This document shows positions 1-43,681 of a stretch of DNA of 43,681 nucleotides, in pieces; position 1 is the stretch's first letter; every line of letters begins with the position of its first letter. A model generated the notes under the pieces. It did no database searches and was not told the origin of the DNA. It saw nothing but the letters and a program-made list of their open reading frames with translations. Source of the DNA: Bacteroidota bacterium (GTDB lineage Bacteria > Bacteroidota > Bacteroidia > Bacteroidales > UBA7960); the NCBI GenBank assembly GCA_007693555.1, contig REDJ01000122.1, positions 1-43,681 on the forward strand, written 5' to 3'. The translations under genes were made by a program, and so were the position numbers.

Positions 1-191
1 CGGCAAAGTTCCAGGCCGTTGATTTCAGGAAGGATAATATCAGAAATAATCAGATCAAAATCCTGACCCAGTGCCAGTTTTAAACCCATCTTACCATCGT
101 AGGCCACTCTTGTCTCATAACTATTTTCTTCCAGACCCCGTTTGATGATATTGGCCAGCCGCTGATCGTCTTCAATGATGAGAATTTGCAT
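1..191 (-). CDS. Response regulator, N-terminal receiver domain (partial)
   Basis: The reverse strand from an ATG at 191 reads 63 codons without a stop to the window edge. It begins MQILIIEDDQRLANIIKRGL, and SDIILPEINGLEL follows near residue 50. This is the start of a CheY-like receiver domain: the acidic pair D8/D9 follows the first strand and D51 is the expected phospho-acceptor. The output domain lies outside the window, so it cannot be said whether this is an OmpR-type regulator or another class, although the spacing is typical of OmpR/PhoB proteins. A TAnnTTTG box lies just upstream (213-220). The partner kinase is not visible; the two kinases at the other end of the window are too far away to assign. 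Confidence 0.88.
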   Translation of the reverse strand, partial: MQILIIEDDQRLANIIKRGLEENSYETRVAYDGKMGLKLALGQDFDLIISDIILPEINGLELC

Positions 192-212
192 AGTTTAGAA
201 AAATGATTAACC

Positions 213-220
213 CAAAAGTA
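213..220 (-). promoter_or_regulatory. Candidate -7 promoter box (TACTTTTG) for the response regulator
   Basis: The reverse strand reads TACTTTTG, an exact match to the Bacteroidota -7 consensus TAnnTTTG, 22 bases upstream of the response regulator ATG. This implies a very short leader. No convincing TTG at the -33 position was found. Confidence 0.45.
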
Positions 221-351
221 TAAAAAATAAATGCAAAACTGAAAGTGGGGTATTTGCTGAAGTTGCAAACATTGAGTTAAATGCCTAACTTAAAGGTATT
301 ATGTTTTGACACACTTATTTGACCAGTCTTAAATATTGAAATACAAAGCAT

Positions 352-370
352 TTAAGGGATTGCATCCCTG
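352..370. repeat. Palindromic element, copy 1
   Basis: The sequence is TTAAGGGATTGCATCCCTG. The arms AGGGAT and ATCCCT are perfect inverted repeats around a 3-base centre. It matches the element at 440-458 at 17 of 19 positions in the same orientation. It could be a repressor or activator site for the neighbouring response regulator gene, or a dispersed repeat. Confidence 0.6.
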
Positions 371-439
371 GACACAGTAGCAGATTATTCAGGCTTACAG
401 ATAAAATAATACTTTATTAAAAAAAACAGGCATGATGAA

Positions 440-458
440 TTAAGGGATGCCATCCCTG
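440..458. repeat. Palindromic element, copy 2
   Basis: The sequence is TTAAGGGATGCCATCCCTG, with arms AGGGAT and ATCCCT. It starts 88 bases after the start of copy 1 and 35 bases from the end of the prolyl-tRNA editing gene. Confidence 0.6.
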
Positions 459-492
459 CCATTAAGTTCAAACTTTTCAACTTATCAACCCA

Positions 493-993
493 TCAATCAT
501 ACATCCTCACATACTCCCAGCCGTTGCCCAGGTGCTTCAGAAACTTCATAAAGTCATTGTAATTAATAACCAGTGAAGCAGTGTTTATGCATGGGTGAAA
601 ACTTATGGTTTTACTGTTTTTCAGATTTTCATCAATGAAAAGGTGCACGTGGTTATCCTTGTCATTAATAAGTGCCAGCGGACTCACAGAGCCGGGTTCA
701 ATACCCAGGTATTTCATCATTCGTTTGGGTGAAGCAAAGGTGAGTTTTCCCTGTTTAAGCCTTTGTTCAAGATCACGGATATTCAAGTCCTGCTTATGGT
801 CAAGTATAACCAGATAATGCCGGTTTCCTTTGTGATTGCGGAAAAACAGGTTTTTGCAATGGGTGGCATCCACGTCTTTCCAGTACTTTATGGCTTCTTC
901 GATGGTGGGCGCGGGAGGGTGGGCATAGTATTCGTAATGAATGTTCAGTTCTTCCAATAGCGCATATAATTTGGGATCTCCGTTCTTTTCCAT
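493..993 (-). CDS. Prolyl-tRNA editing deacylase (ProXp-ala/PrdX type, YbaK fold)
   Basis: The 166-residue protein belongs to the YbaK/ProX family of stand-alone editing domains, which hydrolyse mischarged aminoacyl-tRNAPro (Ala-tRNAPro for the ProXp-ala branch) in the cytoplasm. Visible signatures are HCKNLFFRNHKG (residues 45-56, with K47 matching the conserved lysine of the family), GIEPGSVSPLALIND (97-111) and FHPCINTAS (132-140). Length is normal for a free-standing domain, with no fusion to a synthetase. The gene stands alone on the minus strand with a TAnnTTTG box at 1016-1023. The alternative substrate class, Cys-tRNAPro (YbaK proper), is less likely given the motif pattern. Confidence 0.9.
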   Translation of the reverse strand: MEKNGDPKLYALLEELNIHYEYYAHPPAPTIEEAIKYWKDVDATHCKNLFFRNHKGNRHYLVILDHKQDLNIRDLEQRLKQGKLTFASPKRMMKYLGIEPGSVSPLALINDKDNHVHLFIDENLKNSKTISFHPCINTASLVINYNDFMKFLKHLGNGWEYVRMYD

Positions 994-1015
994 AGAACTA
1001 TCCTTTTAAAAAGGG

Positions 1016-1023
1016 CAAAATTA
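1016..1023 (-). promoter_or_regulatory. Candidate -7 box (TAATTTTG) for the prolyl-tRNA editing gene
   Basis: The reverse strand reads TAATTTTG, matching TAnnTTTG, 22 bases upstream of the ATG at 993. A -33 TTG is not clearly present at the expected distance. Confidence 0.4.
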
Positions 1024-1152
1024 GGAAAACTTTGCAAAAAAGATGTTGATAACACATTTGAAGTCTCTAAAAATAGTATAATACCACAGTCAAAAAAGAG
1101 AATAATTAATAAAAAGATTGTCGTTGTTAACTATTTTTTTTAATATGTTTTT

Positions 1153-1160
1153 TATCTTTG
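1153..1160 (+). promoter_or_regulatory. Candidate -7 box (TATCTTTG) for the M60 peptidase gene
   Basis: TATCTTTG matches TAnnTTTG exactly and lies 24 bases before the ATG at 1185. It overlaps the in-frame TTG at 1158, which argues that translation begins at 1185 and not at that TTG. A TTG at 1124-1126 is slightly too far away to be a standard -33 element. Confidence 0.5.
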
Positions 1161-1184
1161 TTCAAATTTCAAATTAATGAAAAA

Positions 1185-3392
1185 ATGAAAAAAACCTTCC
1201 TAACACTTACGCTGACATTTACTGCAACAATTTTCCTTATGTCAGGCAGCTGTTCAACCGATAAAGATGACATCCAAATTGAAGAACCTGCAGATTTCTA
1301 TACCCCAGGTGATGCTGAGGGTATTGCACAAGACATACAGGTTTTTATAAAATCAGCCACAGCAAGTGAGAACCAGCCCGGTGAAGATATTTTAAAAGCC
1401 CTTGACGGAGATTATAGTACTATTTACCATAGCCGATGGAATCAAACACTATTTCCTGAAGTACCCGTTGTTATAGAATTTATTTTTGATAATGAACCCG
1501 ATGTAATAGATTACATGCTATACCATCCCAGAAAAGACGGAGGTGTAAACGGATTTATCCTCAGCATGGATGTGTTTACCAGAAGTGAAGGACAGGATGA
1601 ATACTACGAATTGGGTACATTTGATTTTTCAGCCAATTCATCCACACGAAGAATTACCTTCTCCAATGGATTTAACAATCCTGCTGGAATAAAATTGGTT
1701 ATTAATGAAGGATACAATGATTTTGTTTCGGCTTCACAATTCGAGTTTTTTCAATTCAGTGAGCAAGTGGAAAGTTATGCTGATTATTTCACTGATTTGA
1801 GTTTTTCGGAAATCAAAGAAGGTGTTGGCAGAGAGCAATTAGGATTGATAGAAAATGACTTTATACGCAACATGGCACTTGCCATATATGATGGTGTTTA
1901 TGAAGAAGAAAGAATTGGCGATTATTCAACCTATCCTGATCCTGCCATTATAAGTGCAGAAAACAAAACCAACCGGATGGGATCATATGATAATATGACA
2001 GGAATTTATGTAAAAGCCGGAGAAGATGTTGTTGTATTTGTTGATGAGATAAAGGCTGAGCTGGTTTTGCGGATTGTTGATCATTATGACGGATATGGAG
2101 GTCAGGATTTCTTTCTCAATCCGGGACCCAATCGTATCACCTCACCGGTAAATGGATTGATATACCTTATTTATCATGCAGACCATAATCATCATACAAA
2201 AGTTAATATAGCATCAGGAGAAATCAACGGTTATTTTGATTTGAGCATGCATACCAATGAAGACTGGGATAAGATGATTGCCAATGCTGTCTGCGATTTT
2301 TTTGACCTCAAGGGAGAAAAATCGCATATTACATTTACAACCAATGAACTGAAACAATATGTAACCGATGCAACCCGCCTGGTTGAGGTATACGACAGCA
2401 TTGTTTTATTGCAGCAGGAGCTTATGGGATTGTACAAATATGACAGGGTACCTGATGGTCGGCTTTATTACAGAACCAATACAAGTCCGGGAGTATACAT
2501 GCATGCCACCGGAAATGCCACAGAATATGCACCTTCCACTTTGATACATATAGCCAACCATGCAAGTTTAAGAGGAGATCATATCTGGGGCCCGGCCCAC
2601 GAAACAGGGCATATTCACCAGACCCGGCCAGGCCTTATGTGGATTGGCCTTACAGAAGTAACCGTAAACATTTACTCTCAGCACGTACAAACCAGCTTTG
2701 GCAATGCTTCACGTTTGCAAACTGAAAACATTTCCGGATATAGTAATCGCTATGAAAAGGCTTTCTCGGAAATTATTGCACCCGGATTGGCTCATGGCGC
2801 GCATGATGATGTATTCTGCAAACTTGTACCCTTCTGGCAATTACAACTTTACTTTGCCAAAGCACATGATTACAATGACTTTTACAAGGATCTTCATGAG
2901 CAAATTCGCGTTAACCCAGATCCGCCTACCGACGGGCATTGCCAGATAGAGTTTGTAAAAACTGTTGTGCAGGTAGCACAAAAAGACCTTACGGAATTTT
3001 TCGAAGCCTGGGGTTTCCTCACACCCATAGATATAGATATCAATGACTACGGAACCCGACGTCTTACAGTTACGCAACAGCAAATTGACGAAACAAAAGC
3101 CTGGATTACTCAGCAGGGATATCCGGAACCTTCTGGTGTGGTGCAATACATTACTGACGCTACAGTTAACATATTTCAGACCGGAAACTCTGTAGTTGAG
3201 GGCTCTGGTAGCCGAAGCGGAGATTTACTGAACATGACCGGTTGGCAAAATGTGGCTGCCTTTGAAGTTTACCACAAAGATGAGTTATTCTTTATTTCAT
3301 CGCTCCATACTTTTTCTGTTCCGGCACTTCCGTCAAATATTAAAGTTGTTGCTGTTGGGGTGGATGGTTCAAGATACAATGTAGAATTATAA
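1185..3392 (+). CDS. Secreted M60-family (enhancin-like) zinc metallopeptidase, lipoprotein
   Basis: From ATG 1185 the protein has 735 residues. It starts with MKK, a hydrophobic segment, then LMSGSC with the lipidated Cys at about residue 23. The next residues (STDKDDIQIEE) are acidic, resembling the surface-export signal of Bacteroidota lipoproteins. About residues 45-190 look like a discoidin (F5/8 type C) domain that would bind carbohydrate. The peptidase M60 signature follows: HETGH at 472-476 and a third ligand or catalytic Glu at 491 in GLTEVTVNIYS, which fits HExGH-x(8-28)-E. Known M60 enzymes cut O-glycosylated mucin-like proteins. I infer a surface glycoprotein protease; the substrate is unknown. 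The gene is monocistronic and closed by the terminator at 3425-3465. An upstream in-frame TTG (1158) was rejected as the start. Confidence 0.88.
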   Translation: MKKTFLTLTLTFTATIFLMSGSCSTDKDDIQIEEPADFYTPGDAEGIAQDIQVFIKSATASENQPGEDILKALDGDYSTIYHSRWNQTLFPEVPVVIEFIFDNEPDVIDYMLYHPRKDGGVNGFILSMDVFTRSEGQDEYYELGTFDFSANSSTRRITFSNGFNNPAGIKLVINEGYNDFVSASQFEFFQFSEQVESYADYFTDLSFSEIKEGVGREQLGLIENDFIRNMALAIYDGVYEEERIGDYSTYPDPAIISAENKTNRMGSYDNMTGIYVKAGEDVVVFVDEIKAELVLRIVDHYDGYGGQDFFLNPGPNRITSPVNGLIYLIYHADHNHHTKVNIASGEINGYFDLSMHTNEDWDKMIANAVCDFFDLKGEKSHITFTTNELKQYVTDATRLVEVYDSIVLLQQELMGLYKYDRVPDGRLYYRTNTSPGVYMHATGNATEYAPSTLIHIANHASLRGDHIWGPAHETGHIHQTRPGLMWIGLTEVTVNIYSQHVQTSFGNASRLQTENISGYSNRYEKAFSEIIAPGLAHGAHDDVFCKLVPFWQLQLYFAKAHDYNDFYKDLHEQIRVNPDPPTDGHCQIEFVKTVVQVAQKDLTEFFEAWGFLTPIDIDINDYGTRRLTVTQQQIDETKAWITQQGYPEPSGVVQYITDATVNIFQTGNSVVEGSGSRSGDLLNMTGWQNVAAFEVYHKDELFFISSLHTFSVPALPSNIKVVAVGVDGSRYNVEL

Positions 3393-3424
3393 GACACTAT
3401 TACATTCAAGATTTATTAAACTTA

Positions 3425-3465
3425 AAAAATACCGGAGAAAGAAATCAATCTCCGGTATTTTTTTA
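3425..3465 (+). terminator. Rho-independent terminator after the M60 peptidase gene
   Basis: A perfect 10-base stem ATACCGGAGA / TCTCCGGTAT (3429-3438 and 3449-3458) with a 10-base loop is followed by a T-run and preceded by an A-run, so the stem can extend. It sits about 35 bases after the stop codon. Confidence 0.88.
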
Positions 3466-3516
3466 TTTCGTTTCATTTTTTTTACTTTTATCGTTACAAA
3501 CCAACAAACTAAGTTT

Positions 3517-4101
3517 ATGAAATGGATTTATAACGGAGAAAATATCCTGAACTTACCCAATGCCATTAGTTTCTACAGACTTATTACTTTCCCCATCATT
3601 CTGATTCTGGCACTTACCGGGCAAGAGTTATGGTTTGTGATTTTGATTTGTATTAACCTGGTAAGCGATATACTTGACGGTTTTATTGCAAGGACTTTTA
3701 AACTGACAACGCGTTTTGGAGCCGCACTCGATAATCTTGCCGATGTGGGCACCTATATCCTGGCCATCACAGGTTTATTCATTTTCAGATGGGATGATGT
3801 TCAGCCCCATGCCTGGTTTCTTTATATCTTCCTTGCCATTTTTGTATTGAGTTACATTGTGGCGTTTATACGTTTCGGAAAAATCCCCGGTTTGCACCTT
3901 TACGGTGCGGTTGCAGCAGGTTACATTCAGGGAGCATTCTTTTTTGTCCTGTTCGTATGGGGTTTTAACCTGTGGTTCTATTACATTGCTATAGGCTGGG
4001 GTATACTGGCTTATATTGAGAAGATATTTGTTCTTCTCGTTACCGATGATATCAAACCTGGTCTGAAAGGTTTATACTGGATCATGAAGCGCAAAAAGTG
4101 A
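3517..4101 (+). CDS. CDP-alcohol phosphatidyltransferase family membrane protein
   Basis: The 194-residue polytopic membrane protein carries the full CDP-OH-P signature at 51-76 (D-x2-DG-x2-AR-x8-G-x3-D-x3-D): D51, D54-G55, A58-R59, G68, D72, D76. These residues bind two metal ions and CDP-diacylglycerol. The family moves a phosphatidyl group from CDP-DAG to an alcohol (glycerol-3-phosphate, inositol, serine) or works in reverse on CDP-choline-type donors. The acceptor cannot be read from sequence. It is somewhat short but within family range. It stands alone between the M60 gene and the convergent transporter gene, whose stop lies 6 bases away. The organism's main PgsA or PssA could equally be elsewhere. 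Confidence 0.9.
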   Translation: MKWIYNGENILNLPNAISFYRLITFPIILILALTGQELWFVILICINLVSDILDGFIARTFKLTTRFGAALDNLADVGTYILAITGLFIFRWDDVQPHAWFLYIFLAIFVLSYIVAFIRFGKIPGLHLYGAVAAGYIQGAFFFVLFVWGFNLWFYYIAIGWGILAYIEKIFVLLVTDDIKPGLKGLYWIMKRKK

Positions 4102-4107
4102 AAGATT

Positions 4108-5877
4108 TTATAATGGCCATGCCCACATAATCATGGGTACACCTACCAAAACAATGATCACTTCAAGTGGAAGCCCCATGCGCCAGTAATCGGTAAATTT
4201 GTAACCGCCGGGCCCCATTACCAGGGTATTTGACTGGTGACCTATCGGGGTTAAAAATGCACAGGACCCGCCAACGGCCACAGCCATTAGAAACGGATCA
4301 GATGAGTAACCTAATCCGCTGGCAACACTAATCGCTATAGGTGCCATAAGCACCACAGTTGCTGCATTATTGATAATATCAGACAAAAACATGGTTACAA
4401 CCAGGATTATGGTGAGCATGGCCCAGGCAGGCATCATTTCACCCATCTCAAGAACCCATGATGCAATGAGCTTTGCACCTCCGCTGGTTTCCAGGGCAAC
4501 ACCCACGGGTATCATAGCCCCCAGCAAGACAATCACCGGCCAGTTGATACTCGTATACACATTTTTTATGGGAAGAACTCCGCTTAATACCATGCCTACT
4601 GCTGCCATTGAAAAAGCAACCTGCACAGGAAGAAGTCCGGTAACCACCAGAATAATCGAAGTTATAAAAACTCCAAGGGCCACTGGTATTTTTGTCTGAT
4701 AACCAATTCGCAAACTGCGTTGAGCCAAAGGTAAGCAACCAATAGAAGTAATGGTGTCATTCAGCACATGTTCACGCCCCTGGAGCAACAATACGTCCCC
4801 GGTTTGAAAGACCACTTTGTCTAACCGACGACGAATACGTTTTTCGCGACGGGCAATTGCCAGCAAATTAATTCCGTAACGACTGCGCAAGCGCAGATCA
4901 GAGGCCGTTCGACCAATTAAAGTTGAATCAGCCATAACAATAGCTTCAGAGACAGCAATCTTGTCAGAACCCTCTGCATCCTTTCGAAACTTCTTATCTC
5001 CAACCAGTTTTACTTTTGTATCTTCTATGAATGTTTTAAGATCATCCGCATCTGTTTCGAGAATAATAATATCATTTTTCAAAATAACTTCATGGAAATC
5101 AGGAGCATGTAATCGTTTTTTGTTGCGAACAAGCCCCAGTATCTGCATGTCTGCATCTGAGATTTCTGTAATTTCAGCAATGGTTTTTCCGATGATTTTA
5201 GCATCTTCAACAACTTCTACTTCTGTAATATAATCATCAATATCAAATGTATCCTCATCAGATTTTTTTGCGGCCCTTTTGGGCAGCAACCTCCAGCCTA
5301 TAAGCACAATAAAAGACAAGCCAGCCAGGGTTAGCACAAGACCCACAGGAGAGAAATCAAACATACCAAACGGTTCACCCATTTCATCAGCTCGAAATGT
5401 AGCTATAATAATATTCGGAGGGGTTCCAATCAATGTTATCATTCCACCCAATAAGGAAGCAAAAGCAATGGGCATTAATATATAAGATGGGGGATTTCCG
5501 CTTTTTCGTGCCATATGTATGGCAATGGGCATCATTATCGCCAAAGCTCCCACATTGTTCATAAAGGCTGATGCAACAGCAACAAGAACTGAAAGAACGG
5601 CAATTTGCAAAAGCATATTATCTCCGATTTTCATAACCCATTTCCCCAGAAGATCAATCAACCCCGAAAATTCAAGCCCTTTCCCTATGATCAATACTGC
5701 CGCCACTGTTATTACAGCAGGGTGGCCAAAACCCTTAAAAGCCTGCGCAGGATCAATAATACCAGCTATAACAAGAATAAACAGCGTAATCAATGCCACA
5801 AAATCATGACGTATACGCCCCCAGGCAAATAATATGAGAGTAACAATAAGGGTTGCGAATACTATGTTATGAGTCAT
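4108..5877 (-). CDS. SLC13/DASS-type anion permease with two RCK_C domains
   Basis: The 589-residue inner-membrane transporter has two membrane halves separated by a soluble middle. Conserved half-site motifs are NNVGALAIMMP (107-117) with GTPPNIII (151-158), and NNAATVVLMAP with PIGHQSNTLVMGPGGY in the second half. The middle (about 212-385) holds two tandem TrkA-C (RCK_C) domains, roughly 217-290 and 308-385, which in related proteins bind a regulatory ligand. The family imports dicarboxylates, sulfate or similar anions, usually with Na+. The two-RCK_C layout is common among putative sulfate or generic anion members, but the substrate is not determinable here. The gene is convergent with the CDP-alcohol gene and has a TAnnTTTG box upstream. 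Confidence 0.9.
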   Translation of the reverse strand: MTHNIVFATLIVTLILFAWGRIRHDFVALITLFILVIAGIIDPAQAFKGFGHPAVITVAAVLIIGKGLEFSGLIDLLGKWVMKIGDNMLLQIAVLSVLVAVASAFMNNVGALAIMMPIAIHMARKSGNPPSYILMPIAFASLLGGMITLIGTPPNIIIATFRADEMGEPFGMFDFSPVGLVLTLAGLSFIVLIGWRLLPKRAAKKSDEDTFDIDDYITEVEVVEDAKIIGKTIAEITEISDADMQILGLVRNKKRLHAPDFHEVILKNDIIILETDADDLKTFIEDTKVKLVGDKKFRKDAEGSDKIAVSEAIVMADSTLIGRTASDLRLRSRYGINLLAIARREKRIRRRLDKVVFQTGDVLLLQGREHVLNDTITSIGCLPLAQRSLRIGYQTKIPVALGVFITSIILVVTGLLPVQVAFSMAAVGMVLSGVLPIKNVYTSINWPVIVLLGAMIPVGVALETSGGAKLIASWVLEMGEMMPAWAMLTIILVVTMFLSDIINNAATVVLMAPIAISVASGLGYSSDPFLMAVAVGGSCAFLTPIGHQSNTLVMGPGGYKFTDYWRMGLPLEVIIVLVGVPMIMWAWPL

Positions 5878-5915
5878 AAATCAAGATTTTTAGATTTGTT
5901 GATCTTTCGGTGAAT

Positions 5916-5923
5916 CAAAATTA
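5916..5923 (-). promoter_or_regulatory. Candidate -7 box (TAATTTTG) for the SLC13 permease gene
   Basis: The reverse strand reads TAATTTTG, an exact TAnnTTTG match, 38 bases upstream of the ATG at 5877. Confidence 0.42.
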
Positions 5924-6059
5924 TAAATTGTTATGATTTTCAGGTCATTTAAAAAACTAATTATTCAGTTTTTATCTATCCCGGCCTGCTATCACTCATC
6001 CGGAAGTACAACAACTTTAATCATATCATCAAAATCCTGTTAATTAATAATAATAAAGC

Positions 6060-6088
6060 AAACTATAAGTCGGGTGCCCTTATAGTTT
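6060..6088. promoter_or_regulatory. Perfect 10-base inverted repeat upstream of the flavoenzyme gene
   Basis: The arms AAACTATAAG (6060-6069) and CTTATAGTTT (6079-6088) are separated by 9 bases. The repeat ends 3 bases before TACCTTTA (6092-6099), a near match to the -7 consensus. It therefore covers the expected -33 region and is placed like an operator. There is no T-run, so a terminator is unlikely. Confidence 0.6.
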
Positions 6089-6135
6089 ACCTACCTTTAT
6101 ATTCATTTAAAACACCAATTTAACAGAACACGATC

Positions 6136-7227
6136 ATGATCAAAGATTTTAGAATTGGAGATTTACTTATTCCGGTACCCATCGTACAGGGCGGTATGGG
6201 AGTAGGTATCTCTATGTCTGGATTGGCTGCAGCAGTGGCCAATCAGGGTGGTGTAGGTGTAATTTCGGCAGCAGGATTAGGTCTCGTGCACCGAAACTCA
6301 GCCCTTGACTACCTGCAAGCCAATATTGAAGGCTTAAAAATAGAAATACAAAAAGCGAAAGAAAAAACACAGGGCATCATTGGTGTAAACATTATGATGG
6401 CTATGACCAATTTTGCTGACCTTGTGCGTACTTCCATTACCGAAAAGGTTGACATAATCTTTTCAGGTGCAGGATTGCCGCTTGATCTGCCCAAGTTTCT
6501 CACCCCCGATAGTAAAACCAAACTCGTTCCCATTGTTTCATCAGGACGGGCCGCTAAAATTATTTGCGATAAATGGAAATCGCTGTTTGATTACCTTCCC
6601 GATGCTATTGTGGTTGAAGGCCCTAAAGCAGGTGGTCATCTTGGCTTTAAGAAAGACCAGATTACAGATGAGCATTACAGCCTTGAGGAACTTGTACCCC
6701 AGGTGGTTGATACAGTAAAATATTTTGAAGACAAATACGGGCAGGAGATTCCTGTAATTGCAGCAGGAGGAATTTACTCTGGCATGGATATCTATAACAT
6801 TTTGCAAAAAGGTGCCAAAGCGGCCCAATTGGGAACCCGCTTTGTTACGTCAGATGAATGCGATGCTTCAATGGCATTTAAGATGTCGTATATCAACGCC
6901 CATGAAAAAGATATGGAGATTATCCAAAGTCCTGTAGGCATGCCCGGAAGAGCCATAAATAATTCTTTTCTTGAAAAAGTAAAACTGGGGCTGAAAACTC
7001 CCATCAAATGCCCTTTCCACTGCATCAGAACCTGCGATATATCAAGCAGTCCCTATTGCATAGTTACAGCCCTTTATAATGCCTACAAAGGCAATATGAA
7101 AAGCGGATATGCATTTGCCGGGAGCAATGCTTACCTGGCTACAAAAATCAGCTCTGTAAAAGAAATCTTTTCAGAATTGATGGATGAGCTGCAGAGTGCC
7201 ATGAATTTTGACTCCCCAAAGACATAA
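6136..7227 (+). CDS. Nitronate monooxygenase-family FMN enzyme (FabK/NMO fold)
   Basis: The 363-residue TIM-barrel flavoprotein begins with the family N-terminus PIVQGGMGVGISMSGLAAAV (residues 14-33). It has EGPKAGGHLG (161-170, H168 at the usual catalytic position), AAGGIYSG (209-216, phosphate binding) and GTRF (233-236). NMO-type members oxidise alkyl nitronates; FabK-type members reduce enoyl-ACP, and this sequence alone does not decide between them. A Cys-rich segment at 292-308 (C-x3-C-x3-C-x7-C) is seen in a subgroup of these proteins and hints at a bound metal or Fe-S cluster. A perfect inverted repeat lies in the promoter region, and a bidirectional terminator separates the gene from the convergent T9SS cargo gene. 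Confidence 0.85.
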   Translation: MIKDFRIGDLLIPVPIVQGGMGVGISMSGLAAAVANQGGVGVISAAGLGLVHRNSALDYLQANIEGLKIEIQKAKEKTQGIIGVNIMMAMTNFADLVRTSITEKVDIIFSGAGLPLDLPKFLTPDSKTKLVPIVSSGRAAKIICDKWKSLFDYLPDAIVVEGPKAGGHLGFKKDQITDEHYSLEELVPQVVDTVKYFEDKYGQEIPVIAAGGIYSGMDIYNILQKGAKAAQLGTRFVTSDECDASMAFKMSYINAHEKDMEIIQSPVGMPGRAINNSFLEKVKLGLKTPIKCPFHCIRTCDISSSPYCIVTALYNAYKGNMKSGYAFAGSNAYLATKISSVKEIFSELMDELQSAMNFDSPKT

Positions 7228-7254
7228 AATTTCCAGTGGAATTAATTTCTCACA

Positions 7255-7287
7255 AAAAACCCGGAAGCATTAAGTTTCCGGGTTTTT
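7255..7287. terminator. Bidirectional terminator between convergent genes
   Basis: AAAAACCCGGAA (7255-7266) pairs with TTCCGGGTTTTT (7276-7287) around a 9-base loop. The A-run and T-run on the two sides allow it to end transcripts from both the flavoenzyme gene and the T9SS cargo gene. Confidence 0.88.
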
Positions 7288-7308
7288 ATATTTCGCTGCA
7301 AATGCAGA

Positions 7309-10300
7309 CTATTGTTTAATCTGTAGTTTTTTAACCATAACATCTCCTTCTCCATAAACATGTACCAGGTACATCCCGGTATGAAGTTCGCCTATGGGAA
7401 TATTTATTTCCGATTTCCCGGCTGTCAGATTTTCATAGACCACTCGGCCGAGAAGGTCAGTAATAAGAACCTTACTCATGGGTGAAGCTGATGAAATAAT
7501 AATATACGAGCTGGCAGGATTCGGATAAAGTAAAAAATCACCATCAACTGCCTGCAAGTCATCCAAATCATCCATGCCGGTAACAATAACCTCCACCTGC
7601 TTCTGAACCATATCCTTACCACAGTTGTAAAAAGCAGTAAGGGTAACGGTAAATGTCTGGGATTCTTCCACATCATAGTCGTGCGTTACTTCATGGCCCC
7701 ATCCGAGAGTGCCATCGCCAAATTCCCACTGATAGCCTGCAGCATCTTCAAGAGCAGTAAAGGTTACAACTGTACCATCTGCTACAAATTCGAAATCAGG
7801 TTCCATTACACATTCAATGGTAATGCTGAATTCATAAACGGCATCCACACAACCACTGCCAAGGGTTAAAGTTATGTCGTATGTACCGATTGCTTCATAC
7901 ACATGATACACATTGGCTTCGTCAGATGTATTACCATCGCCGAAGTCCCACTCAAGGGATGAATAGTTTTCAGCATTTGCGCTGAAGAATACTTCCAGGT
8001 CAAGGATCTCAGTATAGGGATCTGCAACAGGTTGTGCAGCAACATCTTCAATGATCTTCACATCATCAACAAAAATATAGTAACGTCCTGAGGTACCGCC
8101 ATCGGTATGCCATCCAAAATAATAGATACCGTCTTCTTCCACAGTAAACTGGTAGGATGCATGCAGGTAGGCATTGCTGTTAAACTGAGGCAGGTCGATG
8201 AGCAAAACATCCATGGCTGAATGATCATTATCTGTACCCATATAAACTGCCAGGTTTTCGGTTGAGAACCATGAGCGGTACCAGAAGGAAATCTCGTAGC
8301 ATTTTCCTGCTTCCAGGTAGAAGCAATCGCTGATGGCCCAGTCGTCATTTGCAGTATTACCTCCGGCACCGTCAGTTCTGATAGCCAGTGCCTGTGTTCC
8401 TGTATTGGATTGTCCTGCACCTTCATAAACATGCCATTCATTTACCCCTGCAAGACTTTGCACGGTCCATCCGCTGAAATCCTCATCGGCTTCAAAGCCC
8501 ATGTTATAATCGGAGTGCAGGAAAGAGTCAACCGTAAGGGTATCATTTGTTGGGTTCTGATCATCCTCGTTGGTGATATAAAAGTTAAGATGATACAACT
8601 CATAGGCGTCAAGAACAAACCCATCACTGAAGCTTACCCAGGCTGTTTCGCCTGCTTCAAGAGTAAAGTCCGTTGTAAACTGAATGGGGTCGGCATGATC
8701 AATTTCCATGGCTACGGAAATCTGACTAACCTCTTCGGTGCCTGCATTCCAGATACGAAGCTGAATTTCATCAACATCCTGCAGCACGCAGTTTTCATCC
8801 TTGATTCTTTCAGCTCTGAAATTCAGCAGTGCCAGATCCTGATCAAACACCTGGTAAACAGTAATGTCATCTATGTGCATTCCGAATTGATCGGCCGGAC
8901 CATAGGCATGCCAGCCAAAATAATACTCACCGCTTTCTTCTACTGTAAATTCCACCTCGGCTTTCAGGTAGTTAGGATTGGATATTTCACCCAAATCGAT
9001 AAGCGTAATATTCATGGATGATGAATGTTGTGTATTACCCAGCATAAGTTTTAAACTCTCAGGAAAATTAGTTGCTCGGTTTTTATACCAGAAGCTTATA
9101 TTGTAGGTATTGCCTTCCTGAAGATTGAAACATGGACTGAACAACCAGTCGTTGCTTGGGCTGCTGGTCTGGTTTGAAAAATAGGCAAAGGAAAAACTGC
9201 CGCTATGTGCATGAACAGGATCTTCGTATAACTCCCACTCTGTTCCATCATTATTTCCATCTTCCACCAGCCAGTCAGAAAAGTCTTCATGTTCTTCAAA
9301 CCCCATTGTATACTGACCTTCATTTGCCAGGTCGTGGGATGACAAAAGAACAGGAACATCCATAAGCCCGTCATTACCGGCATACTCATCATTTTCAAGC
9401 ATGGTCCAAACACTGATTACATTATCTTCCTGTTGGGTAAGATCAAGAGTTGATGTGAAAGTGTATGCAATTACTTCTTTGTAATCAAGACTTTGTGAAA
9501 TGGTTTCCACAACCGGATCGGCATCATTGAGGCTGTATGCGATCTGGAAATTGGAAATGGTTTGCAATCCGAAATTTTTAACCTCCACTATCAGTTCTTC
9601 TTCATCAGAAAAACTACATGAAGCACCCGGGGAAATGATGCGAGTAACACCGGCATCAAAATCATAAAGATTTTTAATGTCAATATCTGTAATGTGCATA
9701 ATATACTGCTGGGGATCGTTGATATTGCCTGTTGTCGCATAGAAGGCAAGAATGATTTCCTGTCCGGCGTAATCAGGAATGGAAAAGCTAACAGGTTGTA
9801 AAGATCCCGAAAGATTATTCTCTGCAGTAATTGCAGCGGCTTCTTCCCACGTTTCGCCACAATCGGGTGAAATCATTATAGCTAGTTTATCATCACTACC
9901 CATTTGTTGTCCTCCCATCAGGTATTCATTGGCAGCCCTGAGTTCTACAACGAGGTTTTCTGTAGCTGTAAATTTGGGTCCTACCATCCAGTCTTCAGTA
10001 CCCAAACCGGCAAAATAAACATTGGCTGTTCGTGCACCGTCAAAATTGGCACCTTGCCAATCAGTATCCATTGCCACACGCGGATAATCCTTTCCGCGGG
10101 CTTCATACCAGCCTGGATAAAGATCACCGAGGTTATTCCAGAAAAAGCCCATGAAGTTCATAAAAGGTAATGGCAATTCAAGTGGCTCAGCATTATTAAT
10201 TTTTACAGGCCTCAAAGCATTGGTATAGGGGAATTCATCACCTGGCAGTTCTGTTTCTACATAAAAGGTATATTCACCATAAGCTGTTCCGTCAACGAAG

Positions 10301-11139
10301 CCAACATGTACACTGCCTTCTTCACCCGGAGCAAGGGTTCCTTCGTATATACCGAAGTAGTTTTCGTTTATAGCGCCTCTTACCCTTACCCTCACAGGTA
10401 CAGACGAAATGGGATCCAGGCCGTCATTTCTAATCAGTACGGTTATCGGTGTTTGTTCTTCAAAACAGGTATTAGCAACAGGAGAGAGTAATTCCAATGG
10501 CATGGCATCATAAGCAACAGCGTTCTTAATTATAATATCGTCAAGATGAAAAGCTGCAATACTATTGGGTTCCTGTCCGTTGGAAGCATAGAATGCAAGA
10601 TGTATAAGCTGCCCTGCAAACTCACTCAGGTCAAACTGATATCTCTGCAGTTCCCAACCCGGTGTATTTCCCAGCTTAAAGGAATGCACAAGGTGTGAGA
10701 AATCAAACTCTTCGGTATTGGTAGAAACCAGAACCGAAATGCTGTCATTGAAAGCAAGGTTGCCTGTAACCGGATCATCCCAGAAACGGCTTAAAGCAGC
10801 CTTAAAGGATACCACGGTGGTTTCGGTTGCCATAAACTGCGGGCTTATAATCCATTCATCTCTTAACCCAATAAAAGAAAACCTCACAGCAGCGGTTTTG
10901 CTGTCATGAATCTGATCAGCACTGAACCATGCACCTCCTGAATATTGAGGCTGCAAATAGCCCTTCCCCTCCTGCCAGCCAGGGTAAATTTCTGAAAGAT
11001 TAACACCGGTAAATTCTTCAAAATCAACAAACTGCGGCAATTCCTGCAAACTGCCATCTTTTGGTGTTATCTGTGCATTAAGCAGAGTTGAACCGGCAGT
11101 TATCAAAAAAATCACTAAATAAGTAAATTTTAACCTCAT
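7309..11139 (-). CDS. Type IX secretion cargo: four choice-of-anchor J-like modules, two PKD domains, sorting tail
   Basis: The 1276-residue secreted protein has a Sec signal peptide (residues 1-22, ending NAQ). Four beta-rich modules of the choice-of-anchor J/MAM-like type follow: about 36-207 and 325-492 (each with a YPGW motif), then about 608-765 and 876-1030 (each opening with MGFE and containing ISFWY and GWH). Spacer immunoglobulin-like segments lie between them. Two PKD domains follow (WDFGDG at 1064-1069, WEFGDG at 1138-1143). The T9SS type A sorting domain is at about 1200-1276 (LLYPNPAS at 1203-1210, GMYLVHVYGEG near 1255). No enzymatic domain is visible; I infer an adhesin or matrix-like surface protein. 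It is transcribed alone from a probable promoter at 11192-11199. Confidence 0.9.
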   Translation of the reverse strand: MRLKFTYLVIFLITAGSTLLNAQITPKDGSLQELPQFVDFEEFTGVNLSEIYPGWQEGKGYLQPQYSGGAWFSADQIHDSKTAAVRFSFIGLRDEWIISPQFMATETTVVSFKAALSRFWDDPVTGNLAFNDSISVLVSTNTEEFDFSHLVHSFKLGNTPGWELQRYQFDLSEFAGQLIHLAFYASNGQEPNSIAAFHLDDIIIKNAVAYDAMPLELLSPVANTCFEEQTPITVLIRNDGLDPISSVPVRVRVRGAINENYFGIYEGTLAPGEEGSVHVGFVDGTAYGEYTFYVETELPGDEFPYTNALRPVKINNAEPLELPLPFMNFMGFFWNNLGDLYPGWYEARGKDYPRVAMDTDWQGANFDGARTANVYFAGLGTEDWMVGPKFTATENLVVELRAANEYLMGGQQMGSDDKLAIMISPDCGETWEEAAAITAENNLSGSLQPVSFSIPDYAGQEIILAFYATTGNINDPQQYIMHITDIDIKNLYDFDAGVTRIISPGASCSFSDEEELIVEVKNFGLQTISNFQIAYSLNDADPVVETISQSLDYKEVIAYTFTSTLDLTQQEDNVISVWTMLENDEYAGNDGLMDVPVLLSSHDLANEGQYTMGFEEHEDFSDWLVEDGNNDGTEWELYEDPVHAHSGSFSFAYFSNQTSSPSNDWLFSPCFNLQEGNTYNISFWYKNRATNFPESLKLMLGNTQHSSSMNITLIDLGEISNPNYLKAEVEFTVEESGEYYFGWHAYGPADQFGMHIDDITVYQVFDQDLALLNFRAERIKDENCVLQDVDEIQLRIWNAGTEEVSQISVAMEIDHADPIQFTTDFTLEAGETAWVSFSDGFVLDAYELYHLNFYITNEDDQNPTNDTLTVDSFLHSDYNMGFEADEDFSGWTVQSLAGVNEWHVYEGAGQSNTGTQALAIRTDGAGGNTANDDWAISDCFYLEAGKCYEISFWYRSWFSTENLAVYMGTDNDHSAMDVLLIDLPQFNSNAYLHASYQFTVEEDGIYYFGWHTDGGTSGRYYIFVDDVKIIEDVAAQPVADPYTEILDLEVFFSANAENYSSLEWDFGDGNTSDEANVYHVYEAIGTYDITLTLGSGCVDAVYEFSITIECVMEPDFEFVADGTVVTFTALEDAAGYQWEFGDGTLGWGHEVTHDYDVEESQTFTVTLTAFYNCGKDMVQKQVEVIVTGMDDLDDLQAVDGDFLLYPNPASSYIIISSASPMSKVLITDLLGRVVYENLTAGKSEINIPIGELHTGMYLVHVYGEGDVMVKKLQIKQ

Positions 11140-11191
11140 AATCTTTTACTTTTTGGTAAATATTAATTAGTGTTTGAAAACATAAATTGTA

Positions 11192-11199
11192 CAAAAATA
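11192..11199 (-). promoter_or_regulatory. Candidate -7 box (TATTTTTG) for the T9SS cargo gene
   Basis: The reverse strand reads TATTTTTG, a TAnnTTTG match, about 52 bases before the ATG at 11139. Confidence 0.42.
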
Positions 11200-11369
11200 A
11201 AGCAAAGTAAGATTTTAAAAAATTTTAATTTTTACTAAAATAAGCAGTTTCGCAGCTTTTTTGACTTACTCAATCGAAGCAGGGATAAACAATCGACTAA
11301 CCCCTATGGAAAGATCAAAAAAAATTATGGTTTAAAATTTGCGGATGAATAATTAATTTTTCAAAATTG

Positions 11370-11377
11370 TATATTTG
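11370..11377 (+). promoter_or_regulatory. Candidate -7 box (TATATTTG) for the tamB-tamL operon
   Basis: TATATTTG matches TAnnTTTG and lies 78 bases before the tamB ATG at 11456. A TTTG at 11338-11341 is upstream but about 8 bases further away than the usual -33 spacing. Confidence 0.42.
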
Positions 11378-11455
11378 TCAGGTTTTGTTTATCAAACAAA
11401 GCCAGATACATGACGTTGATTTTATTATAACGAAAAGCCAACACATTATACTCCA

Positions 11456-14400
11456 ATGGCAATAATCAAAAGCAGAATTAAACTCTTGTTGAGAAGAATC
11501 ATCAGGATTCTGGCATGGATTATTGCTTCTTTTCTCTTGCTTTTTCTTATTATCACAGTATTATTGCAATTTTCGTCTGTTCAAACCTGGATCACCGGAC
11601 ATATAACTTCATCTCTCAGCCGGCAAACACAAACTACGATAGAAATTGACAGGGTATCCTTACGTTTTCCTAAAACGGTAGGTTTAAAGGGTATATATGT
11701 AGAAGATTATGAAGGAGATACTCTTCTGTATGCAGGAAGTATATTCGTTGATGTGGGTATGATGGGTTTGCTGCGAAACAAGGTAAATGTGAATAAGCTT
11801 GAACTGGAAAACATTACAGCCAATATGCTGCGGCAGAAGCCCGACACTGTTTTCAATTTTCAGTTTTTGATTGATGCATTTGCATCAACCGAAAACGGTG
11901 ATACACTTCCGAAAGAAGAATACGTTGAGCCGAATGATCAGGGGAGTGAATGGCAAATCAATATTGACAGGGTTTCTCTCAGGAATATCCGCTACCGGCT
12001 TATTGACCATTTTTCAGGTATCGACCTGCAAACTTCATTAACCAGCTTTGATACCCGTTTGCGCCGGGCTGATATTCTCAATGAACGCTATCACACAGAA
12101 GATATCGTTATAGACGAGTTAAGTGTTGTTATGAATATGTCGGAACCTTCTGTTCCTTCGCCACCCAGAGCTGATGATGCAGAAATGGCCGAACTTGATA
12201 TTGCTGCTACAGCACTAAATCTTTCAAGTATCGTATTTACATTTGCAAGCTATGACGGCACTCTTATGGATATAAGTGCCGCAAAGCTGGAAGCATTTCC
12301 CCGGAATATTCAGCTTCACGACTTTATTATCGACTTACAAAGCTTATCAGCAGAACAATTGATTGCGGATTTCATTTTCCCTCCATCTGAGCCGGCAGAC
12401 ACCGTTACCATTGCCCATGATCAGCCGGAAAATGATGGATTTTCATTTCGTTTTGCGGATGTAATGGACTGGAATATCATCCTTGATGAACTGAGCATTA
12501 AAGAATCTGCTTTCAGTATGCAGGATGGGTCAGGGCAAAGCAACCCGCATGAATTTGATGCGCAAAATATAAGAATGGCTAACCTTGAACTTCAAGCCCG
12601 TAACATCATTGTAAAACCGGAAAGATTAAAAATAGACCTTTTGCAACTGGGTGCCGGCTTCTCAGATCAGTTCCGGTTAAAGAATCTACACGCCAATATT
12701 GACCTTGCAGGAAGTTCATCCATAAAAAATTTCCGGCTGGAAACCGGAGAAAGTTTGCTGGCTCTTCATCTCACCAGCCCGGGAAGTTTCCTGGATATTT
12801 CTTCAGAAATGTTGCCCGATTATACACTTGATTTAGAAATTGAACCCAGTCACCTGAATAGAGACCTTGCATACCTGGTGCCTGCCATGAATGAATTTTA
12901 CTTCAACTGGCCGGGTAACAAAGGGGCAAGACTTGGAGGAAGTATAAACGGAACTTTGAATGATTTAAAGATTGACAGCTTATGGGCAACGGGTCCGGAT
13001 TTCTTCACAACTTATCTTGATGGCAGAATTCGCAACATCACTGATCCTGAAAATATATTTTTAAATGATATTTTATTCAGGTTTTTCGCAGCTCCCAAAC
13101 GTTTCCTGGCTAATCTTCCCGATACCCTTGCACCGGAAGGAATTGAGCTGCCAGAATATATTTATGCTGATAACCGCAGTCATGGCTCACTAAAAGACTT
13201 CAAAACACAACTATCTGTTCGAACAGATCTGGGAGATTTTGCTTTCAGAGGAGAGTTGAAGGACTCAGAAGAACAAGAAGCTTTGTTTGATGGCAGGTTT
13301 TTCACCAAAGGTTTTGATTTCGGTAAACTTCTCAGGCAAGCCGAAACCATCCCCGAACCCATTGCCCTTGAACTGGATTTTGAAGGTCAGGGAATTGAAC
13401 CTCAAACCATGCAACTTCTGGCAAACCTTCGAATCAATGACCTGATATATGCCGGTCATCCTTATGAAGAAATTGCCTTTCAATTTGAACTCAAAGACTC
13501 GCTGGCAACTGTGTCGACCCACTACAATGATGAACTTCTCGATTTCGACCTTGATGCATCATATGGGATTTTCTCTGAAGTTCCTGCACTTAAAAGCACT
13601 ATTAATGTTGAATATGCCCGTCTTAAACAGCTGGGGTTAGTGGATAACGATCTGCTGGTTCAGACAAAAGTGGAAACTGATATTGTATTCGATGTCGACG
13701 ATTTCTTCAATGGCTGGCTAACTATTTCAGGAACTAATGTAGCATCTGAGGGTATGATTTACAGGGTACCCGATTTCACGATAAATTCAGAATCAGGTCG
13801 GGATGATTACAATTTAAATGTTACCTCACCACTAATTCGGGCGGGTTATAAAGGAAATATATCGCCGGCAGGAATCCCTGGTATCATTTCAACTCATTTT
13901 ACTCATTATTACGATTTGCCATTTATTGAAGTTTCGGAAGAAGACACTCTTTTACATCAGCAATTTGAGATGTACCTTAACATAATACCCAACGACTTTA
14001 TCAGTTCGGTACTTTTATCCGGGCTTGATTCCTTCGACACTTTGAAGGTAATAATGGGCTACGACAGCAGTATCAGGGATCTTATGGTAGAGGTATCACT
14101 CCCCCATTTAAAATATACAGGCATAGATGCTGATGAGCTTCTGCTGAGCATAATATCCGATGAAACATCACTTGATTTTGACCTTCAACTGAATTCGTTA
14201 ACCATCAGTGATATTACTTTAAATCAGTTTGAACTGATTGGTAAGTTTGAAAATGAAATTCTTGACTTTAACCTGGGAATCAAAGACCCTGAGAACAATC
14301 CCTTTTACGCATTTGCCGGAACCGTGGAATTAGCTGATACGCTTTACAGGCTGCAATTTACCAGAGAAGGACTCCTGCTAAATGGAGAATCGTGGAATAT

Positions 14401-16537
14401 CCCCTCTGATAATTTAATTGTCTGGGGTCCGCAATACCTATTCATCCAAAACTTCAGACTTGAAAGCGAGGGGCGCGCCCTCACAGCCCAAAACCGTGAA
14501 CATGACGCTGAATATCCTATTATCGACATCGAATTCCGGCAGATTGACATTGGACGACTGACCGAATTTGCCGAGAACCAGGTCCCCCCGCTGGGTGGTA
14601 TTTTTAACGGAGAACTCAGCCTGATGAATATCTTTGAACATCCTGCATTTGTAGCAGATCTATCTGTTAGTGGTTTCACCTATGGAGGGGAAATGATCGG
14701 AGATATTACCCTGAAAGCAGAAAATCCGGTTGAAGACCGCTTCGACCTTTTTGCCTCAATACAAAGTGAAGTTACCAGTTTGTTGATCTCCGGAAATTAT
14801 ACTGTGGGTGACTCACCGGGAATTGATATGGATGTTGACCTTGAGAGACTCGACCTGCCCAGTTTTGAAGGATTTACTGCGGGCAACCTAACCCACCTGA
14901 GGGGATATCTTGCAGGAAAAATGAAGATAACCGGCACAACTGAATCACCCAACATTTCCGGTGAAATCAATATCAACGAAACATCTTTCAGGGTGCCGGC
15001 GCTCAATGCAGGATATTTTTTAAGAAGTGAAAGAATCATCTTTGACAGGCAAAATATCAGGCTTCAAAACATAGCACTGGAAGATTCTACAGGGCGGCGT
15101 GCAAATTTAAACGGAACCATAAACTATGCAGATTTTAATGAACTGGTCTTAAATCTCGATTTGAGTTCAAGAAACTTTCTGCTCATGAATGTTTCACGGG
15201 GACAGAATCCACTATACTACGGCCGGATACTTATGGATACTGATTTGCGTTTACGTGGCAGCCAGGTTAATCCTGTGGTGGAAGGCAGGCTTAAGCTCAA
15301 TGAAGGATCCAATTTCACACTTACTCTTCCCCAAACCATGCCCGAAGCAATTGGAGACGAAGGAGTTGTAGAGTTTATTCAATTCAGAGATACTTTGTTT
15401 TATGAAATGGCAAGAGAAACCGCCCCACCCGATGAACTGCGCTCATCTTTCGAAATCCTGGATGTAAGTGTGAATGTGGAATTAGACCCGCTAACGGATG
15501 TAAGAATTATTATCGATGAATTTGCCGGTGATTTCATCGAAGTTATTGGAGGTGGGTTGCTTAGTTTTGGAATTGATCCGGGAGGAAGAATAACTCTTTC
15601 CGGCCGATATGAAATTGCCGATGGTGAATACCTGCTTACATTTTATGATGTGATCCGCAGAAACTTCAGGATTCAAAGCGGTAGCAATATTGTATGGACC
15701 GGCGATCCACTGGATGCCAATGTTGACATTACAGCTGTCTATACTCACCGTACCAGCGCACGTGAACTTATGGCCAACCAGATGAGTGCCGGGCAGGAAC
15801 AGCCTGTTGCTATGCGGCAACAATATCCATTCCTGGTCTACCTGAAAATGAAAGGGAATCTCATGGAACCCGAGATAAGTTTTGAACTAGATCTTCCTCC
15901 CGAACACAGGAATGCAATGGATGGCGCAATCATGGCAAGAATTAACCAGATCAACCAGAATGAATCGGAGCTTAATAAACAAGTATTTGCCTTATTAATT
16001 CTGGGAAGTTTTATAGAGGAAAACCCGTTTGCAGCAATTACAGGCGGGGGCGGTGGTGGTATTACTGCAACTGCGAGGACATCAGCCAGCCAGATCCTTT
16101 CACAGCAGCTAAACAGGATCTCTGACCGTTATATTCGTGGTGTAGATATTAATTTTGAAGTGGAGTCCTTTGTTGATTTCACCAATGGAGAAGCAGCAGG
16201 CCGCACTGAACTCCAGATGGAAGTTTCACGAGACTTTTTTAATGACAGGGTCAGAATTACAGTTGGTGGAAATATTGAACTGGAAGATGAAACACGCCGT
16301 CGGGAAGCAAATGAAATAGCGGGCGACTTTAATATCGAATACCTTCTTACTCCTGCAGGAAATCTTATCCTGAGAGGTTTCAGAAAAAAGAACTACGGTG
16401 ATATTTTTGACGACCAGGTAATTGAAACAGGTATAGCTATTATGTTTTCAAGAAGTTACAATCAATTCAGAGAACTCTTCAAAAAAGAAGAGGAAACTAC
16501 CGTTGCAGAACCCGAAGATGAGGATGATATTCCATAA
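11456..16537 (+). CDS. tamB: TamB-like translocation/assembly module protein (first copy)
   Basis: The 1693-residue envelope protein is anchored by one N-terminal membrane helix (about 18-40). A long repetitive beta-rich body follows, as expected for the hydrophobic-groove (AsmA/TamB, bridge-like lipid transfer) fold that spans the periplasm. The conserved TamB (DUF490) C-terminal domain occupies roughly the last 500 residues. Recognisable parts are GRYEIADGEYLLTFYDVI near 1382 and LNKQVFALLILGSF near 1505, followed by a Gly-rich run near 1530. TamB proteins act with an Omp85 partner in outer-membrane protein insertion or in phospholipid transport to the outer membrane. The next gene, tamL, starts 2 bases after the stop, so the two are probably translationally coupled and work as a pair. 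Confidence 0.93.
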   Translation: MAIIKSRIKLLLRRIIRILAWIIASFLLLFLIITVLLQFSSVQTWITGHITSSLSRQTQTTIEIDRVSLRFPKTVGLKGIYVEDYEGDTLLYAGSIFVDVGMMGLLRNKVNVNKLELENITANMLRQKPDTVFNFQFLIDAFASTENGDTLPKEEYVEPNDQGSEWQINIDRVSLRNIRYRLIDHFSGIDLQTSLTSFDTRLRRADILNERYHTEDIVIDELSVVMNMSEPSVPSPPRADDAEMAELDIAATALNLSSIVFTFASYDGTLMDISAAKLEAFPRNIQLHDFIIDLQSLSAEQLIADFIFPPSEPADTVTIAHDQPENDGFSFRFADVMDWNIILDELSIKESAFSMQDGSGQSNPHEFDAQNIRMANLELQARNIIVKPERLKIDLLQLGAGFSDQFRLKNLHANIDLAGSSSIKNFRLETGESLLALHLTSPGSFLDISSEMLPDYTLDLEIEPSHLNRDLAYLVPAMNEFYFNWPGNKGARLGGSINGTLNDLKIDSLWATGPDFFTTYLDGRIRNITDPENIFLNDILFRFFAAPKRFLANLPDTLAPEGIELPEYIYADNRSHGSLKDFKTQLSVRTDLGDFAFRGELKDSEEQEALFDGRFFTKGFDFGKLLRQAETIPEPIALELDFEGQGIEPQTMQLLANLRINDLIYAGHPYEEIAFQFELKDSLATVSTHYNDELLDFDLDASYGIFSEVPALKSTINVEYARLKQLGLVDNDLLVQTKVETDIVFDVDDFFNGWLTISGTNVASEGMIYRVPDFTINSESGRDDYNLNVTSPLIRAGYKGNISPAGIPGIISTHFTHYYDLPFIEVSEEDTLLHQQFEMYLNIIPNDFISSVLLSGLDSFDTLKVIMGYDSSIRDLMVEVSLPHLKYTGIDADELLLSIISDETSLDFDLQLNSLTISDITLNQFELIGKFENEILDFNLGIKDPENNPFYAFAGTVELADTLYRLQFTREGLLLNGESWNIPSDNLIVWGPQYLFIQNFRLESEGRALTAQNREHDAEYPIIDIEFRQIDIGRLTEFAENQVPPLGGIFNGELSLMNIFEHPAFVADLSVSGFTYGGEMIGDITLKAENPVEDRFDLFASIQSEVTSLLISGNYTVGDSPGIDMDVDLERLDLPSFEGFTAGNLTHLRGYLAGKMKITGTTESPNISGEININETSFRVPALNAGYFLRSERIIFDRQNIRLQNIALEDSTGRRANLNGTINYADFNELVLNLDLSSRNFLLMNVSRGQNPLYYGRILMDTDLRLRGSQVNPVVEGRLKLNEGSNFTLTLPQTMPEAIGDEGVVEFIQFRDTLFYEMARETAPPDELRSSFEILDVSVNVELDPLTDVRIIIDEFAGDFIEVIGGGLLSFGIDPGGRITLSGRYEIADGEYLLTFYDVIRRNFRIQSGSNIVWTGDPLDANVDITAVYTHRTSARELMANQMSAGQEQPVAMRQQYPFLVYLKMKGNLMEPEISFELDLPPEHRNAMDGAIMARINQINQNESELNKQVFALLILGSFIEENPFAAITGGGGGGITATARTSASQILSQQLNRISDRYIRGVDINFEVESFVDFTNGEAAGRTELQMEVSRDFFNDRVRITVGGNIELEDETRRREANEIAGDFNIEYLLTPAGNLILRGFRKKNYGDIFDDQVIETGIAIMFSRSYNQFRELFKKEEETTVAEPEDEDDIP

Positions 16538-16539
16538 AA

Positions 16540-18864
16540 ATGATTTTTAAAAAACACATATCGTTATCCTTTCCAGGTAATTATTTAATGATTATTGTCC
16601 TGGCCCTGGTGATTTCATCTTGTTCCAACATGAGATATCTTGATGAAGGCCAGAAACTTTATACAGGAAGTAAGGTTAAGATAGAATCGGATGAAAAGAT
16701 CTCCAATAAAGGGGATGTGGTTTCAGAGCTTGAAAGGGTAATCCGTCCCCAGCCCAATGAAAAGTTCCTGTTCTGGCGACCCAGATTATGGTTTTATAAC
16801 GTTGCAGGTGAAGACCCCGGTAACGCCATTACCCGCTACATGAGAAACAGGATTGGAAGACCTCCCGTTCTTTTTGAAGATTTCAGCGCAGACCGGTCAC
16901 TTCAGTTAATGCAGAACCGTTTGTTTAACATGGGATTTTTCGACCCGCAAATTGATTACCAAATCAAAGAAAGGGAAAAAAGAGCAGGTGCCGAATTTAC
17001 AGTAACCCTAAAACCTGCTTTCACCATTGCTGAGCTTCTGCCCATTGAGCATGATAATGAAATTGCAAGGCACATAAATGAATCGCTCGAAGAAAGCCTG
17101 ATAAAACCGGGAAGAAATTACCGGTTGAGTGTATTGCGCGATGAACGTGAGCGAATAACAACACATCTTAAAGAACAAGGTTATTTTTATTTTCATCCTG
17201 ATTTCCTGCTTTTCAGGGCAGATACTACCGGTGGAGAAAGAGAAGTAAGCCTTTCACTTGCCCTTAAAACCAATATTCCTGCCAATGCTAAAGAAAGTTT
17301 TCACATAAGAAATATATTCATCAACACCGCTTTTACCCTGATTGAAGAGCAGCAGATAAATGACACCATTTACCTTGAAGACGGAATTTATCTTTTGAAT
17401 AACAATGGAGAATTCAGACCATCAACACTTAAGCGGGCTATCTTTTTTGAAAAGGACAAACTTTATAACAGTAATGACCATGACCTTACTCTTAACCACC
17501 TGATGGGCCTGGGAGTTTTCAAGTTTGTAAATCTTCGTTTCATTGAAATCAGGGATGATGACAAACCCTATCTTGATCTGAGGGTACAGGTAACACCCAT
17601 GGATAAAAAAAGCATTAGCGCAGAGATAAGAGGTGTAACCAAATCCACAAATTTTGCCGGCCCGGGTTTATCCTTATCTTTCAATAACAGAAACTTCCTT
17701 GGTGGTGCAGAAAATTTCACCCTGAATCTCGATGGGGCCTATGAAACCTATATTGGTAAAAGAGAAACAAGTGCCAGCTCCTGGGAAGCCGGGGCATCTG
17801 CAGAATTAACCATTCCCAGGTTTGTTGTTCCTTTTGGTAACGGGTTATTGTCGCCCCAATTTATCCCCAGAACCCGCTTCGGGCTTTCCTTTAATTTTCG
17901 TAGCAGAACAGATGCTTTCAGTATTTCTTCCATCAGAGGCAATTTTGGTTACCTGTGGAATCAGTCTGTAACCACACAATATCGTTTTAACCCCTTCATA
18001 TTCAATATTTTCTCTCTGGGTTCAGTGTCTGAAGAGTATCAACAGATCTTTTCGGAAGAAGTACTTTTCAGAAGGGGCCTTTTTGAACAGTTTCTGCTGG
18101 GATCAGAGTTTTCTTATTACTATAATTCTCAACTGCGCGAACAGCGAAAACACTCATGGTACTTCAACTACAACATTGACCTTTCGGGAAATATGGCCTA
18201 CCTGGTAATACATGGCCTCAACCTGGGTGAAGAGCAGGAAGAAGGCGGATATGGGATATTTAACCAAAGTTTCTCGCAATATGCCCGAAATGATTTTGAC
18301 CTGAGGTATTATCTTGATCTGGGTCATGGCCGGAAACTGGCTTCCCGGCTGGCAGCAGGTATTGGAGTTCCTTATGGCAATTCTACCACCCTGCCTTATG
18401 TAAAGATTTTTACAACCGGCGGCAGTAACAGCATCAGGGCTTTTCATCCTCGTTCACTTGGACCCGGATCATACAGTTCGCCCGACACATTGCAAACAGC
18501 ATTCAATATTTACCAGTCAGGTGATATGAAACTGGAAGCCAATCTGGAATACCGCTTCAGCATGACAAATATTATCAAAGGTGCAGTATTTGCTGATGCG
18601 GGCAACGTATGGACCCTGAAAGAACGCGAAAGAACCCCCGGGGGCAAGTTTGAAAGATCAGAATTTCTTGGCCAGATGGCATTAGGGACAGGTGCCGGGC
18701 TCCGTTTCGATTTTACATTTTTCATCCTCAGGCTCGACCTCGCATTCCCACTGGCAGTTCCCTATGATGATTCGCCGGGATATTTTCAATCCATACGTCC
18801 GCTCGACAGGAGCTGGAGACGTGACAACCTTTTGCTGAATCTTGCTATCGGTTATCCTTTCTGA
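16540..18864 (+). CDS. tamL: TamL: Omp85-family outer-membrane lipoprotein partner of TamB
   Basis: The 774-residue protein has a lipoprotein signal peptide with lipobox VISSC (C28), then SNMRYLDEGQKLY. Periplasmic POTRA-like segments follow (roughly 40-370), then a 16-strand-type surface-antigen (Omp85) barrel to the C-terminus. GGSNSIRAFHPRSLGPG near residue 628 occupies the place of the conserved VRGF loop motif. A lipid anchor on a TamA-like protein is characteristic of Bacteroidota TamL. It probably sits in the outer membrane and receives substrates or lipids from the TamB just upstream. The gene ends 6 bases from the convergent LOG gene, with no clear terminator between them. Confidence 0.92.
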   Translation: MIFKKHISLSFPGNYLMIIVLALVISSCSNMRYLDEGQKLYTGSKVKIESDEKISNKGDVVSELERVIRPQPNEKFLFWRPRLWFYNVAGEDPGNAITRYMRNRIGRPPVLFEDFSADRSLQLMQNRLFNMGFFDPQIDYQIKEREKRAGAEFTVTLKPAFTIAELLPIEHDNEIARHINESLEESLIKPGRNYRLSVLRDERERITTHLKEQGYFYFHPDFLLFRADTTGGEREVSLSLALKTNIPANAKESFHIRNIFINTAFTLIEEQQINDTIYLEDGIYLLNNNGEFRPSTLKRAIFFEKDKLYNSNDHDLTLNHLMGLGVFKFVNLRFIEIRDDDKPYLDLRVQVTPMDKKSISAEIRGVTKSTNFAGPGLSLSFNNRNFLGGAENFTLNLDGAYETYIGKRETSASSWEAGASAELTIPRFVVPFGNGLLSPQFIPRTRFGLSFNFRSRTDAFSISSIRGNFGYLWNQSVTTQYRFNPFIFNIFSLGSVSEEYQQIFSEEVLFRRGLFEQFLLGSEFSYYYNSQLREQRKHSWYFNYNIDLSGNMAYLVIHGLNLGEEQEEGGYGIFNQSFSQYARNDFDLRYYLDLGHGRKLASRLAAGIGVPYGNSTTLPYVKIFTTGGSNSIRAFHPRSLGPGSYSSPDTLQTAFNIYQSGDMKLEANLEYRFSMTNIIKGAVFADAGNVWTLKERERTPGGKFERSEFLGQMALGTGAGLRFDFTFFILRLDLAFPLAVPYDDSPGYFQSIRPLDRSWRRDNLLLNLAIGYPF

Positions 18865-18870
18865 TGTTCT

Positions 18871-19683
18871 TTACATCAGCTTATCCTTGTCCTTCATATT
18901 TTCGAAGTGAGCAAGAAGTTCCTTCTCCATTTCATCAACCGTATCACAAATCTTGAAAAGATTCAGGTCTTCTTCACTGATCATTCCATTTTCAGCAAAT
19001 TTTTGAAAATTGATGATATCGTTCCAGTAAATGCTATCGTATATCAAAATTTTCATATCCTTTTTGATCTTTCCTGTTTGGACCAATGTGAGTATTTCAG
19101 CCAGCTCATCCAACGTGCCGAATCCACCGGGAAAAATAACGATAGCTTTTGCAGGATAAGCAAACCAGAACTTTCGCATAAAGAAGTAATGAAACTCAAA
19201 GTTCAGATCATCTTCAAGGTAAGGGTTTGCAAATTGCTCAAAGGGCAGACTGATATTAAGCCCGACAGATTTACCTCCGGCCAGATGTGCTCCTTTGTTT
19301 GCGGCTTCCATGATTCCGGGACCTCCACCGGTACAAACCACATAGCGGCGGCCATTGTGGTAATAGTTTTTTATAGACCATGCAGTTACTCTTCTGGATA
19401 GCTCTACAGCATCTTCGTAATAGCGCGAGTTTTTCAGGTTTATTTCTGCCTTTTTTATAGCCGATTCATCCTTTTTCTTTTTTGCTTTAAGTTCAGCTAA
19501 TTGCTTCTCAGCATCCTCTCTTGATGGCAACCGGGCCGAACCAAAAAATACAACAGTATCTTTTATCTGATGTTTTTGAAAACGGGCCTGAGGCTCCACA
19601 AACTCCGACATAATCCTTAATATGCGAGCCTGTGGTGATTTTAAAAAATCAATGTTTTCATATGCTTTGAGAATTTTTTTCAT
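18871..19683 (-). CDS. LOG-family protein (nucleotide 5'-monophosphate phosphoribohydrolase-like)
   Basis: The 270-residue protein has the LOG (lysine-decarboxylase-like Rossmann) signatures: GGGPGIMEAANKGA (119-132), MRKFWF (169-174) and PGGFGTLDE (185-193). LOG enzymes hydrolyse the N-glycosidic bond of nucleoside monophosphates, releasing the base and ribose 5-phosphate. The plant homologues activate cytokinins, but bacterial members are likely purine or pyrimidine nucleotide hydrolases. It belongs to the longer bacterial type, with an N-terminal extension that includes a Lys-rich helix (62-86). It is convergent with tamL and divergent from the carboxypeptidase gene. A TACCTTTG box lies at 19753-19760. 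Confidence 0.9.
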   Translation of the reverse strand: MKKILKAYENIDFLKSPQARILRIMSEFVEPQARFQKHQIKDTVVFFGSARLPSREDAEKQLAELKAKKKKDESAIKKAEINLKNSRYYEDAVELSRRVTAWSIKNYYHNGRRYVVCTGGGPGIMEAANKGAHLAGGKSVGLNISLPFEQFANPYLEDDLNFEFHYFFMRKFWFAYPAKAIVIFPGGFGTLDELAEILTLVQTGKIKKDMKILIYDSIYWNDIINFQKFAENGMISEEDLNLFKICDTVDEMEKELLAHFENMKDKDKLM

Positions 19684-19752
19684 ACTTGTTAAATTATTTT
19701 ATTTTCAATCAACTTGTTTTATACAACAAAATTACTTTTTTGTTTCTCAAAC

Positions 19753-19760
19753 CAAAGGTA
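19753..19760 (-). promoter_or_regulatory. Candidate -7 box (TACCTTTG) for the LOG gene
   Basis: The reverse strand reads TACCTTTG, an exact TAnnTTTG match, 69 bases before the ATG at 19683. It lies back to back with the plus-strand box at 19778-19785. Confidence 0.45.
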
Positions 19761-19777
19761 TTTGTCATTGAAATAAC

Positions 19778-19785
19778 TATTTTTG
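19778..19785 (+). promoter_or_regulatory. Candidate -7 box (TATTTTTG) for the carboxypeptidase/permease operon
   Basis: TATTTTTG matches TAnnTTTG and lies 22 bases before the ATG at 19808. Confidence 0.45.
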
Positions 19786-19807
19786 AACTTAATGTTGAAT
19801 AATCAAT

Positions 19808-20689
19808 ATGCGTAAAAAAAAATCTGAAAATAAAAAATCAAACATATTTATCGTTTTGGTTGTAATCCTTGCGATATTGATTGTAAGTTCACGCGCATGC
19901 AGAATTACCCTTAGAAACCTGACCCCTGGCAGTTCAGAAGTTAGATCTGAAACATTTCATAAGCAAAATCCCGATTCGCTTACAATTAAAACAGAAGAAC
20001 CTATGCCTGAAATATCCGAACCTGATAAAAACATTTTGCTGGGCAAACTCAGCAGTTCTCAAAGAGACTCTTTGCTTTCTCCGATTGAGATTAAATACGC
20101 CAGCAGAGACGGAATGTATATGCACCACGAAGCATATGATGCTTTTGTTGAAATGCATGAGGCAGCAAAGGGAGATGGTATTGAACTGGTCATAATCTCA
20201 GCTTTCCGCGATTTTGTTCATCAGCGGCGCATTTGGAATAATAAATGGAACGGACAGCAGGTACTGAGCGGAAACATATACGCTACAGACATTGCAAACC
20301 CGGCCGACAGAGCCCTTGAAATACTTCGGTTTAGTGCCATGCCAGGCACCTCACGTCATCACTGGGGAACAGATGTTGACCTTAATAGCTTGAACAATAA
20401 ATACTTTGAATATGGAAGAGGAAAAAGAGAATATGAATGGCTGAAAGAAAATGCTGAAAGGTTTGGCTTCTGTCAACCCTATACCGCCAGGGGTGAGAAC
20501 AGACAGCAAGGTTATGAAGAAGAAAAATGGCACTGGTCATTTAAGCCTGTTGCTGCTGTTTATCTTAGAACTTTTGCTGATTCTGTAGCATATGATGACA
20601 TTAGTGGTTTTGAAGGCTGGGAGACTGCCAGACAACTTAATGTAATAGATAATTATGTGCTATCAGTTAATAAAGACTGTTTTAAATAA
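19808..20689 (+). CDS. VanY-type D-alanyl-D-alanine carboxypeptidase (peptidase M15B)
   Basis: The 293-residue protein has a basic N-terminus and a single membrane segment (about 12-30) that anchors it facing the periplasm. The catalytic domain (about 90-260) carries the M15 zinc motif SRHHWGTDVD (182-191: H184 and D191 as ligands) and EKWH (239-242: catalytic E239, ligand H242). SAFRDFVHQRRIWN (131-144) is the usual substrate-pocket region. The family trims the terminal D-Ala or related peptide-stem residues of peptidoglycan. No vancomycin-resistance genes lie nearby, so a housekeeping wall-remodelling role is more likely. The permease gene follows after 6 bases, suggesting an operon. Confidence 0.92.
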   Translation: MRKKKSENKKSNIFIVLVVILAILIVSSRACRITLRNLTPGSSEVRSETFHKQNPDSLTIKTEEPMPEISEPDKNILLGKLSSSQRDSLLSPIEIKYASRDGMYMHHEAYDAFVEMHEAAKGDGIELVIISAFRDFVHQRRIWNNKWNGQQVLSGNIYATDIANPADRALEILRFSAMPGTSRHHWGTDVDLNSLNNKYFEYGRGKREYEWLKENAERFGFCQPYTARGENRQQGYEEEKWHWSFKPVAAVYLRTFADSVAYDDISGFEGWETARQLNVIDNYVLSVNKDCFK

Positions 20690-20695
20690 TCAATT

Positions 20696-21814
20696 ATGAA
20701 AATCAGATTTCCCTTCTATTTTAAACTGGCATTGTTGCTATTGAGTGCAGTATTGATTGTGTTTATCATGCGCGAGGCAAAGGTGATTTTAGTGCCTTTG
20801 CTTATATCGGGGTTGCTGGCAATACTGATAAGCCCATTCAGCGCATGGCTGGAAAGAATAAGGGTGCCAAAAGCCCTGGCTGTAGGGCTTAGTGTAATAT
20901 CACTCATTGCACTTCTAAGTGCCCTGGTATATTTTTTCTACAATCAGACCCTTCGTTTTAGTGGCGACCTGGCTCTGCTGGAAGCCCGTGTGGGATATTA
21001 TCTTGGTATTTTAAATGAATACATTGAAGCCAATCTGGAAGGAGTTGTTCCCATCTCCGGGGAAAATATTCAGAATGCAATATTTCAATATCTTTATGAT
21101 AATGCAGCAGCTCTTACACAAGGAGTAATAGCAACCGCCGGAACATTAACCATGGTTTTTATTATGCCCATATATATTTTCCTGTTTTTGTACTTCAGGA
21201 ATTTTCTTATTGAATTTGTGTTAATGTCGTTTGAAGAAAAGCATAAACTAAAAGTTCGCAATGTGATAACCAAGGTAAAACTTGTGGTACAAAACTATAT
21301 TACCGGCATGTTTGTGGTCATATGCATTCTCATGGTTCTTAACAGTATTGCTTTACTAAGCCTGGGAATCAGCCATGCTTTTTTGTTTGCCGGCTTTGCA
21401 GCTATATTGAATGTTATACCCTTTCTGGGTCCTTTTATTGGTGCAACGTTACCAATACTATATGCATTTCTTACAAAAGATAGCTTATGGTATCCATTAG
21501 GGGTTTTTATGGCGTTTTATGTAATTCAGCTTTTTGAAAGCAATCTGTTTACCCCGAAAATTGTAGGCGGTAAAGTTTCAATGAATCCGTTGATGACTAT
21601 TATTGCTCTCTTTGTGGGTAACTTCATTTGGGGCCTTGCAGGAATGATTCTGTTTATTCCGGGTATGGCTATTCTAAAAGTAATTTTTGATGAAGTTGAA
21701 GGAATGGAAGCCTATGGGTTTCTTTTGGGAGATACACGTTCAGTGAAGAAAAAGGCAAACAGTAAAACAATTCGTGAACAATTAAGGGAAGTCAGAGGCA
21801 GATTTAAAGTGTAA
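20696..21814 (+). CDS. AI-2E/PerM-family permease
   Basis: The 372-residue polytopic membrane protein has the layout of the AI-2E transporter family (PF01594). Two N-terminal helices (about 9-75) come first, then a soluble section (about 85-145), then a helix-rich C-terminal half containing AILNVIPFLGPFIGATLPIL near 238-257. The Lys/Arg-rich C-terminal tail (about 345-372) is cytoplasmic. Members have been linked to autoinducer-2 export, Na+/H+ antiport and general permease roles, so the substrate is open. It follows the carboxypeptidase gene by 6 bases and ends 24 bases from the convergent second tamB. Confidence 0.9.
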   Translation: MKIRFPFYFKLALLLLSAVLIVFIMREAKVILVPLLISGLLAILISPFSAWLERIRVPKALAVGLSVISLIALLSALVYFFYNQTLRFSGDLALLEARVGYYLGILNEYIEANLEGVVPISGENIQNAIFQYLYDNAAALTQGVIATAGTLTMVFIMPIYIFLFLYFRNFLIEFVLMSFEEKHKLKVRNVITKVKLVVQNYITGMFVVICILMVLNSIALLSLGISHAFLFAGFAAILNVIPFLGPFIGATLPILYAFLTKDSLWYPLGVFMAFYVIQLFESNLFTPKIVGGKVSMNPLMTIIALFVGNFIWGLAGMILFIPGMAILKVIFDEVEGMEAYGFLLGDTRSVKKKANSKTIREQLREVRGRFKV

Positions 21815-21838
21815 AAGATTTAGTGAAAGTTTTTTTGC

Positions 21839-24800
21839 TTACTGATCAGCATTGTCAGATCCTGGTCTCAATGCTTCAATTTCAGGATATTCGGGGTATT
21901 CGGGCATATCCAGTTCAGGAATTTCCAAAACAGTTCCTGGTCTCCTTCTGAATATTTCACTGATATTATCAAATTCTCTCCTGTAAAATACTCCGACACC
22001 TTGTGTATATGGTGCATTTGTATTTAAAAGGTCAAAAGTATTGGAACGGTTGAACGCTTTTACTCTGAATTTTCCTTCCGGAGTAATCTTCACTTCCACA
22101 TTCACATCACCGATAATATTACTGGCTCTTTGACTTTGAGCAGGGTGATTACCGGCAACACCCACATTTCCATCAATCACAACCCTGTCATCAAACAATT
22201 GCGTTGAGAGGGCTACCTCAATTTCCTGGCTACTGATTTCATCGCCCGGCCGGTAATTAATACCTATATCAAAATCTGAACTGATTTGCGAAAGCCAATT
22301 GCTCAACTGGTTTGACAAAAGCTCAGATGAGGTAGAACCCATTCCATAACCCAATGCAGTATTTAAACCATCTTCAGGGGGTACAAAACGGTTTAAAATT
22401 AATAGTGAAAAAACCTGGCGATTCATTTCCTGTTCTGTGGTAATGATTCTTTCAATCATTTCACGTGTGGATTCGTCACCACCGGGTAATCTTATGTCAA
22501 AGGATATAGACGGATTAAATAATTTATCCTGCAGATGCAGTACCGTTTCAACGGGTACTCTTCGGCGATAAACATCAGAAGTATCGGTTTGATTGGCAGC
22601 CAAATCAAATAATGATGTTCTTAGCCTATAAAAAGCTCTCATATCAATATCTGCATCATAAAGATCACCCGACCATCTGATTACTCCACCCTGCTCCATG
22701 CGAAATCTTTTATTGATAAGATTTTGAAGTGTAAAAAGGTAATCTCCATCCTGTATAGTAAAATCGCCGTACATATTAAATGCACCCTGGCTGTTTATTT
22801 CAAATTTCAGGTCACCAAAACCCCGCCCTCGTAAAATATCACCAATTTGTGAATCAAATATGATCTGAATTTCAGACTCCGGAGTAACCTCTAGATCAAA
22901 ATTCAGGGCAATACCGGAAATTTGTGGTGCGGGGAGGGTTGACAAACCACCATTTACCTTATCAGGTGAAACAAAACTGATAAAGCTGGTTTCTGAAAAC
23001 TCACCCCTTGAGTCAAGTGGTAAAAAAAACTGAGTACCACGGTTCGCCTGCGCTGATATATCAAGGGTTATGTCGTTTGCCGGCCCATGCACTCGCAATA
23101 ATCCGGTGGCAAAAGCTCTTCCATAAAAAAGCTCATTGTGGTGGGGTAATGTATTTAATACTGCAATTCTGTCAAGCAGAAAAGAAATATCAAGGCTGAA
23201 ATCCATAAAACGATTATGCCTTATAATACCTGATACATTTGCTGAGTTTCCAATTGTATCATTAAGTGTAAGGTTGTCAAATCTGAAATAATCTTTCCCT
23301 ACCTCAATCTCATGGGCAAATGAATAGGCTGTATTCAGATAATTTACCCTGAAACCGGTTCTCACCAGGCGCGCCCTGCCACTTAATTCAGGAGAAGAAA
23401 GCGGACCATCCAGCCTTAACCTCCCTGAGGCCAGACCCCTGAAATTGGAGGCAAATCCTTCCAGATATCTGCTGAAAATTGACATCTGCAGATTTTCAAT
23501 AAATATATCAAGGTCAAAATTATCCTGCTCACTTTCAGGATAAAAATACCCCCGGGCTATTAAGGGCTTGTTAAAGCCTACATTACCATAATATATAACT
23601 TCTGCATCAATTTTAAATGCTTTTTCTGTGGCATCCCAAACACTGTTAAGAGAAAGATCACCCAAATGATCATTGTTAAATGCAAAATCCCTGATCAATA
23701 ATTCAGTAGCGATATTGGGTGTATTTTTGATATTTGATAAAGTGAGTTCTCCACTTGCTAGCCCGGCAAAGTCGATTTTCCGATCCCGTAAGAAATAAGA
23801 CAAACTTTCGGTATTGAAATTATTCAAAAGTATTATTAAAACATCAGAGGGCTCATCACTTAATCTCCCGTCAACTTTCAGAAATTCCTCATTCTTATAA
23901 AGCATGAAATTTTCAATCTCAATATAGGCCGAATCTATTAAAATACGATTGGAAGAAGAAACTGACCACAAGGAATCATTTATATATGCATATGAGGGTT
24001 TAATAACGAATTCAGTCTTATGAGGTGAAAGTACATTCGCCTGTGCATCAATGAAACCCGAATTATTAAATTCTGAGTTCTGATTTTCCCATTTGGATGT
24101 AATATCAAGATTGTCCTCATAAATATCCGCTGAAAGAACAAATTGTTCCATCCAGATACTGTCACTTAAAAAAAGTCTGTCTGCTTTGTTCAGAATTTCA
24201 ATCTTTTCTTTGTCGGATGAGATAGCCAGAGAAAAATTATCAAGCCTGTTGTTGCCGAAAATTATATATTCCGAATTACCTTTAACGCCTAAATCCCTCT
24301 TTCGCATGTCAAACTTCCCATTTATAAAAATATTTTCTGATAAATTCAATTTAGGAAAAAAGATACCCGTAAGTTCCTCGGTTTTCTTGAAATTAATTTC
24401 AAATTCACCTTTTTGGGAAAAGTCTGCATCTGCTATCTCATCTTTATCAACCGGAAACCGGGAAGGCAAATAATGGGCAAGAAAACCTGTTATATCCTTA
24501 TTTAGTCTCTCGAAATTAAGGAAACCTTCTACTCGCAGATCAAGGTAGTCTGAGTTGAATCTTAGCAGAGTTTGTCCATTTACTTCAGATTGAAAACTCT
24601 GTAATGAAAGCAAATCTGTGTGGAGATAATTTAAAACTCCATCATCTTCAGGGATTATTTCTTTATAAACTGTACTGTAGGCAGTCAAATCACCTTGAAT
24701 ATCATTCAGGTTTTTACCTTTTCCTTCCACTGAAAGAATGGTTGAAATAACACTATGATAAACCGAGTCGCGCTGGTAAATATTCAAAAGAGTAAGATTT

Positions 24801-26347
24801 GCATCTTCAATTTGAGCAGTAAAGTTTAACCTGGGTATATCTTCGGAAAAATCAACAAGTCCATTGAAATCAACAAACAAGTTGGTATCATCTACCAGGA
24901 GATTTCCTGAAAACCTTTTATCAGAAAGATTACCGGCAACTTCCATATTGCGGTAGGTATAGTCATTGAATTCAAGTTTACTAACAGAACCCTGCATTGT
25001 TACATCAAGGCTTGAAAAATCAATACCTGAACCATTCAGATTTGCGTCAAATGCGATCAGACCCAGATTCATAGATTCATTTGTAAGTTTACCCAAATTA
25101 AAACCTGCTGTTGCAAGACTACCATTGTAGCTGACTTTCGTAAAATCGTCATTACTTCGGATTGCAATATCTGATTTCAATTCACCCAAATCAGTTCGCA
25201 AACTTCCATAAGCTACAAAGTCATATATAAAGCCTGTCAGATTTCCTGTAAAATATGATATGCCAAGATTATCGAGTTCTGCTGGTAAACTCAGATTTTT
25301 AACACCTGTATCATGAGGTAAAATAAATGACTGAAGGTCGTTTCTTGTTGTAACAAGATGTTCGACAGAAAAATTCAGGAATGTTTCCTGAATATCAGGT
25401 AATCCAGACAAGAAAAAGTTTCCATGAAAATTGGTAAGTTCTCCAAAATGTAGCCACACATTATTACCTCTGATATTACTTAGTGTGCCACTGATACTTC
25501 CATGCAATACCAATTTATTGTCAAGACCATAGAGGGGAGTTATAAAATAACCCAGTTCATAAAGCTGTAATGAAGACGAATTTATTTTAAAACTCATTAC
25601 TACCTTGTCGGCAAATGATTTAAAATCCTGGAATGCTTCATAATCAAATTCAACATCCATTTCAAGACTACTGTTCCCGGTATTTATAAACAGATTATTT
25701 GCATAACTGCCATTTGGACTTATCATAAGGTTTGCACTGATATTATTAATTTCCAGCCCTTTGGACTCCTTGAGAGAAAAATTTGTAACGTTTGCCTGCA
25801 GGGTATCGCGTTCAAAGGAGATGTCTGCAATGGAAAGATAAAGCTCGCGAAAGGCAAAATTCAGCGGATCGAATCCATTTTCAAGATGTTCAGCATCATA
25901 ATCTATAAATGACAAGCCTGAGTTTCTGAATTCGAATGACTTTAAAACCACATTCCAACCAGGCAGGCTTATAGTGTCCGTCGTTTTTCCATTATCAAAA
26001 TAATCAATGAAAAACTGAAAATTATAAAATTCCTCATCATGGTATTTAGCCATATTGAGTTCGGCTTGGTGGAAAACAAGTTTGTCAATCAGCAAATTAC
26101 GTCTTGAAAAGGATATCTTATCCACATCAAACTCCATTTTCCGTGCATAAAGCAGCGAATTATCATTTCTGTCAAAAAGCCTGATATCTTCAAGCACCAC
26201 ATTCAAAAACCAGCTTATATTCACTCCACCCACTGTTACTTTTGCATCAAGCTCACGTGACAGATAATCGGCTGCTTTAGTTGTAAGCCAGGTTTGAACT
26301 CCCTCGCTTCTAAGAGTAAAATAGGCCAGTGAAGGAAGCATTACCAT
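21839..26347 (-). CDS. tamB: TamB-like translocation/assembly module protein (second copy)
   Basis: About 1502 residues are read from the ATG at 26347. The body is beta-rich and repetitive like that of the first copy, and the C-terminal TamB (DUF490) domain is conserved: GDFTIQDGDYLFTLQNLINK near residue 1193 and MNRQVFSLLILNRF near 1305. The N-terminal sequence SEGVQTWLTTKAADYLSREL is typical of Bacteroidota TamB. From the ATG the membrane helix is cut short. The frame stays open upstream to 26407 and encodes KVIKKTHYIVLITIFI, which completes a helix, but that part has no ATG, GTG or TTG. The true start may therefore be unusual (see findings). No Omp85 partner is adjacent. The gene is divergent from tsaD. 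Confidence 0.9.
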   Translation of the reverse strand: MVMLPSLAYFTLRSEGVQTWLTTKAADYLSRELDAKVTVGGVNISWFLNVVLEDIRLFDRNDNSLLYARKMEFDVDKISFSRRNLLIDKLVFHQAELNMAKYHDEEFYNFQFFIDYFDNGKTTDTISLPGWNVVLKSFEFRNSGLSFIDYDAEHLENGFDPLNFAFRELYLSIADISFERDTLQANVTNFSLKESKGLEINNISANLMISPNGSYANNLFINTGNSSLEMDVEFDYEAFQDFKSFADKVVMSFKINSSSLQLYELGYFITPLYGLDNKLVLHGSISGTLSNIRGNNVWLHFGELTNFHGNFFLSGLPDIQETFLNFSVEHLVTTRNDLQSFILPHDTGVKNLSLPAELDNLGISYFTGNLTGFIYDFVAYGSLRTDLGELKSDIAIRSNDDFTKVSYNGSLATAGFNLGKLTNESMNLGLIAFDANLNGSGIDFSSLDVTMQGSVSKLEFNDYTYRNMEVAGNLSDKRFSGNLLVDDTNLFVDFNGLVDFSEDIPRLNFTAQIEDANLTLLNIYQRDSVYHSVISTILSVEGKGKNLNDIQGDLTAYSTVYKEIIPEDDGVLNYLHTDLLSLQSFQSEVNGQTLLRFNSDYLDLRVEGFLNFERLNKDITGFLAHYLPSRFPVDKDEIADADFSQKGEFEINFKKTEELTGIFFPKLNLSENIFINGKFDMRKRDLGVKGNSEYIIFGNNRLDNFSLAISSDKEKIEILNKADRLFLSDSIWMEQFVLSADIYEDNLDITSKWENQNSEFNNSGFIDAQANVLSPHKTEFVIKPSYAYINDSLWSVSSSNRILIDSAYIEIENFMLYKNEEFLKVDGRLSDEPSDVLIILLNNFNTESLSYFLRDRKIDFAGLASGELTLSNIKNTPNIATELLIRDFAFNNDHLGDLSLNSVWDATEKAFKIDAEVIYYGNVGFNKPLIARGYFYPESEQDNFDLDIFIENLQMSIFSRYLEGFASNFRGLASGRLRLDGPLSSPELSGRARLVRTGFRVNYLNTAYSFAHEIEVGKDYFRFDNLTLNDTIGNSANVSGIIRHNRFMDFSLDISFLLDRIAVLNTLPHHNELFYGRAFATGLLRVHGPANDITLDISAQANRGTQFFLPLDSRGEFSETSFISFVSPDKVNGGLSTLPAPQISGIALNFDLEVTPESEIQIIFDSQIGDILRGRGFGDLKFEINSQGAFNMYGDFTIQDGDYLFTLQNLINKRFRMEQGGVIRWSGDLYDADIDMRAFYRLRTSLFDLAANQTDTSDVYRRRVPVETVLHLQDKLFNPSISFDIRLPGGDESTREMIERIITTEQEMNRQVFSLLILNRFVPPEDGLNTALGYGMGSTSSELLSNQLSNWLSQISSDFDIGINYRPGDEISSQEIEVALSTQLFDDRVVIDGNVGVAGNHPAQSQRASNIIGDVNVEVKITPEGKFRVKAFNRSNTFDLLNTNAPYTQGVGVFYRREFDNISEIFRRRPGTVLEIPELDMPEYPEYPEIEALRPGSDNADQ

Positions 26348-26499
26348 TATGAAGATGGTAATTAAGACTATGTAATGTGTTTTTTTGATAACTTTGCCTC
26401 CCTGAATTTATACGTTTATTTTAACGTGTAAAATCTCTAATTGTTACATTTATAAGGGCTTTGATAAGCCATTATGATAAAATTAATTAACCGGTTTTT

Positions 26500-27516
26500 A
26501 TGGACACATATATTTTAGGTATAGAATCTTCCTGTGACGACACCAGTGCATCAATCTTAAAAAACAACAAAATTCTTGCCAATGTTATTGCAAATCAGGA
26601 GGTTCACAAGCTTTACGGAGGAGTGGTTCCTGAGTTGGCATCCCGTGCCCATCAACAAAACATTATCCCTGTAATACACAGGGCTTTAGATATTGCAAAG
26701 ATAAGCAAAAATCAGCTAAATGCCGTGGCATTTACCAATGGCCCAGGACTTTTAGGTTCTTTACTGGTGGGGGCATCATTTGCCAAGTCGTTTTCCATGG
26801 CTTTAAATATTCCACTTATAGAAGTAAACCATATGCATGCCCACATACTGGCCCACTTTATTGAAGACGAACAGCAACCCGAAAAACCTGAATTTCCGTT
26901 TCTATGCCTTACCGTTTCAGGAGGCCATACACAAATCATGCTTATAAAAGATTATTTTGACATGAAGGTAATCGGTCAGACCATTGATGATGCTGCAGGC
27001 GAAGCCTTTGATAAGGCTGCCAAGATTATGGGACTACCCTATCCTGGCGGACCGCTTATTGACAAGCTGGCCAGGGAAGGAAATCCGGAAGCAATAAAAT
27101 TTCCGCACCCAAATATTCCTGATCTGGATTTCTCATTTAGTGGTCTGAAAACATCTATCCTGTATTTCCTTCGTGACCGGTTAAAGGAAAATCCTGATTA
27201 TATCGAACAGAATAAAACCGACTTATGTGCTTCAATCCAACATACCATAGTTGAAATTCTCATGCACAAGCTCAGAAAAGCGGCAAGGGAAACGGGGATA
27301 AAACACGTGGCAATTGCAGGCGGTGTATCGGCCAATTCAGGATTAAGACAGGCAATGTTGGATGAAAAAGAAAAATCCGATTGGAAAGTTTATATCCCAA
27401 AATTCGAGTATAGTACTGACAATGCTGCAATGATTGCCATTACCGGATACTTTAAATACATTAAAGAAGACTTTGCCAGCCAAAAGCTAACCCCATTTAC
27501 CCGTTACAGCGAGTAA
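26500..27516 (+). CDS. tsaD: tRNA N6-adenosine threonylcarbamoyltransferase
   Basis: The 338-residue ASKHA-fold enzyme TsaD (Kae1/Gcp) transfers the threonylcarbamoyl group from threonylcarbamoyl-AMP to A37 of ANN-decoding tRNAs, giving t6A, together with TsaB and TsaE. Visible motifs are GIESSCDDTSASIL (7-20), the metal-binding HMHAH (111-115, H111 and H115), SGGHTQ (140-145), DDAAGEAFDKAAKIMGLPYPG and AIAGGVSANSGLR. Length matches the family. It is divergent from the second tamB, with a 152-base spacer. TACATTTA in that spacer is a weak -7 candidate. Confidence 0.97.
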   Translation: MDTYILGIESSCDDTSASILKNNKILANVIANQEVHKLYGGVVPELASRAHQQNIIPVIHRALDIAKISKNQLNAVAFTNGPGLLGSLLVGASFAKSFSMALNIPLIEVNHMHAHILAHFIEDEQQPEKPEFPFLCLTVSGGHTQIMLIKDYFDMKVIGQTIDDAAGEAFDKAAKIMGLPYPGGPLIDKLAREGNPEAIKFPHPNIPDLDFSFSGLKTSILYFLRDRLKENPDYIEQNKTDLCASIQHTIVEILMHKLRKAARETGIKHVAIAGGVSANSGLRQAMLDEKEKSDWKVYIPKFEYSTDNAAMIAITGYFKYIKEDFASQKLTPFTRYSE

Positions 27517-27757
27517 AGCTGAATGATTAAAAATAATTTATACTACCCCCTGCTGTTTTAAGGATACTTTAAATACGCCATATTTTTCCATATTTACAGG
27601 ATAAAACGTATTCGTTATATTCACCCTGGAAGTATTTAAAGGTTCTATTATAAAATTTCAAGTTAATTTCCTAATAAAATTTGAATTATTTTTTTTTAAA
27701 GGATTTTTATCTCTCCTTAATTTTTTTTTCTTACTTTTCGCCAAACTATAAAAAACT
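27517..27757. other. Spacer with probable promoter of the redox operon
   Basis: No gene is visible. The final 60 bases are very T-rich and contain TTACTTTTCG shortly before the ATG at 27758, a one-mismatch version of the TAnnTTTG box. I see no clear terminator for tsaD. Confidence 0.35.
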
Positions 27758-28303
27758 ATGCGTATCAAGAGAATTCCACAAAAAGTAAATCATGAGATTT
27801 CGGATTTATCTGAAAGCATTGATCTGGAATTAATGAGGCCTCTCATTGAAAAGTATAAAAACAAAAAAGGAAATCTTATTCCTCTTTTGCAGGGCACACA
27901 AGAGATTTATGGCTATATTCCCCGGGAAGCCTTTCTCAAACTTAATAGCGTAACCGGGCTTGAACTAAATGAAATGTATGGCGTAGCAACATTTTATGCC
28001 CAGTTCAGGCTGAGCCCGGCCGGTAAACATATAATTAAAATGTGTCATGGTACCGCTTGTCATGTGCAGGGTGTAACAGCCATTACAGATGAGTTGTCTG
28101 ATCTACTTAATGTGAAAGACGGTGAAACCACAGAAGACAAAATTTTCACCCTTGAGACCGTAGCATGCCTGGGGTGTTGTTCACTGGCTCCGGTTATGAT
28201 GATAGGAGAAGAAACCTATGGTAAACTTACTCCAAATCAAGCTGCAAAAATCGTGAAAGAGATCAGAAGAAATGAAAAGCTCAGGGAAAATGAAAAAGTC
28301 TGA
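27758..28303 (+). CDS. NuoE/HydC-like [2Fe-2S] subunit of an NADH-linked redox complex
   Basis: The 181-residue protein belongs to the 24-kDa (NuoE/HydC/HndA) family of thioredoxin-like [2Fe-2S] ferredoxins. An N-terminal helical part (about 20-85) precedes the cluster site with the four ligands C96, C101, C137 and C141 (C-x4-C and C-x3-C). GVATFYAQF (75-83) is also conserved. In complex I, NAD-linked hydrogenases, formate dehydrogenases and Stn-type transhydrogenases this subunit sits beside the NADH/FMN subunit. It is the first gene of a three-gene operon; no membrane Nuo genes are present, so this is not complex I. Confidence 0.93.
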   Translation: MRIKRIPQKVNHEISDLSESIDLELMRPLIEKYKNKKGNLIPLLQGTQEIYGYIPREAFLKLNSVTGLELNEMYGVATFYAQFRLSPAGKHIIKMCHGTACHVQGVTAITDELSDLLNVKDGETTEDKIFTLETVACLGCCSLAPVMMIGEETYGKLTPNQAAKIVKEIRRNEKLRENEKV

Positions 28304-28387
28304 GTTTTTTTATTGCTAAAAAGCCTCCCAAATAATTAATTGATTACCAAAATTATTTAACAGCAAAAGAAAACCCAACCACAATAT

Positions 28388-30166
28388 ATGAAAAAAGCAA
28401 CAGTAATAGTAGGTCTTGGAAGTTGCGGCCTGGCTGCAGGTGCAGGCAAAACATACGATGAATTTCACCGTATAAGACAAGCTGATAAACTGGATTTTGA
28501 TATAAAAAGAACCAGTTGTATCGGAATGTGTTTTCGTGAGCCCCTGGTTGAGATTATTGACGATACAGGCAAGTATCTTTACGGCAGCGTTGATGTTAAA
28601 CGCGTAGATGAGATCATAGAAAAACACATTAAGAACTTCTCCCCCATTCCGGAGTACATTATTGATTCGGAAAAGTACAAATCGGAAGATTCAGCTTTTT
28701 TTGACGGACAGGTAAAAATCACATTAAGAAACTGCGGGCATATCGACCCTGAAAGTGTAGATGAGTATGAACAAAGGGGTGGTTATGATGCCATGCGAAA
28801 AATTTCCAATGCAAATCTATCACCTGATAAAGTAATTCAGATAGTTTTGGAAAGCGGCATCAGAGGTAGGGGTGGCGGTGGCTTTCCTGCCGGTATGAAA
28901 TGGAAATTTGCACGTAACAACGTTTCAGATAAAAAATACGTAATATGTAATGCGGATGAGGGAGACCCTGGCGCTTTTATGGACCGGTCAATCCTTGAGG
29001 GTGATCCTCACAGCGTAATTGAAGGTATGATAATCTGCGCTTATGCAATAGGTGCCTCTGAAGGTTACATATATTGCCGGGCCGAGTATCCCCTTGCCAT
29101 TAAAAGATTGAATATTGCGCTGGATCAGGCCCGCTCAAAGGGATATCTGGGAGAAAATATATTTGGCATACCCGGGTTTTCTATGGAGATACATATCAAG
29201 GAAGGTGCCGGTGCATTCGTTTGTGGTGAAGAAACCGCACTGATTGCTTCCATAGAGGGTGAAAGAGGAATGCCCCGCCGAAGACCGCCATTCCCTGCCG
29301 AAAGCGGATTATGGAAACATCCAACCAATATCAACAATGTGGAAACATTTGCCAATATTCCCTGGATTATTTACAACGGACCCGAAGCATATGCCAGATA
29401 CGGCACAGAAAAAAGCAAAGGAACAAAAGTATTTGCCCTGACAGGTAAAATCAAACATGGGGGCCTTGTGGAAGTACCTATGGGAATTACAATAAAAGAC
29501 ATCATTTACAAATTGGGAGGGGGTATCATTGGGGATAAAAAATTTAAGGCTGTTCAACTTGGAGGACCCTCAGGTGGATGTATCCCCGAATACCTGTCGC
29601 ACATCCCGGTAGATTACGACAGGGTAAATGAAACAGGTGCTATTATGGGTTCAGGTGGTATGGTTGTAATGGACGAAACCACCTGTGTGGTAGATGTGGC
29701 AAGATTTTTCCTTGACTTTACACAGAAAGAATCATGTGGTAAATGTACTTTCTGCCGAATCGGAACAAAACGTATGCTTGAAATCCTTACCCGGATTACG
29801 GAGGGCGAAGGGAAAGAGGATGATATTGAAACGCTTGAAGAAATAGCCCATACTATCAAAGACAGTTCGCTTTGTGGCCTGGGTCAAACAGCTCCCAATC
29901 CGGTACTCACAACAATTAAGTACTTCCGCGACGAATATGAAGCCCACATACGTGATCATAAATGTCCTGCACTGAGCTGCAAAAAGTTACTCACTTATGA
30001 GGTAATTGAAGAAAACTGCACAGGTTGTATGGCTTGTGCCAGGGGATGCCCCGTAGATGCAATAGAAGGAGAGAAGAAACAACCTCATAATATTCTTCAG
30101 GATGTGTGCATTCAATGCGGAGTATGTTTTACAAAATGTAAATTTAAAGCCATACGGTTATCCTGA
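28388..30166 (+). CDS. NuoF/HydB-like NADH- and FMN-binding iron-sulfur subunit
   Basis: The 592-residue soluble protein has the full HydB domain order. An N-terminal thioredoxin-like [2Fe-2S] domain (about 1-85, C13, C44, C48) comes first. The NuoF core follows, with RGRGGGGFPAGMKW (159-172, NADH/FMN), CNADEGDPGAFMDR (187-200) and GAGAFVCGEETALIASIEG (273-291). The core [4Fe-4S] ligands are C450, C453, C456 and C496. Two extra Cys (C526, C531) as in HydB precede a C-terminal 2x[4Fe-4S] ferredoxin domain (C544/547/550/554 and C574/577/580/584). Complex I NuoF lacks the extra N- and C-terminal domains; bifurcating hydrogenases and Stn complexes have them. The subunit oxidises or reduces NAD(H) and passes electrons to the 1224-residue partner. 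Only three Cys are visible in the N-terminal domain, so its cluster may be atypical. Confidence 0.94.
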   Translation: MKKATVIVGLGSCGLAAGAGKTYDEFHRIRQADKLDFDIKRTSCIGMCFREPLVEIIDDTGKYLYGSVDVKRVDEIIEKHIKNFSPIPEYIIDSEKYKSEDSAFFDGQVKITLRNCGHIDPESVDEYEQRGGYDAMRKISNANLSPDKVIQIVLESGIRGRGGGGFPAGMKWKFARNNVSDKKYVICNADEGDPGAFMDRSILEGDPHSVIEGMIICAYAIGASEGYIYCRAEYPLAIKRLNIALDQARSKGYLGENIFGIPGFSMEIHIKEGAGAFVCGEETALIASIEGERGMPRRRPPFPAESGLWKHPTNINNVETFANIPWIIYNGPEAYARYGTEKSKGTKVFALTGKIKHGGLVEVPMGITIKDIIYKLGGGIIGDKKFKAVQLGGPSGGCIPEYLSHIPVDYDRVNETGAIMGSGGMVVMDETTCVVDVARFFLDFTQKESCGKCTFCRIGTKRMLEILTRITEGEGKEDDIETLEEIAHTIKDSSLCGLGQTAPNPVLTTIKYFRDEYEAHIRDHKCPALSCKKLLTYEVIEENCTGCMACARGCPVDAIEGEKKQPHNILQDVCIQCGVCFTKCKFKAIRLS

Positions 30167-30241
30167 CCGGAATTAGTTTAAAAATTTCAAAAGTCTGATT
30201 TCAATTATTGCTGCTTGCGTTTATAAAAAAGCTAAAACAAT

Positions 30242-33200
30242 ATGAGTAAACTCAATATAATCATCAACGGAAAAATTGTTCAGGGACTCAGAGGAGAATC
30301 CATTCTGAAAATGTCGCGCCGGTTGGGTGTTGAAATTCCTACTTTGTGCCATGACCCCAGGTTGGAACCTTATTCCTCATGTTACCTATGTGTTGTGGAA
30401 GTAGAAGGCATGCGTGGTCTGCAGCCGGCCTGCTCCACTAAAATAACAGAGGGAATGCGCATTGAAACCGAAAATGAAAGGGTTGTAAAATCACGAAAAT
30501 TTGCACTGGAACTAATGGTTAGTAACCATTATGCCGATTGTGTGGCACCCTGCAAAGAACGTTGCCCGGCAGGAGTTGATGTGCAAGGTTATATCGCACT
30601 CATAAATCAGGGAAAACATCGTGAAGCAACAGGTTTGATAAAACAAACCAACCCGTTACCTGCAATTTGCGGACGCGTTTGTGTGCGCCCCTGTGAAGTT
30701 GCCTGCCGCAGAAACCTGGTTGAAGGTGTTGGTGTGGGAATTGATTATTTGAAAAGATACACTTCTGACATAGATTTGTTTTCTGACAATCGCTTCATGC
30801 CAGAAGTAAAACCCCAAACAGGAAAAAAAGTAGCTGTAATTGGTGCAGGCCCCGGTGGCCTGAGTGCAGCTTATTTTCTGGCTACCGAAGGTCATAAAGC
30901 AGAGATATTTGAGGCCAGCTCCCATCCCGGAGGAATGCTGCGTTATGGTATACCACCCTATCGCTTGCCTAATGATATAATTAACAAGGAAGTAGAAGGA
31001 ATTACTGAACTTGGTGTTGAAATCCATTACAATAAAAAACTTGGTGATAATCTCTCTTACAAAGAACTGAAAGATAACTTTGATGCTGTAATTCTTGGTA
31101 TTGGTTCGCAGATTGGTACCGGTATTGGTTGTGAAAATGATGATGCCGGAAATATATTCTCCGGAATCGATTTTCTGCGCAATATGGAAATGACCGGGCA
31201 GAAGTATGATTTTACAGGAAAAAAAGTTGCCGTAATAGGTGGCGGCAATACAGCCATGGACTGCTGCAGGACAGCCATGCGATGCGGCTCAACAGACGTT
31301 ACGGTTCTATATCGCCGGACAGAAAAAGAAATGCCCGCCAACCCCATCGAAATTCATGAATCAAAGCTGGAGGGAATAAAGTACAGGTTCTTGACTGCTC
31401 CTGCCAGGGTTAACAAGGATGAAAACGGAAATCTGAAATCATTGACTTGTTTTCAAATGGAGCTGGGTGAGCCGGATGCTTCCGGTAGAAGAAGGCCGGT
31501 TAAAATTGAAGGCTCTGAGTTTGACATAGAACTTGACTATATTTTAGCTGCCATTGGACAAAAAACCAATGTCAACTTTATAGATGATATAAATACTCAT
31601 GCTGAAATTGAATTGCGACTGAATAAATGGGGTGATATTGATGCAGATCCAAAGACTCTTCAAACCAGCATCAAAAATGTTTTTGCCTGTGGAGACGGGG
31701 TTACAGGTCCTGCAACACTTATTGAAGCTATAGCCCAGGGACGCCTTGCAGCACAAAGTTGCGACAAATTCCTTCGTGGGCAGGAAGTTTCACCTCCCGA
31801 TTTTGAATTCATCAGCAGGAAGAATAACTTTCAGGAGCAAAAATCCGAAGAATATGCAGAATTTTTTGAAAAGCAGAGCCGTGAGGAAATGCCTACCATC
31901 GATCCTTCCGTTCGGAAAAACTTTGATGAGGTTGAACTGGGTTATACTAAAAAACAAGCGATAGATGAAACCCTGAGATGCCTTGAATGCGGGTGCTCTG
32001 AATATTATACCTGTGACCTGAAGAAGTATTCAACTAAATACCACACTGAACTCAAAAGGTTTTCAGGTGACTATCAGAAGTTTCATGTTGATTTTTCTCA
32101 CCCCCATATTGAAATAGATAACAACAAATGCATCTTGTGCGGACGTTGTGTGAGGATATGCAAGGAAGTTGTAGGTGCTAATGCCCTGGGGCTTGTCAAC
32201 AGAGGATTTGAGAGTTATGTTGCACCCAGCCTGGAGGGCAGTTTAACTGACACGAATTGCGAATCATGTGGCATGTGCATTTCAACATGTCCTACAGGAG
32301 CCATAACAGAAAATGTGCCCTTTAAGGCAGGCCCCGTGGCTACTGAAAGTTTCAAATCAATTTGCAATTATTGCTCCATAGGATGTGAAGTGGAATATCA
32401 TCACAAAACCGGTTTTATAACAAGGGTTACAGGCAGTAACGGGATAATAAACAAAGAAGGAAATATCTGCAAATTTCCCAGGTTTGGTTATAAATACATA
32501 AATAACAAAGAACGGATAACCCAGCCGATGCTCAGGGAAAATGGCGAATTTAAGCATATATCCTTCAACAAGGCTTTTGAAATAATTAAAGAAAAAATTT
32601 CGAGTGCAGAACCCGATAAAAATGCTTTCTATGTGGGTGCAAGATTATCAAATGAAGAAATATACCTGATTCAGAAGCTTGCAAGGGCTGGTGTAAAAAC
32701 AAATAATATTTCCAGCTTCCATTATATGGAGCGCGGAGGTGGTTACCTGGATAATTCAAATGAAAATGTACCTTTCAGTCAACTTGAAAAGGCTGGTAAG
32801 ATTTATCTGATTGGCAGTGAAATAAACCTTGAAAACGGGGTTGCCGGATTTTATGTGTACAACAACTGCTTCATGAACAATATCCCCCTAATAGTGATAT
32901 CTGATAAGGAACACAGCAGCATGTCGCATAAAGCGGATTCTGAAATAAAGGTCGGGTCATATTATTATTTCATTAAGGCAGTAATTTATCAAATATTAAA
33001 GGAGGGCCTTGAAAACAGCGTCTATCTGGATGACCATATTCCGGATTTTGAAGATTTTAAGGAAAAGGTACTTTCTGAAAACTTTGAGCAACTTATTGAA
33101 AAAAGTGGTTGCAGTAAAGAGATTATAATTGAATTTGCAAGGGAATATAACAAAGAAAATCATGCAGTTGTAATCTTTGCTGAGAAGAACCTGGGTAGTA

Positions 33201-33916
33201 ATGCTTGCCAGGAACTCAGAAATCTTTCACATATTACGGGAAAAACAGGAAAATCGGCATCGGGTCTGATTTCATTGAAAGAAAAAAACAATTCCCAGGG
33301 TATTTTTGATATGGGTGGCTGCGCAACTCTCATGGTCGGGGGTCGGAATAACAATACCAACGGCGTGAGTGAATTGATAAAAGAAACCTGGCAAATTGAG
33401 AAACTACCGGCAAAGATTAATTCTAATCAACTGGGCTTGCTTCAGGAAGGAAAAATCAGGAATATGCTTATTTTTGGTGAGGATCCCTTAGGTACAGCTT
33501 CAGATAAGGAAAAGGTTAAGCAATGGCTTTCGAATGCAGGCTTTCTGGTAGTTCAGGAATATTTTCTAAGTGAAACTGCGCTTATGGCAGACCTTATATT
33601 ACCGGCAAGTTTGCCATTTGAAACCGGTGGAAGCTTTACAAATACCCAGAAGTACATTCAGCAATTTGGAAAAACTCATCAAGGCCCTCTGGAAAAAGAT
33701 AATTTTGTACAACTAAAAGCATTGCATAAAGCATTTGGTTTGAAGGATGATTATGAAACTCCTGTGGATGTTATGCTTGAAGCAGCTTCAATTTTACAAA
33801 AATTGACTCCGGAAAATCATAAGCGCAAACTGATTGCAACAAATGAGGATAATAGGCTGTATTTATTTGAGAACGGATGTGATTTTATTCAAAATAGCTT
33901 TGAAAAATTGATTTAG
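30242..33916 (+). CDS. Chimeric Fe-S flavoprotein: NuoG/FdhA-like chain with inserted GltD/NfnB NAD(P)H module
   Basis: Domains of this 1224-residue soluble protein, in order: NuoG-type [2Fe-2S] (C36, C47, C50, C64). A GltD/NfnB-like module at about 96-515 follows, with Fe-S Cys C100/104/108 and C143/147/151/155, FAD motif VIGAGPGG (199-206), second nucleotide site VIGGGNTAMD (331-340), YRRTEKEMP (357-365) as in NADPH-binding members, and FACGDG (481-486). Then come CLECGC (580-585), 2x[4Fe-4S] (C630/633/636/640, C673/676/679/683), a molybdopterin-type [4Fe-4S] (C708/711/715/743) and a molybdopterin-oxidoreductase fold to the end. Formate dehydrogenases have Cys/Sec-His where this protein reads SSFHYME (824-830), and the C-terminal dinucleotide-binding domain appears absent. 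I infer an electron-bifurcating Stn-like NADH/NADPH/ferredoxin transhydrogenase. Database names such as formate dehydrogenase alpha would be misleading. Confidence 0.88.
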   Translation: MSKLNIIINGKIVQGLRGESILKMSRRLGVEIPTLCHDPRLEPYSSCYLCVVEVEGMRGLQPACSTKITEGMRIETENERVVKSRKFALELMVSNHYADCVAPCKERCPAGVDVQGYIALINQGKHREATGLIKQTNPLPAICGRVCVRPCEVACRRNLVEGVGVGIDYLKRYTSDIDLFSDNRFMPEVKPQTGKKVAVIGAGPGGLSAAYFLATEGHKAEIFEASSHPGGMLRYGIPPYRLPNDIINKEVEGITELGVEIHYNKKLGDNLSYKELKDNFDAVILGIGSQIGTGIGCENDDAGNIFSGIDFLRNMEMTGQKYDFTGKKVAVIGGGNTAMDCCRTAMRCGSTDVTVLYRRTEKEMPANPIEIHESKLEGIKYRFLTAPARVNKDENGNLKSLTCFQMELGEPDASGRRRPVKIEGSEFDIELDYILAAIGQKTNVNFIDDINTHAEIELRLNKWGDIDADPKTLQTSIKNVFACGDGVTGPATLIEAIAQGRLAAQSCDKFLRGQEVSPPDFEFISRKNNFQEQKSEEYAEFFEKQSREEMPTIDPSVRKNFDEVELGYTKKQAIDETLRCLECGCSEYYTCDLKKYSTKYHTELKRFSGDYQKFHVDFSHPHIEIDNNKCILCGRCVRICKEVVGANALGLVNRGFESYVAPSLEGSLTDTNCESCGMCISTCPTGAITENVPFKAGPVATESFKSICNYCSIGCEVEYHHKTGFITRVTGSNGIINKEGNICKFPRFGYKYINNKERITQPMLRENGEFKHISFNKAFEIIKEKISSAEPDKNAFYVGARLSNEEIYLIQKLARAGVKTNNISSFHYMERGGGYLDNSNENVPFSQLEKAGKIYLIGSEINLENGVAGFYVYNNCFMNNIPLIVISDKEHSSMSHKADSEIKVGSYYYFIKAVIYQILKEGLENSVYLDDHIPDFEDFKEKVLSENFEQLIEKSGCSKEIIIEFAREYNKENHAVVIFAEKNLGSNACQELRNLSHITGKTGKSASGLISLKEKNNSQGIFDMGGCATLMVGGRNNNTNGVSELIKETWQIEKLPAKINSNQLGLLQEGKIRNMLIFGEDPLGTASDKEKVKQWLSNAGFLVVQEYFLSETALMADLILPASLPFETGGSFTNTQKYIQQFGKTHQGPLEKDNFVQLKALHKAFGLKDDYETPVDVMLEAASILQKLTPENHKRKLIATNEDNRLYLFENGCDFIQNSFEKLI

Positions 33917-34034
33917 CAACTTATGGAATGCTGATTAGCAGTTTGATTTAACATTAAAATGCCTGTCTTAAAACTTTAACAAATCGCAATCATTCGGAAG
34001 ATTTGATAAGCGTTCCATAAAAATTATAACCAAC

Positions 34035-34490
34035 ATGGAAAAATTTAAAAACATTGACGATGTTCTTGACTTTGCCATGAAGTCGGAACAAGAGGCAGTA
34101 GATTTTTATAACCAACTTGCCTCCACTATGCAAAACCAGGAGATGAAGGATACTTTTCTTCAGTTTGCCAAAGAAGAAGTAGGCCATAAAGCTCGGCTGC
34201 AAAAGATTAAAGACGAAAGATTATTTGATCTTTCCGACGAAAAAGTTCAGGATTTGCAGATTTCAGATTATGTAGTAAATGTAAAACCTTCACCTGACAT
34301 GAAATATGCTGATGCTTTGGTGCTGGCTATGAAAAAGGAAAAAGCAGCTTTCAAACTCTACACCAACCTGGCTCAAAAAACAGAAAATCACGAAATAAAA
34401 GCTGTGTTTCAGAATCTTGCTGTTGAAGAATCAAAACATAAACTTCGTTTTGAGCTGGAATATGATGAATATGTAATGCGGGAAAATTAA
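34035..34490 (+). CDS. Rubrerythrin-like ferritin-family diiron protein
   Basis: The 151-residue four-helix protein has two helix pairs with diiron ligands: a Glu in SEQEA (18-20) and EEVGH (47-51) in the first half, E102 and EESKH (131-135) in the second. There is no C-terminal rubredoxin domain, so it is of the short, rubredoxin-free rubrerythrin/YciF-like type. Such proteins reduce peroxide or handle iron in anaerobes; the electron donor is not visible here. It lies 118 bases after the redox operon, and a terminator follows. Co-regulation with the redox operon is possible but not shown. Confidence 0.88.
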   Translation: MEKFKNIDDVLDFAMKSEQEAVDFYNQLASTMQNQEMKDTFLQFAKEEVGHKARLQKIKDERLFDLSDEKVQDLQISDYVVNVKPSPDMKYADALVLAMKKEKAAFKLYTNLAQKTENHEIKAVFQNLAVEESKHKLRFELEYDEYVMREN

Positions 34491-34514
34491 TAACCAGTTA
34501 ACGAAGAGCACAAA

Positions 34515-34558
34515 AAAAAAAGCCGGAGAGCTGTGTTAAATCGCACTCCGACTTTTTA
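34515..34558. terminator. Bidirectional terminator between the rubrerythrin-like and thioredoxin-like genes
   Basis: AAAAAGCCGGAG pairs with CTCCGACTTTTT with one mismatch, with an A-run on one side and a T-run on the other. It lies between convergent genes. Confidence 0.72.
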
Positions 34559-34614
34559 TTATATTATATGATTGGGTATGAGATATTCAGTCCTACCCTG
34601 AATTACAAGATTGA

Positions 34615-35214
34615 TTAGTTCCTTGTTTTGATAGTGCAGCCTATTGCTCTTGTTACAGCAGGGTCAGGTTTTTCTCCTCTTTGAACTGCAGCAATAGCAT
34701 TGGCTAGAAAACGATCCTCAACAGCATTTGCATCTCTGTGATTGTCATCAATAGCACCTATGTATGCTACTCTGAGGTCTTCTCCGTCCCTTTTCACCAA
34801 AAATACATGAGGTGTATGTGTTGCACCAAAGCGCGGATAAACAGTTTGATCGGCATCAATTACATAGGGAAAGGGAAATCCTTTTTCACGTGCACGAATC
34901 TGCATATTCGTGAAGGAATCGCGAGGTTCAGCAATGGTATCGTTAGGATTAATTGCAATAACAGGAAAACCCTGCGGGGCAAACCTATTGTGTAGTTCAA
35001 TCATTCTGTCTTCATAAGCTACTACAAATGGACAGTGATTGCATGAAAAAATAATGATAAAACCTTTTGCATCAGGGTAATCAGCCATAGACACATAGTT
35101 TCCATCAACATTTAAAAGTCTGAAATCTTTAACTTTGTCACCCACCTGGTAACCCTGGGCCATAGTAGCAACTGCAAAAAGCATAATACTTAGTAAAATT
35201 CCTGATTTTTTCAT
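34615..35214 (-). CDS. Exported thioredoxin/AhpC-fold protein with CNHC motif
   Basis: The 199-residue protein starts at ATG 35214 (MKKSGILLSIMLFAVATMAQG), which gives a clean Sec signal peptide. The frame extends back to a TTG at 35241, but that would put nine polar residues before the signal. The mature part is a thioredoxin fold with FSCNHCPFV; the CxxC cysteines are residues 58 and 61 from the ATG. GATHTPHVFLV supplies the cis-Pro region. This CNHCP subgroup resembles AhpC/TSA-redoxin proteins annotated as thioredoxin family; I infer a periplasmic redox role, and the partner is unknown. It follows the WCAPC-type thioredoxin gene by 28 bases on the same strand, so they are probably co-transcribed. 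Confidence 0.86.
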   Translation of the reverse strand: MKKSGILLSIMLFAVATMAQGYQVGDKVKDFRLLNVDGNYVSMADYPDAKGFIIIFSCNHCPFVVAYEDRMIELHNRFAPQGFPVIAINPNDTIAEPRDSFTNMQIRAREKGFPFPYVIDADQTVYPRFGATHTPHVFLVKRDGEDLRVAYIGAIDDNHRDANAVEDRFLANAIAAVQRGEKPDPAVTRAIGCTIKTRN

Positions 35215-35242
35215 TTTTCTTGGATTTTGGTTTAAACTCAAT

Positions 35243-35740
35243 TTATTTTAACAAAGGGATTATTATTTCCTCTAATTCTTCGTAGTTAAATTCACGTTGG
35301 TAAAACTGTCGAAATTCATTATTATAAACAAGCGTAGCAGGTATAGCTCCGGTCCAGTTTTCATCTACTCTGGGGATCCATCTGTTGGCCCTGGTATCAT
35401 CAAGCAATATAACCTGAGCTTGCATATTCATGCGTTGAATAAATGGAATAACACGACTTTCAATCTGAGCAGGAAAGTCAAGGCTTACAAATAAAACTTT
35501 TACTTTTTGGTCATTATAATTTTCATAAAGTTTCTCAAAATAGGGTATTTCTTTCACACAAGGAGCACACCAGGTAGCCCAGAAATTGATAATGTAAATA
35601 GAATCTGTTTCTTTGTAAAGCCAGGGCTCAAATTCATCAAAATTAATTACGGTAAGTTGATTCTTGTCATCAGCAAAAGTTAACTGAGCTGTCAGAAAAA
35701 AAATGTTAACCCCTATAAAAATTGAAAGAAGCTTTGCCAT
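35243..35740 (-). CDS. Exported TlpA/ResA-like thioredoxin
   Basis: The 165-residue protein has a signal peptide (about 1-23, ending TFA) and a thioredoxin fold with the WCAPC active site (C58, C61) in FWATWCAPCVKEIP. TlpA/ResA-type proteins are usually periplasmic reductants for cytochrome c maturation or for other envelope thiols. A membrane electron donor such as CcdA/DsbD is not in the window. It is upstream of and probably co-transcribed with the CNHC-motif protein. Confidence 0.9.
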   Translation of the reverse strand: MAKLLSIFIGVNIFFLTAQLTFADDKNQLTVINFDEFEPWLYKETDSIYIINFWATWCAPCVKEIPYFEKLYENYNDQKVKVLFVSLDFPAQIESRVIPFIQRMNMQAQVILLDDTRANRWIPRVDENWTGAIPATLVYNNEFRQFYQREFNYEELEEIIIPLLK

Positions 35741-35908
35741 ATCATCAAACCTTTCTATAAAAATAATTGAATATTATATTTTAAAGTATTTATTTGTTCG
35801 TAAATTATCTTAAAATATCTTGAAACATGCACACAAACAAGTAATTAACAATAAGACCTTCAAATGGTTTTTTATCTTTTTGGTTTTGAAAATTTTTAAC
35901 ATCATGAT

Positions 35909-35944
35909 AAAGGTCAACCCTTCTATAGCGAAAAGTTGACCTTT
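35909..35944 (-). terminator. Terminator after rny
   Basis: A perfect 10-base inverted repeat AAAGGTCAAC / GTTGACCTTT (35909-35918 and 35935-35944) with a 16-base loop starts 25 bases after the rny stop codon on the minus strand. The T-run is short, so the call is moderate. Confidence 0.65.
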
Positions 35945-35968
35945 TAAAAACCAATAAATACAAGGGAT

Positions 35969-37510
35969 TTATTTTGCAAAAGCCACAGCCCGGGTTTCCC
36001 TTATAACAGTAATTTTTATTTGTCCGGGATATGTCATTTCGGTCTGAATTTTCTTTGACAGATCGTAGGATATTTGTTCGGCTTCCTTATCGGAAATCTT
36101 GTCACTTCCCACAATAACTCTCAGTTCACGACCGGCTTGAATAGCATAGGTTTTAACCACTCCCGGATAAGAAAGTGCAAGCTCTTCAAGATCATTAAGC
36201 CGCTTGATATAAGCTTCCACAACCTCCCTTCTGGCTCCTGGCCTTGCACCTGATATAGCATCACACACCTGAATGATAGGAGAAATCAGGTTATCCATTT
36301 CTACCTCTTCATGGTGAGAACCGATGGCATTGCAAATCTCAGGTTTCTCCTTGTATTTTTCAGCCAGTTTCATACCGAGGATTGCATGGGGCAGATCCGG
36401 TTCATTATCAGGAACTTTACCAATATCGTGCAGCAGGGCAGCTCTCTTGGCTAGCTTGGGATTTAACCCCAGTTCAGCAGCCATGGTTGCAGCCAAATTG
36501 GCCACTTCCCTTGAATGCTGCAACAGGTTCTGACCATAGGATGAACGATACTTCATTTTTCCCACCAACCGTATCAGTTCATGATGCATACCGTGTATTC
36601 CAAGGTCGATAGTTGTACGTTTACCAATCTCCAAAATTTCCTGATCAATCTGCTTTTTGGTTTTGGCTACCACTTCTTCGATACGGGCAGGATGGATTCT
36701 GCCATCTGAAACAAGTTTATGAAGTGAGAGCCGGGCAATTTCTCTCCTCACCGGATCAAAACCACTGAGAATTATTGCTTCGGGAGTATCATCAACAATG
36801 ATCTCTACACCGGTTGCAGCTTCAAGAGCACGAATATTTCGTCCTTCACGACCTATAACACGGCCTTTAATTTCATCATTCTCAATGGGAAATACAGATA
36901 CAGAGTTTTCAATGGCAACTTCTGTAGCTGTTCGCTGAATAGACTGAACCACGATTTTTCGTGCTTCCTTATTAGCAGTAATACGCGCTTCTTCTACAAT
37001 ATCCTTAATGTAAGTCTGCGCATCAGATTTAGCTTCATCTTTCAGGGTCTCGATAAGTTGGGCTTTGGCTTCATCAGCTGACATCCCACTTATAGACTCA
37101 AGCTGTTCCAGTTGGTGCTTATAAGTCTTTTCGAGTTCCTGTTGTTTTTTGTTTACAATCTCCAATTGCTGATTTAGGTTCTCGCGTATAAGTGTAACTT
37201 CTTTTTGCTTTCTTCCGAGTTCGTCAAGCTTTTGAGAGATCGTATTTTCTTTTTGTTTCAGGTGGTTTTCATTAGAAGCAATCTGGCTATTTTTTTCAGA
37301 AACATATTTCTCATGTTCTGATTTTAGCTGAAGGAATTTTTCTTTTGCCTGCAAAATTTTCTCCTTCTTTATAACCTCTGCCTCATTCTTAGCATCCTTG
37401 AGTACCTGCTGGCTTTTTTTCTCCAAAATGCGCCTCAAAAAAGTTGCTGCAACAAGAATACCTGCCGTTATTGAAACAATAGCTATAACAACTATAGTTA
37501 ATATATCCAT
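35969..37510 (-). CDS. rny: Ribonuclease Y
   Basis: The 513-residue membrane-anchored endoribonuclease has an N-terminal helix (about 5-25), a long charged coiled coil (about 30-190), a KH RNA-binding domain ([15 protein letters not shown], near 216-230) and an HD hydrolase domain with HSREVANLA and ALLHDIGK near 334-362. The C-terminal domain ends in the usual AVAFAK. RNase Y starts mRNA decay at the membrane in bacteria that lack or under-use RNase E. Length and all domains are normal. It is downstream of the 6S-like RNA and zapA on the same strand. Confidence 0.97.
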
Positions 37511-37552
37511 TTAATTATAAGATTATAGTATTAAGTTAGTAAATAAAAAAAA

Positions 37553-37753
37553 CCCGCAATTAATTCAGGAGGTTTATATGAAACCCCAATTATACATGGA
37601 TGAGGAGGCCAGAAAACATCAAACGTCCACTGATCGCCTAAGCGATTTTATCATGACGAGTCATGATAAATGAGGCCTGTTTTTAATCTTCCGAGCTATT
37701 CCCCAAAAGTTTTTAATGTTGAGTTTCAAAAACGTGTATTGAATTAATGCGGG
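37553..37753 (-). ncRNA. ssrS: 6S-like RNA (SsrS; Bacteroidales-1-type)
   Basis: On the reverse strand the roughly 200-base segment begins CCCGCATTAATTCA and ends TGAATTAATTGCGGG plus a run of T. The two ends pair over about 14 bases with one bulge, giving the closing stem of a 6S-type rod. Inside are a perfect 9-base hairpin TTATCATGA-CTCG-TCATGATAA, a small hairpin ATCGC-TTAG-GCGAT, paired GGCC tracts and a GGGGTTT/AAACCTC hairpin near the 3' end. Location between zapA and rny is the usual place of 6S RNA in Bacteroidota, as I recall it, and zapA-ssrS adjacency is also found in Proteobacteria. 6S RNA binds housekeeping RNA polymerase by mimicking an open promoter. Family assignment rests on position and shape, not on a covariance search. 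Confidence 0.72.
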
Positions 37754-37783
37754 TATAGCAATATTTTTTATCAAAGAGCGATA

Positions 37784-38074
37784 TTATTTTTTCAGATAGT
37801 CGTCCAGCGTTTTTTCCAATTCTGATAGCTTTTCACCAAGCTTTTGCTGGTACTCTGATGATTCTTCAGATTTTACAACATCTACAGCAAACTGCAGTAC
37901 AACCATTGCCAACAAATCCTGTTTATCTCGGAATGCAAAATGGTTTGCATATTCTTTAATTTTTGTATTTATAAGATCTCCTGCCTGTCTGAATTCTGTT
38001 TCTTCTTTCTCACTTCTAACTGTCAGCCTGTAGGGTCTGTCAGCAATTATAACCGATATATGTTGTCCTTTCAT
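37784..38074 (-). CDS. zapA: Cell division protein ZapA
   Basis: The 96-residue protein starts at ATG 38074; the codon before it is a TTG and an unlikely start. It has the ZapA pattern: a short beta-rich N-terminus (ISVIIADRPYRLTV) followed by a long helix and a C-terminal coiled coil (LGEKLSELEKTLDDYLKK). ZapA bundles FtsZ filaments at the division site. The upstream coiled-coil gene ends 16 bases before it, and the 6S-like RNA starts 30 bases after it. Confidence 0.9.
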   Translation of the reverse strand: MKGQHISVIIADRPYRLTVRSEKEETEFRQAGDLINTKIKEYANHFAFRDKQDLLAMVVLQFAVDVVKSEESSEYQQKLGEKLSELEKTLDDYLKK

Positions 38075-38090
38075 CAATAATCAAATGCGG

Positions 38091-38375
38091 CTACCTGTTT
38101 AAAAGTGTATAACACTTCTCAATTTCCCGCAATAGTTCGTTAATCTGATGACGAGCCTGAAAATTATCTCTACCCGTCAGAACTTTAGCGACTTTAAGCT
38201 TATTTATCTGATCCTGAAGTTCAAGGGACTGGGCTTTCAACTCTTTAATTTGTTCATTTAACTGGCCCCTGGTTTCCTTCAGCTCCAGATTTTCCTGGCT
38301 TAACTGCTGATTGAGATAAATCAACTTTTTAATCTTATTCTCAATCCCTTCAACAACCAATGGCAGCATTTCCAT
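38091..38375 (-). CDS. Small coiled-coil protein upstream of zapA
   Basis: The 94-residue protein is almost entirely coiled coil (about 8-70) with Leu/Glu/Gln heptads. Position directly upstream of zapA suggests a ZapB-like or other division-linked partner. This is inference from context; no diagnostic motif is present. The same small gene is commonly found before zapA in Bacteroidota. A TACTTTTG box lies at 38406-38413. Confidence 0.75.
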   Translation of the reverse strand: MEMLPLVVEGIENKIKKLIYLNQQLSQENLELKETRGQLNEQIKELKAQSLELQDQINKLKVAKVLTGRDNFQARHQINELLREIEKCYTLLNR

Positions 38376-38700
38376 TATGTTCAGTTATAAGCTAAAATCT
38401 TAATACAAAAGTAATATTTTTCAGTGAATATACTAATAATTTTTGAAATTAAATAACTTATGGGTTATAATATTTAACGAATAATTTTATAATTTCATTA
38501 TAATTATTTATATTTAAATAGTGAAGCCTGGCTAAATATTAAATAATGTTGTAATGAGATTTATCGCTTTTAAATTATTGTGCTGAGAAAGACACGCTAT
38601 TGGTTTGGTCTGGGGTTGGAAGGTTTGTCTTTCATAGCAAATCAAATAATCTTCTGTTTTATACGGCTTCAAATTATGATTTTAACCTATTAATAAACCC
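38376..38700. other. Divergent intergenic region with a G-rich structured segment
   Basis: No gene is supported in this 325-base stretch. Most is AT-rich. It holds the promoter box of the coiled-coil gene, and a G-rich patch with interleaved inverted repeats at 38587-38638 described in the findings. Confidence 0.5.
38406..38413 (-). promoter_or_regulatory. Candidate -7 box (TACTTTTG) for the coiled-coil/zapA/rny cluster
   Basis: The reverse strand reads TACTTTTG, matching TAnnTTTG, 30 bases before the ATG at 38375. It could drive the small coiled-coil gene and zapA, and perhaps the RNA and rny beyond. Confidence 0.45.
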
Positions 38701-39972
38701 ATGAAAGAAGATTTCATTCAGTTTCTCTGGCAGTATAAACTTTTTACTTCACCTGATTTAAGAACCACTGCTGGAGAGCATTTAAAAATTCTTAATCCCG
38801 GAACAGTAAATATGAACTCCGGACCAGACTTTTCTGCCGCAAAACTTAAAATCGGAGACACCCTATGGGCAGGGAATATTGAAATTCATATTAACAGCAG
38901 TGATTGGTTTAGACATGGGCATGACAAAGATGATGCATATGCTAACATCATTTTACATGTTGTATTAAATCATGACAAAGAGATTATTGACAAACAAGGA
39001 AATAGTGTCCCCGTATTTGAGGTTAAGTCTTTTTTCGATCCTTCCTTGCTTGGAAAATATGAAAAAATCATTTATTCTAAAACCTGGATACCATGTGCAG
39101 GTTTTATTCATGAAACAGACAAATTGATTTTGATGAACTGGCTGAGCAGACTGTTGGTTGAAAGGCTTGAAAATAAATCCGGTGAAATACTCAAATTCTT
39201 GAAATACTTTGAAAATAATTGGGAACAAACTTTTTACTATTTTCTTGCCAGAAATTTCGGTTTTAAAATCAATGCAAGTCCATTTGCCCTGCTGGCGCAA
39301 ATAACTCCTTATCTTACAATTGCCCGTCATAAAAATGACCTCACCCAGATTGAAGCATTGCTCTTTGGGCAGGCAGGGTTTCTTGAAAATAATTACTCTG
39401 ATGCTTATCCCGACTTATTGAAAAGAGAATATCAATTTCTCAGGAAAAAGTATGATCTTAAACCCATGGATAAATCTCTGTGGAAATTTGGAAAACTAAG
39501 GCCACCAAATTTTCCAACCATCAGAATTGCACAATTTGCAGCACTAATTTACCAATCATCAGGCTTATTCAGTAAACTAATTGAAACAGATTCTATCAGT
39601 GAAATCAAAAACTTATTTACTATTAAGTCTTCACCCTACTGGAACAATCATTATCAGTTTGATAAACCATCCTTAACCAAAACGAAACGATTGGGTAACT
39701 CTTCCATAACAAACATTATAATAAATACACTGGTTCCTGTAAAATTTGTATACGGCTCTGAAAACCTAAAACCGGAAATAAAGGAGCAAGCCATAACACT
39801 ATTGGCAGAACTTGAGCCAGAAAAAAATCACATTACCAATAACTGGGAAAAAACAGGAATAAAGCCTGTTAGTGCAGCAGAAAGCCAGGCACTAATCGAA
39901 CTTAAAAAGTATTATTGTACACCTAAAAAGTGCCTGAATTGCGCAATAGGACTAAATCTTATCAGAAAATAG
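38701..39972 (+). CDS. DUF2851 family protein
   Basis: The 423-residue protein matches DUF2851, a family found mostly in Bacteroidota. Its conserved N-terminal part includes NPGTVNMNSGPDFSAAKLKI (32-51) and GNIEIHINSSDW (59-70), followed by HVVLNHD. The C-terminus has a Cys cluster (CTPKKCLNCAIG). Function is unknown. The N-terminal acidic and His residues could suggest a nuclease-like core, but I cannot support that further. It is transcribed alone and is convergent with the OsmC gene. Confidence 0.88.
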   Translation: MKEDFIQFLWQYKLFTSPDLRTTAGEHLKILNPGTVNMNSGPDFSAAKLKIGDTLWAGNIEIHINSSDWFRHGHDKDDAYANIILHVVLNHDKEIIDKQGNSVPVFEVKSFFDPSLLGKYEKIIYSKTWIPCAGFIHETDKLILMNWLSRLLVERLENKSGEILKFLKYFENNWEQTFYYFLARNFGFKINASPFALLAQITPYLTIARHKNDLTQIEALLFGQAGFLENNYSDAYPDLLKREYQFLRKKYDLKPMDKSLWKFGKLRPPNFPTIRIAQFAALIYQSSGLFSKLIETDSISEIKNLFTIKSSPYWNNHYQFDKPSLTKTKRLGNSSITNIIINTLVPVKFVYGSENLKPEIKEQAITLLAELEPEKNHITNNWEKTGIKPVSAAESQALIELKKYYCTPKKCLNCAIGLNLIRK

Positions 39973-40010
39973 CTGATTAAAAATTACGAAAACATCCCGT
40001 GCAACATAGT

Positions 40011-40430
40011 CTATGCTTTTTCAGTTTTAATTTCATAAGTAATAGGTAAAGCTTTAGACAAAACGGCACTTACACCACAGTATTTTTCTCTTGATAGTTC
40101 TACTGCCTTTTCAAGTTTATCCATTGGAAGGTCGTCTCCTTTAAAAGTATAAACAACATGCATGGAAAGAAATGCTTTGGGAATTTCATCTTCCATATCT
40201 CCAACCACCTTGATGTGAAGACCTTTTACATCAACTCTCATCTTTTTTAAAATAGAAACTACATCCATACCGGTGCAACCTGCCAATGACAAAAGCATAA
40301 AAGGTTTTGGTCTTGCTCCTTTATTTCTTCCACCACTTTCTTCGGGTCCGTCAATTGTTATTTTGTGACCATCAAGATCAGCCTCGAACTCAAGTCCTTC
40401 TTTCCAATCTAAACTAATTTCTCTTTTCAT
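40011..40430 (-). CDS. OsmC-family peroxide/thiol-defence protein
   Basis: The 139-residue protein has the OsmC/Ohr fold with the two redox cysteines C52 (LSLAGCTGMD) and C118 (EKYCGVSAVL). It lacks the exact Ohr motif pattern, so a general OsmC/YhfA-type assignment is safer. These proteins reduce organic hydroperoxides or act on reactive sulfur species using a thiol donor. It lies 53 bases downstream of the sensor kinase gene on the same strand and may have its own promoter. Confidence 0.9.
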   Translation of the reverse strand: MKREISLDWKEGLEFEADLDGHKITIDGPEESGGRNKGARPKPFMLLSLAGCTGMDVVSILKKMRVDVKGLHIKVVGDMEDEIPKAFLSMHVVYTFKGDDLPMDKLEKAVELSREKYCGVSAVLSKALPITYEIKTEKA

Positions 40431-40483
40431 TTTGATTGCTATTTATTTTGAAATATTTCTAAAATAAGGCTTCGTATTACATT

Positions 40484-42340
40484 TTACTTCGAAGCAAGGA
40501 ATGTAATCCTAAACATAGAACCTTCTTCAGACGAAAAAACTTCCAACTTGCCATTAATCTGGTCGTTGACCAGAATCTCAACCAATGGCAAACCATTTGT
40601 CAATAAGTCTGAATTATTAAAATTACTGGGTAATCCCTTTCCATTATCGCTAACATCGATTTCATAATACCCACTTTGGTATGCATAAGTTACATAAAGA
40701 ATATGTTTTTTATCCTGATTTTTTTTCAAATAATAATTTGAGAATCCATGCTGGAGTGCATTGCCAATGAGTTCGTTCATAATAATGCCCAGAGGAATGG
40801 CGTAATCCACATCAAGAAAAACATCAGATACCTCAAGACGAAGTTCTACTTTGTCCCTTCGTTTATAGAAATCCAGGAGATCCTCAGAAATAGTTTTAAT
40901 AAAGGTTGCAAAATCAACATCAGAATAATTAATTGATAAATAAAGATTCTGATGAACCAGTAACAGGCTTTTTACACGCTGAGCAAGTTCATTAAATTTT
41001 TGTGACACAACCGGGCTGGCATTCTTCTTATCCTGAGCATTGATAAGTGAGATAATTATATTCATATTACTTTTTACCCGGTTATGAATTTCATTGATTA
41101 AAACTTCCTTTTCTGCAATATCGGCTTTTATCTGCTCTTCCACCCTCATTCTTTCTGTCATTTTAACCTGAAGTACCTTGTATGAATCTGCTAATTCTTC
41201 AGTCCTTTCTTTGACTCTTGTTTCAAGGATTTCGCTGATTGATAGCAAATTCTTTTCTGCATGTTGCCGGATAAATATTTCTTTTTGAAGATTTTGCGCC
41301 TCTCTGTTATCATGACCATAGATAATATAACCCATGAAATCTTCAAATCTATCCCTGAGTGCGATAAAATACAAACTGGATTCAATATGTTCTCCTTTGG
41401 CATTCACCAGGTTCAGCGAAACCGGCCCGATTTGCTGTTTATCAGCAGACTTAAGCAAATAACTTTTGATCATTGTCCGATTATCCGTAAAATAGAATAT
41501 ACTTCTATTTTTTAAATCAAAATTTTTTGTCCCCAATAAGTTTTCCGCGAACTTATTGAATTTGACTATTTTGTAGTGCCTATCCAAAAAAATGACAATT
41601 TTATTGATTTCTTTAATAACCATTTCAGCCATGATATGGTTTTCATTGCTAAGCAGCTGAAATTTGAGAATACTAACGGCCATGGCTATAATCCATGGCA
41701 ATGATGTTATATGGCCCATATTTGGGATTCCACTAACATTCATAGCAGGTAGTAACAAATCAAAAAATACACCTAACAGAAAAAACAATAACAAAGGATA
41801 AAACAGTAAATTAAACTGCTTGATATCTGAACGTTCATGTATTTTTGATTTCCATTTAATCAGCACATAAAATGTGATGAATGCAGCCAGACCTAAATAG
41901 AAATAAAACAATGTATAATAAATATCACCCGGTTCAGGTATAAAATGCCAAAAATGTGGGCCCTGAACAATATCAAGAGCTTTCCATGAACCTGTAATGA
42001 TAGATAAAACCAGAAAAAGGCCTATTGTAAGAAGGATAAGAAAAATCAACCGATGCAGAAAGTAATTTTTGGAAGTATCGCAAATTTTCAGATAAAAGAA
42101 AACCATAGGAGCTGGAAACAAACAATATCCCAAAGAAGCTGCCGAATCCCAAAAGGAAACGGATGCAGCTGATTCTGCACTATATACAAAAATGTACGAA
42201 AATGACCAAATGGAAAAACAAAGACTTAGTAATAAAAAGGATTGATTTATGCGTGATTTTCTGTTTCTGAAAAAAACAAGTATCCCCAGTTGTAAATACA
42301 ACAAAAAAAGCAAAACAGAGATAATTGATAAAACATTCAT
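40484..42340 (-). CDS. Membrane sensor histidine kinase, 7TM + PAS + HisKA_2-type
   Basis: The 618-residue kinase has an N-terminal block of about seven membrane helices (1-230), a PAS domain (about 235-345), a coiled coil (350-410), a HisKA_2-like dimerisation domain and an HATPase. The phospho-acceptor is H419 in EIHNRVKSN, a diverged form of EIHHRVKNN. The ATP site has MNELIGNALQHGF (521-533) and DNGKGLP (565-571). Kinases of this type often signal to stand-alone regulators or phosphotransfer partners. The gene follows a paralogous kinase gene by 18 bases, so the two are probably co-transcribed. No response regulator is adjacent within the window. Confidence 0.92.
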   Translation of the reverse strand: MNVLSIISVLLFLLYLQLGILVFFRNRKSRINQSFLLLSLCFSIWSFSYIFVYSAESAASVSFWDSAASLGYCLFPAPMVFFYLKICDTSKNYFLHRLIFLILLTIGLFLVLSIITGSWKALDIVQGPHFWHFIPEPGDIYYTLFYFYLGLAAFITFYVLIKWKSKIHERSDIKQFNLLFYPLLLFFLLGVFFDLLLPAMNVSGIPNMGHITSLPWIIAMAVSILKFQLLSNENHIMAEMVIKEINKIVIFLDRHYKIVKFNKFAENLLGTKNFDLKNRSIFYFTDNRTMIKSYLLKSADKQQIGPVSLNLVNAKGEHIESSLYFIALRDRFEDFMGYIIYGHDNREAQNLQKEIFIRQHAEKNLLSISEILETRVKERTEELADSYKVLQVKMTERMRVEEQIKADIAEKEVLINEIHNRVKSNMNIIISLINAQDKKNASPVVSQKFNELAQRVKSLLLVHQNLYLSINYSDVDFATFIKTISEDLLDFYKRRDKVELRLEVSDVFLDVDYAIPLGIIMNELIGNALQHGFSNYYLKKNQDKKHILYVTYAYQSGYYEIDVSDNGKGLPSNFNNSDLLTNGLPLVEILVNDQINGKLEVFSSEEGSMFRITFLASK

Positions 42341-42358
42341 AATTCAACCAAAAGTATA

Positions 42359-43681
42359 TTAATTATTTCGGAACTCATCAAAAGAGACCCTGTAGCTTAT
42401 CCCGTAATTTGAGCCATATGAATCTTCAAGTGTGCCTCTTAAATGCTCTTTAACAAGAACATTAACCAATTTTAATCCAATGCTACCTGTTTTTAAATAT
42501 TTTTCCTTTGATTGTAAACCCAATCCATTGTCTTTTACAATTAAAAATATCTTTCCATTCCGTTTCGAAAATTCAACATTTATAACATATTTTTGCTGGT
42601 TTTCGTTTTTGATTTCATATGCAAGTTTCATTGCATTAATAAGCAATTCATTAAAAATGATACCCAGAGGTATGGCCTGGTTAATTTCAAGGAATTCATC
42701 AGTAAGATTCAATTTAAAAACTATCTCCGATCCTTTACCAAAATTACTGTAAAGCTCACCCACTGACTTTTTCAGATAGGGTGAAAAGGCAATCTTAGAC
42801 AGGTTTGGTGATGCATAGAAATCTTCATGTATTTTTGAGATATAACGAATCCTTTCTGCCAGTTCCCTGAGTTTTTCCGATGAAGAGCTATCAATTTTCG
42901 GATGGCTGCAAAGCATATTTGCCAAAGATATTATCATTTGAATATTGTTCTTTACTCTGTGATGAACTTCCTTTACCAGCTCAACTTTTTCCTGCAAATC
43001 TGACTTGATTTGTTGCTCGACGCGTTTTCTTTCAACAACTTCGTTCTCTAATCTTTGATTCGCTTCCTGTAATTCAAATGTGCGCTTTTTAACCAACATT
43101 TCCAGTTCCTTCCTGATTTGATATAAATTCTTTTCTGTGCGCACCCGTTCAGCAACTTCCTCCTTAAGTTTTAGCTTTTGTCTGTAATCCAGAAATACCA
43201 GCACATAGCCAAGCATCCGCTGATAATCATCGGCTACTTTTAAAACCGACATTATAACTGGTATCCTTTTATTATCCTTTGAGATTAAATCCATCCTGAT
43301 TTGTGCAGAGATAGTTCTGTTTTCCATTTTTGATAGTATTTCACTGGTTTTTTTGTGATCAGAAAAGATTTGATCAGGGTTTTGCCTGGTTAAATCATAA
43401 AGATTATATTTTAAGTTTTGAAGAGTATATTGATTGGCCGACTTTATTCTACCATCCTTGTCTAAAAAAAAGATGAATTCTTTAACATGATTCATTACAA
43501 GACTGTAGATCATTGCAGGAGAAACAGATTGTCGGGGTTGAAGTAAAAAAGCAACCAAACCACCGCCTATCAATATCAAACCGTTAATGGAAGCTATAGA
43601 GGGCAATACATCATTTTGAACAATCGGGAGTATTATATTAGTCAATAAGCTAATTACAAAAAAAACAGAAACAGAACCAAG
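42359..43681 (-). CDS. Membrane PAS sensor histidine kinase, HisKA_2-type (partial, start outside window)
   Basis: The reading frame is open from the right edge. The TTG at 43645 is not a credible start, because the codons upstream of it continue a membrane helix (LGSVSVFFVISLL). At least two membrane helices are visible, then a PAS domain (about 45-155 counted from 43645), a coiled coil (160-220), the H-box EVHHRVKNN with H228, and an HATPase with FNELLINAMKLAY and DNGLGL. It is a paralogue of the next kinase, with the more canonical H-box. The missing N-terminus probably contains more membrane helices. Confidence 0.9.
   Translation of the reverse strand, partial: LGSVSVFFVISLLTNIILPIVQNDVLPSIASINGLILIGGGLVAFLLQPRQSVSPAMIYSLVMNHVKEFIFFLDKDGRIKSANQYTLQNLKYNLYDLTRQNPDQIFSDHKKTSEILSKMENRTISAQIRMDLISKDNKRIPVIMSVLKVADDYQRMLGYVLVFLDYRQKLKLKEEVAERVRTEKNLYQIRKELEMLVKKRTFELQEANQRLENEVVERKRVEQQIKSDLQEKVELVKEVHHRVKNNIQMIISLANMLCSHPKIDSSSSEKLRELAERIRYISKIHEDFYASPNLSKIAFSPYLKKSVGELYSNFGKGSEIVFKLNLTDEFLEINQAIPLGIIFNELLINAMKLAYEIKNENQQKYVINVEFSKRNGKIFLIVKDNGLGLQSKEKYLKTGSIGLKLVNVLVKEHLRGTLEDSYGSNYGISYRVSFDEFRNN

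Follow-up and report, generated by a model that had tools for sequence, protein, structure and literature searches.

Insertion of a GltD-type flavin module into a NuoG-like iron-sulfur chain, and the electron path through the resulting protein, have already been published, and the arrangement described here is a known one. Kremp et al. 2020 quoted a Cys-rich motif together with its partner, explaining both by GltD having been integrated into a NuoG-like protein, a proposal credited to Toth et al. 2008; both motifs are conserved in StnC, and Fe-S binding by them was then not known (PMC7483475). The second motif was printed in that paper with four x and has five in the alignment of Sporomusa ovata StnC, as in the protein studied here. 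In the cryo-EM structure of S. ovata StnABC (Kumar et al. 2023, PMC10482914), StnC holds one [2Fe-2S] and six [4Fe-4S] clusters; of the latter, GltD carries two and the NuoG part the other four. Electrons follow the path FAD-C7-C6-C5-C4-C3 to StnB. The paper gives edge-to-edge distances of 9-18 Å within a protomer, except for one gap of more than 25 Å between StnA and StnB. It places Lys170 at C7, describes the FAD as non-bifurcating and the FdhF domain as inactive, and reports C114 of StnC to be V or I in two homologues. According to Schut et al. 2022, such enzymes belong to the Bfu family, of which Bacteroidetes members were noted (PMC9304861).

Identity and gene context of the StnC-like protein

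The window, that is the whole stretch of 43,681 nucleotides analysed, carries the genes and protein segments listed below; residue numbers refer to the protein encoded by the gene in question.

27758-28303, + strand: stnA-like gene of the NuoE/HydC/BfuC type; thioredoxin-like [2Fe-2S] protein with C96-x4-C101 and C137-x3-C141 (Pfam PF01257, 2.4e-48)
28388-30166, + strand: stnB-like gene of the NuoF/HydB/BfuB type, FMN; H520-x5-C526-x4-C531 and two C-terminal [4Fe-4S] ferredoxin motifs (PDB 8oh5_B 6.8e-257, 9n5u_B 3.3e-256, 9bov_B 5.3e-254)
30242-33916, + strand: stnC-like gene, an ORF of 1224 aa (top PDB matches 8oh5_C 9.4e-234, 9bov_A 1.7e-233, 9n5u_A 1.6e-187)
30248-30475, + strand: first host part, NuoG/HydA-like [2Fe-2S] domain, residues 3-78, with C36, C47, C50 and C64 (Pfam Fer2_4, 4e-16)
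30527-30541, + strand: putative first half of a split His-Cys3 motif, H96-x3-C100 (from sequence; invariant in 37 sequences)
30548-31993, + strand: predicted inserted, permuted GltD module, residues ~103-584, 482 residues (best of 1924 excisions; alignments of GltD fusion ORFs)
30551-30772, + strand: GltD Fe-S domain Fer4_20, to residue 177, with C104, C108-P, C147, C151, C155 and K171 (Pfam Fer4_20, 2.1e-19; residues invariant)
30824-31741, + strand: FAD and NADP(H) Rossmann domains, residues 195-500, with GxGxxA at 333-338 and R241 (Pfam Pyr_redox_2, 3e-30)
31880-31990, + strand: apparently transposed N-terminal helix of GltD with RCLxC, residues 547-583, with C580 and C583 (T. maritima NfnB match; N-terminus profile)
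31994-32014, + strand: C585-x5-C591, putatively completing the split His-Cys3 motif (alignments of HydA and complex I chains start at residue 585; PF10588 regained when the insert is cut out)
32102-32308, + strand: second host part, 2x[4Fe-4S] ferredoxin domain, residues 621-689 (Pfam Fer4_Nqo3, 1.6e-10)
32348-33721, + strand: molybdopterin-oxidoreductase-like domain, Fe4S4 703-755 and body 758-1160, probably without a catalytic metal ligand (E830) (Pfam; position count)
34035-34490, + strand: neighbouring rubrerythrin-like gene (Pfam Rubrerythrin, 1.3e-16)

The 1224-aa protein is very probably the StnC/Nfn-BfuA-type subunit of an StnABC-type ferredoxin-dependent electron-bifurcating transhydrogenase, with some 482 residues of permuted GltD separating the first Cys of the host motif H-x3-C-x2-C-x5-C from the second, and with clusters C5, C6 and C7 bound as mapped below. 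With this assignment, a protein found across its bacterial family takes its place among the StnABC/Bfu electron-bifurcating transhydrogenases. The order of an StnABC-type A subunit ([2Fe-2S] domain, GltD, ferredoxin pair and FdhF-like domain) was recovered in Pfam and PDB searches, the Pfam match to Fer4_20 spanning residues 100-177. GxGxxA, by rule the NADP-type motif (PMC7483475), is present as G333-G334-G335-N-T-A338. K171 and R241, by alignment the counterparts of K170 and R239 in S. ovata StnC, do not vary among the 37 aligned sequences, which comprise the window protein plus 36 relatives. The earlier note had placed a ferredoxin pair at 630-683, and the quartets were found there, C630/633/636/640 and C673/676/679/683.

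Foldseek searches with a predicted model ranked Caldicellulosiruptor saccharolyticus NfnABC, Sporomusa ovata StnABC and Thermococcus sibiricus NfnABC at the top, in agreement with the sequence search. The AlphaFold2 model covers residues 1-760 at a mean pLDDT of 82.6 and was built with the window protein aligned to 36 of 47 candidate sequences; stretches inside 620-698 fall below pLDDT 50, so the model tells little about the ferredoxin pair. S. ovata StnC (8oh5, 8oh9) shares the domain order, both Cys-rich motifs, the K170/K171 and R239/R241 positions and the StnA- and StnB-like partners, but is 44% identical over the Foldseek alignment of residues 1-760 and carries C114 where the window protein has V114. 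NfnA of C. saccharolyticus NfnABC (9bov, 9bp5), from an organism of another phylum, is alike in architecture and length class (1178 aa), at 45% identity over the Foldseek alignment. T. sibiricus NfnA (9n5u) and NsoC of T. litoralis likewise have GltD inside a NuoG-like chain; both motifs are visible in 9n5u_A and are reported for Nso (PMC7483475). 9n5u_A is shorter (963 aa), and the T. sibiricus enzyme is described as without A4 cluster ligands (PMC9304861).

The best NCBIfam matches were PRK12814 (residues 1-644, 646 against a cut-off of 916) and PRK12771 (64-587, 507 against 516). Both are below cut-off, and the models, of 657 and 566 positions, are too short for the molybdopterin domain. 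The NuoG model TIGR01973 gave 266 bits against a cut-off of 470, and the GltD models also scored under cut-off. A formate dehydrogenase, or another active molybdenum or tungsten enzyme with an added NADP module, could be suspected from the molybdopterin domain at 758-1160 and the resemblance to FdhA chains. The formate dehydrogenase alpha model TIGR01591, however, reached only 275 bits against a cut-off of 666, and E830 stands at the position of the catalytic Cys/Sec by a simple, unaligned position count against the FDH motif. S. ovata Stn is published as showing no formate oxidation, and its FdhF domain is termed inactive (PMC10482914). Without an apparent catalytic Cys/Sec and with weak model scores, a formate dehydrogenase identity was rejected, and an active enzyme of this kind has next to no chance of being the right description.

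In the window's own family, a StnC match at E 1e-80 or better was found in 33/34 other genomes, all of them StnC pieces and some partial. Among the best 80 named loci, 40 bear Bacteroidales/Bacteroidota titles, including Marinilabiliales and Paludibacter, and the others those of Delongbacteria, Chlorobi, Bacillota, proteobacteria and more; that of Bacteroidales isolate CSSed162cmA_513 (L056) is 82% identical. To judge from these relatives, the DNA probably comes from an uncultured member of the Bacteroidales.

Site of the GltD module in the host chain

The sequence H96-x3-C100-x3-C104-x3-C108-P, which had been reported from the letters alone, is present and joins the NuoG/HydA-like [2Fe-2S] domain to the GltD-type FAD/NADP module. 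The span proposed for the junction, 30527-31787, begins with the H96 codon (30527-30529) and ends at the first nucleotide of codon 516, shortly after the Rossmann domains. A second Cys-rich motif, C580-x2-C583-x1-C585-x5-C591, to which the earlier note does not refer, lies ahead of the ferredoxin pair. H96, C100, C104 and C108 as well as the C580/C583/C585/C591 motif are invariant in the 37 aligned sequences, and the first motif is for that reason not a matter of chance.

Uninserted NuoG-like homologues delimit the insert. Those of L085 (354 aa) and L086 (353 aa) matched the query from residue 1 or 4 to 101 and then at 581-823; other uninserted chains gave one segment above threshold each, 585-690 for L079 and 4-101 for L081 and L083. 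The alignments of PDB HydA and complex I chains begin at residue 585. Conversely, GltD fusion ORFs matched residues 102-583 (L079, L081, L083, L087, L098) or 101-583 (L082), with no second segment.

Excisions, 1924 in all, were scored against a profile of the uninserted homologues. The best cut joined residues 1-102 to 585, removing 482 residues, and scored 249.7 bits against 221.9 for the uncut chain (whole sequence, 13-row profile); the best-domain score over all cuts had a median of 213.3 with the same profile. This cut restores H-x3-C-x2-C-x5-C exactly, and the next two are in the same register. The same three cuts came out on top with a 14-row profile, which included a second 354-aa ORF of L085, taken by length and without the motif; the 13-row repeat drops this ORF, and the motif is carried by 13/14 rows of the uninserted set. 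Among alternative registers the top cut fell about 5 bits short of this, and the register evidence for the excision site is therefore moderate. A single-domain comparison with 14 rows, 245.9 against 112.1, overstates the gain from excision, since the match of the uncut chain is broken into two segments.

For the His-Cys3 domain, Pfam PF10588, the excised chain gave 29.3 bits, above the gathering score of 27, whereas residues 1-110 by themselves gave 15.6; with the intact residues 1-760 the family was absent among the matches listed (25 of 36 families). The contiguous NuoG motif H-x3-C-x2-C-x5-C is likewise missing from the intact chain and present once the insert is excised. Excision and homologue alignments thus agree on a GltD-type module inserted at the His-Cys site, as had been proposed, and H96 falls on the His of the unbroken motif in NuoG/HydA-like homologues, which supports its homology to the NuoG cluster His. 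To judge from these comparisons, the His-Cys3 motif is split around the insert, with H96-x3-C100 before it and C585-x5-C591 after it.

Segment order in the GltD module

In NfnB/SudA, GltD and the N-terminal half of DPD, which likewise have a FAD/NADP module with two [4Fe-4S] clusters, an RCxxC helix stands before the module. In the StnC-like protein the RCxxC helix is not N-terminal to the CxxxCP segment; it stands at 547-583, behind the flavin domain. When residues 551-591 were searched alone in the PDB, the best match was Thermotoga maritima NfnB residues 15-43 (1.9e-5), above the three StnC-type chains, and P. furiosus NfnL was matched more weakly (0.062). A profile of 15 unpermuted GltD/NfnB N-termini picked out residues 547-583 of the window protein (4.1e-10) and no other site in it among the best 70 rows. 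In all 12 of 12 hand-picked GltD-sized relatives, the segment ending in RCxxC precedes the CxxxCP segment.

The inserted GltD thus has the look of a circular permutant whose original N-terminal helix with RCLxC (547-583) has moved behind the flavin domain, and it appears that the GltD cluster regains its first two Cys, C580 and C583, in this way. Permutation would also explain the published puzzle that only 5/8 GltD ligands are apparently conserved in StnC: the first two Cys would be kept at 580 and 583, and the eighth ligand would be a Lys. No report of a permutation of StnC GltD was found in a literature search that covered PMC10482914 and the review PMC8097209 but neither PMC11829005, the paper on C. 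saccharolyticus NfnABC, nor Toth et al. 2008, and the permutation is accordingly not claimed as new. The StnC GltD is probably a permuted cassette reused in at least three contexts: within BfuA, at the C-terminal end of BfuB-like chains, and in proteins that combine GltD with ferredoxin; in BfuA it would have landed in a cluster motif, so that the adjacent clusters C5 and C6 each use ligands more than 400 residues apart. If confirmed, the permutation would mean that a redox module was spliced into a metal-binding motif with neither cluster lost.

Predicted cluster ligands and electron path

From spacing, homology and co-occurrence, on which the division between C5 and C6 is based, we infer the following ligands: H96, C100, C585 and C591 for C5; C104, C155, C580 and C583 for C6; and C108, C147 and C151 with K171 for C7. 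The partition follows the ligand numbering of DPD. What is added here to the known architecture is thus a likely, concrete and checkable ligand map for the junction of flavin module and Fe-S chain.

Co-occurrence was counted in 120 ORFs. Motif classification sorted 83 of them into 68 host ORFs, four cut host ORFs without the far side, eight host-free permuted and three unpermuted ORFs; the remaining 37 include 19 GltD+ferredoxin ORFs, counted apart, the StnC of L068, and hosts or fragments without GltD. The counts are of loci or ORFs and not of independent events, the same genome occurring twice in, for example, L010/L056, L017/L065, L020/L067 and L022/L074. C104 and C108, and for the 83-ORF classification also the trailing RCxxC, were search criteria and are present by construction, while H96, C100, C585 and C591 were not criteria.

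All four of H96, C100, C585 and C591 are present in 68/68 host-class ORFs with a complete junction, the window's copy and repeated genomes included. The StnC of L068, missed by the regular expression, holds all four in the keep-length alignment, which brings the count to 69/69 hosts complete across the junction. At those spacings the four residues were found in none of the host-free permuted GltD ORFs by gap-free motif counts (0/8 and 0/19, together 0/27). The 19 host-free GltD+ferredoxin ORFs keep C104, C108, C147, C151, C155, K171, C580 and C583 in 19/19 each (alignment). The co-occurrence of H96, C100, C585 and C591 with the host supports their assignment to C5. Since the keep-length alignment is unreliable for short or hostless ORFs, gap-free counts are preferred and both are given: column 96 is His in 2/19 host-free ORFs in the gapped alignment and in 0/19 gap-free. 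In six of the eight host-free permuted ORFs a Cys occupies the H96 spacing; from its context it was assigned to the BfuB part.

The earlier note had taken the two Fe-S motifs to be merged. A single hybrid cluster bound by H96, C100, C104 and C108, the NuoG-type cluster as such being lost, would fit the contiguous and invariant run H96-x3-C100-x3-C104-x3-C108-P. The other half of the motif, C585-x5-C591, nevertheless exists, accompanies H96 and C100 in 68/68 and is missing where they are missing, and S. ovata StnC has six [4Fe-4S] clusters, two GltD and four NuoG (PMC10482914). The merged reading was rejected, as the second half of the His-Cys3 motif stands at 585-591, and a hybrid cluster is very improbable; the motif instead appears to be split, with the GltD residues C580 and C583 apparently regained by permutation.

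Within the same architecture the ligands might also be divided otherwise, with C100 in C6 beside C104 and C155, and C5 made of H96 and three of C580, C583, C585 and C591. In unpermuted GltD the second Cys stands five residues (x4) before the third in 12/12 fetched sequences, near the four (x3) between C100 and C104 here. A host-free ORF of the window's own genome (L003) has a Cys five residues before C104, one beyond the C100 spacing, and the gapped alignment places a Cys in column 100 of L003 and of several GltD fusions. Against this division, no Cys is present at the C100 spacing in 27/27 host-free permuted modules, and the spacing of C100 to H96 is exactly that of NuoG/HydA, the motif being carried by 13/14 uninserted rows. 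This division is rather unlikely, with a small but real chance of being correct, and C100 is retained in C5.

With this partition, C5 and C6 would each be built from residues on both flanks of the insertion, keeping the flavin module and the Fe-S wire in contact. As shown in S. ovata, and by homology here, NADP(H) would exchange hydride with the FAD that the inserted GltD module carries. Single electrons would then travel by way of C7, C6, C5, C4 and C3 into the StnB-StnA core with its FMN and Fe-S clusters, and this core would couple them to NAD(H) and ferredoxin. A direct electron path from flavin to Fe-S chain, which had been suggested from the motif, is the published FAD-C7-C6-C5-C4-C3 path of S. 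ovata StnC (PMC10482914); the earlier note had set 14 Å as the limit for its steps, and the published range within a protomer is 9-18 Å. By homology the complex would oxidise NADPH while reducing NAD+ and ferredoxin, or run the other way; for an anaerobe the latter direction, with NADPH made from NADH and reduced ferredoxin, seems likely.

The partner subunits accompany StnC in other genomes as well. In loci L009-L072 with enough flank, a StnB-like match lies upstream of stnC in 55/56 and a StnA-like match in 36/37. H520, C526 and C531 of the window's StnB-like protein have the spacing of H525, C531 and C536, the three ligands compared of the reference Bfu B2 cluster (residues from PMC9304861).

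Adjoining the window's locus, unlike S. ovata StnABC, is the rubrerythrin-like gene, whose product has no rubredoxin CxxC, which was looked for. Such a gene lies at most 1 kb downstream of stnC in 37/52 loci. This linkage would suit a non-bifurcating NADPH oxidoreductase feeding mainly another acceptor, either sulfur or peroxide through the adjacent rubrerythrin-like protein, and the related Nso of Thermococcus litoralis is described in the literature as a sulfur/oxygen oxidoreductase. The gene is, however, absent in 15/52 loci, and in StnB the H-x5-C-x4-C spacing known from the Bfu B2 cluster is retained, as are two ferredoxin motifs. With NADPH as donor, the T. sibiricus homologue reduces ferredoxin only if NAD+ is present (PMC9304861). 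A mainly non-bifurcating role is thus improbable, and the bifurcating assignment is preferred; the linkage of the rubrerythrin-like gene suggests a possible tie of the StnABC-type enzyme to peroxide detoxification.

The rubrerythrin-like neighbour of stnC

The gene of the Nfn-BfuA-type subunit StnC is followed on the same strand by a rubrerythrin-like gene that lacks the rubredoxin CxxC.

34035-34490, + strand, rubrerythrin-like gene

Such a same-strand gene was found no more than 1 kb downstream of stnC at 37 of 52 loci. For Bfu enzymes that lack BfuA, Schut et al. (PMC9304861) report a rubrerythrin immediately downstream of BfuB; in the window the rubrerythrin-like gene comes after a full Nfn-Bfu operon.

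Related ORFs elsewhere in the window's own genome

Two further loci carry related ORFs, one of them with a permuted GltD module, in which the N-terminal RCLxC helix appears moved behind the flavin domain.

L002, contig C187, second StnC-like N-terminus, 370 aa, ended by the contig edge
L003, contig C63, permuted GltD module spanning about 478-897 in an ORF of 1068 aa or more

The L002 piece is 38% identical to window StnC over residues 1-316 and retains equivalents of H96 and C100. The first 500 residues of the L003 ORF gave no Pfam match at E 1e-8.

GltD-type modules at other loci

Long ORFs with a C-terminal permuted GltD module were located as follows.

L079:4363-7428
L081:4330-7410
L083:4297-7407
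L087:4372-7404
L098:2227-5535

A NuoG/HydA-like ORF comes next after the GltD-ending ORF in L079, L081, L083 and L087. Long ORFs of L082 and L084 likewise end in this module. Pfam detected a NuoF/HydB-type part in the GltD-ending ORFs of L079 and L084, the only two scanned.

Shorter ORFs (593-723 aa; L088-L097, L099-L107), mostly with proteobacterial titles, carry a ferredoxin pair behind the permuted GltD module (Pfam scan: L088 only).

Unpermuted GltD/NfnB-type ORFs, with the helix first, lie just upstream of a StnA-like (NuoE/HydC/BfuC-type) match on the same strand at two loci.

L054:1806-3623, 606 aa
L062:1752-3563, 604 aa

Stn and Nfn are reported to be almost mutually exclusive in acetogens (PMC7483475); in contrast, L054 and L062 pair a GltD/NfnB-type ORF with a StnA-like match.
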